From Flagellimonas algicola (lineage in GTDB: Bacteria > Bacteroidota > Bacteroidia > Flavobacteriales > Flavobacteriaceae): a DNA stretch of 64,000 nt. The DNA lies in contig NZ_VCNI01000001.1 in the NCBI RefSeq assembly GCF_005937185.1, positions 430,657 to 494,656 of the forward strand, given 5' to 3'. Positions 1 to 64,000 of the stretch are shown piece by piece. The notes under the pieces are model-generated. The model saw nothing but the letters and a program-made list of their open reading frames with translations, did no database searches and was not told the origin of the DNA. A program made the position numbers and the translations under genes. The stretch's first letter is position 1; each line of letters opens with the position of its first letter.

Positions 1-1033
1 CATTACCGCATCCACATTTCCGGTTTCCTCGGAAGTACGTACATCCTTGACCAGTTTATAGGGGTGCATCACATAATTCCGGATTTGCGATCCCCACTCA
101 ATCTTCATTTTGGATGATTCGATTTCCGCCCTGGCTTCCTGCTTCTTACGCAGTTCAATTTCGTACAACTGGGATTTCAACATTTTCATGGCTGTGGCCC
201 GGTTATCGTGCTGTGATCTGGAGTCAGAACAAGAAATTTGGATTCCCGTGGGTTTATGAACCAGTTGCACTTTGGTTTCCACCTTGTTTACATTTTGCCC
301 ACCGGCTCCACTGGATCGTGCTGTGGTGATTTCAATATCGGCAGGGTTAACATCAATTTCAATGGTATCATCAACCAGGGGATACACATATACCGAGGCA
401 AAGGAAGTATGCCGTTTGGCATTACTGTCAAAAGGAGAAATACGCACCAAACGGTGCACCCCATTTTCACCCTTCAACCAACCAAAGGCAAATTCTCCCT
501 CAATTTGGAGTGTTACAGTTTTGATTCCGGCAACATCCCCTTCTTGGTAGTTAAGTTCCTTAACCTTATACCCATTTTTTTCGCTCCACATTAAATACAT
601 TCGCATTAGCATGGATGCCCAATCGCAACTTTCGGTGCCACCTGCACCTGCCGTAATCTGAAGTACTGCGGTAAGTTCATCGCCCTCCTCAGAAAGCATG
701 TTTTTAAATTCCAGGTTTTCTATGGAAAGTAGGGCTTGGTCGTATTGCTTGGATACTTCGGACTCTTCAACCTCCCCAGCCTGTTGAAATTCCATCAAGA
801 CTTCCAAATCTCCTACCAAAGATGTGGCGGAATTGTAATCCTCCACCCATTTTTTCTTGGATTTTAACACTTGCATTTGTAGCTGTGCCTCTTGGGGATT
901 GTCCCAGAATCCGGGAGCCGCGGTTTTCTCCTCTTCGTTTTCTATTTCGATGAGTTTGGCATCAATGTCAAAGATACCTCCTTAACGCGCCAAGGCGTTC
1001 AATAAGATCTTTTTGCTGATCTGTGGTAATCAT
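1..1033 (-). CDS. prfB: Peptide chain release factor 2 (RF2), 3' end beyond window, with programmed +1 frameshift
   Basis: RF2 reads UGA/UAA stop codons and triggers peptide release on the ribosome. The start ATG is at 1033-1031. A 21-codon zero frame ends in CTT followed by an in-frame TGA (970-968). Shifting +1 after CTT continues as [10 protein letters not shown] and stays open to the window edge. Signature motifs read clearly on the minus strand: the SPF stop-codon recognition tripeptide at 438-430 (context [11 protein letters not shown]) and the catalytic GGQ at 303-295 (context [10 protein letters not shown]). About 344 codons are present, so only roughly the last 20 residues are missing. 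It is divergent from the metalloprotease gene at 1116. The broken frame is not a mutation, because the frameshift signal is complete. Confidence is very high. Confidence 0.97.
967..982 (-). promoter_or_regulatory. RF2 autoregulatory +1 frameshift signal
   Basis: On the minus strand the order is AGGAGG (982-977), TAT, CTT (973-971), TGA (970-968), C (967). This matches the classical prfB recoding site: a Shine-Dalgarno-like hexamer 3 nt before a slippery CTT and a weak TGA-C stop. When RF2 is scarce the ribosome pauses at TGA and slips forward by one base to make full-length RF2. The 16S anti-SD pairing element is retained here, although Bacteroidota generally do not use SD sequences for initiation. 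Confidence 0.95.
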
Positions 1034-1048
1034 AGAATTTATTTCAGG

Positions 1049-1078
1049 CAAAAATAAGGTTTCAATGCAGTCAGGCAA
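1049..1078 (-). promoter_or_regulatory. Putative prfB promoter (TTG-N19-TATTTTTG)
   Basis: On the minus strand a TTG at 1078-1076 is separated by exactly 19 nt from TATTTTTG at 1056-1049. This fits the Bacteroidota primary sigma consensus (TTTG near -33, TAnnTTTG near -7). Transcription would start near 1043, leaving a leader of about 10 nt before the ATG at 1033. Confidence 0.55.
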
Positions 1079-1115
1079 CGAAATTTATATAAATTTAGCT
1101 AGAACTAATTCAGAT

Positions 1116-3518
1116 ATGAAAAATTACATTTTTGCCCTCTTCGCTATTGCCGTTTTCACTCAATTTTCAGTTGCCCAAAGTTTTGAAAAAACCAAGGATT
1201 ATCAAAAGTTCAATGGGTATTTCAATTTTTATTACGATGATGCTACCGACAAGATTTTTCTTCAAGTGGATGAGCTTGAAAAGGAATTTCTCTATGTGTA
1301 TTCCCTGAGTAGTGGAATAGGAAGTAATGATATAGGTCTGGATAGGGGACAATTGGGAAATGAGCAGGTGGTCTTTTTTAAAAAAGCGGGAAACAAGCTG
1401 TTGCTGATTCAACCCAATTTAACCTTTAGGGCCATCACGGAGAATGAACTGGAGCGCAAATCTGTGGAACAGGCCTTTGCCAAATCTGTGCTGCATGGGT
1501 TTAAAATAGAGGAAGAATCCAAAGGGAGCTATTTAATAGATATGACGGATTTTTTGATGCGTGATGCCCATGGAGTTTCTGGAAGATTGAAAAATACCAA
1601 ACAAGGTTCCTATAGCTTGGATGCATCAAAAAGTGCTTTAGCTTTTGAGCGCACGAAGGCCTTCCCAAAAAATGTAGAGTTTGACGTCACCCTTACATTT
1701 AAGGGAAATGCGCAGGGGGATTGGATACAATCTGTAGCGCCAAATCCTTCCCTGGTTACCGTGGCCCAGCACCATTCCTTAATTGAATTGCCGGATGACA
1801 ACTACCAACAAAGGGTATTTGACCCTAGAAGTGGTTCTTATCCCTTTTCCTATTATGACTATGCCACTCCTGTCCAGGAGCCTATTTTAAAACGGTTTGT
1901 TACCCGTCATCGATTGCATAAGAAAAACCCAAATGCGGAGGAGAGCGAAGCTGTTGAACCCATTGTATATTATCTGGACAATGGAACCCCAGAACCGGTT
2001 CGTTCTGCGCTTTTGGATGGGGGCCGTTGGTGGAACCAAGCCTTTGAGGCCATAGGGTATAAAGATGCTTTTCAACTCAAAATTTTACCGGATGATGCGG
2101 ACCCAATGGACGTGAGATACAATGTGATTCAGTGGGTTCACCGATCTACAAGGGGTTGGAGTTATGGTAGTAGTATTACCGACCCCAGAACTGGAGAAAT
2201 TATTAAAGGGCACGTTAGTTTGGGTAGTCTACGGATTCGTCAAGATTTCTTAATTGCCCAGGCCTTGGTGAACAAACCCTTTGCAGAACGGGACGATAAT
2301 TATCAGCCCATGCTGGAAATGGCTTTGGCCAGGATTCGTCAGCTATCTGCACATGAAATTGGACATACCCTGGGATTTGCCCATAATTTTGCCGCCAGCA
2401 CCAATAACAGGGCTTCGGTAATGGATTATCCCCATCCTCAATTTGAGCTGAAGGATGGAACTATCGATTTTTCCAACGCTTACGATACTGGAATGGGGGA
2501 TTGGGATAAGGTAACCGTAGCTTATTCCTATTCCGATTTCCCAAGTGGTACAGATGAACACGAAGGACTTAATGCTATTTTGAAAAAGGCTCAAGATGAT
2601 GGGCTGCGCTACATATCCGATCAAGATGCTCGTCCTAGGGGTGGGTCACATGCCTTGGCACATCTTTGGGACAATGGCAAAAATGCTGCCCAGGAGTTGG
2701 AACGGGTCATGGAAATCCGAAAAAAGGCCATTTCCAATTTTTCTATGGACAATATTCGAACCGGAGAACCCAATTCAGTTCTGGAAGATGTCTTTGCTCC
2801 CTTATATTTCTTCCATAGATATCAAACCGAAGCTGTTTCCAAGCTGATTGGAGGATTGGATTATAATTATGCCACCAAAGGAGATGGGCAACACACCGTT
2901 CGCACTATTAGCGCTGCCAGACAAGAGAATGCCTTGGAAACCATCCTCACTACCTTGAATGCTGCGAACATAGCCTTACCAAAGGACAAACTTGAATTGT
3001 TCCCTCCCAGGGCTATTGGGTATGGAAAAACTAGGGAATCCTTCAAGGGAAGAAGCGGAGTGGCTTTTGATGCCCTATCCGCCGCTGAAACTGCTGCAGA
3101 TATGACATTGGGATTGGTATTGCATCCTGAAAGGGCTTCGCGTCTCATCCAACAAAAAAGTCTTGATAAAGATCAATTGGGTTTGAATACCGTATTGGAA
3201 AACACTATTCAAAAGACCTTTGATGAGTCGCATCGTGACCCTTATCTGCAGGAGGTACAACAAACCATCAACTTTAGGGTATTGTACCATATCATGAATT
3301 TGGCCGCCAACAAAGAGGTGCATCCGCAAGTTAATGCCATTGCCAATGAAACGCTTAGGAGTTTAAGGTCTTCCTTGTTGAGCAAGGAAAAAGGCACTAT
3401 TGCTGCTGAAACCGTGAGGCGTATTGATGCCTTTCTGAACGCTCCGGCCAAGTTCAAACTGATTGCTGTTCCCAAAATTCCGGATGGTTCGCCTATTGGG
3501 ATGGATTGTTTTCATTAG
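1116..3518 (+). CDS. Secreted zinc-dependent metalloprotease (DUF5117/DUF4953-type, gluzincin/metzincin-like)
   Basis: Predicted secreted zinc peptidase of about 800 residues. The chosen start (ATG 1116) begins a clean Sec signal peptide (MKNYIFALF... with cleavage after SVAQ); an upstream in-frame extension to 1023 would overlap the prfB start region and bury the signal. The zinc site HEIGHTLGFAH is at residues 413-423, the extended HExxHxxGxxH form, and is followed by ASVMDYPHP, which resembles a metzincin Met-turn. The N-terminal part matches the DUF5118/DUF5117 style of Bacteroidota 'zinc-dependent metalloprotease' proteins. It stands alone, divergent from prfB. The substrate is unknown; a role in extracellular protein breakdown is inferred. 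Confidence 0.85.
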   Translation: MKNYIFALFAIAVFTQFSVAQSFEKTKDYQKFNGYFNFYYDDATDKIFLQVDELEKEFLYVYSLSSGIGSNDIGLDRGQLGNEQVVFFKKAGNKLLLIQPNLTFRAITENELERKSVEQAFAKSVLHGFKIEEESKGSYLIDMTDFLMRDAHGVSGRLKNTKQGSYSLDASKSALAFERTKAFPKNVEFDVTLTFKGNAQGDWIQSVAPNPSLVTVAQHHSLIELPDDNYQQRVFDPRSGSYPFSYYDYATPVQEPILKRFVTRHRLHKKNPNAEESEAVEPIVYYLDNGTPEPVRSALLDGGRWWNQAFEAIGYKDAFQLKILPDDADPMDVRYNVIQWVHRSTRGWSYGSSITDPRTGEIIKGHVSLGSLRIRQDFLIAQALVNKPFAERDDNYQPMLEMALARIRQLSAHEIGHTLGFAHNFAASTNNRASVMDYPHPQFELKDGTIDFSNAYDTGMGDWDKVTVAYSYSDFPSGTDEHEGLNAILKKAQDDGLRYISDQDARPRGGSHALAHLWDNGKNAAQELERVMEIRKKAISNFSMDNIRTGEPNSVLEDVFAPLYFFHRYQTEAVSKLIGGLDYNYATKGDGQHTVRTISAARQENALETILTTLNAANIALPKDKLELFPPRAIGYGKTRESFKGRSGVAFDALSAAETAADMTLGLVLHPERASRLIQQKSLDKDQLGLNTVLENTIQKTFDESHRDPYLQEVQQTINFRVLYHIMNLAANKEVHPQVNAIANETLRSLRSSLLSKEKGTIAAETVRRIDAFLNAPAKFKLIAVPKIPDGSPIGMDCFH

Positions 3519-3566
3519 AGTTTGTCAAATTCCAATCATCTAACAATCCAATAATCCAATCAACAA

Positions 3567-4592
3567 ATGGAAATAAACCTTATAAGTGATACAGTCACCC
3601 TTCCAACTCCCGGGATGTTGGACGCCATGATGACCGCCAAAGTAGGGGATGATGTATTTAAAAATGACCCCACCGTGAACGCTTTGGAAGAAAAGGTTGC
3701 GGAATATTTTGGGATGGAGGCATCCCTGTTTTTTCCCAGTGGTTCCATGGCAAATCAAACTGCGATTAAATTGCATACCCAGCCTGGGGAACAGCTCATT
3801 TGTGATAAATATGCACATGTATTCAATTATGAAGGGGGAGGGGCAAGTTTTAATAGTGGGGTATCCTGTAGATTGGTGGATGGAAATCGAGGAATGATGA
3901 CTGCAAATCAAGTCGAAGAATCTATAAATCCGCCCGACTTTTATCACAGCCCACTATCAACATTGGTTTGTATAGAAAATACTACCAACAAAGGAGGCGG
4001 GGCTTGTTGGGACTTTGAAGAGTTAAAAAAAATAAAGCAGGTTTGTGATGAAAACCAGTTGCATTACCATTTGGATGGAGCTCGACTTTGGAATGCCCTA
4101 GTAGCCAAAAATGAGGACCCCAAAGACTACGGCGACCTCTTCGAAACTATAAGTGTGTGTTTTAGCAAGGGGCTAGGTTGCCCAGTAGGTTCTGTCTTGG
4201 TTGGATCAAGGGAAGCCATGGACAAAGCGCTTCGCGTTCGTAAAATTCTTGGAGGAGGAATGCGCCAATCTGGTTTTTTGGCGGCAGCCGCCATTTATGC
4301 CATGGATCACCATATTGATCGCTTATCCGAAGATCATGTAAAGGCCATGGAAATTGCGGAGGTACTAAACAATTTGGATTTCGTTCAAAAGGTAGAACCC
4401 ATTGAAACCAACATCATTATTTTTGAATTGGATGAATCTAAAATGACCTCTGATGCCTTTTTGGAAAAACTGACCGAAAACCAGATTTCCATCATAGGAA
4501 TGGGGCAAGGGAAATTGCGGATAGTTACACATCTGGATTACACCCAGACAATGCACGATCACTTTTTAAAAACCCTAAAAACTATTGGTTGA
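3567..4592 (+). CDS. ltaE: Low-specificity L-threonine aldolase
   Basis: PLP enzyme that splits L-threonine or L-allo-threonine into glycine and acetaldehyde in the cytoplasm. The 341-residue product has the family length. The N-terminus ISDTVTLPTPGML and GDDVFKNDPTVN are typical. The cofactor-binding HLDGAR lies at residues 168-173 (Asp170 for the pyridine nitrogen) and the Schiff-base lysine is Lys201 in CFSKGLGCPVGS. The gene lies 48 nt after the metalloprotease on the same strand and converges on YbaB with a 6-nt gap. No signal peptide. The main alternative would be a related beta-eliminating lyase, but the motif set favours threonine aldolase. Confidence 0.93.
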   Translation: MEINLISDTVTLPTPGMLDAMMTAKVGDDVFKNDPTVNALEEKVAEYFGMEASLFFPSGSMANQTAIKLHTQPGEQLICDKYAHVFNYEGGGASFNSGVSCRLVDGNRGMMTANQVEESINPPDFYHSPLSTLVCIENTTNKGGGACWDFEELKKIKQVCDENQLHYHLDGARLWNALVAKNEDPKDYGDLFETISVCFSKGLGCPVGSVLVGSREAMDKALRVRKILGGGMRQSGFLAAAAIYAMDHHIDRLSEDHVKAMEIAEVLNNLDFVQKVEPIETNIIIFELDESKMTSDAFLEKLTENQISIIGMGQGKLRIVTHLDYTQTMHDHFLKTLKTIG

Positions 4593-4598
4593 TATTGC

Positions 4599-4925
4599 CT
4601 ATTTAAAAAGGGAGTCCATTCCAGGGATATTGGGCATGCCCTCTTTGGCTACAGCGGCCAATTCCGTCTCGTTGACCTTGGTGGCCTGTTCTATGGCTTT
4701 ATTCAGTGTAAGCACCAAATAATCTTCCAATTGCTCTTTGTCCTGCAGTAGGCTTTCATCAATAGCAATTGATTTTAGTTCCCTATTGGCCGTAATGGTG
4801 ATTTTTAGCAATCCATCTGAGGATTCCTCGTCAATCAACACGGTATTCAAACGTTCTTTGGTTTGCTTAACTTTTTCTTGGGTCTCCTTGAGTTTACCCA
4901 TCATTCCCATAAAATCTCCAAACAT
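4599..4925 (-). CDS. YbaB/EbfC-family nucleoid-associated protein
   Basis: Small DNA-binding protein of 108 residues, the family's usual size. It opens with [20 protein letters not shown], a Met- and Lys-rich helix typical of YbaB/EbfC, followed by the central beta region [20 protein letters not shown] and a C-terminal helix. Family members bind DNA as dimers and are often encoded near recombination genes; no such neighbour exists here. The upstream gap holds a TACTTTTG at 4958-4951 on the minus strand that could serve as a -7 element. Confidence 0.9.
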
Positions 4926-4982
4926 GATATAGTATAGTGTAAATTCAGGTCAAAAGTAATAATTTGGGCAAAATCTGTCGCG

Positions 4983-7121
4983 ATGAAACTATCACTTTAT
5001 ACCTACTTAGGTTGTTTGATATGCCTTATTTTTGCAGCCGCTTGTAAAAATAAAAATGAAGATCGCATGAGCATTACTCCGCCAATAGCTAAAAAATATC
5101 CCAAGAAGCTGGAAAAACATGGGGACCTTAGAATTGATGATTACTATTGGATGAACGATAGGGAGAATCAAGAGGTTTTGGATTACCTCAATGCAGAGAA
5201 TGCCTACTATGCTGAAATGAGCAAGCATACCAAGGATTTTCAAGAGGAACTGTTCCAAGAGATGAAATCCCGCATCAAAGAAGATGACAATTCGGTTCCC
5301 TATAAGTACAATGGTTATTGGTATATAACTCGGTATCAAAAAGGAGGGGAATATCCCATGTATTTTAGGAAGAAAGAGGTAATGGACGCGCCAGATGAGC
5401 TCTTGTTCAATTGCAATGAAATGGCCAAAGAACACGAATTCTTCAATCTGAGAGGCGTTACGGTAAGTCCAGATAATACATTGGCCTCATTTGCCACCGA
5501 TACCGTTTCGCGAAGACAATACACTATTCAAATCAAGGATTTGCAATCAGGACAAATATTTGATGACAAAATTGAAAACACCACAGGAAGTTCCGTTTGG
5601 GCCAATGATGGAAAAACGCTGTTTTACACCAAAAAGGACCCAATAACACTTCGTGCCGATAAGATTTATAGACATACATTGGGTACTTCAGAAGCAGAAG
5701 ATGTGCTGGTTTTCCACGAAAAGGATTCTACCTACAACACCTTTGTATATAAAACCAAATCAAGGAAATATCTGGTCATAGGGTCGGTAAGTACACTGAC
5801 TTCGGAATATCAAATTTTGGATGCCAATGATCCAGTAGGGGAATTTACCATATTTTCTCCTCGGGAACGGGGAGTGGAATACGGTATTTCGCACTACAAC
5901 GGCAACTTTTTTATCCTGACCAATAAGGATGGGGCCACGAATTTTAAACTAATGAAGACCACGGATGCCAAAACTTCTTCGGAACACTGGCAGGAGTTTA
6001 TTCTGCACAGAGAAGAGGTGTTGTTGGAAGATGTGGAGATATTCAAGGATTATTATGTGCTTTCCGAAAGGGAAAATGGTCTTAATAAATTAAAAGTTAA
6101 TCGATGGGACAATGCAGCATCCTACTATTTGCCCTTTGACAGTGAGACTTATGTTGCGGGAGCTTCTATCAATGTGGAATTTGATTCCAAGATGTTCCGA
6201 TACTATTACAATGAAATGGGCGCACCCTATGCCATTATCGATTTTGATATGGAGACCCAATCCAAAACAATCTTAAAGGAGCAGGAGGTATTGGGAGGTA
6301 AGTTTGACAAGTCCAACTACCGAACAAAACGGGTTTGGGCCACGGCTAGGGATGGAGTCCAAATTCCAATTTCCATGGTTTACCAAAAGGATGTCAAATT
6401 TGACGGTAGCAGCCCGCTGTTGCAATATGCCTATGGGTCCTACGGAAGTACAATAGACCCCTATTTTTCTTCCATTCGATTGAGTTTATTGGACCGTGGG
6501 GTTGTTTTTGCCATTGCGCACGTTAGAGGAGGAGAGTATTTGGGACGAGGATGGTACGATAATGGGAAATTACTTCATAAGAAGAACACCTTTACCGATT
6601 TTGTGGATTGCTCCAAATTCTTGATTGCTGAAAACTATACCAGTCCTGGACATTTATATGCCAGTGGTGGCTCTGCTGGTGGACTTTTGATGGCGGCGGT
6701 AATTAATATGGCTCCTGAGTTGTACCATGGTGTTATCGCTGCGGTACCCTTCGTTGATGTGGTTACCACTATGCTGGACGATTCCATTCCATTGACCACC
6801 GGAGAGTATGATGAATGGGGGAATCCGAATGAGAAAGAATATTATGATTATATGAAATCCTATTCCCCCTATGACAATGTCGAAGCCAAGAAATATCCCA
6901 ATCTTTATGTTTCCACTGGATTGCACGACTCCCAGGTACAATATTGGGAACCGGCCAAATGGGTTGCCAAATTGCGGGAGTTGAAGACCGATGACAATCT
7001 TTTATTCTTGGATACCAATATGGATGCAGGTCATGGCGGGGCTTCGGGCAGATTTTCGTCCTTGAAGGAAACCGCCAAGGAATATGCTTTTATTCTGGAT
7101 TTGGAGGGAAAAACCGAATAG
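4983..7121 (+). CDS. Oligopeptidase B-type S9A prolyl oligopeptidase, lipoprotein
   Basis: Serine peptidase cleaving short peptides, 712 residues. An N-terminal beta-propeller region is followed by an alpha/beta-hydrolase domain. The catalytic triad is visible: Ser564 in SGGSAGGLLM, Asp649 in GLHDSQVQYW and His684 in DAGHGGASGR. The surrounding text (PFVDVVTTMLD, TTGEYDEWGNP) is closer to oligopeptidase B, which prefers basic residues, than to true prolyl oligopeptidase. The N-terminus is a signal peptide ending in FAAAC with the lipidated Cys at residue 21, so the enzyme probably sits in the periplasm or outer membrane, unlike cytoplasmic enterobacterial PtrB. Confidence 0.9.
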   Translation: MKLSLYTYLGCLICLIFAAACKNKNEDRMSITPPIAKKYPKKLEKHGDLRIDDYYWMNDRENQEVLDYLNAENAYYAEMSKHTKDFQEELFQEMKSRIKEDDNSVPYKYNGYWYITRYQKGGEYPMYFRKKEVMDAPDELLFNCNEMAKEHEFFNLRGVTVSPDNTLASFATDTVSRRQYTIQIKDLQSGQIFDDKIENTTGSSVWANDGKTLFYTKKDPITLRADKIYRHTLGTSEAEDVLVFHEKDSTYNTFVYKTKSRKYLVIGSVSTLTSEYQILDANDPVGEFTIFSPRERGVEYGISHYNGNFFILTNKDGATNFKLMKTTDAKTSSEHWQEFILHREEVLLEDVEIFKDYYVLSERENGLNKLKVNRWDNAASYYLPFDSETYVAGASINVEFDSKMFRYYYNEMGAPYAIIDFDMETQSKTILKEQEVLGGKFDKSNYRTKRVWATARDGVQIPISMVYQKDVKFDGSSPLLQYAYGSYGSTIDPYFSSIRLSLLDRGVVFAIAHVRGGEYLGRGWYDNGKLLHKKNTFTDFVDCSKFLIAENYTSPGHLYASGGSAGGLLMAAVINMAPELYHGVIAAVPFVDVVTTMLDDSIPLTTGEYDEWGNPNEKEYYDYMKSYSPYDNVEAKKYPNLYVSTGLHDSQVQYWEPAKWVAKLRELKTDDNLLFLDTNMDAGHGGASGRFSSLKETAKEYAFILDLEGKTE

Positions 7122-7220
7122 CCTACTTGCCCTTAAAGCGATTTGACAAAAGTGGTTTTGGATGATGTAATCCATCGTTGATTGCGTAATTTAGAGGCTA
7201 CTTAATTGTAGCATATCTAA

Positions 7221-10481
<3,261 letters not shown>

Positions 10482-10544
10482 TTTGGGTAAATCCGGTGTA
10501 AGGGGGTAATTCTTGGACAAAATGCCATTTAAAATAAAAAATAC

Positions 10545-10552
10545 TATTTTTG
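10545..10552 (+). promoter_or_regulatory. Putative -7 element (TATTTTTG) of the cysteine-synthase-like gene
   Basis: TATTTTTG fits TAnnTTTG. No convincing TTTG sits 19-21 nt upstream. If used, transcription would begin near 10559, about 47 nt before the ATG at 10606. It is identical to the element before the alpha-oxoamine synthase at 11739. Confidence 0.35.
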
Positions 10553-10605
10553 TCCCGGATTAATTGCTGGCATGTTCGGCAATTGCCCCTTACCTAAACC
10601 CAGTT

Positions 10606-11646
10606 ATGAAAAAACAGATAAGTGCGTGTAGCAGTATTCTTGATTTAATTGGAAATACCCCACTTGTTAAGCTAAACAAAATCGCAGAACCCCTTACCGG
10701 TAATTTCTATGCTAAGGTGGAGGCCTTTAATCCAGGCCATTCTTCCAAAGACAGAATTGCAGCCTATATTATTGAGGAAGCGGAGCGCAAGGGTATTTTG
10801 AAACCTGGAAGCACCATTATTGAAACTACCTCTGGAAATACAGGATTTAGTTTGGCCATGGTGAGCATTGTTAAAGGTTATAAATGCGTATTGGCAGTTA
10901 GTTCCAAATCATCGCCTGATAAAATAGATATGTTGAGGTCTATGGGTGCCAAGGTTTATGTATGCCCAGCCCACGTTAGTGCGGATGATCCAAGATCATA
11001 TTATGAGGTGGCCAAAAGATTGCACAGCGAGACCAAGAATTCCATTTATATCAACCAATATTTCAACGAACTGAACATAGAGGCCCATTACAACACCACA
11101 GGTCCTGAAATTTGGAACCAGACCAACTGTTCAATCACCCATTTGGTGGCTTGTAGTGGAACGGGAGGTACTATTTCCGGAATTGCCAGATATTTAAAAG
11201 AGCAGAACCCTGATGTAAAGGTATTGGGGGTTGACGCTTATGGTTCGGTATTGCAAAAATTCCATGAAACCGGAGAATTTGACCATAATGAGGTATACCC
11301 ATATCGAATAGAGGGATTGGGTAAAAATTTGATTCCTGCAGCCACTGACTTTAACTGTATTGACCGATATATCAAGGTAACTGATGGGGAAAGCGCCCAT
11401 ATGGCTAGAAAAATTGCTCATTCCGAAGGAATGTTTGTTGGATACACCAGTGGAGCAGCCATGCAGGCCTTGTTTCAGTTGAACACTGAAGGGGAGTTTT
11501 CAGAAGATAGTAATGTTGTTGTAATATTCCCTGACCATGGTTCAAGATATATGAGCAAAGTGTACAGCAATGAATGGATGGAAAACCAAGGGTTCTTCGA
11601 TATTCAGAATTCTGAATCTCCTGAAAAAGTGGAGTATATCAAATAA
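10606..11646 (+). CDS. PLP-dependent cysteine synthase family protein; candidate cysteate synthase
   Basis: Fold-type II PLP enzyme of 346 residues. ATG 10606 starts [10 protein letters not shown] right before the conserved [10 protein letters not shown]; an in-frame TTG at 10564 would add an unlikely tail. The cofactor lysine is Lys48 (SSKDRI), the substrate loop TSGNTG is at 75-80 and the phosphate loop SGTGGT at 184-189. Residues differ from ordinary Cys[10 protein letters not shown] replaces NPGGSVKDR, and [17 protein letters not shown] replaces the usual PETMS-type text. The next gene is an alpha-oxoamine synthase. Bacteroidota make capnine from cysteate by such an enzyme, so I infer that this protein makes cysteate from a serine derivative and sulfite. 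Plain cysteine synthase remains possible. Confidence 0.8.
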
Positions 11647-11672
11647 ATACAGAGACTTTTAAAAATATAGAG

Positions 11673-11700
11673 CGGCAATGGTTTTCATTGCCGTTTTTTT
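11673..11700 (+). terminator. Intrinsic terminator after the cysteine-synthase-like gene
   Basis: A perfect 8-bp stem, CGGCAATG (11673-11680) with CATTGCCG (11686-11693) around a 5-nt loop, is followed by seven T residues (11694-11700). It separates the two putative sulfonolipid genes into distinct transcripts. Confidence 0.85.
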
Positions 11701-11714
11701 ATGTGTCCATTTCA

Positions 11715-11746
11715 TTGTGAGGGCTTGCCAAAAATATATATTTTTG
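11715..11746 (+). promoter_or_regulatory. Putative promoter of the alpha-oxoamine synthase (TTG-N21-TATTTTTG)
   Basis: TTG at 11715-11717 and TATTTTTG at 11739-11746 are separated by 21 nt, within the Bacteroidota spacing range. The start point would be near 11753, giving a leader of about 17 nt. It lies just after the terminator at 11673-11700, so the gene has its own promoter. Confidence 0.5.
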
Positions 11747-11769
11747 CATTTGAATTAATTTTAGGGTAG

Positions 11770-13029
11770 ATGAGAGATTTATTTGACAGGATTATTGAAA
11801 ATAAAGGGCCTTTGGGAAAATGGGCATCGCAGGCAGAAGGATATTTTGTATTCCCAAAATTGGAAGGTCCTATCTCTAACCGGATGAAATTCCAAGGAAA
11901 AGATGTTATTACGTGGAGTATTAATGACTATTTGGGATTGGCCAACTTACCTGAAATTAAGAAAGTGGATGGGGATGCAGCTTATGAGCACGGTTCTGCC
12001 TATCCCATGGGTGCCCGTATGATGAGCGGACACACCGATTATCACGAGCAATTGGAGCAGGAATTGGCAGCTTTTGTGAATAAAGAAGCTTCCTACCTAT
12101 TAAATTTTGGCTATCAAGGATTCATGTCTGTAATTGACGCTTTGGTTGCCAAGGACGATATTATTGTCTACGATGTGGACTGCCATGCCTGTATTATTGA
12201 TGGGGTTCGATTGCATATGGGTAAACGTTTCACGTTTAAGCACAATGATGCCGGAAGTTTGGAAAAAAACTTGGAACGTGCCACCAAACTGGCCACAGAA
12301 ACTGGTGGTGGTATTTTGGTGATTTCCGAGGGTGTGTTTGGTATGCGGGGAGAGCAGGGAATCCTAAAAGAGATTGTTGACCTTAAAAAGAAATATAAGT
12401 TCCGATTGTTGGTAGATGATGCCCACGGTTTCGGAACGCTTGGTAAAACGGGAGCAGGAGCAGGTGAGGAGCAAGGTGTTCAAAACGAAATTGACGTGTA
12501 TTTGGCCACATTTGCCAAATCTATGGCAGGCATAGGAGCTTTTGTGGCTGCTGATAAGGAAATCATAGAATACCTAAAATATAACCTTCGTTCCCAAATG
12601 TTCGCCAAGTCCCTACCCATGGTTTATGTCAAGGGAGCCTTAAAGCGTCTGGATATGTTGCGCACAAGACCGGAATTAAAGGCCAAACTTTGGGAAAATG
12701 TAAATGCGCTTCAAAATGGCCTAAAGGAACGGGGATTTGATATTGGAACCACATCCAGTTGTGTAACCCCGGTATACCTGAATGGGAGTATTCCTGAAGC
12801 TATGGCTTTGGTAAAAGACCTTAGGGAAAACTATGGAATTTTCTGTTCTATTGTGGTTTATCCGGTGATTCCGAAGGGCTTGATTCTATTGAGATTGATT
12901 CCGACGGCAACCCATACCTTGGAAGATATCAAAGAAACTTTGGAAGCTTTCTCTGGCATTCGGGAGAGATTGCAAAATGGAACCTATAAAAGGCTTTCTG
13001 CTGCCGTGGCTGCTGCCATGGGAGAATAG
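11770..13029 (+). CDS. Alpha-oxoamine synthase (serine palmitoyltransferase/KBL/BioF family); candidate cysteate acyltransferase for capnine
   Basis: PLP fold-type I enzyme of 419 residues that condenses an amino acid with an acyl thioester and releases CO2. NDYLGLA is at 52-58, the cofactor-contacting DDAHGFGTLG at 216-225 and the Schiff-base lysine is Lys250 in TFAKSMAGIG. The N-terminal MRDLFDRIIENKGPLGKWA and the TFAKSMAGIG variant (instead of GTLGKALG) recall the Bacteroidota SPT-like enzymes rather than BioF. No biotin genes are nearby. Flavobacteria are known to make the sulfonolipid precursor capnine with such an enzyme using cysteate; the adjacent cysteine-synthase-like gene supports that role here. 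Serine palmitoyltransferase is the main alternative. Confidence 0.85.
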   Translation: MRDLFDRIIENKGPLGKWASQAEGYFVFPKLEGPISNRMKFQGKDVITWSINDYLGLANLPEIKKVDGDAAYEHGSAYPMGARMMSGHTDYHEQLEQELAAFVNKEASYLLNFGYQGFMSVIDALVAKDDIIVYDVDCHACIIDGVRLHMGKRFTFKHNDAGSLEKNLERATKLATETGGGILVISEGVFGMRGEQGILKEIVDLKKKYKFRLLVDDAHGFGTLGKTGAGAGEEQGVQNEIDVYLATFAKSMAGIGAFVAADKEIIEYLKYNLRSQMFAKSLPMVYVKGALKRLDMLRTRPELKAKLWENVNALQNGLKERGFDIGTTSSCVTPVYLNGSIPEAMALVKDLRENYGIFCSIVVYPVIPKGLILLRLIPTATHTLEDIKETLEAFSGIRERLQNGTYKRLSAAVAAAMGE

Positions 13030-13045
13030 GTGAACCTTTTTTGGA

Positions 13046-13507
13046 CTAATATCCTTTTTCTTCCAGTCTTTTTATCATTTTTTCGCTAATCTTCAACCCC
13101 CATTGTTGTCCAACGCTCATGGATTCCGCCGTGATTTGAGGGGTGTTTTTAGCAAATTTTTTCCCAACAGGGGTGGAGTAGAAGGCAACTAGTTGGGATA
13201 AATCTTCTTCCGTCAAGTATTTTTGATAAACAGGTGTCAGCAATTGCACCAATTCATCAACCGAAGTTTTTTTGAATTCTGCCTGAAGTTCATCCCAGGT
13301 ACTGGTATCCACCGAGCTATAGTTTTGTTTGATCATATTAAACATTTGATCTATTACGGTTACAAAAGTTTCATGGGATCCGTTGGCAGCAAATAGCTCC
13401 CCTAGCGCCTGTTCATAATTGGAGGTCTTATTTTGGGCATTGGCTGATAAACCAATTAGACAAATTAATAGGATTGCATATTTTTTGGTGGGAAGTGAAA
13501 ATTTCAT
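13046..13507 (-). CDS. DUF2059 family secreted protein
   Basis: Exported protein of 153 residues with a Sec signal peptide ending at NAQ (about residue 25). The C-terminal half, with YLTEEDLSQLVAFYSTPVGKK, is the typical DUF2059 text: a helical domain in which a late segment 'LV.FY.SP.G' is conserved. The function is unknown. It converges on the alpha-oxoamine synthase with a 16-nt gap and lies downstream of the GNAT-like gene on the same strand after 107 nt. Confidence 0.85.
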   Translation of the reverse strand: MKFSLPTKKYAILLICLIGLSANAQNKTSNYEQALGELFAANGSHETFVTVIDQMFNMIKQNYSSVDTSTWDELQAEFKKTSVDELVQLLTPVYQKYLTEEDLSQLVAFYSTPVGKKFAKNTPQITAESMSVGQQWGLKISEKMIKRLEEKGY

Positions 13508-13614
13508 GCTGAGGTTTTAAGGTTGTTTTTAGTCTACAAAACGGCTAAAGCCAGCTAAAATTGTAATTCCCAAATTCAGCTGTACTTTACTCTGAAAGCC
13601 ATCAAGTCAACCAA

Positions 13615-14736
13615 CTAACTTAGGGACTTTTTATACGTTCTTCTTCGTTTATGGGTTACCGGGTCAAAATGCTTCCACATTTGCCGGATTGCCACGTTTT
13701 CCTCCAGTTCCGGGGTACGGATGCAGTTGACCACCCCGCGTTTTTTGAAGGTTTTGTAGTATTCATTAAAAATAATCGCGGTAACACCCTTATTCTGGTA
13801 ATCCGGATGGATTCCAATCAAATAAAAGATGACATCCTTACTGTGCTTCTTGGCTTTCAATAAATGGAACACTCCGGTTGGGAAAAGTTTACCATTGGCC
13901 TTTTGCAGGGCTTGGGAAAAAGATGGCATCACAATGGCAAAGGCGACCAACTGATCATCGGAATCGACAATAAATTTGATGTACTCAGGATTTATAAAGC
14001 TGATGTACTTCTTTTTAAAGTACTCTTTCTGTACATCGGTAATCTTTACAAAGGAAGACAGACTGGAATAACTGTTGTTGAACAAATCGAACATTTTGTC
14101 TACCCAGGGCATGATTTCCTTGCTATTACCAAAGTTGAGTTCGCGAAGCGAATACCGCTTCTTGATTAGGAGATTGGCCTTTTCAAAAACCTTTGGATCC
14201 GCATTGGCAAACAAAAATTTATTCTCCAGATATTCCTTTTCCTTCACAAAACCATGGTGCTCGTAGTGTTTTTGGTAGTAGGGATGGTTGTACCAGGTAA
14301 TCATGGTTCCGATATGGTCAAAACCGTCAATGAGCACTCCTACTTTGTCCAGATTGGAAAAGCCAACAGGCCCTTCCATATAGGCCAGTTGATGTTCTTG
14401 TCCAATTTCAGCCACCTTTTCCAACAAGGCAGCGGAAACCTCCAAATCATCCGTAAAATCAAACCAGCCAAAGCGCATCTTCTTCAGATTTTGCTCTTTG
14501 ACTTCCAGCCAATTGATGATCGCAGCCACCCTTCCTACAATCTTCCCATCCTTGTAAGCTAGAAAGAAGGAGGCCTCGGCATTTTGAAACACAGGGTTTT
14601 TATCCGTATTGAAAGTTTCCATTTCATCGTTAATGATGGGCGGAACCCAATAGGGAGAATCTTTATAAATGGAAAAGGGGAATTTTACAAATTTCTTTAA
14701 TTCAGACTTGGACTGTACCTGTTTTACTTGAACCAT
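13615..14736 (-). CDS. GNAT-fold acyltransferase-like protein; candidate lipid N-acyltransferase
   Basis: Cytoplasmic protein of 373 residues with no signal peptide. The N-terminal region contains FVKFPFSIYKDSPYWVPP and EASFFLAYKDGKIVGRVAA, the latter a GNAT-like beta-hairpin. The C-terminal part has IGIHPDYQNKGVTAIIF, which resembles the acyl-CoA-binding motif A. The family is widespread in Bacteroidota and unassigned. Its place 0.6 kb from the alpha-oxoamine synthase suggests, as inference only, N-acylation of a long-chain base such as capnine. An ordinary small-molecule acetyltransferase would be much shorter. Confidence 0.65.
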   Translation of the reverse strand: MVQVKQVQSKSELKKFVKFPFSIYKDSPYWVPPIINDEMETFNTDKNPVFQNAEASFFLAYKDGKIVGRVAAIINWLEVKEQNLKKMRFGWFDFTDDLEVSAALLEKVAEIGQEHQLAYMEGPVGFSNLDKVGVLIDGFDHIGTMITWYNHPYYQKHYEHHGFVKEKEYLENKFLFANADPKVFEKANLLIKKRYSLRELNFGNSKEIMPWVDKMFDLFNNSYSSLSSFVKITDVQKEYFKKKYISFINPEYIKFIVDSDDQLVAFAIVMPSFSQALQKANGKLFPTGVFHLLKAKKHSKDVIFYLIGIHPDYQNKGVTAIIFNEYYKTFKKRGVVNCIRTPELEENVAIRQMWKHFDPVTHKRRRTYKKSLS

Positions 14737-14801
14737 ACAAAGTAGTTTGTAGGGTCAATATTAGGAATAATCTCGCAGAAGAAAAATGATATCCATAAAT
14801 C

Positions 14802-15782
14802 TTAGAAATCCAACTTATCTTTCTTCTTCTTTTTACTTTTTTTACGCTTTTTCTTAACTGCGTTCTTTTTGATCTTACCGCCTTGACCACCTTTACTGCT
14901 TACAGAAACGAGCTTGTCTTTATGAAAATCCAGTCTATAGGAAAATCCCAGAACCGTAAAAATTCGGGATGGATCGTTCTTAAAACCGGAACCCAGATGA
15001 AAATCTGCCTGGAAATTAGGGCTGATCAAATAGGCCACTCCGGTACGCAACAGAATATCAGAATACCTGTCACCACTAAACCCTTGACCCTCCAGGAACA
15101 CACTCCATTTGGGATCTCTAAATGAATGGGAAATGGACATCGCATAACTCCATTCTGGAAAATCCGTTCCTATGCGGTCGTATGCCACATTGGAAATAAG
15201 AACAAATCTAGGGGATAATCTACTTTGGGTGTTTATCCCAACCCGGGGTGTAGCAACATCGTCACCTGGATAAAATGGATTGTCTCCTAGGGTAAAAGTA
15301 GCTCCTCCATAGATAGAGATTGCCGGAATCAGGTTCTTCCATTGGAAAACGTTGTTGGCCCTCCAGCTATAGAGATTGGGCTTGTTGTTTTCCGGGTTTT
15401 TAAAAGGGTCGTAAATCAAAAATTTGAGTCCCAACCTATTTCTAGAGAAATCTGTGCGCCTTTCCATCGTTCCCAAATCGGTAAAGGTGATATTCTGGGA
15501 AATAAAGGATCCTTCATAAACCAGTTCCAAAGTTTCAAACAGAAGGCCGTATCTAAGGGCAAGGTCCGTTCCAAAAATGTTAGAATCGGTGTTAAGGGAG
15601 GCATCGTCTTGTTGCTCGTAAACCAAACCCATTTCCAACTGTACCACATTTCTTCCTACAGCATAGGCACTGACGGCTCTACCGGGCCTGTTAGAATTGA
15701 TGACATCCGTGTATTGGGCCAAGGAAATAAAGGGAACCAAATAGAAAAGCAAAGAGATTTTTCTCAAACAAGGGGAATCCAT
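14802..15782 (-). CDS. Outer-membrane beta-barrel protein (phenol MetA-pathway transporter-like) with lysine-rich tail
   Basis: A 326-residue exported protein. The signal peptide ends near SLAQ (residue 22). The next 280 residues alternate polar and aromatic/hydrophobic residues in strand-length units with periodic turns (INSNRPG, WSYAMSISHSF, FHLGSGFKNDPS), the pattern of a PF13557-type 'transporter' barrel. The last 25 residues are highly unusual, with runs such as KKKRKKSKKKKKDK before the terminal LDF. A real barrel would be expected to end in an aromatic residue, so the basic tail lies beyond the last strand or the last strand is LDF itself. The function is not known. Confidence 0.7.
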   Translation of the reverse strand: MDSPCLRKISLLFYLVPFISLAQYTDVINSNRPGRAVSAYAVGRNVVQLEMGLVYEQQDDASLNTDSNIFGTDLALRYGLLFETLELVYEGSFISQNITFTDLGTMERRTDFSRNRLGLKFLIYDPFKNPENNKPNLYSWRANNVFQWKNLIPAISIYGGATFTLGDNPFYPGDDVATPRVGINTQSRLSPRFVLISNVAYDRIGTDFPEWSYAMSISHSFRDPKWSVFLEGQGFSGDRYSDILLRTGVAYLISPNFQADFHLGSGFKNDPSRIFTVLGFSYRLDFHKDKLVSVSSKGGQGGKIKKNAVKKKRKKSKKKKKDKLDF

Positions 15783-15840
15783 ATAACTGATTTTAATACT
15801 ATTTTATGAAACTTTAAGTACGTTTGCGGTACTAACAATG

Positions 15841-15848
15841 TAATTTTG
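15841..15848 (+). promoter_or_regulatory. Putative -7 element (TAATTTTG) of the DUF4834-YfhO-GT-flippase operon
   Basis: TAATTTTG matches TAnnTTTG and would place the start near 15855, about 13 nt before the ATG at 15868. No well-spaced TTTG is present upstream (a TTTG at 15823-15826 is too close), so support is moderate. Confidence 0.3.
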
Positions 15849-15867
15849 ATGCAATAGCTATTGTTAT

Positions 15868-16128
15868 ATGGTTTTATTACAAACGATTTTACTGGTTGTA
15901 TTAGTATATTATGCGGTCAAATTGCTGCTAAAATGGCTGGCACCCCGATTGCTAAATTATGCAGTACGCAAAACTGAAGAGCGTTTTGGACAACAATATG
16001 GTACCTATCAGGATTTTAGCGACCCAAAGGAGAAAGAAGGAGAAACAAGTATTTACAAGCAGCCCAACCCAAAATCCAATCCCTCAAAAAAAGTTGGAGA
16101 ATACATAGATTTTGAAGAAATTGACTAA
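15868..16128 (+). CDS. DUF4834 family small membrane protein
   Basis: An 86-residue protein with one N-terminal membrane helix (VLLQTILLVVLVYYAVKLLL, residues 2-21), then a basic amphipathic stretch and a polar tail ending in VGEYIDFEEID. This matches the short DUF4834 family of Bacteroidota. It is first in a same-strand cluster with YfhO 24 nt downstream, which suggests a link to envelope glycan export. The molecular role is unknown. Confidence 0.75.
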   Translation: MVLLQTILLVVLVYYAVKLLLKWLAPRLLNYAVRKTEERFGQQYGTYQDFSDPKEKEGETSIYKQPNPKSNPSKKVGEYIDFEEID

Positions 16129-16152
16129 TATTTGTCTTTTCAAAATCAATCC

Positions 16153-18585
16153 ATGAACCTTTCCGTCAAAGCGCTAAGCACCCATATTTGTGTCATAGCA
16201 TTCTTTATCCTTGCATCCCTGGTCTATTTTTATCCGGTGCTTCAGGGCAAGGCTATTTTCCAGTCAGATATTGCCCAATATAACGGCATGGCCAAGGAAC
16301 GTAATGATTACAAAGCGTTGACTGGTGAGGAATCCTACTGGACCAACAGCGCTTTTGGAGGCATGCCCACTTATCAGCTGGGAGCGAACTATCCGCATGA
16401 TTACATTAAGAAATTAGATCGGCTGATCCGCTTTCTTCCTAGACCTGCTGACTATTTGTTTCTTTATCTTTTTGGATTCTATATTTTGATGCTCTGTCTT
16501 AAAGTTGAGTATCGATTGGCCATATTGGGTGCACTGGCATTTGGTTTTTCTACCTATTTGATTATCATTCTTGGGGTTGGGCACAATGCGAAAGCGCATG
16601 CCCTTGGGTATATTCCCATGGTTTTGGGAGGGATAGCGCTCGTATTTCGAAAGAAGTATTTATTGGGCTTTATTTTAACGGCACTGGCAATGGCCTTGGA
16701 GATAAATGCCAATCATTATCAGATGACCTATTATTTTATGTTGTTGGTATTGATTTTGGGCTTGGTACAGCTTATTTATGCCATTAAGGATAAAAAACTA
16801 AAACATTTCTTTGCCTCCGTTGGGATTTTGATTGGAGCCGTCGTTCTTTCCATTGCCACCAATGCCACAGGACTTTTGGCTACCAAGGAATATGCGGATT
16901 GGAGTACCCGGGGTAAATCGGAATTGACCATTAACCCTGATGGGAGTCCCAAGGTAGCAACCTCTGGATTGGATTACGATTATATCACACAATATAGTAC
17001 TGGGATTGCAGAGTCCATGAACATTTTTATTCCAAGATTTTACGGAGGTGCTACCTACGAGGATTTGGGACAAGATTCCGAGGTTTACCAGTTTTGGGTG
17101 GATCAGGGAGTACCTCGGCAACAAGCCTTGGAATTTTCCACATCGCTTCCGCTTTATTGGGGAGAGAAGATAATTGAGGCAGGCCCTGCCTATGTAGGAG
17201 CAATTATATTGTTCTTGTTTATTTTGGGCCTGTTTATTGTTAAGGGTAAATACAAATGGTGGCTTTTAGTTGGATTTGTTCTTTCATTGTTCTTGTCTTG
17301 GGGGCGATATTTCCCAGTTCTGACTAAATTCATGGTCGATTACTTCCCATTATATAACAAATTTAGGGCCGTCTCCTCCATTCAAGTGGTGTTGGAATTA
17401 TGTGCTCCGGTATTGGGATTGTTGGCACTAAGAGATATTTTTTCAGAAAAGTTAAAAAGGAAAGAACTTCTTAAAAAGCTTAAGCAAAGCGTATTGGTTG
17501 TCCTAGGTGTTATAGTTTTGGTCTTTATATCTATGGGCTTTTTTGATTTTGAAGGACTCCGGGATGAGACTTATAGACAGAACTTTGGTGACACCTTTTT
17601 ATATGTACTTGAAAGTGATCGCCAAGCTGTTTATATCAGTGATACCATTCGTTCATTAATTTACGTGTTGTTGGCGGCTACCGTGTTGTGGTTCTTTATC
17701 AAAGATAAAGTAGGAAAGAATTTGATGGCAATTGCTTTAGGTGCCTTGATCTTATTTGATTTGATAGGGGTGGACTTAAGGTATGTCAACGAGGGCGATT
17801 TTGTACGCCAACGCCGTGTGGCAACCCCGTTCCAAGCCAGCCAGATTGACCAAATGATCCAACAGGACGATTCCATCTATAGGGTGTTTGATCCCCAGGA
17901 AGGGTTAAATGGCGCCAGAACATCCTATTTCCATAAATCCATTGGGGGATACCACGCTGCCAAGCCCAGACAATTACAGGACTTGTTTGAACACCATCTG
18001 TACCAGAACAACCTGCAGGTGTTGAACATGCTGAATGTAAAGTACATCATTCAGCAGGATGAAGAAGGGGGTAGTTTTCCGGCCATAAACTATGATGCCA
18101 ACGGCAATGCTTGGTTTGTTAATAAAATAAAGCCGGTAGGTTCGGCCAATGAAGAGATTCAGGGGTTGACAGATTTTGTTTCCAAGGAGGAGGCCATTGT
18201 AAATACTAACACCTATCCCACAGTTACCAAACTAAATTTTGAGTTGGATTCGTTGGCCTCAGTATCTCTGGTGGACTATCGTCCCAATGTGATCAAGTAT
18301 CAAACAAGTAACGCGAACGATGGATTTGTGGTTTTTTCAGAAATGTACTATCCTCAGGGCTGGAATGCTTTTGTTGATGGAAAATCTGAACCTCACTATA
18401 AAGTAAATTATGCGCTAAGGGGAATGAAAGTTCCTGCTGGGGAACACACCATAGAGTTTAAGTTTGAGCCGACAGTTGTTCAGACAGGAAGCCAAGTCGC
18501 ATTGGCCAGCAATATTTTATTGGGCTTGATCATCATTGGCGGACTTGGGTTTTCATTTCGACCTAAAAAATCCAAAAAAGAATAA
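16153..18585 (+). CDS. YfhO family integral membrane protein
   Basis: Large polytopic membrane protein of about 810 residues. ATG 16153 (MNLSVKALST) is preferred over an in-frame TTG at 16132. An N-terminal helix is followed by the loop PVLQGKAIFQSDIAQYNG, typical of YfhO, then many hydrophobic helices to about residue 520 and a periplasmic C-terminal domain ending with a final helix and basic tail. YfhO proteins resemble GT-C glycosyltransferases and in Gram-positives take part in glycosylating cell-wall polymers. The stop overlaps the next start by one base (TAATG), so translation of the glycosyltransferase is probably coupled. Confidence 0.88.
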   Translation: MNLSVKALSTHICVIAFFILASLVYFYPVLQGKAIFQSDIAQYNGMAKERNDYKALTGEESYWTNSAFGGMPTYQLGANYPHDYIKKLDRLIRFLPRPADYLFLYLFGFYILMLCLKVEYRLAILGALAFGFSTYLIIILGVGHNAKAHALGYIPMVLGGIALVFRKKYLLGFILTALAMALEINANHYQMTYYFMLLVLILGLVQLIYAIKDKKLKHFFASVGILIGAVVLSIATNATGLLATKEYADWSTRGKSELTINPDGSPKVATSGLDYDYITQYSTGIAESMNIFIPRFYGGATYEDLGQDSEVYQFWVDQGVPRQQALEFSTSLPLYWGEKIIEAGPAYVGAIILFLFILGLFIVKGKYKWWLLVGFVLSLFLSWGRYFPVLTKFMVDYFPLYNKFRAVSSIQVVLELCAPVLGLLALRDIFSEKLKRKELLKKLKQSVLVVLGVIVLVFISMGFFDFEGLRDETYRQNFGDTFLYVLESDRQAVYISDTIRSLIYVLLAATVLWFFIKDKVGKNLMAIALGALILFDLIGVDLRYVNEGDFVRQRRVATPFQASQIDQMIQQDDSIYRVFDPQEGLNGARTSYFHKSIGGYHAAKPRQLQDLFEHHLYQNNLQVLNMLNVKYIIQQDEEGGSFPAINYDANGNAWFVNKIKPVGSANEEIQGLTDFVSKEEAIVNTNTYPTVTKLNFELDSLASVSLVDYRPNVIKYQTSNANDGFVVFSEMYYPQGWNAFVDGKSEPHYKVNYALRGMKVPAGEHTIEFKFEPTVVQTGSQVALASNILLGLIIIGGLGFSFRPKKSKKE

Positions 18586-19868
18586 TGCGCAAAGTGTTGG
18601 TCATAGCGTACTATTGGCCACCTGCTGGTGGACCGGGGGTACAGCGTTGGCTGAAATTTGTGAAGTACCTGCGCGATTTTAATGTTGTACCTGTAGTCTA
18701 TGTTCCGGAAAATCCGCATTATCCTTTGGTGGATGAAAATTTACTTTCGGAAGTGCCAAAGAATGTCCAGATTCTAAAGAGACCGATCAAGGAACCTTAT
18801 GGGTGGGCATCCCTATTGTCCAAAAAGAAAACTAGAACCATTAGTTCTGGAATAATCCCAGAGAAAAAGCCATCATCCCTTGAAAAAATCTTGCTTTGGG
18901 TTAGGGGGAATCTATTTATTCCTGATGCACGCAAGTACTGGGTAAAACCCTCTGTCAAATTTCTTGCAGGGATTATCCAAAAAGAAGGAATTAAAACAAT
19001 AATCACTACTGGTCCCCCGCACAGTCTTCATTTGATTGGATTAGAACTGAAAACAAAGATGGATGTGCAATGGATATCGGATTTCCGTGATCCATGGACG
19101 ACCATTGGATATCATAAGAAGCTTCGGTTGACCAGTATATCTCAGAAGAAGCATAGAGACTTGGAAAAAAAGGTGTTGACAAACTCTGACAAGATTGTTG
19201 TCACCAGTAAGACTACACAATTGGAGTTTGAATCCCTGACCAATCGACCTATCAAGGTAATCACCAACGGGTTTGATGAAGTGCTAAGCCCTCTGGAATT
19301 GGACTCCAAGTTCACCATCTCACATTTAGGCTCACTATTAACAGGAAGAAACCCTATTGCTCTTTGGAAAGTTCTCAGGGAACTGGTCAACGAACGGCCA
19401 GAGTTTGCAAAACATTTGATAATTCAATTGGCGGGTGTAGTAGGGGAGGAAGTTTGGGAGTCCATTGGCCAACATGGCTTGCAACCTTATACTCATCAAT
19501 TGGGATATCTACCCCATAAACAGGTGGTAGAATTACAGCAAAAGTCGCAGATACTATTATTATTGGAAATTGCTTCCGAAGAAACCAAAGGAATTATTCC
19601 GGGAAAATTATTTGAATACCTGAACGCAAGAAGACCTATTTTGGCATTGGGGCCAAAGGATTGGGAAGCTGGAAGGATGGTACAGGAAACAAAAGCCGGA
19701 ATCTCTTTATCCGTTGCTGATGCTCAAGCGTTAAAAAATGTACTTTTGGATTGGTTTGAACAATTTGAAAAAGGTGCATTGAGCGCCAATTCTATAGGAA
19801 TTGAAAAATTCCACCGCAGGGAATTGACCAAGGAGCTGGTAAATTTTATTACATGGGAATCGTCTTAA
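18585..19868 (+). CDS. Glycosyltransferase family 4 (GT-B fold)
   Basis: A 427-residue cytoplasmic glycosyltransferase. The N-terminal domain opens with VLVIAYYWPPAGGPGVQRW, the glycine-rich acceptor-side loop of GT4 enzymes. The C-terminal domain carries GYLPHKQVVELQQ and the donor-binding ETKGIIPGKLFEYLNARRPI, with the conserved glutamate of the E-x7-E type. The gene starts inside the YfhO stop codon and overlaps the flippase gene by 16 nt, so the three form one translational unit. The donor and acceptor sugars cannot be read from the sequence. A capsular, LPS-like or protein-glycan role is inferred from the flippase neighbour. Confidence 0.88.
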   Translation: MRKVLVIAYYWPPAGGPGVQRWLKFVKYLRDFNVVPVVYVPENPHYPLVDENLLSEVPKNVQILKRPIKEPYGWASLLSKKKTRTISSGIIPEKKPSSLEKILLWVRGNLFIPDARKYWVKPSVKFLAGIIQKEGIKTIITTGPPHSLHLIGLELKTKMDVQWISDFRDPWTTIGYHKKLRLTSISQKKHRDLEKKVLTNSDKIVVTSKTTQLEFESLTNRPIKVITNGFDEVLSPLELDSKFTISHLGSLLTGRNPIALWKVLRELVNERPEFAKHLIIQLAGVVGEEVWESIGQHGLQPYTHQLGYLPHKQVVELQQKSQILLLLEIASEETKGIIPGKLFEYLNARRPILALGPKDWEAGRMVQETKAGISLSVADAQALKNVLLDWFEQFEKGALSANSIGIEKFHRRELTKELVNFITWESS

Positions 19869-21313
19869 AACAGACTCTTACAAATACCATCACAACCTTT
19901 GTTGGGTTTGGGTTTGGGGCTTTAAACACCCTTTTTCTTTATACCAATATTCTTGAACCTTCTTACTACGGGTTGGTTACTTTTATTTTGGCCTCGGGCG
20001 CTATTCTAATGCCTATAATGTCTGCCGGGGCGCATAATTCCATGGTCAAATTTTATAGTGCTCAGGACGACAAAGACAAAAATGGATTTCTGACATTAAT
20101 CCTTTTGGCCCCCTTAATGATCATTTTGCCCTTGACGCTAGTGGTCTGGCTATTTTATAACGACATTGGTAATTTTCTTTCCATTCAGAATTCCTTGGTC
20201 AAGGATTATATCTGGTATTTGTTTTTGGTAGGACTATCACTGGCTTATTTTGAAGTATTTTATGCTTGGGGTAAGGTTCATCTAAAATCGGTTTTTGGAA
20301 ATTTCTTAAAGGAAGTGTTTGCCAGGGTTTGCGCAAGCGTATTGTTGGTGTTGTTATATCTGGAAATTATCTCCCTCGACTTTTTTTACCAAGCCCTTGT
20401 TGGAGTCTATTTGTTACGCACTCTTTTGATGAAACTGTATGCATATTCCTTGCAGCGTCCTGTTCTCAACCTTAATTTTCCAAAGGAGACCAAACAAATT
20501 CTAGGCTATGGTCTCTTAATGGTTCTTGGTGGATCTGTGGCCCTAATTCTGCTTGAGATTGATAAGGTCATGATCAATCAGTTTAGAACATTGGATCAGG
20601 TGGCATATTACGGAGTTGCCATTTATATTGCCACAAGCATTATTGTCCCTACTAGGGCCATGCATCAAATAACGTATCCCATGACCGCCAATTATTTGAA
20701 CAATGGGAATTATTTTGAGTTGGAGAATCTTTATAAAAAAACTTCTTTGACTTCCTTTATTGCTTCTGGGATTCTTTTTGTTTTGATTGTTCTCAACCTA
20801 AACGATTTGTACCTAATGATTCCCGAGGAATATCGAGATGGATTTTTCATTGTGTTTCTTATCGGTATGGCCAAGGTTTTTGATTCCTTATTGGGTAATA
20901 TCACCGCTATACTTTATTACTCAGAATACTATAAATGGGTATTGACTGTGGGGATTTGTTTTGCATTGGCGACTATCCTCCTCAATTTGTGGTTGATTCC
21001 CATATACGGCATTGAAGGTGCAGCAATGGCAAGTTTCATTGCTATTTTCCTTTTTAATCTCTCCAAGTTGATTTTTGTAAAACTCAAATTTGGGATGCTA
21101 CCGATGACGGCTGCCACCTTTAAGGTGTTTGCCACTCTTATGTTGATTGGAGCATTGTTTGGCGTGCTTCAGTTCCCATTTCATCCATTGGTCAATATTG
21201 GGTTGAAATCGGCTTTGGTTATTGCCATGTACTTGGGAATTCTTTTTCGTTTTAACATATCTGAGGATGTGTCCGGGGTTTTGGCCAAGTGGCTGAAACG
21301 AAAAACCCCGTAG
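19853..21313 (+). CDS. Oligosaccharide flippase (Wzx/MATE-like polysaccharide biosynthesis protein)
   Basis: A 486-residue membrane protein with about 12-14 hydrophobic helices spread along its length, a charged loop containing SAQDDKDKNG after the second or third helix, and the arrangement of the Wzx/RfbX branch of the MOP superfamily. It would flip an undecaprenyl-linked saccharide across the inner membrane. It is the last gene of the DUF4834-YfhO-GT4 cluster, and its TAG lies in the stem of the terminator hairpin at 21305-21335. No polymerase (Wzy) or initiating transferase is present in the window. Confidence 0.88.
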   Translation: MGIVLKQTLTNTITTFVGFGFGALNTLFLYTNILEPSYYGLVTFILASGAILMPIMSAGAHNSMVKFYSAQDDKDKNGFLTLILLAPLMIILPLTLVVWLFYNDIGNFLSIQNSLVKDYIWYLFLVGLSLAYFEVFYAWGKVHLKSVFGNFLKEVFARVCASVLLVLLYLEIISLDFFYQALVGVYLLRTLLMKLYAYSLQRPVLNLNFPKETKQILGYGLLMVLGGSVALILLEIDKVMINQFRTLDQVAYYGVAIYIATSIIVPTRAMHQITYPMTANYLNNGNYFELENLYKKTSLTSFIASGILFVLIVLNLNDLYLMIPEEYRDGFFIVFLIGMAKVFDSLLGNITAILYYSEYYKWVLTVGICFALATILLNLWLIPIYGIEGAAMASFIAIFLFNLSKLIFVKLKFGMLPMTAATFKVFATLMLIGALFGVLQFPFHPLVNIGLKSALVIAMYLGILFRFNISEDVSGVLAKWLKRKTP

Positions 21314-21335
21314 CGGATAAATCCAACTACGGGGT
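21301..21335 (-). terminator. Intrinsic terminator for the minus-strand basic-protein gene
   Basis: A 9-bp perfect stem, ACCCCGTAG (21305-21313) with CTACGGGGT (21327-21335), forms around a 13-nt loop. Read on the minus strand it ends in TTTTT (21305-21301), so it terminates the gene at 21363-22655. It may also slow polymerase from the flippase side, where no T-tract follows. Confidence 0.75.
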
Positions 21336-21362
21336 AACAACTAACCAACCTAAAAACTATCT

Positions 21363-22655
21363 TTATTGCACTCTTCTGGAGCTTCTTGTCCTAGTGCCTG
21401 TATTGTTACTTCTTCTTGAAGTGGTATTCCCTGAACTTTTGCGTACCGTTGTTTTAGTACCTCTGCTAACAGTTCTTTTGGGAGCACTGCTTCTGCTAGT
21501 CACTGACCTGCTAGTACTTTTTCTAGCCTGGGGCTTTCTATAGCTATTATTTGTGCTACGAGAAACCGTTCTCTTTTGAACATTGTTCCTACTGGTTACC
21601 GACCTGTTATTATTTCTGGTCTGGGGTTTCCTGTAGGTAGTGCTTGTACTTCGTGTAACCGTTCTACTTTTTGGGGTAGAAGTGACCTGTCTCTGAGTGA
21701 CGGTACGGCTGTTGGGCCTTTTGGTCACCTGTCTTTGGGTTACAGTTCTTCCTTCATTGTTTCTCTTAACACTATTACTATTTCTATAATTGCCTTGCTT
21801 TACGGATCGATCAACACCAGTACCTCTTTTAACGCTTCTGTTGGAACGACTTACCGTATTGTTTTTTCTGTAATCGTTGTTCCTAAAGTCGTTTCTTTCG
21901 GTATATCGGTTGCTTCTACCATAGTCCGCGCCATCTCTTCGTACATGGTTACGTCTGGTAACCCGCTTGTCATTTCTATAGATATTACCTCTTTTATAGT
22001 TTCTGTCATTGTATCGGTCGTATCTATATACCTTTCCTCTATGGGCATAACTTCTTCTATAGTTATGTCTGTAAGGTCTGTAGTAAGTATACCTAATAGG
22101 TCTATAATACCTTCTGTACGGCCTTGTGTAAACATTACAAAACGTTACAGCCGGTCTAGCAAAATACCTGTGGAAAGGTCTATATACATAGTGTCTGTTA
22201 TAGATATTGATATATCCAGTGTAGTGACTGAACACTCCTCCGTTGTAAAAGATATTCAATCCACCAAGTCTGCGGACACGCCCATTTCTGTACCATACGT
22301 CAACACCACCAATTTGTGAAACACGACCGTAATAGTCGTAATAAATGGGGATGTTCTCTACTTGAACTACGGCACCATAATCGTCATATTGAACAAATGG
22401 ATTATAGTTATATCCGGAATTGAAGGTTACGCCCACATTTCCAATACGGGCACCAACACCCACATTAACTTGATTGTCGATATAGAAATCGAACTCGCCA
22501 TCTGGGTAAACTGAAAAAGTCACCCCATTTTCGACAAAGATGAATGAGTTCCCGTAACGATACGCATTTGTGATAAAGGCGGTATCCTCTTTGGCTGCTT
22601 GGATATTTGGAACACCCAAAAGCACTGCTGCGATAATGAGTACTAACTTTTTCAT
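21363..22655 (-). CDS. Secreted, extremely basic Arg/Tyr/Asn/Ser/Thr-rich low-complexity protein
   Basis: A 430-residue protein from ATG 22655, which starts a Sec signal peptide (MKKLVLIIAAVLLG... cleaved after NIQA). An upstream in-frame extension to 22724 would place the signal internally. The first 130 mature residues are an ordinary beta-rich domain with repeated G-V and N-I-Y-Y motifs. From about residue 150 the sequence is dominated by Tyr and Arg (RPYRRYYRPIRYTYYRPYR), and from about 270 by Arg, Thr, Ser and Asn with imperfect repeats RTVTQRQVT, RSVTSRN and KRTVSRS. Acidic residues almost vanish there. No known family is recognised for the tail; binding to polyanions or cell-surface adhesion is an inference. 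Confidence 0.75.
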   Translation of the reverse strand: MKKLVLIIAAVLLGVPNIQAAKEDTAFITNAYRYGNSFIFVENGVTFSVYPDGEFDFYIDNQVNVGVGARIGNVGVTFNSGYNYNPFVQYDDYGAVVQVENIPIYYDYYGRVSQIGGVDVWYRNGRVRRLGGLNIFYNGGVFSHYTGYINIYNRHYVYRPFHRYFARPAVTFCNVYTRPYRRYYRPIRYTYYRPYRHNYRRSYAHRGKVYRYDRYNDRNYKRGNIYRNDKRVTRRNHVRRDGADYGRSNRYTERNDFRNNDYRKNNTVSRSNRSVKRGTGVDRSVKQGNYRNSNSVKRNNEGRTVTQRQVTKRPNSRTVTQRQVTSTPKSRTVTRSTSTTYRKPQTRNNNRSVTSRNNVQKRTVSRSTNNSYRKPQARKSTSRSVTSRSSAPKRTVSRGTKTTVRKSSGNTTSRRSNNTGTRTRSSRRVQ

Positions 22656-22822
22656 ACTATAGGGTTTTAGATTCTGAATGCAACTATTTACATTCTGTAT
22701 AGCATGAACCAAACAGCGTGCCAAAAAAAATTAGATTGACGTAACTAACTGAAAATTAAGTGTATAAAAATTTATTTTAATTCGTCTGCATCTTAAATGA
22801 TTATAAGCCTTAATGTACAAAG

Positions 22823-23827
22823 CTATTGCACCATTAATTTTTTGACGGTAGCATGCACCCCGTCTGTGTGATGGCACACTACATAATACAAACCGGAAGG
22901 GAAAAGACCAATATCATATTCCTCTTGGGGAGTTCTAAAGGTGGTAACCAGGTTTCCGGTAGCCTCATAGATTTCTATTTTAACGAACTCAATTTCAGAA
23001 TCAATCCGAAAGACTCCTCTCGTAGGGTTGGGGTAAAGAGAAACTCTTGTTGGTTCATCCTCAACAGTTGGATCATCTTCGGAATCTTCCTCATCTTCCA
23101 AATTTTCAAAGTCATCTTCTTGTTCCTCCTCTTCCTCTTGTTGTTCCTCATTCTCATCCAACAAATCTGGACAATAGGGAGGCTCGTCTACAACTGGATT
23201 ATTACCGGAGATATCTGTATAAAGCGCAAATTCTAAACTGCAAAGGTTTAGTTTTTGTAATTTCTGATGGCCATGAATAAATAGAAGCTTGGCTACCGAT
23301 TTTAACAATGGAGCATTAATTTCAATCAAATTGGTATTCGAATGAAAATAAAAATTATCGCCAGTAGATTCAAGAACAGGAGTGTTAAAAACTATCAATT
23401 CTGGGTTCAAAACAAAATGGATATCTCTATCTGTTATTTTTAAATTAGTAAGATTGACTTCTTCTAATTTTGGATTGGAGTGGAATGAAATTGCACCAGA
23501 ATTTTTTTCTAAACTTGGTGCCTTAAATTTTTGAAGAGCTTGATTTTCCCAAATAAATAGACTGCCAGAGATGCTGTCCAAAACCGGGAAATCAATTTCA
23601 ACTAGATTCGTAGCAAACTCTATATATATATCATTGTCAACGTACTTTAAATTTGGGAACACTAATCGAGTTGGATTTTCATAAACCAAATTTTTATAAT
23701 TTATATGGGTAAGAGTTTCATCGAGAATCTGAACAACTTCTATATCATTTTCAAGACCAACTTTGTTCCCATTGGCGAATGATAATTTGCAAGCAAGTAA
23801 TAGCGTCAAAAAAGTAATTTTTCTCAT
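22823..23827 (-). CDS. T9SS-secreted L-domain-like repeat protein with acidic linker
   Basis: About 334 residues from ATG 23827 (an ATG two codons upstream is equally possible). A signal peptide ends near LSFANG. Residues 30-210 form repeated strand units (VFPNLKYVDNDIYI, FPVLDSISGSLFIW, APLLKSVAKLLFI), the right-handed beta-helix style of receptor L-domains. A linker of about 40 residues is almost entirely Glu and Asp. The C-terminal 75 residues (SLYPNPTRGVFRID ... GLYYV ... VKKLMVQ) are a type A T9SS sorting domain, so the protein is exported through the outer membrane and probably displayed on the cell surface. It lies upstream of the basic protein on the same strand. Confidence 0.85.
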   Translation of the reverse strand: MRKITFLTLLLACKLSFANGNKVGLENDIEVVQILDETLTHINYKNLVYENPTRLVFPNLKYVDNDIYIEFATNLVEIDFPVLDSISGSLFIWENQALQKFKAPSLEKNSGAISFHSNPKLEEVNLTNLKITDRDIHFVLNPELIVFNTPVLESTGDNFYFHSNTNLIEINAPLLKSVAKLLFIHGHQKLQKLNLCSLEFALYTDISGNNPVVDEPPYCPDLLDENEEQQEEEEEQEDDFENLEDEEDSEDDPTVEDEPTRVSLYPNPTRGVFRIDSEIEFVKIEIYEATGNLVTTFRTPQEEYDIGLFPSGLYYVVCHHTDGVHATVKKLMVQ

Positions 23828-23980
23828 AAGCATATTTTAAGTGTTTCTAAAAGATTTGGGATACTAGTATCCACAACTTAAAAGTATGGTAGCCGGTTTC
23901 TCAAAATGTGCCTGAATTGATGAATGCCCGTTTTGAATTGACGGATGGGGGTTTTTATGCGATGGATTTGGTTGGGGAGG

Positions 23981-24122
23981 CAGTTAACAGTTAACAGTTG
24001 TCAGTGAACCGTTATCGGGAGTCAATGTTAAATGGTACATTCTAAATGTTGAATGGAAATTGAATTAAGAATTCAAAATTGAAAATTCAAAATCCAGATG
24101 TCTTGAGCTTGAACTTGAACTT
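23981..24122. repeat. Intergenic island of short degenerate repeats
   Basis: The 300-nt gap between 23834 and 24135 holds no gene. It contains three modules: CAGTTAACAGTTAACAGTTG with variants (23981-24012), AATTCAAAATTGAAAATTC-like units (24064-24092) and CTTGAGCTTGAACTTGAACT (24102-24121). The same modules recur at 49992-50240. They are direct, degenerate and short, unlike CRISPR or REP hairpins. Confidence 0.7.
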
Positions 24123-24135
24123 ATGCTTATTATGG

Positions 24136-26913
24136 TCAGACTTTCTCCCTCAAATACTTCGCAGTAACAGAATCTTGATTTTGTGCCAATTCCTCGGGAG
24201 TGCCCTCGGCAACCAAGTTACCACCATTTTCCCCACCTTCTGGGCCGAGGTCTATAATATAGTCGGCACATTTAATCATTTCAATGTTGTGTTCAATAAC
24301 CAATACGGAGTGACCTTTACCAATGAGCTCATCAAAAGATTTCAGGAGTTTTTTAATGTCGTGGAAATGGAGTCCGGTGGTTGGTTCATCAAAGATGAAC
24401 AATGCCTTTTCCTTGGTATTCCCTTTTACAAGAAAGGATGCCAGTTTAATACGCTGCGCTTCGCCCCCGGATAGTGTAGAAGAGGACTGCCCCAACGTTA
24501 CATATCCCAATCCCACATCCTGCAACGGCTGCAGTTTGCTTACAATTTTATCTTGTTTGAATGCTTTAAAATGGTCTATGGCCTCATCTATGGTGAGACT
24601 CAGGATATCATGAATGCTCTTTCCCTCAAACTGGACTTCCAGAATCTCTTTTTTGAATCGTTTACCACCACACACATCGCATTCCAAATGCACATCGGCC
24701 ATGAATTGCATCTCTACGGTGATTTCGCCCTCTCCCTTGCATTTTTCACATCGACCACCATCCACATTAAAAGAAAAATGTTTGGCTTGGTATCCTCTAA
24801 GTTTGCTCAGCTTTTGTGAAGCAAAGAGACTTCGGATATCATCATATGCCTTTATATAGGTTACCGGATTGGATCTGGAGGAACGCCCGATTGGATTTTG
24901 ATCTACAAATTCCACATGCTTGACGTGCGAATACTTTCCTTCGATTTTGGTGAACTGCCCTGCTTTTTCACCATAACCACCCACCTCCTTTAATATAGAG
25001 GGGTACAGAATTTTCTTTACCAAGGTACTTTTTCCGCTCCCAGAAACCCCAGTGACCACGGTAAGCATGTTCAAAGGAAAAGTAACATCTATATTTTTGA
25101 GGTTGTTTTCCCTGGCTCCAACAATTTGAATGTAATTTTTTGAATTTCTTCGTTCACCGGGCACTTCAATTTCTTTGGTGCCATTCAAATAATCAGCGGT
25201 TAGGGAATTGGCCTTTAGAATATGGTCTAAACTTCCGGTGGCTACTACTTCACCTCCCAAGGTTCCAGCTTCTGGGCCAATATCGATAACCTCGTCGGCG
25301 GCTTTCATAATGTCCTCATCATGTTCAACCACTATCACCGTATTCCCCAAATCCCGAAGGGAAAGGAGAACTTCTATCAGATTTTCAGTGTCTTTGGGAT
25401 GCAGGCCAATACTGGGTTCGTCCAAAATATACATGGAACCCACCAAACTACTGCCCAGGGAGGTTGCCAAATTAATGCGCTGACTTTCTCCACCGGACAA
25501 GCTATTGGATTTTCTGTTCAGCGTGAGATAACTCAAGCCCACCTTACCTAGAAAGTCCAGTCGCGTGGTGATTTCTTTTAATAATCGCTTGGCAATGGTG
25601 TTGTCATGTTCAGAAAGTTGCAATTGCTCAAAAAACGGCGCCAGTTTTTTGATGGGCTGTTCTATCAAATCTGAAATGGAATGCCCACCCACTTTGACAT
25701 AATCCGCCTCTTTCCGCAGCCTTTTGCCCTTACAAACAGAACATTTGGTTTTACCCCGATATCGGGACAGCATTACTCTGTTCTGGATTTTATAGCTTTT
25801 CTCCTCCAATAGTTGGAAAAAACCATGCAGTCCGGTGAAGTGCTCGTTCCCGTCCCACACCAGCTGTTTTTGTTCTTCGGAAAGTTCAAACCAAGGCTTG
25901 TGAATAGGGAAATCGAACTTGTAAGCGGAATTCACCAGCTGATCTCTGTACCAGGACATACTTTCGCCCCGCCACGGAAAAATGGCATTTTCGTAAACGG
26001 ATAGGGCGGTATTGGGAATCACCAAATCGGCATCAATACCAATAACGTCTCCATAGCCTTCACATTTAGGGCACGCACCATAGGGATTGTTGAAACTGAA
26101 CAAATGCACATTGGGCTCTAGGAACTTCATGCCATCCAACTCAAATTGATTGCTGAACATCTTGGTTTCTCCGCTTTCCAAATTTTCTATGGCACATTGT
26201 CCCTTGCCTTCAAAATAGGCATTGTCCACCGCGTTGGCCAAACGGTTGTAAAAATCTTCATCATCCTTAACAATGACCCGATCCACGACCAAATCAAATT
26301 CCCGACCTATATCTTCAGGAACTTGGTCAATCCGAAGTACTTGTCCTTTATATTTTATTCTTGCATAGCCTTGTTTGGAAAAAAGCTCCAGGGATTTTAA
26401 AGGTTCCCTATCTTCCTTAATGGTTATAGGTGCTAACAATAAGAGTTTAGTTCCTTCTGCCAATGGCTTTATATAATCAATAACGTCCGTTACCGTATTT
26501 TTCTTGACTTCTTTGCCAGAAATAGGGGACATGGTCTTACCGATACGAGCAAATAGTAGTTTTAGATAATCATAGATTTCTGTAGTGGTGCCCACCGTAG
26601 ATCTTGGATTGGTGGAATTCACTTTTTGTTCAATAGCAATGGCCGGAGCTATACCTTTTATATAATCCACTTTCGGTTTGTCCAATTTGCCCAAAAATTG
26701 CCTGGCATAGGACGATAAGCTTTCCACATAGCGTCTTTGGCCTTCAGCATACAGCGTATCAAAGGCCAGACTGGACTTTCCAGAACCTGATAGTCCCGTG
26801 ATGACCACCAGTTTGTTTCTGGGAATAACAACATCTATATTCTTAAGGTTGTGGAGTTTGGCACCTTTTATGATGATATTCTTCTTGGGATCAATATGGT
26901 CAACCGAGGTCAT
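24136..26913 (-). CDS. uvrA: UvrABC excinuclease subunit A
   Basis: DNA-damage recognition ATPase of nucleotide excision repair, 925 residues, the normal length. It has two ABC modules: Walker [10 protein letters not shown] near residue 40 and GVSGSGKST near 640, with signatures LSGGESQR and LSGGEAQR. Zinc modules appear as [16 protein letters not shown] and the C-terminal pair CEKCKGEG...CDVCGGKR. The UvrB-binding text [13 protein letters not shown] is intact. It stands alone, divergent from an ECF sigma gene. All key residues are present and there is no insertion or truncation of the UvrA2 type. Confidence 0.97.
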
Positions 26914-26931
26914 ATGTTAAAATTTGAGACC

Positions 26932-26939
26932 CAAAGATA
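26932..26939 (-). promoter_or_regulatory. Putative uvrA -7 element (TATCTTTG)
   Basis: On the minus strand TATCTTTG matches TAnnTTTG and lies 18 nt before the uvrA ATG, giving a leader of about 13 nt. The -33 side is not obvious. Confidence 0.4.
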
Positions 26940-27031
26940 CGGTACAAGGCACTTAATACGTATATTGCATGAGTTAACATCGGAAAAAGCCCAAATCACA
27001 ACATTGTTTTTTCGCGAGCATACTGTTTTTC

Positions 27032-27039
27032 TATATTTG
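27032..27039 (+). promoter_or_regulatory. Putative -7 element (TATATTTG) of the ECF sigma gene
   Basis: TATATTTG matches TAnnTTTG, with a T-run (27007-27012) 19 nt upstream. The start would be near 27046, leaving a leader of about 117 nt that contains an imperfect hairpin (27109-27117 with 27128-27135, one bulged C). Confidence 0.4.
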
Positions 27040-27162
27040 GTATGTAATTAAAACGCTGATAGGCCTATACAGAAATAATTACTTTTTTAAACTTAAGCTA
27101 ATAACTCTCAGCCCTTCTTAGGAAAAGGAAGGCTGGCGATTATAACCAAAAAAGTAATTTGT

Positions 27163-27744
27163 ATGGAACTACAGATTGATGACTCGATATTAGTCAAGGA
27201 TTACATTGCCGGAAACGAAAAGGCCCTTGAGACCTTGATCAACAGGCATAACCAAAGAATTTCCAGTTTTATTTATTCTAAAGTATTGGATAGGGATGTT
27301 GCAGAGGACATCTTTCAGGATACTTTTATTAAAGTAATCAAGACCCTTAAAAGAGGTTCCTATAGTGAGGAAGGTAAATTTTTACCCTGGGTGATGCGTA
27401 TTGCCCATAACCTGATCATAGACCACTTTAGAAAGAACAAAAGAATGCCCAAGTTTGAGGGGAGTGATGATTTCAACATCTTTTCTGTTATCAAGGATGA
27501 GAAGCTCAATGCTGAAAAACAAATTATCAAAGATCAGATAGATAGTGACCTTACCCTTTTGATCGAGGAATTGCCAGAAGATCAAAAAGAGGTTTTGATG
27601 ATGCGTATCTATAAGGACATGAGCTTTAAGGAAATCTCTGAAAACACTGGTGTAAGCATCAATACCGCTCTTGGTAGGATGCGATATGCACTGATTAATC
27701 TCAGAAAAATTGTAGAACGAAACAATATCGTTTTAACGAATTAA
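27163..27744 (+). CDS. ECF-type RNA polymerase sigma factor
   Basis: A 193-residue sigma-70 family protein with region 2 (residues 20-95, including DVAEDIFQDTFIKVI and the -10 recognition helix LPWVMRIAHNLIIDHFRKNKR) and region 4 (residues 125-185, with LPEDQKEVLMMRIYKDMSFKEISENTGVSINTALGRMRYAL). It has no FecR or SusC neighbour. Instead a conserved-looking 47-residue gene follows 72 nt downstream before a strong terminator, suggesting a two-gene unit. The regulon is not deducible. Confidence 0.92.
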   Translation: MELQIDDSILVKDYIAGNEKALETLINRHNQRISSFIYSKVLDRDVAEDIFQDTFIKVIKTLKRGSYSEEGKFLPWVMRIAHNLIIDHFRKNKRMPKFEGSDDFNIFSVIKDEKLNAEKQIIKDQIDSDLTLLIEELPEDQKEVLMMRIYKDMSFKEISENTGVSINTALGRMRYALINLRKIVERNNIVLTN

Positions 27745-27816
27745 TCTGCATTCCATCGAAGACGACAATATTTCAATTCTAGCGGCGTTATCTAATTGTA
27801 ACATTAATGCTAGAAT

Positions 27817-27960
27817 ATGGAAAACGTTTACTCTGAAGAACAAGAAACCGTAAAATCGGTAAAAGCTAGACGAGAAACCATTGATTTCTTATTGAGCTAT
27901 TCAAAATCAATTAAAGTAGTTGATTACAAAAATCACAAGTTTGAAGTTACTTTGAACTAA
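27817..27960 (+). CDS. 47-residue small protein co-transcribed with the ECF sigma factor
   Basis: ATG 27817 to TAA 27960. The product begins MENVYSEEQETVKSVKARR and continues with TIDFLLSYSKSIKVVDYKNH to end FEVTLN. It is charged, has no signal peptide or membrane helix, and looks like one helix followed by a beta-hairpin. The frame is open and codon use resembles its neighbours. It lies between the sigma gene and a bidirectional terminator, so it is probably transcribed with the sigma gene. I recall similar short proteins in flavobacteria but cannot name a family. A modulator of the sigma factor is a guess. Confidence 0.65.
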   Translation: MENVYSEEQETVKSVKARRETIDFLLSYSKSIKVVDYKNHKFEVTLN

Positions 27961-27978
27961 GTAATTTAAAGAAAACGC

Positions 27979-28007
27979 AAAAAGAGCCGCAATTAGCGGC
28001 TCTTTTT
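27979..28007. terminator. Bidirectional intrinsic terminator between the sigma unit and nth
   Basis: A 12-bp perfect stem, AAAAAGAGCCGC (27979-27990) with GCGGCTCTTTTT (27996-28007), forms around a 5-nt loop. The T-tracts work on both strands. The nth stop codon (27995-27993) lies in the loop. Confidence 0.92.
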
Positions 28008-28655
28008 GGTTTTTTGGTATTCGTCCAAAACGGATTTTCTTCCTATTGTTTTGGTAATTACATCTTTTTCCAAGTCCCAACCCCGTGCAGGGGAGTACTC
28101 CCTTCCGTACCAAATGATCTGCAAATGCAACCGATTCCAGATTTCTTTGGAGAAAAGCCGCTTGGCGTCCCGTTCCGTTTGCACCACATTTTTACCAGTG
28201 CTAAATCCCCATCGGTACATTAATCTATGGATATGGGTATCCACAGGAAAGGCAGGAATACCAAAAGCTTGGGAAACTACTACGCTTGCCGTTTTGTGCC
28301 CCACGGCTGGTAATTCCTCCAAAAGAGCGATGTCCCTTGGTACTTTTCCATTATACTTTTCAATCAAGATTTGAGAGAGTCCGTGAATTCCTTTTGACTT
28401 CATAGGAGATAACCCTACGGGTTTAATGATTTCCCGAATTTCATCCACAGACAATTTAACCATATCATGCGGATTGTCTGCCTTTGCAAATAGCAAGGGT
28501 GTAATCTGATTGACCCTGACATCCGTACTTTGGGCAGACATCAATACAGCAATCAGCAGCGTATAAGGATCCTTATGATCTAGCGGAATAGGAATAGTTG
28601 GGTATAGCTCATCCAGGGTTTTGACGGTAAAATTCACTTTTTCTTGTTTAGTCAT
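27993..28655 (-). CDS. nth: Endonuclease III-like HhH-GPD DNA glycosylase without iron-sulfur ligands
   Basis: Base-excision repair glycosylase/AP lyase of 220 residues. The helix-hairpin-helix LEELPAVGHKTASVVV carries the catalytic lysine and FPVDTHIHRLMYRWG the catalytic aspartate. AQSTDVRVNQITP is the usual first helix text. Standard endonuclease III ends in a [4Fe-4S] loop with four cysteines (C-x6-C-x2-C-x5-C). Here that region reads HLQIIWYGREYSPARGWDLE and the whole protein contains no cysteine, so the cluster is lost. The active site itself looks intact. The gene is divergent from bcp, and the putative bcp promoter starts 8 nt from the nth ATG. Confidence 0.9.
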   Translation of the reverse strand: MTKQEKVNFTVKTLDELYPTIPIPLDHKDPYTLLIAVLMSAQSTDVRVNQITPLLFAKADNPHDMVKLSVDEIREIIKPVGLSPMKSKGIHGLSQILIEKYNGKVPRDIALLEELPAVGHKTASVVVSQAFGIPAFPVDTHIHRLMYRWGFSTGKNVVQTERDAKRLFSKEIWNRLHLQIIWYGREYSPARGWDLEKDVITKTIGRKSVLDEYQKTKKSR

Positions 28656-28662
28656 TTTTGTT

Positions 28663-28670
28663 TAACTTTG
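28663..28670 (+). promoter_or_regulatory. Putative bcp -7 element (TAACTTTG)
   Basis: TAACTTTG matches TAnnTTTG; a T-run at 28638-28642, inside the nth 5' end, lies 20 nt upstream. The start would be near 28677, with a leader of about 34 nt. Confidence 0.4.
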
Positions 28671-28710
28671 AATAAAATAAATTAAACAATTGATTTAAAG
28701 GCAAATACAT

Positions 28711-29163
28711 ATGAATACATTAAAAGTAGGGGATAAAGTACCAGAATTTTCAGCAAAAGACCAAGATGGGAACATAATTAAATTGAGCGACTACAAGGGT
28801 AAAAAATTGGCAGTCTTTTTTTATCCAAGGGCCAATACCCCAACTTGTACGGTTGAGGCGTGCAATTTGAGTGACCACTATGCCGAGCTTAAAGACAATG
28901 GCTACGAAATCTTGGGGGTTAGCGAAGATTCTGAACGGAAGCAAACCAATTTTAGAAACAAGTTTAATTTTCCATATCCCTTGCTTGCTGATACAGAGCA
29001 TACCGTCATTGACACCTTTGGTGTCTGGGGACCAAAAAAGTTTATGGGGCGTGTTTTTGATGGTATTCATCGCATCACTTTTGTCTTGGATGAAGATGGA
29101 ATAATTACAAAAGTCATAGATAAAGTAAAAGCCAAAAATCATGCTGCGCAGATTCTAGAGTAA
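28711..29163 (+). CDS. bcp: Thioredoxin-dependent thiol peroxidase (Bcp/PrxQ)
   Basis: Peroxiredoxin of 150 residues that reduces hydrogen peroxide and organic peroxides in the cytoplasm. The peroxidatic cysteine lies in FYPRANTPTCTVEACNLSDH. The resolving cysteine is five residues later (CTVEAC), the PrxQ atypical 2-Cys spacing. The N-terminal GDKVPEFSAKDQDGN and the C-terminal RITFVLDEDG are typical. The usual P-K-D/A-N-T-P-x-C text appears as PRANTPTC, still with the essential T-P-x-C. It is divergent from nth. Confidence 0.95.
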   Translation: MNTLKVGDKVPEFSAKDQDGNIIKLSDYKGKKLAVFFYPRANTPTCTVEACNLSDHYAELKDNGYEILGVSEDSERKQTNFRNKFNFPYPLLADTEHTVIDTFGVWGPKKFMGRVFDGIHRITFVLDEDGIITKVIDKVKAKNHAAQILE

Positions 29164-29307
29164 GAATTTGAAATTTTAAGACAATTCTAGAATTTTGTGA
29201 TTTCTTCAAAAAATAAGGCCATTCTTTTGATTATTTAAATAATTGAGGTAATATTACTATTGATTTACAATTTTTATTGATTGGAATCAACTCAACTAAC
29301 TCTAACA

Positions 29308-29880
29308 ATGGCCTCTGAAAATTTGTTCATACAGACTCCTGTAGCAGTCTCTCATGATAGTAATGAGAGTTTTGAGGTCATACATGATTTATATTTCAAC
29401 AAACTTTTTCTAATTGCCCGAGGATACATTTCTTCCAAACAGGATGCCGAGGAAATTGTACAGGATGTTTTTGTGAAATTGTGGAAAAAGCAGGAAGAAA
29501 ATCATAGCATAGACAATCTGACGGGGTACCTGTTTCGAATGACCCGTAACGCATGCCTGGACTTTTTAAGAAGCAAAAAGAACGTACTGGCCATAGAGAC
29601 CAATCTCGAGCAGCGCCAGAATTTGCTGAACTTCCATGCACTTTCCAACGAAAGTGCCTCCTCCATAATCGAGGATGAATTGCATAAACAAGTTGACAAA
29701 GCCATTGACAGGCTTCCAAAAAAATGCAGACAAGTATTTGTCAAAAGCAGGAAAGAAGGCTTGAAACACAAAGAAATTGCCAAGGATCTCAACATTTCCA
29801 CCAAAACTGTTGAAAACCATATCTCCAAGGCGATCAGGCTTTTAAAGACCCATTTAAGGGATCACTTCACTTTCGAATAA
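29308..29880 (+). CDS. FecI-type ECF sigma factor of the SusCD locus
   Basis: A 190-residue ECF sigma factor from ATG 29308; an in-frame TTG at 29281 is less likely. Region 2 includes DAEEIVQDVFVKLWKKQ and the -10 helix LTGYLFRMTRNACLDFLRSKK. Region 4 includes DRLPKKCRQVFVKSRKEGLKHKEIAKDLNIS and a recognition helix in TKTVENHISKAIRLLK. It is followed 70 nt later by FecR and then by a SusC carrying an STN domain, the standard order for trans-envelope signalling: ligand binding at the outer membrane releases this sigma through FecR. It most likely drives the susC promoter and its own. Confidence 0.93.
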   Translation: MASENLFIQTPVAVSHDSNESFEVIHDLYFNKLFLIARGYISSKQDAEEIVQDVFVKLWKKQEENHSIDNLTGYLFRMTRNACLDFLRSKKNVLAIETNLEQRQNLLNFHALSNESASSIIEDELHKQVDKAIDRLPKKCRQVFVKSRKEGLKHKEIAKDLNISTKTVENHISKAIRLLKTHLRDHFTFE

Positions 29881-29913
29881 AAAAAAATGAACCTCAAGTA
29901 GGGGATAGGTAGT

Positions 29914-29938
29914 CTTTTATACGTCATTATTATAAAAG
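29914..29938 (+). other. Inverted repeat between sigma and FecR genes
   Basis: CTTTTATA (29914-29921) and TATAAAAG (29931-29938) are perfect inverted copies around 9 nt. An AT-rich stem without a T-tract is not a terminator; an operator or mRNA hairpin affecting the sigma/FecR ratio is possible. Confidence 0.35.
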
Positions 29939-29950
29939 GCACACGCTGCA

Positions 29951-30889
29951 ATGAGGAATAAGCACATTTACGATCTTATTGAAGAACGACTTGGTTTTCA
30001 CAAAAAGAAGCAAGTAATAGAATGGCTACTTAAAAACAAGAGAGCTCAAAAAAAGTACCATATAGCCAAGGCTGAACAGGTGGCCCTGTCTTTACGGGAA
30101 GACACCGGAGCGGCAAAACCAGTGCATCCAAGAAAAACTAGGGCATTGCTTAAGTATGCCGCCGTGCTTGTTGTGCTGTTTGGGCTTGCGTTCTATTTTA
30201 ACTATTCGGTAGACAGCACTGCTGTTGAGACCGAAAACGCCATGGTAATGATTGCTACTTCCATTGGGGAAAAAGAAGAAGTAGTGCTATCTGATGGAAC
30301 CAAGGTAATCGTAAATGCCAATAGCGTTTTGTCCTATCCTGCAAATTTCACCGGAAACACCAGAGAGGTAATGCTAAAAGGCGAAGCCTTTTTTGAAGTA
30401 ACTGAAAACAAGGAAAAACCATTTATTGTCAATACCAATGAAGGTATGGATATCAAGGTTTTGGGAACCGTTTTCAATGTAAAGTCCTATCCGGAAGACA
30501 AAAAAGTAGAGACCACCCTGGTAAGTGGTAAGGTTCAAGTTGTGGAGCGAAAGGACAATAAGACTGTTTTGCTTTACCCTTCGCAACGGGCAACCTATAA
30601 CAAATCTGATGATCGTTTGATTATCGATAAGGTTCAGACCGAACCTTTGATTTCTTGGAAAGATGGCAAGTTGATTTATGACGAAGCTCCATTAACGGAT
30701 GTAATAAAAGATTTGGAGCGGGAGTACGATGTGACTTTTTTGGTTAATTCCGAAGAACTGCTGGAATATAAATTTAAAGGTGTGTTTGATAATCTAAGTA
30801 TAGATCAGGTGTTGAGCCTGTTTGAATTATCATCACCCATAAAGTGTACCCTAAAACAAAACTATGTAATACTGGAAAAACAAAAATAA
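29951..30889 (+). CDS. FecR-family anti-sigma factor with DUF4974
   Basis: Inner-membrane anti-sigma protein of 312 residues. A short cytoplasmic N-terminus (about 65 residues) binds the sigma factor. One membrane helix lies at about 66-84 (LLKYAAVLVVLFGLAFYF). The periplasmic FecR domain follows (SDGTKVIVNANSVLSYPANF, GEAFFEVTENKEKPFIVNT, VLGTVFNVKSY, VSGKVQV), then the C-terminal DUF4974 (LTDVIKDLEREYDVTFLV ... VLSLFELSSP). The cytoplasmic part is shorter than in many FecR proteins. It connects the STN domain of the following SusC to the sigma factor at 29308. Confidence 0.93.
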   Translation: MRNKHIYDLIEERLGFHKKKQVIEWLLKNKRAQKKYHIAKAEQVALSLREDTGAAKPVHPRKTRALLKYAAVLVVLFGLAFYFNYSVDSTAVETENAMVMIATSIGEKEEVVLSDGTKVIVNANSVLSYPANFTGNTREVMLKGEAFFEVTENKEKPFIVNTNEGMDIKVLGTVFNVKSYPEDKKVETTLVSGKVQVVERKDNKTVLLYPSQRATYNKSDDRLIIDKVQTEPLISWKDGKLIYDEAPLTDVIKDLEREYDVTFLVNSEELLEYKFKGVFDNLSIDQVLSLFELSSPIKCTLKQNYVILEKQK

Positions 30890-30988
30890 AACCGAAAGAA
30901 TAAAAGTAAAAAGAGGGCGTCTCGCAAACACCCCCTTTGACTAATTACCCAATTGTAGCTAATTAAGTAACTAAAACCATTCAAAATT

Positions 30989-33900
30989 ATGAAAAAAAAG
31001 AGACTTTTTTTTTCGTCAATCCCCTTTATTCGGATTATGAAGATTTACTTTCTGTTGGTATGTTTTAGTATGGTAAAAGTCTTGGCATCAGACCTTTACG
31101 CTCAAAACATTACCCTAAACATGAAAAATGCCAAACTCAAAACGATTCTTAAAGAAATTGAGAAAAAGAGCGATTACAGCTTTTTTTACAACAGTAGCAT
31201 TGTCAATGTTGATAAAAAACGGTCGCTGAGTGTCAACAATACCGTTATTGATGACGCGTTGAGTGTACTGTTTTTGGAAACCGAGATTGATTACAGTTAT
31301 GTAAGGAACCAAATCATCCTTTTTCCCAAAAACCAGCCGGAGATCAAAGAAAAAATCGAGAACCTTTTACGCGAGAACGAGCAAAAGGTTAGCGCAAGTA
31401 TCAGCCCGGAAAAAATTAACGAGGTCTTAATTGACCACCTTCAGAACACCATTACCGGAACCGTTGTGGACGCAGCAACAAATATTGCTGTACCAGGAGC
31501 TTCGGTGGTTGTAAAGAACACAAACAATGGAACGGCCACCGATTTTGATGGCCTGTTTACCTTAGAAGCCGCGCCAGATGCCGTTTTGATTGTGAGCTAT
31601 TTGGGGTATAGAACCATGGAGGTGCCTGTAAATGGACAAACCAACCTGACCATTCAAATGCAAGAAGATGCTTCGCAGTTGGATGAAGTAGTGGTTGTGG
31701 GATATGGTACACAAAGGAAAGCTACGGTAACGGGAGCCGTTACAGCAGTAAAGGGTGCTGTACTGGAATCTTCCCCGGCCATTAGTGTTTCCAACTCCCT
31801 AGCTGGTCGATTACCCGGTGTGGTAATCATCCAAACCAGCGGTGAGCCTGGTAACGATGAATCAAACATCACCATTAGAGGTACAAATACTTTGGGTAAC
31901 AATCAGCCTTTGGTGGTTATTGATGGAATTCCAGATAGAGATGGTGGAATTGGACGTCTAAACCCAAATGACATTGAAAATATATCAGTACTAAAAGATG
32001 CTTCTGCAGCTATTTATGGTGCAAGAGCGGCAAATGGTGCGATCATTGTAACAACAAAGCAAGGGCAAACAGGAAAGCCAACGATTACCTATACCGCAGA
32101 TTTCGGATTGAGCCAACCCACTTTTGTGCCCGAAATGTCAAATGCTGTTGAGTATGCCGATATAAGAAATGAGTTACCTATTTACAACTTACCGGCCAGT
32201 GAGTGGACTGCTGCGTCTCAAGCCATCCGTACTAACGGAAGTTATACGCCGTTAGATCCTGGAACTGGAGTTGTTAATGCCGTATTTAGTCCTGCGGATG
32301 TGCAGGGTTATCTGAACCAATCTGACCCTTATCTCTATCCGGATAGTGATTGGTTTGATGCAACTTTTAAAGATTGGACAAGCCAAAGCAGACATAACCT
32401 GTCCATTTCAGGAGGTTCTGAGAAAATAAAGTATTTCTCCTCCTTGGGGTATTCCGATCAAGATGGTATTTATGAGAATTCAAGTACCCGATATCAACAA
32501 TACAATTTTAGGTTAAACACCACGGCAACTATAAACGACTATGTTACTGCAAAGATGGGCATGGCGTACAGAAAAGAGGATAGATCACTTCCTACTGAAA
32601 GTTCTGATGCCATTTTTAGAATGTTGATGAGAGGTAAGCCTACCGATGTTGCCGTTTGGCCGGGCGGACTTCCGGGTCCAGATATTGAAAATGGGCAGCA
32701 ACCAGTGGTAATCGCCACCAACGAAACAGGATATGATCGAGAGAAAAGGGATTATCTTCAATTTACAGGATCGGTGGATATCACCAACCCTTGGATTGAT
32801 GGTCTAAAATTGACCTTGTTGGCTGGAGTTGACCAAAGATTTGATCAAAGAAAATTATGGGAAACCCCTTGGGACCTCTATTTCTTGGACAGGGATACCT
32901 ATGTAAATACGGGTGAAGTAATTCTCAATGGAGCACAACGTTCCTCATTTACGGCCCCACAATTACAGCAATGGTCCAGAAATCAGTTGAATGTGAACCT
33001 TACGGCACTTTTGAATTATGAGAAATCTTTTGGAGACCACACAATTGGTGCGTTGGCCGGGGTAACTCGAGAGACCATTAATATTGAAGAACTTTTTGGT
33101 AGTAGATTAAACTTCCTTTCTGATGCCATTGACCAGCTAACCGTAGGTGGTGAAGATGGGCAAGTCGCAGATGGTGTAGCCTTCAATAGAAATAGATTAG
33201 GTTATTACGGAAGGGTTCAATACAACTTTAAGGAAAAATATTTGGCAGAGTTTATCTGGCGATATGATGGTTCCTATATATTCCCTGAAAATGATAGATT
33301 TGGGTTCTTCCCAGGATTCTTGGTAGGTTGGAATATTTCCAACGAGGAATTCTTCAATGTTGATTTTGTCAACAACTTAAAAATCAGAGCTTCATACGGA
33401 CAAATGGGTAATGATCAAGTGGCCTTTGATGATGATGGTGACGGTCTAATTTCCGATGATGAGCTTAGGGAATATGCATACCTTTCCATATACGATTTTA
33501 ATAGATATCCAATCAACGGAGCGGTACAGACCACTATATTAGAACCGCTGTTGGCCAATAACAACTTTACATGGGAGCGCGCCAACAACTTCAACATTGG
33601 TTTGGATGGTAGGCTCATGGACAACAAGATTGCCTTTGTGTTGGAGTATTTCTTGAACAAGCGGGATCAAATCCTGATTCAGCAAACCGGTTCCACTCCT
33701 GGTTCTTCAGGTATTGCTGATAGGTTACCTCCTGTAAATGCTGGAGAAGTGACCAACAAAGGATTTGAGTTTGCCTTGAACTATTTTGGCGGAGACCCCG
33801 ATGGATTTAGCTGGGATGCCGGAATCAATGGTGGTGTTGCAAAGAACACCGTGGATTTTATGGATGAAGTTCCAGGAGCGCCATCATATCAAAGAATGGA

Positions 33901-34570
33901 GGGCAAACCGATTAGAAGCCACTTTGTGTTCCAATCTGATGGAGCGTTTTTGGATGAGGCCGAAATAGCCGCCAATACCTTAGACTATAGTGGGGTTACT
34001 TCCCAGCTTAGACCTGGCGACATGAAATTTAAGGATATCAACAATGATGGCGTAATTGATGGGGACGATCAAGTTCGTTTGGATGAAAATGATACCCCTA
34101 CCTTTAACTTTGGTGCAACATTCAATGCATCCTATAAGAATTTTGATCTTTCAGTGTTATTGCAGGGAGCAACAGGTGCTTCCCTTCGTATCTTCACTGA
34201 ATCCGGTGACATAGGTAACTATTTAAAGTATAGCTATGATAACCGATGGAGTATAGACAATCCTAGCAGTGTACATCCAAGGTTGGCCAGTAGGGGAGAT
34301 ACCTATTATACAGGTGGATCCTTTGGTCAAAACTCTTATCTATTGTTCAGCAAGGATTACCTTAGAATTAAGAACGTGAGCGTGGGCTACAATTTCCCAA
34401 CTGATGTTATTGCACCATTTGGGCTATCAGCCGCAAGGGTGTACTTAAGTGGTCTGAACTTGGCAACCTTTGCCGAAAACAAGATTTTCGATCCGGAATC
34501 CAATGCCGGTAACGGAAGGGCTTATCCACAATCTAGGGTAATTAATGCAGGATTTAGTTTAACTTTTTAA
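30989..34570 (+). CDS. SusC/RagA-type TonB-dependent outer-membrane transporter with STN signalling domain
   Basis: A 1193-residue TonB-dependent transporter. A signal region (to about residue 40) is followed by an STN domain (about 45-110, NITLNMKNAKLKTILKEIEK), the part that talks to FecR. Next is a carboxypeptidase-regulatory-like beta-sandwich (about 150-225, ITGTVVDAATNIAVPGASV), then the plug starting QLDEVVVVGYGTQRKATVTG, with SVLKDASAAIYGARAANGAI, and a 22-strand barrel ending in INAGFSLTF with the terminal Phe. It pairs with the SusD gene 11 nt downstream to form a lid-and-barrel importer. The substrate is unknown; no polysaccharide enzymes accompany it. Confidence 0.96.
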   Translation: MKKKRLFFSSIPFIRIMKIYFLLVCFSMVKVLASDLYAQNITLNMKNAKLKTILKEIEKKSDYSFFYNSSIVNVDKKRSLSVNNTVIDDALSVLFLETEIDYSYVRNQIILFPKNQPEIKEKIENLLRENEQKVSASISPEKINEVLIDHLQNTITGTVVDAATNIAVPGASVVVKNTNNGTATDFDGLFTLEAAPDAVLIVSYLGYRTMEVPVNGQTNLTIQMQEDASQLDEVVVVGYGTQRKATVTGAVTAVKGAVLESSPAISVSNSLAGRLPGVVIIQTSGEPGNDESNITIRGTNTLGNNQPLVVIDGIPDRDGGIGRLNPNDIENISVLKDASAAIYGARAANGAIIVTTKQGQTGKPTITYTADFGLSQPTFVPEMSNAVEYADIRNELPIYNLPASEWTAASQAIRTNGSYTPLDPGTGVVNAVFSPADVQGYLNQSDPYLYPDSDWFDATFKDWTSQSRHNLSISGGSEKIKYFSSLGYSDQDGIYENSSTRYQQYNFRLNTTATINDYVTAKMGMAYRKEDRSLPTESSDAIFRMLMRGKPTDVAVWPGGLPGPDIENGQQPVVIATNETGYDREKRDYLQFTGSVDITNPWIDGLKLTLLAGVDQRFDQRKLWETPWDLYFLDRDTYVNTGEVILNGAQRSSFTAPQLQQWSRNQLNVNLTALLNYEKSFGDHTIGALAGVTRETINIEELFGSRLNFLSDAIDQLTVGGEDGQVADGVAFNRNRLGYYGRVQYNFKEKYLAEFIWRYDGSYIFPENDRFGFFPGFLVGWNISNEEFFNVDFVNNLKIRASYGQMGNDQVAFDDDGDGLISDDELREYAYLSIYDFNRYPINGAVQTTILEPLLANNNFTWERANNFNIGLDGRLMDNKIAFVLEYFLNKRDQILIQQTGSTPGSSGIADRLPPVNAGEVTNKGFEFALNYFGGDPDGFSWDAGINGGVAKNTVDFMDEVPGAPSYQRMEGKPIRSHFVFQSDGAFLDEAEIAANTLDYSGVTSQLRPGDMKFKDINNDGVIDGDDQVRLDENDTPTFNFGATFNASYKNFDLSVLLQGATGASLRIFTESGDIGNYLKYSYDNRWSIDNPSSVHPRLASRGDTYYTGGSFGQNSYLLFSKDYLRIKNVSVGYNFPTDVIAPFGLSAARVYLSGLNLATFAENKIFDPESNAGNGRAYPQSRVINAGFSLTF

Positions 34571-34581
34571 TAAAATTGGTT

Positions 34582-36459
34582 ATGAAAATTATGAAAAAAT
34601 GGGTTGCATTTGTTTTGATGGCCTTCGCGCTGTTTATTTCGTGCAACGACGACTTTTTGAACACAGAGCCCAAGGATAGTGTATCTTCGGATGCCACTTG
34701 GGGAGATGCCGCTTTGTCACAAGCTTTTGTTTTTGGAATTTATTCTGCACTAGGAAATGCAGGATTTGAAGAAGAAGGACTTTCAGCTTTGACGGATGAA
34801 GCAATGTTTACACACTCAGGAAGGGGAATTGATGTTCTTATGGAGGGAACTTCAACGCCGTCCAACCTTGGTAACGAGAGAATTCTACCAACTTGGGAAG
34901 AATTATATGGTGCCATCCGTAATGCCAACATTGCACTAACGGAGTTACCAGAAGCAACCTTTGACGATGCTGACCTGAAGGAAAGACTGATGGGAGAGAG
35001 CCATTTTTTAAGGGCTTATTATTATCATCAATTGTTAAGACACTTTGGAGGTGTGCCAATTATTGATGTGGCGTATAACCTCGGAGACGATTTCAGCATC
35101 GCTAGAAACACCTATGCGGAAACTGTTGACTTTATTATCAGTGATTTGGATACGGCTGCAGGTATGTTGGCCAGCAAGGACATCACAAAAGGAAGGGCAA
35201 GTCAATTGGCTGCCTTGGCCTTAAAGGCCCGCGTATTGTTATATGCGGCGAGTGATTTGCACCATGGGCCAACAGCCTCTGGTAATTCCGGAACATTAAG
35301 TTCCTTTTCCAATTTGGAATTGGTAGCCTATACTTCCGGCGATCAAGCCTCTCGCTGGCAAGCGGCCAAAACTGCGGCTAAAACTGTTTTGGACATGTCA
35401 TCAGGATATAAATTGGATTTAAATGCCCCGGTATCCGCCGAAGAAGGTGAAGCCAACTATGTGTCCCTTTCCATGGGAGGTGGAAGTAGCGTTGGTGATG
35501 CCGCTGCAGCTGTTGAATTGATTTGGGAGCGAACCCATACAGGTTTGTATACCGAAGAAAACGATTGGCCCTTGGGTGGTATCAATGTTGGGGTGAACAA
35601 TGGCCCTAATGGTTATCACAACTGGGCCGGAAATACCCCCATTCAGCAATTGGTGGATGACTACGAAATGATGGATGGTTCCCAGTTTGATTGGAATAAC
35701 CCTACTCATGCCGCAGACCCATTTGCCAATAGGGATCCACGTTTTTATGCCACCGTGCTATACGATGGTTCCGATTGGAAACCCCGCCCATCCGACGTAG
35801 TGAGTATAGATCCAGTGGACCAAATCCAGACAGGTTCTTATGATGATGGCGCTGGAGGAACAATCCCAGGGGTAGATACAAGACAGTCCCCAATTGAGGA
35901 TTGGAATGGAAGTAGAACCGGTTATTATGTAAGAAAGTTTATTGACCCGGATCCAGGATTAGTGGATAACCGTTCCAATGCGCAAGTGGTTCCATGGCCG
36001 TTCATAAGGTACACAGAAGTGGCCTTGAATTATGTGGAAGCCTGCATTGAAACTGGAGACGAAGCTGAAGCGATTGCGTGGCTGAACAGAATCCGTTACA
36101 GGGTTGGAATGCCTGCCGTTGCTGATACCGGAGATGCATTAAGAGACCGTTACAGAAATGAAAGACGGATTGAGTTGGCCTACGAGGAGCACCGATATTT
36201 TGATGCAAGACGTTGGATGATTCCGGAGGAAACCATTGGAAGGGGAATACAGGTAATGCAGACTTCGGCAACCGTTAAAGGCGGTCAAACAGCACATATA
36301 CCGTACCGACATGATAAGGATGTTTATGATTATCTATATGTACCCATTGATAATACAGACAATGAAACCCGTATTTGGGATGACAAAATGTATTACAGGG
36401 TAATTAGTAGGGATGAAATCAATCGTAACGAATTATTGGTACAAAACCCCGGATACTAA
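34582..36459 (+). CDS. SusD/RagB-type substrate-binding lipoprotein
   Basis: About 625 residues. ATG 34582 is used; ATG 34591 (MKKWVAFVLMAFALFISC) gives an equally good lipoprotein signal, and a TTG at 34576 is disregarded. The lipidated cysteine lies in LFISCNDDFLNTEP, typical of SusD (a DFL/EP motif right after the Cys). The helical TPR-like body is recognised by ALTELPEATFDDADLKERLMGESHFLRAYYYHQLLRHFGGVPI and the C-terminal ALNYVEACIETGDEAEAIAWLNRIRYRVGMP...RRIELAYEEHRYFDARRW in order. It covers the SusC barrel on the cell surface and binds the ligand. Transcription into downstream genes meets a hairpin at 36507. Confidence 0.95.
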   Translation: MKIMKKWVAFVLMAFALFISCNDDFLNTEPKDSVSSDATWGDAALSQAFVFGIYSALGNAGFEEEGLSALTDEAMFTHSGRGIDVLMEGTSTPSNLGNERILPTWEELYGAIRNANIALTELPEATFDDADLKERLMGESHFLRAYYYHQLLRHFGGVPIIDVAYNLGDDFSIARNTYAETVDFIISDLDTAAGMLASKDITKGRASQLAALALKARVLLYAASDLHHGPTASGNSGTLSSFSNLELVAYTSGDQASRWQAAKTAAKTVLDMSSGYKLDLNAPVSAEEGEANYVSLSMGGGSSVGDAAAAVELIWERTHTGLYTEENDWPLGGINVGVNNGPNGYHNWAGNTPIQQLVDDYEMMDGSQFDWNNPTHAADPFANRDPRFYATVLYDGSDWKPRPSDVVSIDPVDQIQTGSYDDGAGGTIPGVDTRQSPIEDWNGSRTGYYVRKFIDPDPGLVDNRSNAQVVPWPFIRYTEVALNYVEACIETGDEAEAIAWLNRIRYRVGMPAVADTGDALRDRYRNERRIELAYEEHRYFDARRWMIPEETIGRGIQVMQTSATVKGGQTAHIPYRHDKDVYDYLYVPIDNTDNETRIWDDKMYYRVISRDEINRNELLVQNPGY

Positions 36460-36506
36460 TTTGAATATTAAGTTTAGGTTTATTAGTTAATTTCGTTTGA
36501 GTTAGT

Positions 36507-36540
36507 GGAAAATCCGTCCTTTCATTAGGATGGATTTTTT
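36507..36540 (+). terminator. Putative terminator/attenuator between susD and the FG-GAP/haloperoxidase genes
   Basis: AAAATCCGTCC (36509-36519) pairs with GGATGGATTTT (36528-36538), with one G-U pair and an 8-nt loop, followed by further T residues to 36540. The next ATG is only 12 nt beyond, so partial read-through would set a lower level for the three downstream genes unless they have their own promoter. Confidence 0.6.
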
Positions 36541-36551
36541 CCATTCCAGAT

Positions 36552-39500
36552 ATGATACATAACCTCAGAAATATTACTTCAGCTTGGGCACTTTGCCTAC
36601 TGTTACTTTTTGGATGCAAAGAAGAATCCAATGAATCAGTAAATCCCAAAGAGTACCAAGTTGAGGAGAGGTTGTTTACCCTGCTTTCCCCTGAACAAAC
36701 CAATATCCATTTTCAAAATCAGCTGCAAGAGAATCTCAACATCAATGTTTTGATGTATGAATATCTCTATAACGGCGGTGGGGTTGCCGTTGGTGATTAT
36801 AATGGGGATGGGAATATCGACATCTATTTTTCTGCTAATTTGGGTGACAACCGATTGTACCTAAATAGAGGGGACATGCGGTTTGAAGATGTCACCTTGG
36901 CTTCTGGGACTACTGGAAGAAAAGGACCTTGGAAAACTGGGGTAAGTTCTGTGGACATCAATAGTGATGGCAAGTTGGACATTTACCTTTGTTATTCTGG
37001 CGCCTTACCGGACGTGAAGCGAAAGAATCAATTGTTCATCAATAAAGGGAACAATGAAAATGGAATACCCATTTTTGAGGAAAGTGCCAAGCAGTATGGA
37101 TTGGATACCGCGGCCTTTAGCAATCAAGCTCATTTTTTTGACTATGACCACGACGGAGACTTGGATGTGTTGATGCTCAACCACAACCCAAAATCCTTAC
37201 CTGTATTAAATGAGACCAGTACCAAGAACCAATTGAAAATTGATGATCCGCATCGCGGTCTTCGTCTGTTCAAACAAACGAATGGTTTTTTTCAAGATGT
37301 AACCCCAAATTCTGGGGTAAGTGGTTCGGCCTTGAGCTATGGGTTGGGATTGTGTATTAGCGATGTCAACAATGACGGTTGGGAAGATTTTTACGTGTCC
37401 AATGATTATACCATCCCCGACTATCTCTATATAAACAATGGCGACGGCACTTTTACAGACCAGTTGAAAACCAGCATGGGCCATACCAGCCATTTTTCCA
37501 TGGGAAATAACATTGCGGATATTGACAACGATGGGTGGATGGACATCTATACCTTGGATATGCTACCGGAGGATAACCGCAGACAAAAACTACTACTTTC
37601 CCCGGACAATTATGAAAAGTTTGATTTAAATATACGTAGCGGATTCCATTACCAATACATGCGTAATATGTTGCAACGCAACAATGGAAATGGCACCTAC
37701 AGTGAGATAGGGCAGTTGGCCGGAGTTTCCAATACAGATTGGAGCTGGTCTGCTTTGTTGGCCGATTTTGACAATGACGGTTGGAAAGATCTCTATGTTA
37801 CCAATGGATATTTTAGGGACTATACCAACCTGGATTTCATCAATTATATGGAAGATTATGTCCAGTCCAAAGGGAGATTGGTTAGGGAAGACGTATTGGA
37901 GATTATCAAACAAATGCCCTCAACGGATTTGTTAAACTATATGTTCATCAATAAAGGCGGATTGGAATTTGAGAACAAAACCCAAGCCTTGGGGTTTGGT
38001 CAGGTGTCCAACAGCAATGGCGCCGCTTATGCGGATTTGGACAATGATGGCGATTTGGACTTGATCGTGAACAACATCAACAAGCCTGCATTTATTTATC
38101 AAAATGAGTCCAATAAAAAGTATAATTACCTTCAAGTAAAATTGAAAGGGAAGCCTGGGAATCTACGTGGTTTGGGCGCAAAAGTAAGCTTGTATTCCCA
38201 AGATGGAATCCAAATCCAAGAACAAATGACCACCAGGGGCTATCTATCGTCCGTTTCAGATGTTATGCATTTTGGTCTAGGTGATGTGTCTTCCGTGGAT
38301 TCACTAAAAATAAGATGGAGTAGTGGTCAAGTGCAGATGTTGACCCATGTTTCGCCCAATCAAGTGTTACAACTGGAAGAGTCCAACGCGGTTCCTTCAG
38401 CGGATAAAATCACGCAAAGTTCAGGGCAGTTCTTTAAAGAAGTTACCGCACCAATTGATTATGCCAACCAACAAGTGCAGATCAATGATTTTAAGCGACA
38501 ATCACTACTGCTCGAAGAGTTTTCCCATAACGGCCCGTGCCTTAGCAAAGGTGATGTTAACAATGATGGGAGGGAAGATGTTTTTATTGGCGGAGCCCAA
38601 AACCAATCAGCTGCGCTATTTGTGCAAGATGACACCGGTCGTTTTCAAAGACTGAATATTCCAGATTTTGATACTGACAAGGAATTTCACGATTCCGAAG
38701 CGTCTTTTTTGGATGTTAATGCTGATGGTAATCCGGACCTTTATGTGGCCAGCGGAGGTTATCACCATTTGGATCCTAATGACGAACTTTTGCAAGATCG
38801 CTTGTATTTAGGTGATGGAAAAGGAAATTTCTCCAAAAAAGAAGATGCACTCCCCGCAATGCATGTTAGCTCAGGTTGTATGGCATTCAAGGATATTAAC
38901 GGAGACGGATACCCAGATTTGTTTGTTGGAGGAAGGGTGGTTCCCGGTCGGTACCCGGAAACTCCGGAAAGTTTTATTCTAATGAATGACGGGAAGGGCA
39001 ATTTTAAGGATCAGACCACACAATTGGCACCTAAAATTTCCAAGTTGGGAATGGTTACAGATGCTGTATGGGCAGATTTGGATGCTAATGGAAAACATGA
39101 ACTGGTTGTAGTAGGGGAGTGGATGCCCATTACCGTTTTTTCTTTGGATCAGGGTAAACTAGTGGAATCAACAGAACATTTTTTTGGAAATTCCTATCAG
39201 GGATGGTGGAACACTATACATATTGAGGATTTGAACAAAGATGGGACACCGGACATTGTTGTGGGCAATATGGGGACAAATACCCAGTTTCAGGCCTCGG
39301 CAACGGAACCGCTGGAACTCTATTATGATGATTTTGATCAAAATGGTGCGGTAGACCCCATATTCTGCTTTTACATTCAAGGAAAAAGTTATCCCTTCAT
39401 AACCAGGGATGAACTGCTTGGACAATTGACTCATTTAAGACCCAAATTCAATAGCTATAGCAGCTATGCTGACGCCAACTTATCAGAAATTTTTGGCGAA

Positions 39501-39899
39501 GAGACTACTGCAAAAGGTAAAAAGCTATCTGTGAATCACATGAAAACAACTTTGTTTATGGGAACACAAGATGGAACGTTCGAAGAAATAGAGCTTCCCA
39601 GACAAACCGAATTTTCTCCAGTAAATGAGATTATTTCTATGGATTTTGATCAGGACGGACATCTAGACCTCTTGTTGCTGGGCAACAATCATCGTTTTAA
39701 ATTACGATTGGGAAAATTTGATGCGAACTACGGAACATTATTATTGGGAGATGGGAATGGGAACTTTTCGTATGCAGAACAGACCACGTCCGGATTGCGC
39801 ATAGATGGGGTTGTGGAAAGTGCCGTGATTTTGAATGACCTATTGCTACTGGGTATACAGGGTGATTCCCTGAAAGCCTATCAATTTGAAGCCAATTAA
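36552..39899 (+). CDS. Large FG-GAP/VCBS-repeat lipoprotein with ASPIC/UnbV domain
   Basis: A 1115-residue exported lipoprotein; the signal ends LLLLFGCKEESNE with Cys near residue 22. More than a dozen calcium-type loops of the form D-x-[ND]-x-D-G-x-x-D are visible (GDYNGDGNIDIYF, FDYDHDGDLDVLML, ADIDNDGWMDIYT, ADLDNDGDLDLIV, GDVNNDGREDVFI, KDINGDGYPDLFV), as in integrin-like beta-propeller blades. The UnbV segment (YLQVKLKGKPGNLRGLGAKV ... MHFGLG) lies mid-protein at about 530-600, between two sets of blades. Such proteins are abundant in marine Bacteroidota and commonly sit beside SusCD; the role is unassigned, with calcium-stabilised surface scaffold or binding protein as likely options. 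Confidence 0.88.
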   Translation: MIHNLRNITSAWALCLLLLFGCKEESNESVNPKEYQVEERLFTLLSPEQTNIHFQNQLQENLNINVLMYEYLYNGGGVAVGDYNGDGNIDIYFSANLGDNRLYLNRGDMRFEDVTLASGTTGRKGPWKTGVSSVDINSDGKLDIYLCYSGALPDVKRKNQLFINKGNNENGIPIFEESAKQYGLDTAAFSNQAHFFDYDHDGDLDVLMLNHNPKSLPVLNETSTKNQLKIDDPHRGLRLFKQTNGFFQDVTPNSGVSGSALSYGLGLCISDVNNDGWEDFYVSNDYTIPDYLYINNGDGTFTDQLKTSMGHTSHFSMGNNIADIDNDGWMDIYTLDMLPEDNRRQKLLLSPDNYEKFDLNIRSGFHYQYMRNMLQRNNGNGTYSEIGQLAGVSNTDWSWSALLADFDNDGWKDLYVTNGYFRDYTNLDFINYMEDYVQSKGRLVREDVLEIIKQMPSTDLLNYMFINKGGLEFENKTQALGFGQVSNSNGAAYADLDNDGDLDLIVNNINKPAFIYQNESNKKYNYLQVKLKGKPGNLRGLGAKVSLYSQDGIQIQEQMTTRGYLSSVSDVMHFGLGDVSSVDSLKIRWSSGQVQMLTHVSPNQVLQLEESNAVPSADKITQSSGQFFKEVTAPIDYANQQVQINDFKRQSLLLEEFSHNGPCLSKGDVNNDGREDVFIGGAQNQSAALFVQDDTGRFQRLNIPDFDTDKEFHDSEASFLDVNADGNPDLYVASGGYHHLDPNDELLQDRLYLGDGKGNFSKKEDALPAMHVSSGCMAFKDINGDGYPDLFVGGRVVPGRYPETPESFILMNDGKGNFKDQTTQLAPKISKLGMVTDAVWADLDANGKHELVVVGEWMPITVFSLDQGKLVESTEHFFGNSYQGWWNTIHIEDLNKDGTPDIVVGNMGTNTQFQASATEPLELYYDDFDQNGAVDPIFCFYIQGKSYPFITRDELLGQLTHLRPKFNSYSSYADANLSEIFGEETTAKGKKLSVNHMKTTLFMGTQDGTFEEIELPRQTEFSPVNEIISMDFDQDGHLDLLLLGNNHRFKLRLGKFDANYGTLLLGDGNGNFSYAEQTTSGLRIDGVVESAVILNDLLLLGIQGDSLKAYQFEAN

Positions 39900-39908
39900 C
39901 TGTCGTGC

Positions 39909-41252
39909 ATGAAAAAAGTGATTTCAAAATCATACTGGATTGTTGCGGTTGCAGTCTTCATAAATGCCTGTAGTGAACGTAAAGAATACACAGAACAGGA
40001 TGTAGTCCTGGAATGGGCAAAAATGGCCACGTATATTACCCAATTTACCCCGGCAAATTCCCCAACTTTTGCTTCCCGTGGGTTTGGTTACATTGGGCTG
40101 ACCATGTATGAGTCTGTGGTACCTGGTTTTGAAAGCAATAATTCAATGCAAGGCCAACTCAATGGTTTGGATCAACTACCACAACCGGAAAAGGATAAAA
40201 CCTATAATTGGGAACTATCCCTGAACGCTGGACAAGCCCAAATTTTACGGCAGATTTATCTGCAAACTTCAGATGAGAACAAGGCCCGTATAGATTCGTT
40301 GGAACAGGAAATATACCGTAGTTATTCAGACAAGATCAACGATTTGGAAATTGTGGAACGATCCGTTTCCTACGGAAAGGAAGTAGCGAATGCCATTTTT
40401 GAATGGTCAAAATCTGATGGAGGGCACCGTGGGTATCTTTATAATTTTGATAAAGAAATGATTCACCCAGAGCGACCAGGTTCCTGGAAACCTCCATTGT
40501 TTGCTCAGTCATTCAGTCATTATCCCTTGCATCCGCATTGGGGTGAAAACCGAAGGTTTTTAAAGGAAAATGCAGCATTGGAAGTGCCATATATGATTCC
40601 GTACGATACCATACCAGGCTCTCCATACTATGAGGAATATATGGAAGTCTATAAAAAGGATTTGGCACTCACCCAAGAGGAAAAAGAAGCCGCCATTTGG
40701 TGGGGAGATGACCCTGATGTATCATTTACCCCCCCGGGTCACTCCTATTATTATGTAACATTGGCTGTAGAAAAGAAACTTCCCAGTATGATTGAGGCAG
40801 CCGAAGCCTATGCCAAAACAAGCATTGCTGTGGCAGATGCCTTTATCAACTGTTGGGAATGGAAGTATCACTTTTTCTCTGAGCGGCCCAATACCTTTAT
40901 CCCCAAATTTATTGACCAGGAATGGGAGTCTTTTTGGCCCGACCCTCCATTTCCAGCTTTTCCATCGGGTCACGCTATCAACGCCGGCGCTATGGCTACA
41001 GTTTTGGAGCATGAGTTTGGAAAAGAAGTCCAGATTACGGACAGGGCCCATGAAGGAAGGGAGCGGGACGAAGTTAGGGATACAGATTTTGTGGTACGAT
41101 CCTTCAACTCCTTTTGGGAAGCGGCCCAGGAAACAGCGGATTCTAGGTTTTATGGTGGTATTCACACACCACAGGACAATAGGGTGGGCTTGGATGAAGG
41201 GATGAAAATAGCTCAAAATGTAATCAACTTAAACTGGAGGAAATCAGACTGA
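39909..41252 (+). CDS. Vanadium-dependent haloperoxidase / PAP2-superfamily lipoprotein
   Basis: A 447-residue exported helical protein with a lipobox-like FINAC (Cys21). The complete three-part active site of the vanadium-haloperoxidase/acid phosphatase superfamily is present: K-x6-RP at 319-327 (KYHFFSERP), PSGH at 352-355 and SR-x5-H-x3-D at 412-423 (SRFYGGIHTPQD). His355 and His419 would be the acid/base and the vanadate/phosphate ligand. The overall arrangement (long helical N-domain, FWPDPPFPAFPSGHA) is that of bacterial 'vanadium-dependent haloperoxidase' family members; sequence alone cannot separate halide oxidation from phosphatase activity. It lies 9 nt after the large FG-GAP gene and 2 nt before the second. 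Confidence 0.82.
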   Translation: MKKVISKSYWIVAVAVFINACSERKEYTEQDVVLEWAKMATYITQFTPANSPTFASRGFGYIGLTMYESVVPGFESNNSMQGQLNGLDQLPQPEKDKTYNWELSLNAGQAQILRQIYLQTSDENKARIDSLEQEIYRSYSDKINDLEIVERSVSYGKEVANAIFEWSKSDGGHRGYLYNFDKEMIHPERPGSWKPPLFAQSFSHYPLHPHWGENRRFLKENAALEVPYMIPYDTIPGSPYYEEYMEVYKKDLALTQEEKEAAIWWGDDPDVSFTPPGHSYYYVTLAVEKKLPSMIEAAEAYAKTSIAVADAFINCWEWKYHFFSERPNTFIPKFIDQEWESFWPDPPFPAFPSGHAINAGAMATVLEHEFGKEVQITDRAHEGRERDEVRDTDFVVRSFNSFWEAAQETADSRFYGGIHTPQDNRVGLDEGMKIAQNVINLNWRKSD

Positions 41253-41254
41253 TT

Positions 41255-42931
41255 ATGCACAAATTTTCCCTAGCCATTCATTTGGTCCTTTTATGTCCTT
41301 TCCTTCTTCCAGCACAGAAAATGTTCACGGATGTCACCGAGGATGCCGGAATTGAACACCAGTTTTTGGTTTATGAGGGAACCTTTGGAGGTGGTGCTGT
41401 AGCTTTCGATATAAATAACGATGGACTAGAGGATCTCTACATTACAGGCGGTACAGCATCGGATGTATTATATCTGAATCAAGGGGAGGGGAAGTTCAAA
41501 AACGTATTTGAGGAATCTGGTTTGGAATTGACTTCGGATTATGTTACCCAAGGTGTGGCCAGTGCAGATGTAAATAAAGATGGATGGCGGGACCTTTTTA
41601 TAACCACCATAAATTCCGAGGATAATACTACCGTAATTCCAAGGGCAAAAAATCTACTTTTTATCAATAATGGGGATGGCACTTTCAGGGATGCTACCAC
41701 TTCCTATGGTTTAGAGGAGTTTAACTCCTTTAGTACGGGCGCTTCATTTGGGGATGTAAATGCGGATGGCTATCCAGATTTGTACGTGGGAAATTATTTT
41801 GTGGAGTTCACAGGAAAATTGGGCATACTTAAGGATGCCACCATCGCCAGTGCCCATCAGACATCAAAGGACTATCTGTTCATCAATAAAGAAGGAAAGC
41901 ATTTTGAAAACCAGTATGAGGAGTACGATCTTGGCCATAAAGGCTTTGGTTTTGGAAGTGTTTTTACGGATTATGATAATGATGGCGACCAGGACATTTT
42001 TGTCCATAACGATTTTGGGTATAAGGCTGTTCCCAACTTTCTATACAGAAATAGGTCACCTTGGAAGGGTTTCAAGGATGTAAGCGAAGAAAAAGAAATG
42101 GATCTTAAGATCAATGCCATGGGGGCGGCGGTAGGCGATTATAATGAAGATGGCCTGCTGGATTATTTTGTGACCAACATCAAGTTCAACTATTTAATGC
42201 AAAACCACGGTGGCAACAAACCCTTTGTGAATGTGGCCAAAGAAACGGGCGCCTACAGTTTTGCCATTAGTTGGGGAGCGAATTTTGCCGATTTTGACCA
42301 TGACACTGATTTGGACATTTACGTGTCCAATGGGGATTTAAATCCCAATTGTAATCCTATGGCCAATTTTTATTACGACAATCAGGATGGAAGTTTTATT
42401 GAAAATGCCAGTTTAAAGGGAATCAATGACCCGGGAGTGGGCAGGGGTTCTGTGGTATTTGATATGGACAACGATGGGGATTTGGATATATTGGTAGTCA
42501 ACCAAAAGCCCATTCATGAAAACTACCGAGTACCTTCCGTTACCAAATTGTTCCGAAATGATGGGGCAAAAGGGAACTGGTTTAAAGTTGCCCTTAAGGG
42601 TACAGCATCCGAAGCCAATGGCATTGGTGCTAGGGTAGAGATATTCGCGGATGGGAAACACATGATTCGGGAAATTGACGGGGGTAATTCCAGCCATATG
42701 TCCCAAAATTCCACAATAGCCCATTTTGGTCTGGGAACGGCCAACACGGTTGAAAGGATTGTGGTGACATGGGCTGGCGGTAAAAAACAAGAACTCACCA
42801 ACCAAAAAGCGAACACTTCCATTTTAATCATGGAAAATCCCGAAAACAAAACCTCCTTCTGGATTTATGCCGCTATAGCACTAGCAGCCATAATTACTGC
42901 TTGGCAATTTCTTAAGCTTAAAAAACGATAA
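41255..42931 (+). CDS. FG-GAP/VCBS-repeat protein with UnbV domain and C-terminal membrane anchor
   Basis: A 558-residue exported protein. The signal peptide ends near LLPAQK. Seven calcium-type loops (FDINNDGLEDLYI, ADVNKDGWRDLFI, GDVNADGYPDLYV, TDYDNDGDQDIFV, GDYNEDGLLDYFV, ADFDHDTDLDIYV, FDMDNDGDLDILV) suggest one seven-bladed propeller. A UnbV domain follows (WFKVALKGTASEANGIGARV ... IAHFGLG). The protein ends in a hydrophobic helix (WIYAAIALAAIITAWQFL) and a basic tail KLKKR, unlike its lipoprotein homologue at 36552. It would be held in the inner membrane facing the periplasm, or be processed by a sortase-like system. It is the last gene of the operon and converges on the orphan gene with 11 nt between. 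Confidence 0.87.
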   Translation: MHKFSLAIHLVLLCPFLLPAQKMFTDVTEDAGIEHQFLVYEGTFGGGAVAFDINNDGLEDLYITGGTASDVLYLNQGEGKFKNVFEESGLELTSDYVTQGVASADVNKDGWRDLFITTINSEDNTTVIPRAKNLLFINNGDGTFRDATTSYGLEEFNSFSTGASFGDVNADGYPDLYVGNYFVEFTGKLGILKDATIASAHQTSKDYLFINKEGKHFENQYEEYDLGHKGFGFGSVFTDYDNDGDQDIFVHNDFGYKAVPNFLYRNRSPWKGFKDVSEEKEMDLKINAMGAAVGDYNEDGLLDYFVTNIKFNYLMQNHGGNKPFVNVAKETGAYSFAISWGANFADFDHDTDLDIYVSNGDLNPNCNPMANFYYDNQDGSFIENASLKGINDPGVGRGSVVFDMDNDGDLDILVVNQKPIHENYRVPSVTKLFRNDGAKGNWFKVALKGTASEANGIGARVEIFADGKHMIREIDGGNSSHMSQNSTIAHFGLGTANTVERIVVTWAGGKKQELTNQKANTSILIMENPENKTSFWIYAAIALAAIITAWQFLKLKKR

Positions 42932-42942
42932 ACCCTGAAGGC

Positions 42943-44400
42943 TTAAGAGCTTTTGTCCTCAGCTATCAGCTTTCTGGTAAAAAGTTGTTTTTCCTGGATT
43001 ACTTCTGCAATACCCTCAGGTAGCATATCCTCCCAGCCATCTTCCCCACTGGTAATTCGACGTAGAACTTCTCGGGAGAAGATATGCATGATGTCTGGAT
43101 CATAGTCAATAATATCCATCACCTTACCATTATACTTGAAGAATTTGTAAAGTTCCTTCATACGAGGGTGCACCTTCACATTGTTGCTGGTCATAATCTG
43201 TCCCGTTTCGGGATCTTTCATTGGATACAGATACACCTTCAAATCTTTGAAGAACAGCTTTCCAAAGGCTTCCAAGATACCACCACTTAAATGACGGTAA
43301 TATTTTTCGTCAAATACGTCCACCAAGTTGTTGACACCCATGGTGATACCAATTTTAGCTTTGGTGTAATTATTAAAGTATTCAACCAGTTTGTAGTATT
43401 CCTTAAAATTGGAAATCAACACGGTATGCCCCAGGGAACAAAGCAATTCCGCCCGATCCATAAAATCCTGTTCATCAATTTCTCCGGATGCTTTCAGGTT
43501 GGAAAGGGTAATCTCGAAGACAACAATGGTATTTTCATATTCCACGGTCTGTTCACGAATGAAAATATCATAGGATTTCTGGAACATGTCCATATTAACC
43601 TTGGTCACCGGCCTAAAACTTCCACGAAGGGCCAATATGCTCTTTTTGTATAGCACGGCCGCAGGCAGCAGGTTATTCCCATCAGGACCAAACATGACCG
43701 CATCAGTCATGTCGTTTCGGATTAGCTGAAGACTCATCAAGCGGTTATCCACATCCTTAAAGTGTGGCCCAGTGAAATTGACCATGTCAATTTCTATAGT
43801 ATCTCTATCTATATGATCATAGAGGTACTTGAGTAATTTTTTGGGCTTGTGGTATTTAAAGAAGGCACCATAAATAAGATTAACCCCAAGAGTACCCAGT
43901 GTTTCTTGCTGCAGTCTCGCTTCATTTTGCTGAAAACGTATGTGCAACACAATCTCATCGTATTCTTTTTGCTTTGGATCCAATTGAAATCGGATACCTA
44001 CCCATCCGTGTCCCTTATAACGTTTGGAAAAATCAATGGTTGCAACGGTGTTTGCAAAAGAAAAGAACAAATAATCAGGATTGTTCTCACGACTGATTCG
44101 CTCTTCCACCAATCGCATTTCGTGTTCCAACATCCGCTTTAAACGGGATTGGGTAACGTACCGCCCATCGTTTTCCACGCCGTAAATGGCATCACTAAAT
44201 GCTTTATCATAAGCACTCATGGCTTTTGCTATGGTTCCTGAGGCTCCTCCTGCCCGGAAAAACTGCCGCGCCGTTTCCTGACCCGCACCAATTTCAGCAA
44301 AGGTTCCATAAATGTTGGGATTCAAATTGATTCGTAATGTTTTCGCCTTGATCGAAGGGATATTTTCAAAGGCGTTCATAGAAGTCTTGACAGTGGACAT
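42943..44400 (-). CDS. Bacteroidota-specific conserved protein of unknown function
   Basis: A 485-residue soluble protein from ATG 44400 (an in-frame extension to 44547 would cover the divergent promoter region). Landmark text: TLRINLNPNIYGTFAEIGAG, FRAGGASGTIAKAMSAYDK, YVTQSRLKRMLEHEM, LFFSFANTVATIDFSKRYKG and KDPETGQIMTSNN. No signal peptide, no membrane helix, no recognised catalytic motif. Homologues in databases are, from memory, labelled inconsistently ('TonB-dependent receptor', 'nicotinate-nucleotide adenylyltransferase'); the first cannot be right for a protein without a signal or barrel, and I see no HxGH nucleotidyltransferase motif. It is divergent from an MBL hydrolase. Confidence 0.75.
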   Translation of the reverse strand: MSTVKTSMNAFENIPSIKAKTLRINLNPNIYGTFAEIGAGQETARQFFRAGGASGTIAKAMSAYDKAFSDAIYGVENDGRYVTQSRLKRMLEHEMRLVEERISRENNPDYLFFSFANTVATIDFSKRYKGHGWVGIRFQLDPKQKEYDEIVLHIRFQQNEARLQQETLGTLGVNLIYGAFFKYHKPKKLLKYLYDHIDRDTIEIDMVNFTGPHFKDVDNRLMSLQLIRNDMTDAVMFGPDGNNLLPAAVLYKKSILALRGSFRPVTKVNMDMFQKSYDIFIREQTVEYENTIVVFEITLSNLKASGEIDEQDFMDRAELLCSLGHTVLISNFKEYYKLVEYFNNYTKAKIGITMGVNNLVDVFDEKYYRHLSGGILEAFGKLFFKDLKVYLYPMKDPETGQIMTSNNVKVHPRMKELYKFFKYNGKVMDIIDYDPDIMHIFSREVLRRITSGEDGWEDMLPEGIAEVIQEKQLFTRKLIAEDKSS

Positions 44401-44462
44401 AACCGATGGTTTATGGAAAACAAAGTTACACTCTTCCCCAAATCTATTAAATAAATAAGTTA

Positions 44463-44470
44463 TAATTTTG
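44463..44470 (+). promoter_or_regulatory. Putative -7 element (TAATTTTG) of the MBL hydrolase gene
   Basis: TAATTTTG matches TAnnTTTG. It covers a potential TTG start at 44468, arguing against that start. Transcription from about 44476 would leave a 12-nt leader before ATG 44489 or none before ATG 44477. Confidence 0.35.
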
Positions 44471-44488
44471 AATTTAATGGATGATGCG

Positions 44489-45253
44489 ATGACCATTACT
44501 TTTTTGGGCACTGGAACCTCCCAAGGCATTCCAGTTATTGGCAGCAATCATCCAGTATGCCTAAGTCCAAATCCAAAGGACAAGAGATTAAGGGTTTCTG
44601 TATTGGTTTCTTGGAACAATTTCAATTATGTAGTGGATTGTGGCCCGGATTTTAGGCAGCAAATGCTCACACATTCTGTGACCAAGCTGGATGGCATTCT
44701 GTTTACCCATGAGCATGCTGACCATACCGCCGGAATTGATGATATTCGCCCATTTTTCTTTAGACAAGGGGATATTCCCATTTATGCACACAAAAGGGTG
44801 GTGGAATCCCTAAAAACAAGGTTCGATTATATATTTGCGGATGAAAATAGATACCCTGGTGCTCCGGCAGTGAGTGTGACCGAGGTTAAAAGTGGTCAAC
44901 TGATACCTTTGGGTGGTATTGAGGTTATTCCAATTCGTGCCTTTCATAACAGGTTGGAGGTGTACGGCTATCGCTTTGGGGATTTTGTGTACTTGACGGA
45001 TGTTAAGCGGGTGGAGCCAAACGAAGTAAATAAAATGAAAGGAGCAAAGGTTTTGGTGGTCAATGCCTTAAGGGAGGAGGCCCACCATTCCCATTTTAAT
45101 CTGGAAGAGGCCCTGGAATTTGCCGAGGAAGTAGGGGCAGAAGAAACCTATCTCACCCATATAAGCCATATGCTGGGCTTTCATGATGAAGTGGAAAAAA
45201 AACTGCCAAAGCACGTACATTTGGCCTACGATAATTTAAAATTGAAGATTTAA
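44489..45253 (+). CDS. MBL-fold metallohydrolase (PhnP-like)
   Basis: Metallo-beta-lactamase-fold hydrolase of about 254 residues. The usual family start ITFLGTGTSQGIPVIGS follows ATG 44489 directly; ATG 44477 is possible. The metal motif HEHADH is at 74-79, followed by GIDDIRPFF. Further ligands are visible in FHNRLEVYGYRF, YLTDVKRV and HISHMLGFHDE. The closest characterised relatives are PhnP-type phosphodiesterases acting on 5-phosphoribosyl 1,2-cyclic phosphate and tRNase Z-like enzymes. No phosphonate genes are nearby, so the natural substrate stays open. A membrane coiled-coil gene follows after 5 nt. Confidence 0.85.
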   Translation: MTITFLGTGTSQGIPVIGSNHPVCLSPNPKDKRLRVSVLVSWNNFNYVVDCGPDFRQQMLTHSVTKLDGILFTHEHADHTAGIDDIRPFFFRQGDIPIYAHKRVVESLKTRFDYIFADENRYPGAPAVSVTEVKSGQLIPLGGIEVIPIRAFHNRLEVYGYRFGDFVYLTDVKRVEPNEVNKMKGAKVLVVNALREEAHHSHFNLEEALEFAEEVGAEETYLTHISHMLGFHDEVEKKLPKHVHLAYDNLKLKI

Positions 45254-45258
45254 ATACC

Positions 45259-45753
45259 ATGAAGAGTAAAATTTTCTTATACCTATTTGTTTTTGCCGCA
45301 TTGATTGTCCTTTACCAATTTGTAAGTGCCAACAATTTTCAAAAGGCGATGAATTCGGATATAGACGGATTACAAAGTGAAATTGCAGATTTGCAGGATT
45401 CCTTGCAAAAATCCCAGCTCAAAATTTTGGAAATTCAGTATTTCTCACTGGAAAACAATGATGACGCTTTGGCCTATTATGAACACCTTGATTTGAAGAA
45501 TCCGGTGAGGTACATAGAGGATAAACTTTTGGAGACCAACGAAAGGAAGGGAAATAATCCTCTCGTTCCCTATGATGGTATGGAAAGCGATTTCAAAATC
45601 AATAAAATCAAGGTGCTTAACCATAAATGGTTATTGGCTGATTTTTCTGATGGTAAATATTGGGGAGATTTGGTGATCAAATATGAACTTAAGGATGACC
45701 TCTCTGTGGATTTCACTTTATTGGATCACTTGCTCTATACGCGTAGCCACTAG
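45259..45753 (+). CDS. Single-span membrane protein with coiled coil, unknown function
   Basis: A 164-residue protein with an N-terminal signal anchor (IFLYLFVFAALIVLYQFV, residues 4-21), a predicted coiled coil (IDGLQSEIADLQDSLQKSQLK, about 35-56) and a C-terminal alpha/beta domain of about 90 residues (HLDLKNPVRYIEDKLLE ... HKWLLADFSDGKYWGDLVIKYEL). It follows the MBL hydrolase by 5 nt and overlaps the convergent esterase gene by 4 nt at the 3' end. No family recognised. Confidence 0.75.
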   Translation: MKSKIFLYLFVFAALIVLYQFVSANNFQKAMNSDIDGLQSEIADLQDSLQKSQLKILEIQYFSLENNDDALAYYEHLDLKNPVRYIEDKLLETNERKGNNPLVPYDGMESDFKINKIKVLNHKWLLADFSDGKYWGDLVIKYELKDDLSVDFTLLDHLLYTRSH

Positions 45754-46409
45754 AGATGCTTGGTCAACCATTCCCGAAAGGAATAAAAATTCTGTTGACT
45801 TACCCCATGCCCTACGGGAAACTCCTCGTAAACATGGGTAATGCCCATTTGGGCTAGAAATTCTGGAGTTTTTTGCGCCCATTCCAACGGTATAACCTGA
45901 TCTACCTGACCATGGGATGCATAAATGTTCAATTGGCTGTGATCTTTATCGGCATACCCTTCCAACAGAATATTTTCGTTGATATAACCGCTAAGGGCCA
46001 CCACATTTTTAATTTTCTCCGGATAGGACAAAGCAACGGAATAACTGAGAATGGTACCTTGACTGAATCCTAAAAGCGTAATGTTTTCTGTATCCAAGTT
46101 GTAGGCTTCGCAGGCTTCATCAATAAAGGCAACAATTTTATCCCGACTGGATATAGCCTGTTCATCATCACTCCATTTTCCGTATTCAGCATCAAAATTT
46201 ATGGCATACCAAGCATGGCCAAAGGGTTCCAGCGAATAGGGTGCCTGTACTGAAATTACCAAGGGTTCGTCCGGTAACTCGGAGGCAAAGGAGAAAAGGT
46301 CTTCTTCATTACTACCATAACCATGGAACATGAAAATTGCAGGAATTTTTCCAGTTGTTAGGCTCGAAGGCCTGAGTAGGTACTCAAGGGAAAGTGCGGT
46401 GGGGGACAT
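45750..46409 (-). CDS. Alpha/beta-hydrolase of the carboxylesterase/phospholipase type
   Basis: Cytoplasmic esterase of 219 residues. HGYGSNEEDLFSFA forms the oxyanion-hole strand. The nucleophile is Ser116 in LLGFSQGTILS, the aspartate is in ASHGQVDQVIPLEWA and the histidine in FPVGHGVSQQ. These match the PF02230 (carboxylesterase/acyl-protein thioesterase) family in order and spacing. It is the last gene of a minus-strand operon with the small membrane protein (9-nt gap), the dihydroorotase homologue and the BatA protein. The substrate cannot be read. Confidence 0.88.
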   Translation of the reverse strand: MSPTALSLEYLLRPSSLTTGKIPAIFMFHGYGSNEEDLFSFASELPDEPLVISVQAPYSLEPFGHAWYAINFDAEYGKWSDDEQAISSRDKIVAFIDEACEAYNLDTENITLLGFSQGTILSYSVALSYPEKIKNVVALSGYINENILLEGYADKDHSQLNIYASHGQVDQVIPLEWAQKTPEFLAQMGITHVYEEFPVGHGVSQQNFYSFREWLTKHL

Positions 46410-46418
46410 GAACTTAGT

Positions 46419-46748
46419 TTAAGGAATAAAGGTAAACCATTTTTGAAAATTTGCGCCCAGCCCTGGAAGTAAACGTTCATTGTTGTTGATGGCTCCAATG
46501 AAACCATACAGGATTGCCCCAAGATATACTACCCAAAGAACACTCCAAACCATAATGTTGTCCATATTGGTCATATTTAGATACGTCGCGAAGGCATGGT
46601 AGATTAAGTGTATTCCGAAAGCTTGTCGAGCATGCATTCTGGTAAAAGCATGCTTGGGTTCCATATTCATGGTAATGGCAATCAAACAGCCAACGATGGT
46701 TATATAGCTTATGATAGCAGTAGATCTGCCTGGCTTGGAACTGCTCAA
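46419..46748 (-). CDS. Small multi-pass membrane protein (DUF4870/Tic20-like)
   Basis: A 109-residue protein with about three hydrophobic helices (TAIISYITIVGCLIAITMN, FGIHLIYHAFATYL, WSVLWVVYLGAILYGFIGAI) and the central motif AFTRMHARQAFGIHL, which is the F-x-R-x-H-x-x-Q-A/S type text of DUF4870/Tic20-like proteins. The function is unknown. It sits 4 nt after the dihydroorotase-like gene in the same operon. Confidence 0.75.
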   Translation of the reverse strand: MSSSKPGRSTAIISYITIVGCLIAITMNMEPKHAFTRMHARQAFGIHLIYHAFATYLNMTNMDNIMVWSVLWVVYLGAILYGFIGAINNNERLLPGLGANFQKWFTFIP

Positions 46749-46752
46749 AATA

Positions 46753-48006
46753 TTAAACGGTGCATTTGTTGTTATTGATAATCCCTAAAGCCTTACCCTT
46801 CAATCGGGTACCTAAAAACATACTGTTTTTGGAGGTGGATTGACTAACTTCTTCTTTGAACTCCCATTCCATACTGGGGTCAAAAAGCGTTAGGCATGCG
46901 TTTTCTCCTTCCTTCAGTCTCGGGCTTTGAAGCCCAAAGCGTTCACGTCCCTGGGTTAAGATTGAGATAGTCTCCTCCAATTCAAACATAGGGTTCAATG
47001 TTCCAAAAGCCGTTTCCAATCCAATACTTCCGTTGGTCGCATTGTCAAACTCTACTCTTTTTTCTTCAATATCCAAGGGCAAATGATCTGAAGTCACAAA
47101 ATCTATAAGTCCGTCTTTGACTCCTTTGATCAAGGCTTTACAATCCGATTTTTCACGCAGGGGAGGTGAAACTTTGAAGTTGGTATCAAATTCAGTTAGC
47201 GAATCATCTGTAAAAACCAGATTATGAACTGCCACGCTACAGCTGACATCCAAACCTTTTCGCTTGGCATTGGCAATAAGCTTAACGGAATTGGCTGTTG
47301 AAATGGTTGGAATATGCAATTTACCTCCTGTATATTCCAGAATAAAGAGATCTCTGGAAATCTGGAGTTCTTCCGCCAAAGCTGGAATTCCTTTAAGCCC
47401 AAGAGATGTAGAAATCTCACCTTCGTGCACTATGCCTTTCCCTTTAATTTGTCCATCTTGGGGAAAGGACATAATCAATCCATCAAAATTTTGGGCGTAG
47501 AGTAGGGCAATTTTCAAGAGATTGGGATTGGATAGTTGCCTTTTAAAATCATAAAAAGCAATCGCACCAGCGTTTTTCATATCAAACAGTTCCGCTAGAT
47601 CCTTGCCCTCCGCATTGGCTGTTAAACTTCCTAAAGGATAGAGATTGGTGGCTGAACCATTAGCTCGTTCCTTCAAGAAAACAATATCCGAACTAGTATC
47701 CGGTACTGGTCTGGTGTTGGGATTCAATAAAATATCGGTAAATCCGCTGGCTGCTGCCACCATCAATCCGTTGGAAATGGTTTCGCGTTCTTCATAACCA
47801 GGTTCGCCAAAGCTCACACTGCTATCAAACCAACCTAGGGATACATGAAGATTTTTGGCGGTAAATTCCTTGATGCTGGAGGAAGAAGGAATGGAAGCCG
47901 CAATTTTTTCGATTACTCCTTTCTTAATGAGAATATCCCGCTTTTTTAAATGAAGTGCCTTGTTTTGTGGGCATACGATCTTTGCGGACTTCAGCAGAAT
48001 GTTCAT
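46753..48006 (-). CDS. Dihydroorotase homologue lacking metal-binding histidines (PyrC'-like)
   Basis: A 417-residue amidohydrolase-fold protein most similar in layout to type I dihydroorotase: NPNTRPVPD, IPALAEELQISRDL, SPPLREKSD, NGSIGLETAFGTL. The key residues are changed. The DxHVHLREPG metal/substrate motif reads DSSVSFGEPG, so both histidines and the substrate arginine are gone. AHCED reads SFPQD and the HVST histidine position reads TIST. Only the aspartates in FYDFK and TSDHLPLD remain. A zinc-dependent dihydroorotase reaction is therefore unlikely. Inactive PyrC' subunits that stabilise aspartate transcarbamoylase exist in other bacteria; that role is inferred. It overlaps the BatA gene by 4 nt (ATGA). 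Confidence 0.88.
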   Translation of the reverse strand: MNILLKSAKIVCPQNKALHLKKRDILIKKGVIEKIAASIPSSSSIKEFTAKNLHVSLGWFDSSVSFGEPGYEERETISNGLMVAAASGFTDILLNPNTRPVPDTSSDIVFLKERANGSATNLYPLGSLTANAEGKDLAELFDMKNAGAIAFYDFKRQLSNPNLLKIALLYAQNFDGLIMSFPQDGQIKGKGIVHEGEISTSLGLKGIPALAEELQISRDLFILEYTGGKLHIPTISTANSVKLIANAKRKGLDVSCSVAVHNLVFTDDSLTEFDTNFKVSPPLREKSDCKALIKGVKDGLIDFVTSDHLPLDIEEKRVEFDNATNGSIGLETAFGTLNPMFELEETISILTQGRERFGLQSPRLKEGENACLTLFDPSMEWEFKEEVSQSTSKNSMFLGTRLKGKALGIINNNKCTV

Positions 48007-49925
48007 CTAATAAATTTTTGAATGAGGACTTCCAAGAGTGCCAAAAACAGTGCTAAAATAACAAACCATTTCCAATAAGCAGTTATGGTATTTGAGGCTT
48101 TCAGATGTTCAAAAAGTCCAGCTACGGAATCTTGGACGCTAACGTGCTCTGTTCCTTCCACTTCCGTGAAGCGTAACAAACTTTCCGTTCTGGGATAGTT
48201 AAAACTGATGCGGTTGATTATTTCTTCGGATTTCTGAATCTTATAAATACCATCCTCTGATGGGTTTTCATCGAAATCCAAACGTACCCTGTTGGTAAAT
48301 GATTGCTGCCTTGGAATGAATTCATAATCCATTTTGACAACTTTCAGTATGTTGTCGTTTCCTAGTTCAGTTGTAATGTCTATCCGTGTTGGTTGCCCCA
48401 GCATGTGCTGGATGGCAGGCGCCTGTAAGCTGAAAGCTGCCATATTGTAAAAGGTAGGCACAATTAATGGAGAGTTTTTAAAATTGGAATTTTCCAAATT
48501 CAGGGCTGCTGTAAAGAAATAGAACCCATCAATCCCACATAAGAACGGCTCCCCTCCTTCAAAGGTCAACAAACTTGGAGCTTGGGTCACCAGCTTGTAG
48601 GACTGGTTTACCTTGGGATATTGAAAGTTTTGTACCCGTTTATTGAAAACGTTTTGGTACACGGGATGGTCAAACGAAATACCGGTGATGTTTTTTTCCA
48701 AAACCTGTGATTCAAGAAATTTGGTTGCGAAGAAATTGGAAAACAATGGGTTGTAGGTACTCAAATCACAATCTACAGAGGGCACCAGTATCACTGTTCC
48801 GCCATTTTCTTTAAAATTTCGAAGTACCTGCTGCAATCCGTTGGGAATTGTTTTCAATTCGTTGAGAACTACCACATTCTGGTCACCTAAAGCACTGTAA
48901 TCCAACTGGTTTAGCCCAAATAGCTGAAGTTGAAATTCTTCTTGCGGAAATAGACGTTGCAGATAGTTGTTGTCAGATTCGCTGACCGCAAGCACTTTTA
49001 TTTTCTCCTTTTCATCAATATTGAAGTAAAACTGATTATCGAAAGAAAGTCCGTTGTCCTGAATACTTATCGTCCCAAGAATTTCGGTGTCCACGGGAAT
49101 GGAAAGTTCCACTTTTGCATTTCCGTTTGAAGAGAAGTTTGCAGAAGTTTTAGCTATCAACTGCTCTCCATTATGCAAGGATATCGGCAGGCTTTCCTCA
49201 TTGATTCCTCCTGAAAGCAGCACCGTAAGTTTTGATTGATCCACAGGATGTTCTTCCAAGCTTATGGAATCTATGGAAACATTTCTGTTTAACGAAGACC
49301 GTAGAGGAACCAAATAGGTTTGAAGCGTGCCGTCTTGCATTCCATTTCCTAAATCCATGCTTTGTTGAAAATCCGAAATCAACACCAGTTGTTTTATAAC
49401 GTCTTCGGAATTTGAGAACAGACTGTTGGCACGCAACGAAATGGCATCAACGTCGAGTTGCTTATGAGTATACGGCAGGGATAACAGTTCGTTTTTGATT
49501 TCATTCACAGTGACCTTTCTGAAGGTATTTCCATTGGTAAACAGGGTAAACACCTTATCCTCCCCAACATTTTTGATCAAATCCTGAACGGCCTGTTCCA
49601 AAATGGAAAGTCCATTGTCTTTGGCCTGCATGCTGAAGGAATTATCCAAGTAAATAACCGTTTCCTTGGTTTTGGTTGCAGTTTGGGAGGCGATAAAGGG
49701 CTGGGCAAAGGCGATTACCAGAGCAGCAATCAACAACAATCTTGCGATGAGGAGCAACCATTTTTTGAGCTGGTTACTTTTTCTGGATTCCGAAACTACC
49801 TTTTGTAGCATGGCTACATTGGTAAACGGGGTTCTTTTAAACCTGCGTAATTGAAAAAGATGGATAAATATGGGAATCAGGAGAAGTAATAGGGCCCAAA
49901 GGATTTCCGGATGTTTAAACTGCAT
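48003..49925 (-). CDS. BatA-domain/VWA-like membrane protein
   Basis: About 640 residues from ATG 49925 (MQFKHPEILWALLLLLIPIF); an in-frame TTG at 49931 is less likely. The N-terminal BatA domain is typical of Bacteroidota: first helix, then IHLFQLRRFKRTPFTNVAML, then a second helix (WLLLIARLLLIAALVIAFAQPF). A von Willebrand A-like fold follows, with a MIDAS-like DNSFSM sequence at about residue 95. A long periplasmic part with a glutamine-amidotransferase-like region leads to a C-terminal helix (FVILALFLALLEVLIQKFI). Relatives occur near aerotolerance (Bat) and MoxR loci, none of which is present here. It is first in an operon with the dihydroorotase homologue. Confidence 0.85.
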   Translation of the reverse strand: MQFKHPEILWALLLLLIPIFIHLFQLRRFKRTPFTNVAMLQKVVSESRKSNQLKKWLLLIARLLLIAALVIAFAQPFIASQTATKTKETVIYLDNSFSMQAKDNGLSILEQAVQDLIKNVGEDKVFTLFTNGNTFRKVTVNEIKNELLSLPYTHKQLDVDAISLRANSLFSNSEDVIKQLVLISDFQQSMDLGNGMQDGTLQTYLVPLRSSLNRNVSIDSISLEEHPVDQSKLTVLLSGGINEESLPISLHNGEQLIAKTSANFSSNGNAKVELSIPVDTEILGTISIQDNGLSFDNQFYFNIDEKEKIKVLAVSESDNNYLQRLFPQEEFQLQLFGLNQLDYSALGDQNVVVLNELKTIPNGLQQVLRNFKENGGTVILVPSVDCDLSTYNPLFSNFFATKFLESQVLEKNITGISFDHPVYQNVFNKRVQNFQYPKVNQSYKLVTQAPSLLTFEGGEPFLCGIDGFYFFTAALNLENSNFKNSPLIVPTFYNMAAFSLQAPAIQHMLGQPTRIDITTELGNDNILKVVKMDYEFIPRQQSFTNRVRLDFDENPSEDGIYKIQKSEEIINRISFNYPRTESLLRFTEVEGTEHVSVQDSVAGLFEHLKASNTITAYWKWFVILALFLALLEVLIQKFIR

Positions 49926-49991
49926 TCCCAACTTTGATTAAACAAATATAGGTGATACTTAGCTAATGGCGGTGTTAAGGGTTTGTTAGAT

Positions 49992-50240
49992 TCAGTTATC
50001 AGTAAACAGTTATCAGTTTTCAGCAAACAGTCTTCAATTAACAGTAAACGGTTTACAGCAATTTTATCACATATCCTTTTGAACTTGATTCTTGAGCTTG
50101 TGTTTAGAATATTGTAAAGTTCGATGGTTCTATTTATGGATATCTCAGAACTCAGATTTCAGACCTGAGAATTCAAAACTCATAACTCTGGACTTGAACT
50201 TGAACTTCAGCGAAGCAATTTTCAATTTTCAATTTTTCAT
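49992..50240. repeat. Second intergenic island of the same short repeats
   Basis: The 336-nt gap 49926-50261 holds no gene. It carries CAGTTATCAGTAAACAGTTA-type units (49993-50060), GAACTTGATTCTTGAGCTTG (50081-50100), GAATTCAAAACTC (50168-50180), GACTTGAACTTGAACTTC (50191-50208) and CAATTTTCAATTTTCAATTT (50217-50235). The modules match those at 23981-24122 in sequence but differ in order and orientation. Confidence 0.7.
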
Positions 50241-50261
50241 TTTTATTGCTCATTGTAAAAT

Positions 50262-51269
50262 CTAGCAAAAGAAAAAATAGTCTTTCTTGGCCTGTTGCCC
50301 TAAGGTGGAGAAGAATTCACGGATTTCCATCTGGGCAGTCCCATTGGCCACTGTGACCACACTCTGGGGGTTTTTCAGTTTTTTCAGTGATTCAAAATGC
50401 TCCAATTCCTGTCCGTATATCTTTTTGCCGATTTTTGCCGGATTGTCGCATAACCAGACAAAATCCAAACCTTGCTTTACCAAACTTTTTGCAATGGACT
50501 TGCCCTTGAAACCTGCTCCCCAAACTACCAATGGTCGAATAGGGTCACGGTCCAGTTTTAAAAAGTAATGAAGCTTGATATCCAAAAAATAATTTTGCGC
50601 ATAATGTTCGTGGGTTCTTGACGTCCGGGTATCGTAATCCCTCCATAAGTGAAGGACATCATTACAGGGTATGATTTTCAATTGATTTTCATAAAATCGA
50701 AAGGTAAGGTCGTAGTCCTCGGGATACCGATTGGGGTTGAAAGCACCGCTCAATTCAAAATCATCCCTATGTAACATCCAGCAAGGAGAAGGTATTACAC
50801 ATTCCTTATAGATTTCAGTATAGTTGTTCCCGTTGGCGGTCAGTGCATTTAACCATGTTTCATATCTTGCATACCCGTCACTGATTCCTCTATGGGAAAA
50901 ATACTGAACTTGCCCTACAGCCACATGACCTTTACCATGGTAACCCAACAATTCTGCCAGGACTTCCACGCGATTGGGTTTCATGATATCGTCAGAATCC
51001 ATGCGGGACACCAATTCACCTGAACTCTGGGTATAGGCTGTTCGTAACGCTGGAATAATTCCACTTCCGGAATTGGAATAAACTTTTATCCGGTTATCTT
51101 TCTTTGCGTAAGCCTCCAGAATTTCCCGACTTTGATCTTCAGAATGATCATCAACCGCCAACACTTCCCAATACGAATAGGTCTGCGTTAGAATGGAATC
51201 CAAACAAGCTGGCAGGTATTCTTGGGTATTTTTAAAGGGGATAAAGAGACTAACGGTTGGATTTTGCAT
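50262..51269 (-). CDS. Family 2 glycosyltransferase fused to a Rossmann-like C-terminal domain
   Basis: A 335-residue protein. Residues 1-220 are a GT-A glycosyltransferase: VSLFIPFKNTQEYLPACLDSI, nucleotide-binding VDDHSEDQSRE, metal-binding RMDSDDI and the acceptor-side YPEDYDLTFR. From about residue 245, VVWGAGFKGKSIAKSLVKQG looks like a nucleotide-binding glycine-rich loop (GxGxxG-like), followed by FVWLCDNPAKIGKKIYG, like sugar-nucleotide-binding PglD-type domains. No signal peptide. The fusion suggests a product-modifying or sensing role. It ends a minus-strand run behind the PD40 and SGNH genes. Confidence 0.85.
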   Translation of the reverse strand: MQNPTVSLFIPFKNTQEYLPACLDSILTQTYSYWEVLAVDDHSEDQSREILEAYAKKDNRIKVYSNSGSGIIPALRTAYTQSSGELVSRMDSDDIMKPNRVEVLAELLGYHGKGHVAVGQVQYFSHRGISDGYARYETWLNALTANGNNYTEIYKECVIPSPCWMLHRDDFELSGAFNPNRYPEDYDLTFRFYENQLKIIPCNDVLHLWRDYDTRTSRTHEHYAQNYFLDIKLHYFLKLDRDPIRPLVVWGAGFKGKSIAKSLVKQGLDFVWLCDNPAKIGKKIYGQELEHFESLKKLKNPQSVVTVANGTAQMEIREFFSTLGQQAKKDYFFFC

Positions 51270-51291
51270 AAAACTGCCAAAAATTACTGAA

Positions 51292-52227
51292 TCATTTCAG
51301 TGATAATATGTCAAATTGAGCTTTGTACAAGCGGCTACCGCCATTTTCATAACTGTTGAGATAATCCAAGAGATCATCCATGGAAACCATGGTGGCACCA
51401 GGCTCTTGACTTCTACGACTGGTGAAGTACAAAACATTGTTTTTTAGGTCCACAAATGGGCAGTAATCCATGTATTTCGAATTAATGGGAGTGGGTAGGG
51501 GTATGGCTTTGGTCCAATTTCCGGAATCATCTTTGAAACTGACGTACAAATCACCACTTCCTTGGCCATCCTCACGATTGTATCCTCCAAAAATCAAGTA
51601 AGAATCATCAGGGGAAATGTAACTATTATATTCAAAGCCCTCCGAGTTGATGTTTCCGCTCAAGGAAATGGGTTCAGCATAACCTCCATTCTTATACGAA
51701 CTGAAAAAAATATCATCCCTTCCAAGCGCTCCAGGACAATCACAGGTATAATATAAATTCCCATTTTGGGCAACAGCAGGATAAAATTCATTGTGTTCGG
51801 TATTGATTGGTGCCTCGATATTAATGGGTGCAGACCATTCAGATATCTTAGAAGCCCTTTCCACATACCAAATATCAAAATCCTTGGGAGTTGTTGAAGT
51901 ATTGTCCATTGGTCTATTGGACACAAAATATAGGCGCAACCCATCTGGGGACAGAAATGGTTCCAAGTCTTTATATTTTCCAGAAAAAGAGGCAATTGTT
52001 GGCCTATCCCAGCCATTTTTTCCAAAAATGGATTTGACGATTACGGACACCTCCTCGTTAGGGGATTGAACAGTGAAATAAGATTCTTTCCCGTTTGCAT
52101 CCATGGTAAAATCCCTGATTTTATCAAACATGGGTAAGTGTTCCAGAACCGGTTGAACTTGAATGTTGTTTTGGGCACTCACGTACAATCCGGACAATAC
52201 CCCTAAAAGCAGAACACAAAGTTTCAT
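51292..52227 (-). CDS. Secreted PD40/WD40-like beta-propeller protein
   Basis: A 311-residue exported protein with a Sec signal (MKLCVLLLGVLSGLYVSAQ). TolB/PD40 propeller blades are visible: LEPFLSPDGLRLYFVSNRP, DIWYVERAS, FYPAVAQNGNLYYTCDC, RDDIFFSSYKNG, YNSYISPDDSYLIFGGYN, GDLYVSFKDDSGNWTKAIPL and DYCPFVDLKNNVLYFTSRRS. This is the propeller seen in OmpA-associated PD40 proteins, here without an OmpA domain. It starts 2 nt after the SGNH hydrolase stop, so the two are co-translated. The function is unknown. Confidence 0.85.
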   Translation of the reverse strand: MKLCVLLLGVLSGLYVSAQNNIQVQPVLEHLPMFDKIRDFTMDANGKESYFTVQSPNEEVSVIVKSIFGKNGWDRPTIASFSGKYKDLEPFLSPDGLRLYFVSNRPMDNTSTTPKDFDIWYVERASKISEWSAPINIEAPINTEHNEFYPAVAQNGNLYYTCDCPGALGRDDIFFSSYKNGGYAEPISLSGNINSEGFEYNSYISPDDSYLIFGGYNREDGQGSGDLYVSFKDDSGNWTKAIPLPTPINSKYMDYCPFVDLKNNVLYFTSRRSQEPGATMVSMDDLLDYLNSYENGGSRLYKAQFDILSLK

Positions 52228-52229
52228 AT

Positions 52230-52919
52230 TTAATTCTTAAGAGCCATTTGAATGGTTTTGTTGGCAAGCTCCGCCATGATTTTATACCCTGCGGAAGTTG
52301 GGTGAACTCCGTCATCTGCCAATTCCTTGGGAAGTCCATTCCTGCTATCTGACATGGCTGAAAAATAGTCGAGATAAAATATATTTTTATCTCGGGCCAG
52401 TCGCTGCAGCATATTGTTCAATTGGGGAATTTTTATGTTCGGGTTCATTTTGGGTTTCCAGGGGTAGTCAAAAGCAGGGAGTGCTGAACAGATTACGGGT
52501 GTAATGTTACTGACCTGAGCCAATTCTACCATGGATTGAATGTTATCCCTAATTTGCTCCAGGGTCATAGGTCCAGTATTCCCTGCAATATCGTTGGTGC
52601 CTGCCAAAATAAGAACCACTTTGGGGTTTAGATCAATGACATCCTGCCTAAATCGCAATAGCATTTGGGATGTGGTTTGCCCACTAATCCCACGATTAAT
52701 ATAGGACGTATTTTCAAAGAAAGAAGGCATACCATTGGTCCACCCCTCAGTAATGGAATTGCCCATGAACACCACTCGATTCTCATCCATTGGAGCGGTT
52801 AATAACTTTTGGTTTGCATCTTGATATTTAGCTAGATTAGGCCAATCCTGGGCATGGGTATTTTTAAAAAATGAAAGAAAGGATAGCAAGGCAATAACAA
52901 GGATTCTGTGTTTTGACAT
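52230..52919 (-). CDS. Secreted SGNH/GDSL-type hydrolase
   Basis: A 229-residue exported esterase-type enzyme. A Sec signal peptide ends near THAQ (residue 24). Block I is FMGNSITEGW with Ser55, block II has the glycine in RGISGQTT (77-83), block III is LAGTNDIAGN with Asn109, and block V is DDGVHPTSAGY with the catalytic Asp and His. It resembles the platelet-activating-factor-acetylhydrolase-like/GDSL lipases of Bacteroidota that deacetylate glycans or act on lipids. The substrate is unknown. It is followed at once by the PD40 protein gene. Confidence 0.92.
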   Translation of the reverse strand: MSKHRILVIALLSFLSFFKNTHAQDWPNLAKYQDANQKLLTAPMDENRVVFMGNSITEGWTNGMPSFFENTSYINRGISGQTTSQMLLRFRQDVIDLNPKVVLILAGTNDIAGNTGPMTLEQIRDNIQSMVELAQVSNITPVICSALPAFDYPWKPKMNPNIKIPQLNNMLQRLARDKNIFYLDYFSAMSDSRNGLPKELADDGVHPTSAGYKIMAELANKTIQMALKN

Positions 52920-52971
52920 GATTGAAGGTGTTTGCTAAAAATAAACAAATTCTCTCATAAAAATTGTTAGC

Positions 52972-53229
52972 TTATTTTAGGTAAAGGACTATCGAAATCA
53001 AAAAGAGCAGTACAATTAGGAATGCCATTAAACCCGCAGCCAAATTAGTTTTCCTATTGTCCTGGATCATTTCTTTTACTCGGCGCCTTGAATGTGGTGA
53101 TTCTGGTTTAAATTCCAAAGCAGTTTCAACTGGATTGCCATAAACATCCGCTTTGGTCCTAATTTTTCTTTTCTTTAATAAGGCCCTATTGATTTTAACT
53201 ACTTTGCTGGCATGCGAACTGAAACCCAT
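52972..53229 (-). CDS. Small C-terminally anchored membrane protein, unknown
   Basis: An 85-residue protein with a very basic N-terminal part (KINRALLKKRKIRTKADVYG), a polar middle (HSRRRVKEMIQDNRKTN) and one C-terminal membrane helix (LAAGLMAFLIVLLFLISIVLYL). It has the topology of a tail-anchored protein with the bulk in the cytoplasm. No family recognised. It lies between the CAT and SGNH genes on the same strand. Confidence 0.65.
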   Translation of the reverse strand: MGFSSHASKVVKINRALLKKRKIRTKADVYGNPVETALEFKPESPHSRRRVKEMIQDNRKTNLAAGLMAFLIVLLFLISIVLYLK

Positions 53230-53297
53230 AATGATGTATTTTCATTATAAGTAGGTAAAATCGTGGATTTGTTACAATATTTTTATTAAAAAAGTAT

Positions 53298-53939
53298 TTA
53301 AACTGATAATAATTCAGGATTGTCGAGTAATTCCTGAACATTCTCGAAATACCGTCCCATATGTCTGCCATCAACCAAAGCGTGATGGGCTTGAACGGAC
53401 AAAGGCATTAAGTTGGTGTTGTTTTGAACGAAGAATTTCCCCCAACTTATTCTGGGCACCGAATCATGGGGATGATAATGCATGGCATGCTGAATACTGG
53501 TGAAACTTATCCAGGGAATGGCTGACATGAACAGATAGTCGTCCCTTCCCGGTTCATCTTCGATGGAAGGATTTGTCTTCATATCCTCATTAATCTGCTT
53601 GGCATCGGTTATAAAATCTTGGGCGCTGGTCTTAAATGGAACAGTGCAAAAACTAAAAACCTCCGCTTCGTCGGTGGGAACCGTAAATGATGGGTGTACA
53701 CGCTCATGCTCTACCACTTCATTTTCTCTAATTCTCCATCGAAATTCATTGATATCATTGGCCGCTTTGGACAGTAAATAAACTAAACTATAGGTCAATG
53801 GTAATTCCATTGACTTCACGTAAGGTAGAAATGAACTAAGGTTTACATTGGCAGTAATGTTGAAATGCGGATGGTTCATGTGATTGAAAAAAGCAAAATG
53901 CTTTTTCCGATGTTGATTGTCAAAGACAATTTTCTTCAT
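53298..53939 (-). CDS. Chloramphenicol acetyltransferase family protein (type A CAT)
   Basis: A 213-residue trimeric-type CAT: FDNQHRKKHFAFFNHMNHPHFNIT at the N-terminus, the RWRIRENEVVEHERVHPSFTV segment, SAIPWISFTSIQHAM and the active site VQAHHALVDGRHMGRYF with His185-His186 and Asp190. Length and motifs fit a functional acetyl-CoA:chloramphenicol O-acetyltransferase, but chromosomal homologues can have other substrates. It lies 9 nt after a gene for a secreted protein and in the same run as an S10 peptidase; no mobile element or composition shift suggests recent acquisition. Confidence 0.88.
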   Translation of the reverse strand: MKKIVFDNQHRKKHFAFFNHMNHPHFNITANVNLSSFLPYVKSMELPLTYSLVYLLSKAANDINEFRWRIRENEVVEHERVHPSFTVPTDEAEVFSFCTVPFKTSAQDFITDAKQINEDMKTNPSIEDEPGRDDYLFMSAIPWISFTSIQHAMHYHPHDSVPRISWGKFFVQNNTNLMPLSVQAHHALVDGRHMGRYFENVQELLDNPELLSV

Positions 53940-53948
53940 TCAAGTACC

Positions 53949-54527
53949 TTATTCCTTTGGAGGTGAAATCATAACGTGAGCCCTGTGGGTTCCTGGGTTC
54001 ATAATCCAGGCATGTCCGGGAGGTGTTGGAGTTGTGGGCAACCCTGTGGATTCTCCGGTGGCAAATGGAATGTAAAACACGTAACGAACATATGGGTTTT
54101 CAATTTCCTGCGTCTCCGGATTTACGTCCCCGGTAAAGACACATAAAGTGGTCTTGTCCGGCATTTTTAATTTACCAGACTTTACTTCCTCCTCTCTAAT
54201 GTCAAAGATTTCCTTCCCATCTTTTCCTTGGGCCTTAAGTTCCCTTCCTCGGGCCATAAATGGCTCCAGTTCCTTGTGGTAAGCTGCGGTGGAAAACTTC
54301 TCCTTTTTGGGGTCAGCTGCCAAGGCGATATAGTCATTTGTGCCCTCTTTTAGGGCAACAAATTTTCCTGACGAATCATAGCCATATACCTTGGCCCCAT
54401 CTTTGTAGTCGGCCGGTACTGCCATTAAAGCTGTTTTAATTTGCCATTCCTTTGGAGGTACATCCTGTGAAATGGTACATTGGGTGGTGAGCCACAAAAG
54501 CAGGACTAACATTGTAATTTTATTCAT
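53949..54527 (-). CDS. Secreted protein of unknown function between S10 peptidase and CAT
   Basis: A 192-residue exported protein. The signal peptide (MNKITMLVLLLWLTTQCTISQ) has a Cys at 17, but LTTQC is a poor lipobox, so cleavage after SQ is more likely. The mature part includes MAVPADYKDGAKVYGYDSSG, RGRELKAQGKDGKEIFDIR, TLCVFTGDVNPET and the Pro/His-rich end PTTPTPPGHAWIMNPGTHRAHVMI. No known family recognised. The repeated His near the C-terminus could bind metal. It is 6 nt behind the S10 gene and co-transcribed with it. Confidence 0.75.
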   Translation of the reverse strand: MNKITMLVLLLWLTTQCTISQDVPPKEWQIKTALMAVPADYKDGAKVYGYDSSGKFVALKEGTNDYIALAADPKKEKFSTAAYHKELEPFMARGRELKAQGKDGKEIFDIREEEVKSGKLKMPDKTTLCVFTGDVNPETQEIENPYVRYVFYIPFATGESTGLPTTPTPPGHAWIMNPGTHRAHVMISPPKE

Positions 54528-54533
54528 GATATC

Positions 54534-56021
54534 TTAGTATTTAGCACTTTTTCCATTGGCCGCCGTTCTTACAATAAAATTTCTAAGGTCATCATTGGCC
54601 TTTTTCAGATCTTCTCTTCTAAGATACATCATATGTCCGGAGCGATACCCTTTAAATTCGAACCTATCCTTCATCCGCCCACTTGGATCCACCTGCCACA
54701 TGGTGTATTTGGCATTGAAATAGGTGGTAGCGCCATCATAGTAACCCGATTGGACCAATACATTCAAATACGGATTCTGGGCCATGGCCTGTCTCAGATT
54801 ATCTCTTGTATTGTCATCTTCATTGTTCCAAGGATGTACGGGACCAAACATATTATACTTGATATCCGTTTTGAATTTAAGTTCTTCCTGAAGATAATAG
54901 TTGATTGCCGGGGTAAAGCTATGGAGCCAAGAGGTAAGCTCGGCGGAATAATCAGGTCCTTCTCCAAAAAGTTGTCGATCAATCCCTAAATAGCGACTAT
55001 CCAGCCGACCAACGTTGTAACCACCATTCTCTTTCAATAGATTTTTCCAAAAGAATTGGGTAGGCACATCCAAATTGTGATCTAGGATGTCCTTTTCATT
55101 TAAGCCTGAATAAAAGGCCATTTTTTTGGCAACGGCATTTCGTTCCGAGTCGGAAATAAATCCACCTTTGGCAATGGCCGGAATCAATGTGTTGACGGTG
55201 TAGTTTTCTGCCTCTGGGAGCACCTCCAGCAAGTCTTTATTTTGAAGTTCTGATGGCAACGCCTTATGATGCCAGGCAGCAGCTGTATAATAGGGGAGGT
55301 TCAAAGCGCTCGAAACTGGCCCGCCAACCCTGATGACTTTATAATCCGCTGGGGAAACCATGATTACCCCATTGAGATACATCCATTGCTGGTTTTGCAA
55401 GGCCAAGGACAATCCCATAACGCGGGTTCCCCCATAACTTTCGCCAATGATATATTTTGGGGAACGCCACCTATTATTTCGGGTTACAAAAGTGTTCAAC
55501 CATTCAGCCAAATATGTAACGTCCGCGTTTATTCCAAAAAACTTATCCCGATCTACATCATCCCCGGTTTCCGGAATAGTACGGGAATAGCCCGTATTGG
55601 CAGGATTTACGTAAACAATATCGGTAACGTCCAAAACCGAAAAAGGGTTTTGTTTTACCCCATAGGGCTGCACAGGGTATCCCTCATCATCAATCTTAAG
55701 TACCCTAGGTCCGGTATAGGCTAAGTGCATCCAAACAGATCCAGACCCCGGTCCTCCGTTGAAGGAAATCAATAAGGGTCGTGCAGCACGGTCACGCACA
55801 TTGTTTCTAGTGTAATATGTATAGTGTAGAGAAGCAACGGGTTCTCCCATTTCATCCCATACTGGTTGTGTACCGGTAGTGGCCGTATAACTAATATTGG
55901 CCCCGTTAATGGTAACACTATGCTGCGTTGTGATGGTAGTGTCAATGGGTAATTTCCGATTTTGGGCAAAGGTTAAGACGGTGCACAGAATTGTGCAAAG
56001 AACTAGGAAGTTTAGTTTCAT
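54534..56021 (-). CDS. Secreted serine carboxypeptidase (peptidase family S10)
   Basis: A 495-residue alpha/beta-hydrolase exported by a Sec signal ending near LTFAQ. S10 signatures are complete: oxyanion NGGPGSGS (88-95), catalytic Ser195 in IIGESYGGTRVM, aspartate in LVQSGYYDGATTYF and histidine in KGYRSGHMMYLRREDL. VYVNPANTGYSR, the pre-catalytic motif, is also typical. S10 enzymes remove C-terminal residues at acidic pH and are mostly eukaryotic; bacterial ones form a distinct branch common in Bacteroidota and Proteobacteria. It is the first gene of the run S10, unknown secreted protein, CAT. Confidence 0.93.
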   Translation of the reverse strand: MKLNFLVLCTILCTVLTFAQNRKLPIDTTITTQHSVTINGANISYTATTGTQPVWDEMGEPVASLHYTYYTRNNVRDRAARPLLISFNGGPGSGSVWMHLAYTGPRVLKIDDEGYPVQPYGVKQNPFSVLDVTDIVYVNPANTGYSRTIPETGDDVDRDKFFGINADVTYLAEWLNTFVTRNNRWRSPKYIIGESYGGTRVMGLSLALQNQQWMYLNGVIMVSPADYKVIRVGGPVSSALNLPYYTAAAWHHKALPSELQNKDLLEVLPEAENYTVNTLIPAIAKGGFISDSERNAVAKKMAFYSGLNEKDILDHNLDVPTQFFWKNLLKENGGYNVGRLDSRYLGIDRQLFGEGPDYSAELTSWLHSFTPAINYYLQEELKFKTDIKYNMFGPVHPWNNEDDNTRDNLRQAMAQNPYLNVLVQSGYYDGATTYFNAKYTMWQVDPSGRMKDRFEFKGYRSGHMMYLRREDLKKANDDLRNFIVRTAANGKSAKY

Positions 56022-56159
56022 TTTGTGTTAAAATTAGTCTAGTTCTAAAAGTAGGGATTTTGAGTGGAATTGAAAGAATTAAGTTCACATAGATTAACAC
56101 AAACCAGCCATTTTTCTTCTTGTTTATTTCTAACTTTAAAGAACTCAAAACTAGGAGTT

Positions 56160-57290
56160 ATGAAAACCATTTCCAGAAGAACATTTAATTCTACCTTGGG
56201 CAAGGGTATAGGAGCTGCCACGTTGTTGGGCTCGTCAGCTTTTATCGTTGCCAATGCGACATCACAAAACAAGAAGAAATTAGGCATTGCCCTAGTAGGA
56301 TTGGGAAGCTATAGCACTTACCAATTGGCGCCTGCACTATTGGACACTGAACACTGTTATTTAGCGGGAATTGTTACGGGAACTCCTGAAAAAGAAGGAG
56401 TGTGGGCATCTAAATATGGAATCCCCAAAGAGAATATATACAATTACCAAAATTTTGATTCTATCAAAAACAACCCTGCCATAGATGTGGTATATGTGGT
56501 CCTGCCCAATAGCATGCATGCCGACTTTTGTATAAGAGCTGCAAAAGCAGGTAAACATGTAATCTGTGAAAAACCCATGGCAGTATCTGTAACAGAGTGC
56601 GACGCCATAATTAAGGCTTGCAAGGATGCCGGGGTTAAGCTTGGTATGGGATATCGGCTTCATTCAGAACCCTATACCCAAGAAATCAAAAAATATGTTC
56701 GAGAGAAAACCTTTGGGAATGTACATTACATAACAGCAGATGCGGGGTACCGTTCCAGATCCAACCCAGAGCAATGGCGGTTGAATAAAGCTTTATCTGG
56801 TGGAGGAGCCTTAATGAATATGGGAGTCTATGCTATTCAAAGTGTGATCTATGGAACCGGAGAGAATCCCGTATCCGTATCGGCCCAGGAATACAGCACG
56901 CAACCCGACTATTTCAAGGATACGGATGAAACCATTACTGCCCAATTTGAATTCGAAAGTGGCACAGTTGGAAATATCATGACTTCCCATAACATTAGGG
57001 CCAATCGTTTGTTCGCCTCATGTGATCAGGGGTGGTACGAATTGGATCCCGCCAGCACCTATATTCCTTTGGCTGGACGAACTTCTCGAGGGGATTTAAA
57101 CTTTCCTCAGGAAAGTCAGCAAAAATTGCAAATGGATGACTTTGCCAAGCATATATTGCTTGGTGAACCCAATGTGGCCCCAGGTGAAATGGGACGCCGT
57201 GACATGATCATAGTGGAGGCCATTTACAAATCCATTGCCCTGGGTGGTCAGAAAATCCAGCTTAATATACCAGTAGGCTATGGTCTATGA
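56160..57290 (+). CDS. Tat-exported Gfo/Idh/MocA-family oxidoreductase
   Basis: A 376-residue NAD(P)-dependent sugar oxidoreductase. ATG 56160 starts MKTISRRTFNSTLGKGIGAA, a twin-arginine signal (SRRTF) with a small-residue h-region; an in-frame start at 56064 would bury it. The Rossmann fold starts at KLGIALVGLGSYSTYQLAPAL. The family signature EKP is in HVICEKPMAVSV, with the lysine/proline pair of the active site. The C-terminal domain carries GGGALMNMGVYAIQ with the usual aspartate or histidine relatives changed. Tat export means it folds with bound cofactor in the cytoplasm, as in glucose-fructose oxidoreductase. It converges on an aldo/keto reductase. Confidence 0.9.
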   Translation: MKTISRRTFNSTLGKGIGAATLLGSSAFIVANATSQNKKKLGIALVGLGSYSTYQLAPALLDTEHCYLAGIVTGTPEKEGVWASKYGIPKENIYNYQNFDSIKNNPAIDVVYVVLPNSMHADFCIRAAKAGKHVICEKPMAVSVTECDAIIKACKDAGVKLGMGYRLHSEPYTQEIKKYVREKTFGNVHYITADAGYRSRSNPEQWRLNKALSGGGALMNMGVYAIQSVIYGTGENPVSVSAQEYSTQPDYFKDTDETITAQFEFESGTVGNIMTSHNIRANRLFASCDQGWYELDPASTYIPLAGRTSRGDLNFPQESQQKLQMDDFAKHILLGEPNVAPGEMGRRDMIIVEAIYKSIALGGQKIQLNIPVGYGL

Positions 57291-57304
57291 TAGGAGTAGC
57301 CGGT

Positions 57305-58324
57305 TTACGCTTTTAAAATGGTTTCAATCTGTTGCAATTCATCAGCATTGAAATCCACGTTGTCCAAAGCTTGGATATTATCCAAAAGTTGACTCGCCCT
57401 ACTAACCCCGACCAGAACAGTTGTAATTTTCTCGTCACGCAGCACCCAGGCTAAGGCCATTTGGGCCAGACTTTGATTTCTACTTTCGGCAATGGCATTA
57501 AGCTTTGCGACCTTGTCCAAAACCTCTGGTGTAATCTGATCGGACTTCAAATAACGAGCATCCTTAACCGCTCTGGAATCCTCAGGAAGTCCTTTAAGGT
57601 ATTTGTTGGTTAGTATGCCCTGTTCCAAAGGGGAAAAAGCAATGGAACCGATTCCCTTTTGACCCAAAACATCCAAAAGGCCATCCTCTATCCATCGATC
57701 AAACATATTGTATCTCGGCTGATGGATAAGCAAGGGAGTTCCCAGTTCTTTAAGTATATCGTATGCTCTGGCCGTGTCCTCAGCATTGTATTGGGAAATC
57801 CCAACGTAAAGTGCTTTTCCTTGTTGCACCATATGATGCAGGGCACCCATGGTTTCTTCCAATGGGGTATCCGGATCGGGCCTGTGGTGGTAGAATATAT
57901 CAACATAATCCAGACCCATACGTTTTAGGCTTTGATCTAAACTTGCAATCAGATATTTTCTGGAGCCAAAATTTCCATAAGGTCCAGGCCACATATCCCA
58001 TCCGGCTTTGCTGGATATGATCAACTCATCCCGATAGGCTTTGAAATCTTTTTTGAATATACGTCCAAAGTTGTCCTCGGCAGCTCCATAGGGTGGGCCA
58101 TAGTTATTGGCCAAATCAAAATGAGTGATCCCATAATCAAAGGCTGTTCGCAAAATCTGTCGTGCTTTGTTAAAATCGTCTGTATGACCAAAGTTATGCC
58201 AAAGACCCAGGGAAATCATGGGCAAAAGGAGTCCACTGTTTCCGCATCTGCGGTATTTCATCTTCTCGTACCGGGATTCGGAAGCGACATAGGTGGGTAT
58301 GCCAAAGCTGTCATTTATGCTCAT
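57305..58324 (-). CDS. Aldo/keto reductase (YghZ/L-glyceraldehyde-3-phosphate reductase type)
   Basis: A 339-residue cytoplasmic NADPH-dependent aldehyde reductase. ATG 58324 (MSINDSFGIP) is preferred over an in-frame extension to 58378. The tetrad is visible: Asp in THFDLANNYG, Tyr in the same NNYGPPYG motif, Lys in IISSKAGWDMWPGPYG and His in DIFYHHRPD. The stretch SKAGWDMWPGPYGNFGSRKYL is diagnostic of the AKR14/YghZ group. The C-terminal cofactor loop TTVLVGVSRASQLLDN is present. It is convergent with the Gfo/Idh/MocA gene, 14 nt apart. Confidence 0.92.
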   Translation of the reverse strand: MSINDSFGIPTYVASESRYEKMKYRRCGNSGLLLPMISLGLWHNFGHTDDFNKARQILRTAFDYGITHFDLANNYGPPYGAAEDNFGRIFKKDFKAYRDELIISSKAGWDMWPGPYGNFGSRKYLIASLDQSLKRMGLDYVDIFYHHRPDPDTPLEETMGALHHMVQQGKALYVGISQYNAEDTARAYDILKELGTPLLIHQPRYNMFDRWIEDGLLDVLGQKGIGSIAFSPLEQGILTNKYLKGLPEDSRAVKDARYLKSDQITPEVLDKVAKLNAIAESRNQSLAQMALAWVLRDEKITTVLVGVSRASQLLDNIQALDNVDFNADELQQIETILKA

Positions 58325-58392
58325 TGGTTGTTTGGATTTTGGTGTTAGACGTTTAACCCAAAAATAACATACAATCACCTAACAAAATAGTG

Positions 58393-59157
58393 CTAAAAGT
58401 TTTCAAAAACGCCTAAACCAAAAAGCGCAAAATCATATTTAACAGGATCCGATGCATCCAACTTCCTTAAATTGCTGTCCAATTCGGCAAGGGCTTTGGC
58501 ATCATTTTGTTTTCGTTTTAGCAGTTTTAGCTTTCGGGCCACATTTCCGGAATGTACATCCAAGGGGCAAGAAAGTTGTGATGGTTTTAGGTGCTTCCAG
58601 AGGCCAAAATCCACTCCGGTGTCATTATCACGAACCATCCAGCGTAAAAACATATTAATTCGTTTGGCAGCCGAACCCTTTGCTGGGTCGGAAACATGTT
58701 TGGTGGTACGTTGTTGATGGGGCAATTCAAAAAACACTTTTTTGAATTCAGATATGGCGGGTTGTAGGGTTTCCTTTTGTTGAAATTGGGTAAACACAGC
58801 TTCCAATCCCCCATGTTTGGTGTAGATGTTTTGTAGACTTTTGATAAAATAATTCAAATCCAAAGCGTTGAACGTACGATGTACAAATGAGCCTAGGTGT
58901 TCCAACTCTACTTCAGAATGGTTGCAAACAAAAGCATAGGGAGATTGACCCATCAATTCCATAAGGGAGGAAGCATTTTTAATGATGCTCTTCCGATTGC
59001 CCCAAGCGATGGTAGCTGTTAAAAACCCGCTGATTTCAATATCCTCTTTATTGGTAAATCGATGGGGGATTTGTAGGGGGTCATCCTCCAAAAAACTGGG
59101 ATGATTGTACTGCTCCACTTTGGCGTCCAAGAATTCCTTTAGCTCGGCCTTTGTCAT
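58393..59157 (-). CDS. TIGR02757/DUF2400 family protein
   Basis: A 254-residue cytoplasmic protein (259 if the ATG at 59172 inside the ABC gene is used). It follows the LolD-like ATPase stop with a 1-nt gap or a 14-nt overlap, so translation is probably coupled. Diagnostic text: DPLQIPHRFTNKEDIEISGFLTATIAWGNRKSI, KGSAAKRINMFLRWMVRDND, VDFGLWKHLKPSQLSCPLDVHSGNVARKLKLLKRKQND and DPVKYDFALFGLGVF. The family is broadly conserved in Bacteroidota and others without a proven role; the HhH-like all-helical pattern recalls DNA glycosylases. Confidence 0.9.
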   Translation of the reverse strand: MTKAELKEFLDAKVEQYNHPSFLEDDPLQIPHRFTNKEDIEISGFLTATIAWGNRKSIIKNASSLMELMGQSPYAFVCNHSEVELEHLGSFVHRTFNALDLNYFIKSLQNIYTKHGGLEAVFTQFQQKETLQPAISEFKKVFFELPHQQRTTKHVSDPAKGSAAKRINMFLRWMVRDNDTGVDFGLWKHLKPSQLSCPLDVHSGNVARKLKLLKRKQNDAKALAELDSNLRKLDASDPVKYDFALFGLGVFENF

Positions 59158-59158
59158 G

Positions 59159-59824
59159 CTATCTTGAGACAATCACACCATCCACCATAGTCAGTTTTCT
59201 ATCGGCCATATTGGCCAATTCGGTGTTGTGGGTTACCAAAACAAAGGTCTGTCCAAACTCGTCCCGGAGTTTAAAAAACAACTGATGGAGGTTGTCCGCA
59301 CTTTCTGAATCCAGGTTTCCGCTTGGTTCATCGGCGAGGATTACAGATGGATTGTTGATGAGTGAACGCGCAACCGCCACCCTTTGCTGTTCACCCCCCG
59401 AAAGCGCATTGGGTTTATGGTCGTAACGGTCAGAAAGCCCTAGGAAATCCAGAAGTTCCTTGGCCCTGTTTTCCGCCTCCGCCCTGGGCGTTTTTTTGAT
59501 AAAGGCAGGAATGCATACGTTTTCCAAGGCTGTAAACTCGGGTAAAAGTTGATGAAATTGGAATATGAACCCAATATGTTCATTCCTAAATCGGGCCAGT
59601 CCTTTATCGTTCAACTGATTCACCAGGGTGTCATTGATCAGTAAAGTGCTATCGGTTTTGTTTGAAGGTTCATCCAAAGTCCCCAATATTTGCAAAAGGG
59701 TAGTTTTACCAGCCCCGGAAGCTCCCACAATCGAAACCACTTCACCTTTATTAATGGTTAGGTCAACACCCTTTAAAACTTCCAAGTGCCCAAAAGATTT
59801 TCTAATGTTTGTGGCTATGATCAT
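59159..59824 (-). CDS. ABC transporter ATP-binding protein, LolD/MacB-like
   Basis: A 221-residue ABC ATPase. Walker A GASGAGKT is at 34-41, the Q-loop in [19 protein letters not shown], signature LSGGEQQR, Walker [13 protein letters not shown] and the switch histidine in VLVTHNTEL. The Q-loop text [15 protein letters not shown] is typical of the LolD/MacB group that extracts lipoproteins or drives mechanotransmission. No permease gene is adjacent; partners must lie elsewhere. It is coupled to the TIGR02757 gene. Confidence 0.92.
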
Positions 59825-59973
59825 AATATCCTCGCTTCGGGGAGTGAAAGTAACAATTACAGATGAGCGAACAAAAATTGGAGTTTTAAATAAAGTTTTT
59901 CTTAGGATTTACGACAATTAGGTGCGCATCTATTTGGTGATGAAGGTTGGAATGGATAAGTTTATTTTAAGGT

Positions 59974-60543
59974 ATGATAAATATGGACAATCAAGAAAAT
60001 AGAAATTTGGAATCGGCAATTTTTGCTGGGGGTTGTTTTTGGTGCACGGAAGCGGTGTTTCAACGATTGAATGGCGTAGTTGAGGTAATCTCAGGTTACA
60101 CCGGTGGGGCTATCAAGAACCCGGCCTATCGGGAAATTTGTACGGGTAGAACAGGGCATGCGGAGGCTATTCAAATTAAATATGATGCAACCAAAGTCTC
60201 CTTTGTAGAGCTGTTGGAGGTGTTCTTTGCCACCCACGATCCCACAACCTTAAATAGACAAGGGAATGATTTGGGCGACCAATACCGAAGTGAAATTTTC
60301 TATACTTCCCTTGATCAAAAAAGGGAAGCCGAGGAGTTTATTGCCTTGTTGGAAAGAGAAAAAGTGTTTACAAATCCTATTGTAACGGCTGTTTCAGAAG
60401 CAAAACCTTTTTATATTGCGGAACAGGAGCATCAGAATTATTACAATGATCACTCCAATCAACCGTATTGTCAGTTTATCATTGATCCAAAAATCAAGAA
60501 ATTGAACAAACATTTTTCTAACAAGTTAAATACCGCTACATAG
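59974..60543 (+). CDS. msrA: Peptide-methionine (S)-S-oxide reductase
   Basis: Repairs methionine sulfoxide (S form) in free methionine and proteins, using thioredoxin. The 189-residue length is normal. The catalytic motif GGCFWCTEAVF has Cys21 as nucleophile; GYTGG, YREICTGRTGHAEA and the FFATHDPTTLNRQGNDLGDQYRS segment are diagnostic. Possible recycling cysteines lie in FWC, EIC and PYC. ATG 59974 or 59983 are both possible starts. No signal peptide. It is 3 nt upstream of folE on the same strand. Confidence 0.96.
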   Translation: MINMDNQENRNLESAIFAGGCFWCTEAVFQRLNGVVEVISGYTGGAIKNPAYREICTGRTGHAEAIQIKYDATKVSFVELLEVFFATHDPTTLNRQGNDLGDQYRSEIFYTSLDQKREAEEFIALLEREKVFTNPIVTAVSEAKPFYIAEQEHQNYYNDHSNQPYCQFIIDPKIKKLNKHFSNKLNTAT

Positions 60544-60546
60544 CCT

Positions 60547-61146
60547 ATGGCGCCCTATCAGAATCTGGAAGAATACAATATCGAAATTACCAATGAGGTC
60601 AAGGATCGTTTTGCCAAAATCATTGATGAGATTGGGGAAGATGTGCAACGCGATGGTCTCCAGAAAACTCCTGAACGTGCTGCCAAGGCCATGCTTTTTT
60701 TGACCCAGGGCTATGGCCAAGATGCCGCAGAAATCTTGCGTAGTGCAATGTTTGAGGAGGATTATGACGATATGGTGATTATCAAGGATATTGAGGTGTA
60801 TTCGCTTTGCGAACATCATATGCTTCCTTTCTTTGGAAAAGCCCATGTGGCCTACATTCCTAACGGGCATATCGTTGGATTGAGCAAAATACCAAGAGTA
60901 GTAGATGTCTTTGCCCGTAGATTGCAGGTTCAAGAACGGTTGACCCACGATATTTTAGAGTGTCTAAACGACACGCTCAAACCTAAGGGTGTAGCCGTGG
61001 TCATAGAGGCAGCGCATATGTGTATGATGATGCGAGGGGTTCAAAAACAAAATTCTGTGACCACAACTTCTGGATTTCGAGGGCAGTTTGAAAAGATTGA
61101 GACCCGTAATGAGTTCTTAAAACTCATCAGCTCGGATTTGTCCTAG
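60547..61146 (+). CDS. folE: GTP cyclohydrolase I (FolE)
   Basis: Converts GTP to 7,8-dihydroneopterin triphosphate, the first step of tetrahydrofolate and related pterin synthesis. A 199-residue protein with [22 protein letters not shown], the zinc and catalytic motif [48 protein letters not shown] and the third zinc cysteine in [13 protein letters not shown]. All canonical residues are present. It follows msrA by 3 nt and may be co-transcribed. Confidence 0.96.
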
Positions 61147-61186
61147 GGGATTTCCCCAATTCATTTGGAATTGCTATTTTTCCGCA

Positions 61187-61468
61187 ATGGCAAAGGTGGA
61201 AGACCAAAAATATCAGCATTTACTTTTGGGATTATTGTTTGACGGCATTGGAATGCTGTCCTTTGCTATTCCTGGCATTGGGGAGTTTTCAGATGTTATT
61301 TGGGCTCCTGTGGCAGGTTGGCTCATGACCCGAATGTACAAGGGAAGAATAGGACAAGTGGCAGGGGTAGTTACCTTTGTTGAGGAATTGGTGCCTGGTT
61401 TGGACATTGTTCCTTCCTTCACGCTGATGTGGATTTACACCTATCTTATCTCCAAGATCAAAAAATAA
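61187..61468 (+). CDS. Small membrane protein, conserved-looking, unknown function
   Basis: A 93-residue protein with two hydrophobic stretches (LLLGLLFDGIGMLSFAIPGIG and a C-terminal LDIVPSFTLMWIYTYLI) around a Gly-rich centre (VIWAPVAGWLMTRMYKGRIG). The pattern GIGEFSD.IWAP and FVEELVPGLDIVPSFT recurs in flavobacterial hypothetical proteins as far as I recall. No function is known. It follows folE by 40 nt and ends in a hairpin shared with the convergent DUF5916 gene. Confidence 0.7.
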   Translation: MAKVEDQKYQHLLLGLLFDGIGMLSFAIPGIGEFSDVIWAPVAGWLMTRMYKGRIGQVAGVVTFVEELVPGLDIVPSFTLMWIYTYLISKIKK

Positions 61469-61487
61469 AAGCCGCTTTAACGGCTTT
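61467..61487. terminator. Hairpin between the small membrane gene and DUF5916
   Basis: AAAGCCG (61468-61474) pairs with CGGCTTT (61481-61487) across CTTTAA. On the minus strand it is followed by TTTTATTTTTTG, so it best fits as the terminator for the DUF5916 gene; the plus-strand T-tract is weak. Confidence 0.65.
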
Positions 61488-61498
61488 CACACTTCCTG

Positions 61499-63715
61499 TT
61501 AAAACTGTTTTAGCAAAGTTATCTTCCCGATAAATTGTCTAGTGCTTTGCATCGGATCAAAAATGTCCGTTTGCGTGTCGTTGAACACGAGATACACAAA
61601 GGAAAGTGGCATATATTTCCAACTTAATCGTGCATTCCACCTTCCCTGTTCGTTAAAACTATTATACTGGTAAAAGGTGGAGAGCTGTACTCTTGGATTT
61701 AATGCCAACCGTAAATTAGCGGAATACAAATTGGTGCTTAGATTGGAGTCACCAACCCCCACCTCCTTGATCGTATTATGCTCGTATTCCAGTGCTAGTG
61801 CGGCATGAGGAATGGGAGCAAATCTGGCCGCAGCATTGATAGTGTTCCGCGTTCCATTGTAAAAGCTTCCAAAACTATAACCGAGATCACCTGACCATTT
61901 TTTGGATTGGTCGGTATTGTATTGCACCAAATAACGGGTATAGTAATAGTTGTCCTGTTCAATTTGCAAACCCAATGGCGCAAAGTCAAAGTTGATGTTT
62001 TGCCAAGTTGGAGTGGTGGAAACCTCAAAAAAACTATTGTCCTTGAACCAAGTAAATATTGGGAATATATACAAACTGGCCTGTTGAAATTGTGTCGGAT
62101 CTGTGGCATCATGCAAATAATTGACAAACATCCCGGGATCCCACCTTCTTATCCAATCCATTTTTTTAGGCCTGAAGATATAATATCCACCTGGATTATG
62201 TCGAATCACATTGGTTTGGCGAACAAAACCCATTCTTGGATTATAGTTGGCATCGGTGTATTCTGTTACCCATCCATAGTAGAATTTATTGGAGTCGTTG
62301 CCTGCAAAAAAACGCCCTGCAAAGCCAGTTTCCCCAGTTGCCTCGTCTATGGAAGTGGTCAGGATATACTGAATATCCCATTGACTGGTGGGACGTATTT
62401 GTCCATCCAGCGTGATGGTGGTATTGTTATTGCTTTCCAAATTCAGGTCATCATGTTCATTGTCCAAGCGATGCGTGACCATGACCCCAACATTGTTTTC
62501 CCTGCCATAATTCCTGAGATAACGGAATACGCCAAAATTTGCCCCTGCAGAACCATCCGTTTCCCTTTGACGAACAAACAAGCCGGCCACGGCATTTTTT
62601 TCGGTGCGTTGGGTAAAGCGTGCACCAACGTCAATTGGCGCTGGGATGGCATTAAAGTTACCCTGAAGTCCAATACGTCTACTAAAAAAAGGCCTTATGG
62701 ATTGTTGCAATCCACCGGCCCAAATCCCTGAATTTTCCAAAAAGAACTGGCGTCGCTCCGGGAAGAAAATATTGAAACGTTCCAAGTTGTTTACGGCTCT
62801 GTCCACATCGGCTTGGGCAAAATCGGTATTCACGGTTAAATCCAATACCGTCTTGGGGTTCATGGCCCATTTGACATCAAAGCCCAGCTTGGGATCGCTG
62901 GTTTTGGAGGTTAGAACATCTCCCTCTTTGTTCTCATCATACTGGTACAAGGTATAGGGCTCCACCCGAATGTTGGCTGAGGGGGGAGGAACCTCAATAT
63001 CCGTCAGTTTAGCGGCATAGGTCATTCTGTAGGGGGTAAATGACTGTGGGATAGCCGGAAATGTGGACACTTCTACTTCCCTGCGGGCATAACGAACCAT
63101 GGTCATTCCCAATTCGATGGTATTCCCATTTTCCGGAAGATTGTATCGAAGCGATTTAAACGGAATCGCCATTTCCACCGTAAATCCTTGATCTGAACGT
63201 TGGGTGCGTACCCGCCAAAGGGTATTCCATCCCGTATCAAAATTGTTTCCATTGAAATTCTGGAAATCCCGTTGATTCCCATAAGGTGTTGTCTGAAAAC
63301 CTTGGGCATATTGTTTCAGGTTTTGGGGATCCAAGGCAACGCCAAAAAGATCGTTCTCACCCCAGCTAAAATCCCTACGTAAATCCTGAATCCGGATTCC
63401 TGGTATTCCCAAGGAATCCTTACAGAATGCAGATACATAAAGATTTTTGTCATCATAGAGGAATCTCACTAGGGTTTTATAGGTGACTTTACCCCCTTGC
63501 CTGGGTTCAATGCGGAAAAAATCATCCGTCAGTTTTGCATTTTCCCAATCCGGTTCATCCAACTGACCGTCAACTTGAATAGGGGATAGGGCTTTGGAAA
63601 CCGATATTTCAATGGGTTCTTCGGGGGGAGGAAAGTTCTCTGCGTTTTCTTCCTGAGCTTGGATACCATGTACACAGAGGAGCCAAGAAAAAATCAAAAT
63701 AATATGTGCTCTCAT
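61499..63715 (-). CDS. DUF5916 protein: CBM9-like N-domain plus outer-membrane beta-barrel
   Basis: A 738-residue exported protein. The signal ends near HGIQAQ. The N-terminal domain (about 40-240) is CBM9-like: PIQVDGQLDEPDWENAKLTDDF, TLVRFLYDDKNLYVSAFCKD and GFTVEMAIPFKSLRY. The remaining 500 residues are DUF5916 beta-barrel text: LTVNTDFAQADVDRAVNNLERFNIFFPERRQFFLENSG and then alternating strands to the final KITLLKQF with a terminal Phe. Such proteins are common in Bacteroidota outer membranes, with no proven function. It lies 1 nt after the ABC permease stop, so both are one transcript. Confidence 0.9.
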   Translation of the reverse strand: MRAHIILIFSWLLCVHGIQAQEENAENFPPPEEPIEISVSKALSPIQVDGQLDEPDWENAKLTDDFFRIEPRQGGKVTYKTLVRFLYDDKNLYVSAFCKDSLGIPGIRIQDLRRDFSWGENDLFGVALDPQNLKQYAQGFQTTPYGNQRDFQNFNGNNFDTGWNTLWRVRTQRSDQGFTVEMAIPFKSLRYNLPENGNTIELGMTMVRYARREVEVSTFPAIPQSFTPYRMTYAAKLTDIEVPPPSANIRVEPYTLYQYDENKEGDVLTSKTSDPKLGFDVKWAMNPKTVLDLTVNTDFAQADVDRAVNNLERFNIFFPERRQFFLENSGIWAGGLQQSIRPFFSRRIGLQGNFNAIPAPIDVGARFTQRTEKNAVAGLFVRQRETDGSAGANFGVFRYLRNYGRENNVGVMVTHRLDNEHDDLNLESNNNTTITLDGQIRPTSQWDIQYILTTSIDEATGETGFAGRFFAGNDSNKFYYGWVTEYTDANYNPRMGFVRQTNVIRHNPGGYYIFRPKKMDWIRRWDPGMFVNYLHDATDPTQFQQASLYIFPIFTWFKDNSFFEVSTTPTWQNINFDFAPLGLQIEQDNYYYTRYLVQYNTDQSKKWSGDLGYSFGSFYNGTRNTINAAARFAPIPHAALALEYEHNTIKEVGVGDSNLSTNLYSANLRLALNPRVQLSTFYQYNSFNEQGRWNARLSWKYMPLSFVYLVFNDTQTDIFDPMQSTRQFIGKITLLKQF

Positions 63716-63716
63716 A

Positions 63717-64000
63717 CTATGGGGTAATTATGTTTCTGCTGGACTGATATGCCATTCCTTTCACAAACCCCAGTCCAACCAAGCCCAATGCAATCATTGC
63801 TAGAACCAGTGTGCTTTTTGCAGTACTGTCGGATTCCAATGATACATATTCAAATACGGGGAGATTCTTGTAATCTTGACTGGAAAAGGGTTGATTGTTG
63901 TAGAGGAACGGCAGTAAATGCTGTCGCCAAGTTTCTGCAAAGGCCGTTACTTGCTTTCTATAACTTTCATAATCCCTTGTTGAAGTTCCTGCCAATGCGT
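63717..64000 (-). CDS. C-terminus of a probable DUF3526 ABC-2 type permease (partial)
   Basis: Only the last 94 codons are in the window; the frame is open to the right edge and continues upstream. The text ALAGTSTRDYESYRKQVTAFAE, a W/R-rich helix, then LPVFEYVSLESDSTAKSTLVLA and a last membrane helix (LVLAMIALGLVGLGFVKGM) match the C-terminal part of DUF3526-type ABC permeases that follow an ABC ATPase. No start codon should be inferred from the TTG at 63995. It is co-transcribed with DUF5916. Confidence 0.6.
   Translation of the reverse strand, partial: ALAGTSTRDYESYRKQVTAFAETWRQHLLPFLYNNQPFSSQDYKNLPVFEYVSLESDSTAKSTLVLAMIALGLVGLGFVKGMAYQSSRNIITP

What the first reader, a model, noticed from the sequence alone, without database searches (positions are those of the whole stretch)
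29308..42931. SusCD signalling locus coupled to a haloperoxidase-type enzyme and two FG-GAP/UnbV proteins: candidate undescribed uptake system
ECF sigma, FecR, SusC with STN, SusD, then three genes packed within 9 and 2 nt. Instead of the glycosidases, sulfatases or peptidases that normally reveal a SusCD substrate, the partners are a PAP2/vanadium-haloperoxidase lipoprotein with a full active site and two calcium-loop propeller proteins with UnbV domains. I infer a surface machine that binds a ligand, modifies it by dephosphorylation or halogen chemistry, and imports it. The substrate may be a phosphorylated or halogenated marine metabolite.
Basis: partly seen in the sequence, partly recalled or inferred. 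Interest (0 to 1): 0.65.

Follow-up and report, generated by a model that had tools for sequence, protein, structure and literature searches.

The report
Conserved sugar-uptake operon with haloperoxidase
This is a real five-gene surface uptake operon, found in the same order across many bacteria of the phylum Bacteroidota; it most likely imports a galactose-containing sugar, and it carries a haloperoxidase-type enzyme whose job there is still unknown.

Summary
In detail: ECF sigma, FecR, STN-SusC, SusD, a 1115-aa FG-GAP/UnbV lipoprotein (FGL), a 447-aa haloperoxidase-type lipoprotein (VHPO) and a 558-aa FG-GAP/UnbV protein (FGs), with gaps of 70, 99, 5, 92, 9 and 2 nt.

They do: 48 of 57 named loci with enough flank carry all five genes in exactly this order, across several families, marine and non-marine. 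The signalling module is not core: FecR and STN occur together (7/7) or not at all (0/50); GntR/LacI-type regulators replace them.

I do not support the inferred ligand, a halogenated or phosphorylated marine metabolite. Recurrent neighbours in relatives are sugar genes: galactokinase within 15 kb in 7 of 46 genomes (0.3 expected), LacZ-type GH2, LacI. Best reading: a SusCD importer of a galactose-containing saccharide with FG-GAP accessory proteins. VHPO is a full-length relative of the Zobellia iodoperoxidase (4CIT), whose gene sits in a sister-type locus; peroxidase or phosphatase is open. FGs probably faces the periplasm. My searches of an open-access library found no description of the cassette.

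The parts
29281..29880 (+). ECF sigma factor (Sig70_bacteroi1 subfamily); likely true start is ATG 29308
   Evidence: TIGR02985 E 3e-49; ORF
29951..30889 (+). FecR-type anti-sigma factor (FecR + FecR_C)
   Evidence: PF04773 and PF16344; 70 nt after the sigma gene
30989..34570 (+). SusC/RagA TonB-dependent receptor, 1193 aa, with N-terminal STN signalling domain
   Evidence: TIGR04056 893 bits; STN PF07660; most orthologs are about 1055-1103 aa without STN
34576..36459 (+). SusD/RagB surface lipoprotein, 627 aa (lipobox ...FISC-NDDF)
   Evidence: PF07980 E 4e-58; N-terminus
36552..39899 (+). FGL: 1115-aa FG-GAP lipoprotein with two propeller regions and a UnbV/ASPIC domain between them
   Evidence: FG-GAP_3 E 5e-77, UnbV_ASPIC at 540-606; closest solved fold CRTAC1 9etn; C22 invariant
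39909..41252 (+). VHPO: vanadium-haloperoxidase-family lipoprotein, 447 aa, intact vanadate pocket
   Evidence: 4CIT full-length E 8e-50; PAP2; residues; fold search
41255..42931 (+). FGs: 558-aa FG-GAP/UnbV protein with signal peptide and C-terminal membrane helix with basic tail
   Evidence: PF13517 and PF07593; C-terminal TM in 67/73 homologs; alignment

Best explanation
The five genes SusC-SusD-FGL-VHPO-FGs form one conserved outer-membrane uptake unit of Bacteroidota that captures and imports a galactose-containing saccharide. In the window it has been placed under ECF-sigma/FecR trans-envelope control. Proposed working: SusD closes the SusC barrel over the ligand; FGL, a lipoprotein with two FG-GAP propeller regions, helps bind or present the ligand at the surface, as SusE/F-type accessory proteins do; TonB drives import; FGs, anchored in the inner membrane, acts on the periplasmic side; in the window, occupied SusC signals through its STN domain to FecR and the ECF sigma factor to raise expression. 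The VHPO lipoprotein keeps an intact vanadate/phosphate site; I judge peroxidase chemistry near the cell surface likelier than phosphatase. Shown: gene content, order, co-conservation, regulator swap, family and active-site residues of VHPO, sugar-gene neighbourhood in relatives. Inferred: the ligand class, the surface position of FGL and VHPO, the roles of FGL and FGs, the in vivo reaction of VHPO.
For: 48 of 57 full-flank loci have the exact order SusC-SusD-FGL-VHPO-FGs and 49 have all genes, across Flavobacteriaceae, Saprospiraceae/Lewinellaceae, Cyclobacteriaceae, Leadbetterellaceae, Chitinophagaceae and Fulvivirgaceae. FGL-VHPO and VHPO-FGs gaps mostly lie between about -30 and +20 nt. 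Clustering of all neighbours gave, besides clade-specific synteny, GntR/LacI-sensor regulators (19 loci), a 3-keto-disaccharide-hydrolase family (7), LacI (6), galactokinase (4) and GH2 (3) (identities). galK lies within 15 kb of the cassette in 7 of 46 genomes from 5 genus-level lineages (0.30 expected; 5 or more by chance about 1e-5). Clear cases: cassette with GalK-GH2-GlpD in Emticicia (L247), LacI-GalK-GlpD in Jiulongibacter (L181), GlpD-GH36-GH2 in a Saprospiraceae MAG (L203), LacI-GalT-GH2 in L187. In the window's own genome FGL-size paralogs mostly follow SusC-SusD, and its second VHPO-FGL locus carries LacI, GH65, GH13 and a sodium:solute symporter. FecR accompanies STN-SusC 7/7 and SusC without STN 0/50.
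Against: In the window itself no sugar-catabolic gene touches the cassette, and its best galK match lies on another contig (G000:C7:389032). The Maribacter-type loci lie beside a TetR/TolC/RND block and show no sugar enzyme. One relative has araBAD (L165), another GH92/GH28/GH115 (L199/L047), so the sugar may not be galactose everywhere. No protein of the FGL type has been shown to bind a glycan as far as I know. The FGL and VHPO models have only mean pLDDT 75.
Confidence: 0.5

Rival explanations
1. One reading: the cassette binds a halogenated or phosphorylated marine metabolite, VHPO dehalogenates, halogenates or dephosphorylates it, and SusCD imports the product.
For: VHPO is always inside the unit (the survey was seeded with VHPO) with an intact vanadate/phosphate pocket; it is a lipoprotein, so possibly at the surface. 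An alkaline phosphatase lies near one locus (L201).
Against: Neighbours in relatives are sugar genes, not dehalogenases or phosphonate genes. The cassette also occurs in non-marine genera. VHPOs of the sister clade sit with SusCD-FGL next to trehalase, GH65/GH13 or GH51 genes, so VHPO does not track one special ligand.
Confidence: 0.12
2. VHPO works as a haloperoxidase that consumes H2O2 and halide (protection from algal oxidative burst, or antimicrobial hypohalite) while the cell feeds; it is co-expressed with sugar uptake but does not touch the sugar. This is compatible with the best explanation and refines one part of it.
For: Closest characterised relative is the Zobellia iodoperoxidase ZgVIPO1, which lies in a sister-type FGL-FGL-FGL-VHPO locus. 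VHPO-FGL pairs accompany SusCD loci for different sugars, as expected of a general helper. Zobellia vIPO3 rises on the brown alga A. nodosum (PMC9296495). [quoted passage not shown]
Against: The enzyme of the window clade is only about 30-35% identical to ZgVIPO1 and forms its own clade. Many hosts are non-marine, where iodide and bromide are scarce. NapH3 (8cxl), a VHPO homolog whose recorded reaction is a rearrangement rather than halogenation, is among the fold hits.
Confidence: 0.35
3. VHPO is a phosphatase of the PAP2 superfamily that removes phosphate from the ligand or a released product outside the inner membrane.
For: PAP2 domain and phosphatase motif K-x6-RP / PSGH / SR-x5-H-x3-D. 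Glycerol-3-phosphate dehydrogenase lies within 15 kb of the cassette in three genomes.
Against: The whole 447-aa chain matches haloperoxidases, and acid phosphatases match only about 220 residues weakly. The Trp three residues before the vanadate Lys (W316), which the 4CIT and chloroperoxidase alignments share, is invariant here.
Confidence: 0.2
4. The proximity of galactose genes is a by-product of Bacteroidota genomes grouping sugar genes with any SusCD pair; the cassette's real ligand is another sugar, such as an arabinose- or uronate-containing oligosaccharide, or differs between species.
For: araA, an FGGY kinase (araB-like), aldose epimerase and a symporter in L165, pectinesterase in L211, pectate lyase in L171, GH92/GH28/GH115 in L199/L047. 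The GntR-LacI-sensor regulator has the make-up of arabinose-type regulators (AraR, from memory).
Against: galK recurs in five genus-level lineages, including the araBAD case (13 kb, L165 genome). The same regulator family stands next to GH36 and GalK with SusD and two FG-GAP genes in a second Emticicia locus (L265).
Confidence: 0.25

Closest known systems
SusC/SusD TonB-dependent glycan uptake systems (polysaccharide utilisation loci)
   Same: SusC (TIGR04056) and SusD (PF07980/PF14322) pair, co-directional accessory lipoprotein genes, sugar genes next to it in relatives.
   Different: In the window no glycoside hydrolase in the operon; fixed accessory set of two FG-GAP/UnbV proteins and a haloperoxidase instead of SusE/F/G.
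FecI/FecR/FecA-type trans-envelope signalling (ECF sigma, anti-sigma, STN receptor)
   Same: ECF sigma, FecR with FecR_C and STN-SusC in order.
   Different: Only a minority of orthologous loci have it; others use GntR/LacI-type regulators and a SusC without STN.
Zobellia galactanivorans vanadium iodoperoxidase ZgVIPO1 (PDB 4CIT/4USZ) and its locus
   Same: Full-length homology, same pocket residues, lipoprotein, gene directly after FG-GAP/UnbV 1100-aa genes (L050).
   Different: 30-35% identity and a separate clade; ZgVIPO1-type loci have two or three FGL genes and a 300-aa protein after VHPO, no FGs.
CRTAC1 / ASPIC-UnbV FG-GAP propeller proteins
   Same: FGL and FGs carry FG-GAP repeats and UnbV_ASPIC; CRTAC1 is the best solved match to FGL.
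   Different: FGL is a bacterial lipoprotein with a second propeller region; FGs ends in a membrane helix.
Bacteroidota trehalose/maltose-type SusCD loci with FGL-FGL-VHPO (L034, L056, L058, L060; own genome L045/L272)
   Same: SusCD, FGL and VHPO in one direction, with sugar enzymes and transporters.
   Different: Enzymes for trehalose or alpha-glucosides; VHPO of the ZgVIPO1 side of the tree.

Membership tests
SusCD TonB-dependent nutrient uptake system | Adjacent SusC/RagA receptor and SusD/RagB lipoprotein genes | tested here: met
   TIGR04056 893 bits; PF07980 E 4e-58; 5-nt gap
SusCD TonB-dependent nutrient uptake system | Import of a defined ligand through SusC | not testable with these tools
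   needs growth or binding assays
Polysaccharide utilisation locus (strict sense) | Carbohydrate-active enzyme genes in the same locus | tested here: not met
   none among the seven genes; nearest found is a GH2 gene at 7236-10481, about 19 kb before the sigma gene. Some orthologous loci do have GH2, GH36 or GH92 beside the cassette
ECF/FecR/STN cell-surface signalling | ECF sigma + FecR anti-sigma + STN domain on the receptor | tested here: met
   FecR and STN-SusC occur together 7/7, SusC without STN 0/50
Vanadium-dependent haloperoxidase | Full-length fold of the family | tested here: met
   4CIT phmmer E 8e-50 over residues 49-441; Foldseek 4usz E 6e-16, CPO 1vnc E 2e-7
Vanadium-dependent haloperoxidase | Vanadate-binding and catalytic residues K, R, S-G-H, R, H | tested here: met
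   K319, R326, S353-G354-H355, R413, H419, all invariant in 12 orthologs
Vanadium-dependent haloperoxidase | Halide oxidation with H2O2 | not testable with these tools
   needs enzyme assay
PAP2 acid phosphatase | Single-domain phosphatase fold of about 220-250 aa | tested here: not met
   acid phosphatases match only about 220 of 447 residues, E 0.4 or worse
UnbV/ASPIC FG-GAP propeller family (CRTAC1-like) | FG-GAP repeats plus UnbV_ASPIC domain | tested here: met
   PF13517 and PF07593 above cut-off in both proteins; 9etn best fold for FGL
Five-gene cassette SusC-SusD-FGL-VHPO-FGs | Same five genes, same order, in relatives | tested here: met
   48 of 57 full-flank named loci, plus L047 and L116-L126

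The most novel reading that the evidence does not exclude
The cassette is a dedicated importer of galactosyl-glycerols (head groups of plant, algal and cyanobacterial galactolipids, or floridoside-type solutes). Cassette-linked galK, beta-galactosidase (GH2), alpha-galactosidase (GH36) and glycerol-3-phosphate dehydrogenase would release and channel galactose and glycerol (Emticicia, Jiulongibacter, Saprospiraceae loci), and VHPO would have a generic role in SusCD feeding that explains why bacterial iodoperoxidases exist.
Probability: 0.15. Interest if true: 0.8.

Novelty: new variant of a known kind. Interest (0 to 1): 0.5.

Why it matters
FG-GAP/UnbV proteins and haloperoxidase-type enzymes are common in Bacteroidota genomes and, as far as I know, have no agreed role there. 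This work places them in one conserved SusCD unit, ties that unit to galactose metabolism in several lineages, and gives a genomic context for the crystallised Zobellia iodoperoxidase. It yields a short list of ligands and two enzyme assays that could settle what these bacterial haloperoxidases do. It also shows one uptake cassette carrying two interchangeable kinds of regulation.

Tried and rejected
Halogen or phosphonate partners: none among recurrent neighbours. A conserved downstream operon in Maribacter and near relatives (polyprenyl synthetase, ECF sigma, TetR, TolC, RND) was considered as part of the system and rejected: it is absent outside that clade. GH2 at window 7236-10481 as the cassette's enzyme: only 36-39% identical to cassette-linked GH2s, so not an evident ortholog. 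Own-genome galK near the cassette: not so. Bacteroidota promoter motif TTTG-N-TANNTTTG: two window hits, none before the operon, not above chance; sigma-70 promoter-like hits not above chance. GlpD within the first 56 loci: not significant (1 cluster). L246, L248 and L249, first thought to continue cassette loci, are on contigs of other lengths. Literature: no paper held SusD with UnbV and haloperoxidase, SusD with UnbV and FG-GAP, or four of vanadium/haloperoxidase/Bacteroidetes/SusD/FG-GAP; the few hits for looser terms did not describe the cassette. The ZgVIPO1 paper itself is not held.
Full report
OBSERVATION. The window holds, on the + strand, an ECF sigma gene (29281-29880; ATG at 29308), fecR (29951-30889), susC (30989-34570), susD (34576-36459), a 1115-aa FG-GAP/UnbV gene (FGL, 36552-39899), a 447-aa PAP2/haloperoxidase-type gene (VHPO, 39909-41252) and a 558-aa FG-GAP/UnbV gene (FGs, 41255-42931). 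The gaps are 70, 99, 5, 92, 9 and 2 nt.

THE ENZYME. The best solved relative over almost the whole chain is the vanadium iodoperoxidase of Zobellia galactanivorans (4CIT, E 7.8e-50). A predicted model (mean pLDDT 75) matches 4usz/4cit first, then Curvularia chloroperoxidase, then NapH3 and a bacterial chloroperoxidase; acid phosphatases match only about half the chain and weakly. All vanadate-pocket residues are present and invariant in 12 orthologs from several families. So by descent and fold it is a haloperoxidase-family protein. Whether it oxidises halides in life is not shown, and NapH3 is a warning that family members can do other chemistry.

CO-CONSERVATION. Sampling whole genomes and 80 named loci gave a clear answer. 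Among 57 named loci with enough flank, 48 have exactly SusC-SusD-FGL-VHPO-FGs and 49 have all the genes nearby; in a few loci FGL is not between SusD and VHPO (it is divergent in L204 and L207). The carriers span Flavobacteriaceae, Saprospiraceae/Lewinellaceae, Cyclobacteriaceae, Leadbetterellaceae, Chitinophagaceae, Fulvivirgaceae and others. In a maximum-likelihood tree the window VHPO falls in a clade of 21 rows that all belong to such cassettes (100/99). The ZgVIPO1 type is a separate clade whose loci read FGL-FGL-VHPO followed by a 300-aa protein; the Zobellia locus itself, identified by its full-length match to 4CIT, has three FGL genes before VHPO (L050).

REGULATION. SusC with an STN extension (about 1166-1191 aa) is preceded by fecR in 7 of 7 loci, and SusC without it in 0 of 50. 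The other loci carry, often divergently, a GntR-type regulator with a LacI-like sensor (19 loci) or a LacI regulator (6 loci). The alternative regulators belong to sugar-sensing families.

LIGAND. In the window nothing beside the cassette names a substrate. In relatives it does. Clustering all non-cassette neighbours of the 80 loci, without choosing families, gave as recurrent groups beyond single-clade synteny: the GntR/LacI regulators, a 3-keto-disaccharide-hydrolase family, LacI, galactokinase and GH2 (identities). A whole-genome distance test in 46 genomes found galK within 15 kb of the cassette in 7 (L181, L162, L232, L207, L187, L165, L210), from five genus-level lineages, against 0.30 expected; five or more by chance is about 1e-5. 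The 46 were chosen for contig length and low redundancy, after some galK cases had been seen; with all 80 loci as denominator the figure is nearer 2e-4 (my arithmetic). Named arrangements: cassette with divergent FGL-GalK-GH2-GlpD in Emticicia aquatica (L247); cassette, LacI, GalK, GlpD in Jiulongibacter (L181); cassette, GlpD, GH36 alpha-galactosidase, GH2 in a Saprospiraceae MAG (L203); LacI, GalT, GH2 in L187. A second Emticicia locus has SusD, two FG-GAP genes, GalK, GH36, the same regulator family and a symporter (L265). Galactose is therefore the best single guess. The repeated glycerol-3-phosphate dehydrogenase suggests, more weakly, galactosyl-glycerols. Not every carrier fits: L165 has arabinose genes, L199/L047 has GH92, GH28 and GH115, and the window's own galK is on another contig.

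OTHER FG-GAP LOCI. The window's genome has about a dozen FGL-size paralogs, nearly all directly after a SusC-SusD pair. Its other FGL-VHPO locus carries LacI, a GH65 phosphorylase, a GH13 amylase and a sodium:solute symporter. In relatives the same sister-type locus precedes trehalase, PfkB and GH13 genes. I infer that FGL is a general SusCD accessory, plausibly for ligand binding, and that VHPO is a helper used with several sugars rather than a ligand-specific modifier.

PLACEMENT. SusD, FGL and VHPO have lipoprotein signals (the cysteine is invariant in 12 VHPO and 12 FGL orthologs). FGs has an ordinary signal peptide, and 67 of 73 homologs have a C-terminal membrane helix with basic tail, so it is more likely fixed in the inner membrane and facing the periplasm. 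FGL is predicted as two propeller regions with UnbV between, closest to CRTAC1 (model confidence moderate).

VERDICT. A real, widely conserved SusCD cassette that the searched open-access literature does not describe. It works like a sugar-uptake locus with unusual fixed partners; it is not a strict polysaccharide utilisation locus, because no carbohydrate enzyme is in the window's operon. Limits: ORFs were called by a simple rule, neighbour enrichment was partly post hoc, the survey was seeded with VHPO, the structure models are of moderate confidence, and the literature search covered only open-licence papers.

Noticed in passing
window 7236-10481 (+): LacZ-type GH2 beta-galactosidase, 36-39% identical to the GH2 enzymes that sit beside the cassette in relatives; not an evident ortholog.
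   Followed up: partly
G000:C7:1355020-1377000 (L045, L272): The window's genome has a second FGL-VHPO locus of the ZgVIPO1 type, with SusCD, LacI, GH65 phosphorylase, GH13 amylase and sodium:solute symporter.
   Followed up: yes
L033, L034, L036, L053, L056, L058, L060: SusC-SusD-FGL-FGL-VHPO loci on the ZgVIPO1 side of the tree; trehalase was confirmed in L056 and L060 (with PfkB, GH13 and MFS genes in L056), so these look like trehalose or related disaccharide loci.
   Followed up: partly
L212 9959-12700; L229 9983-17700: Thermoflexibacter ruber and Sediminibacterium magnilacihabitans carry one VHPO of each clade side by side or nearly so.
   Followed up: no
G000 (12 sites): About a dozen FGL-size FG-GAP/UnbV paralogs in one genome, nearly all right after a SusC-SusD pair: an undescribed SusCD accessory family worth its own survey.
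   Followed up: partly
L045 7080-7982 and equivalents (about 300 aa): Protein of unknown family (no Pfam hit for the L056 homolog) fixed directly downstream of ZgVIPO1-type VHPO genes; reads by eye like a membrane-anchored ligand-binding domain.
   Followed up: no
L127-L130: VHPOs 42-48% identical to the window's, in the family coded f24, stand alone without SusCD or FG-GAP genes.
   Followed up: no
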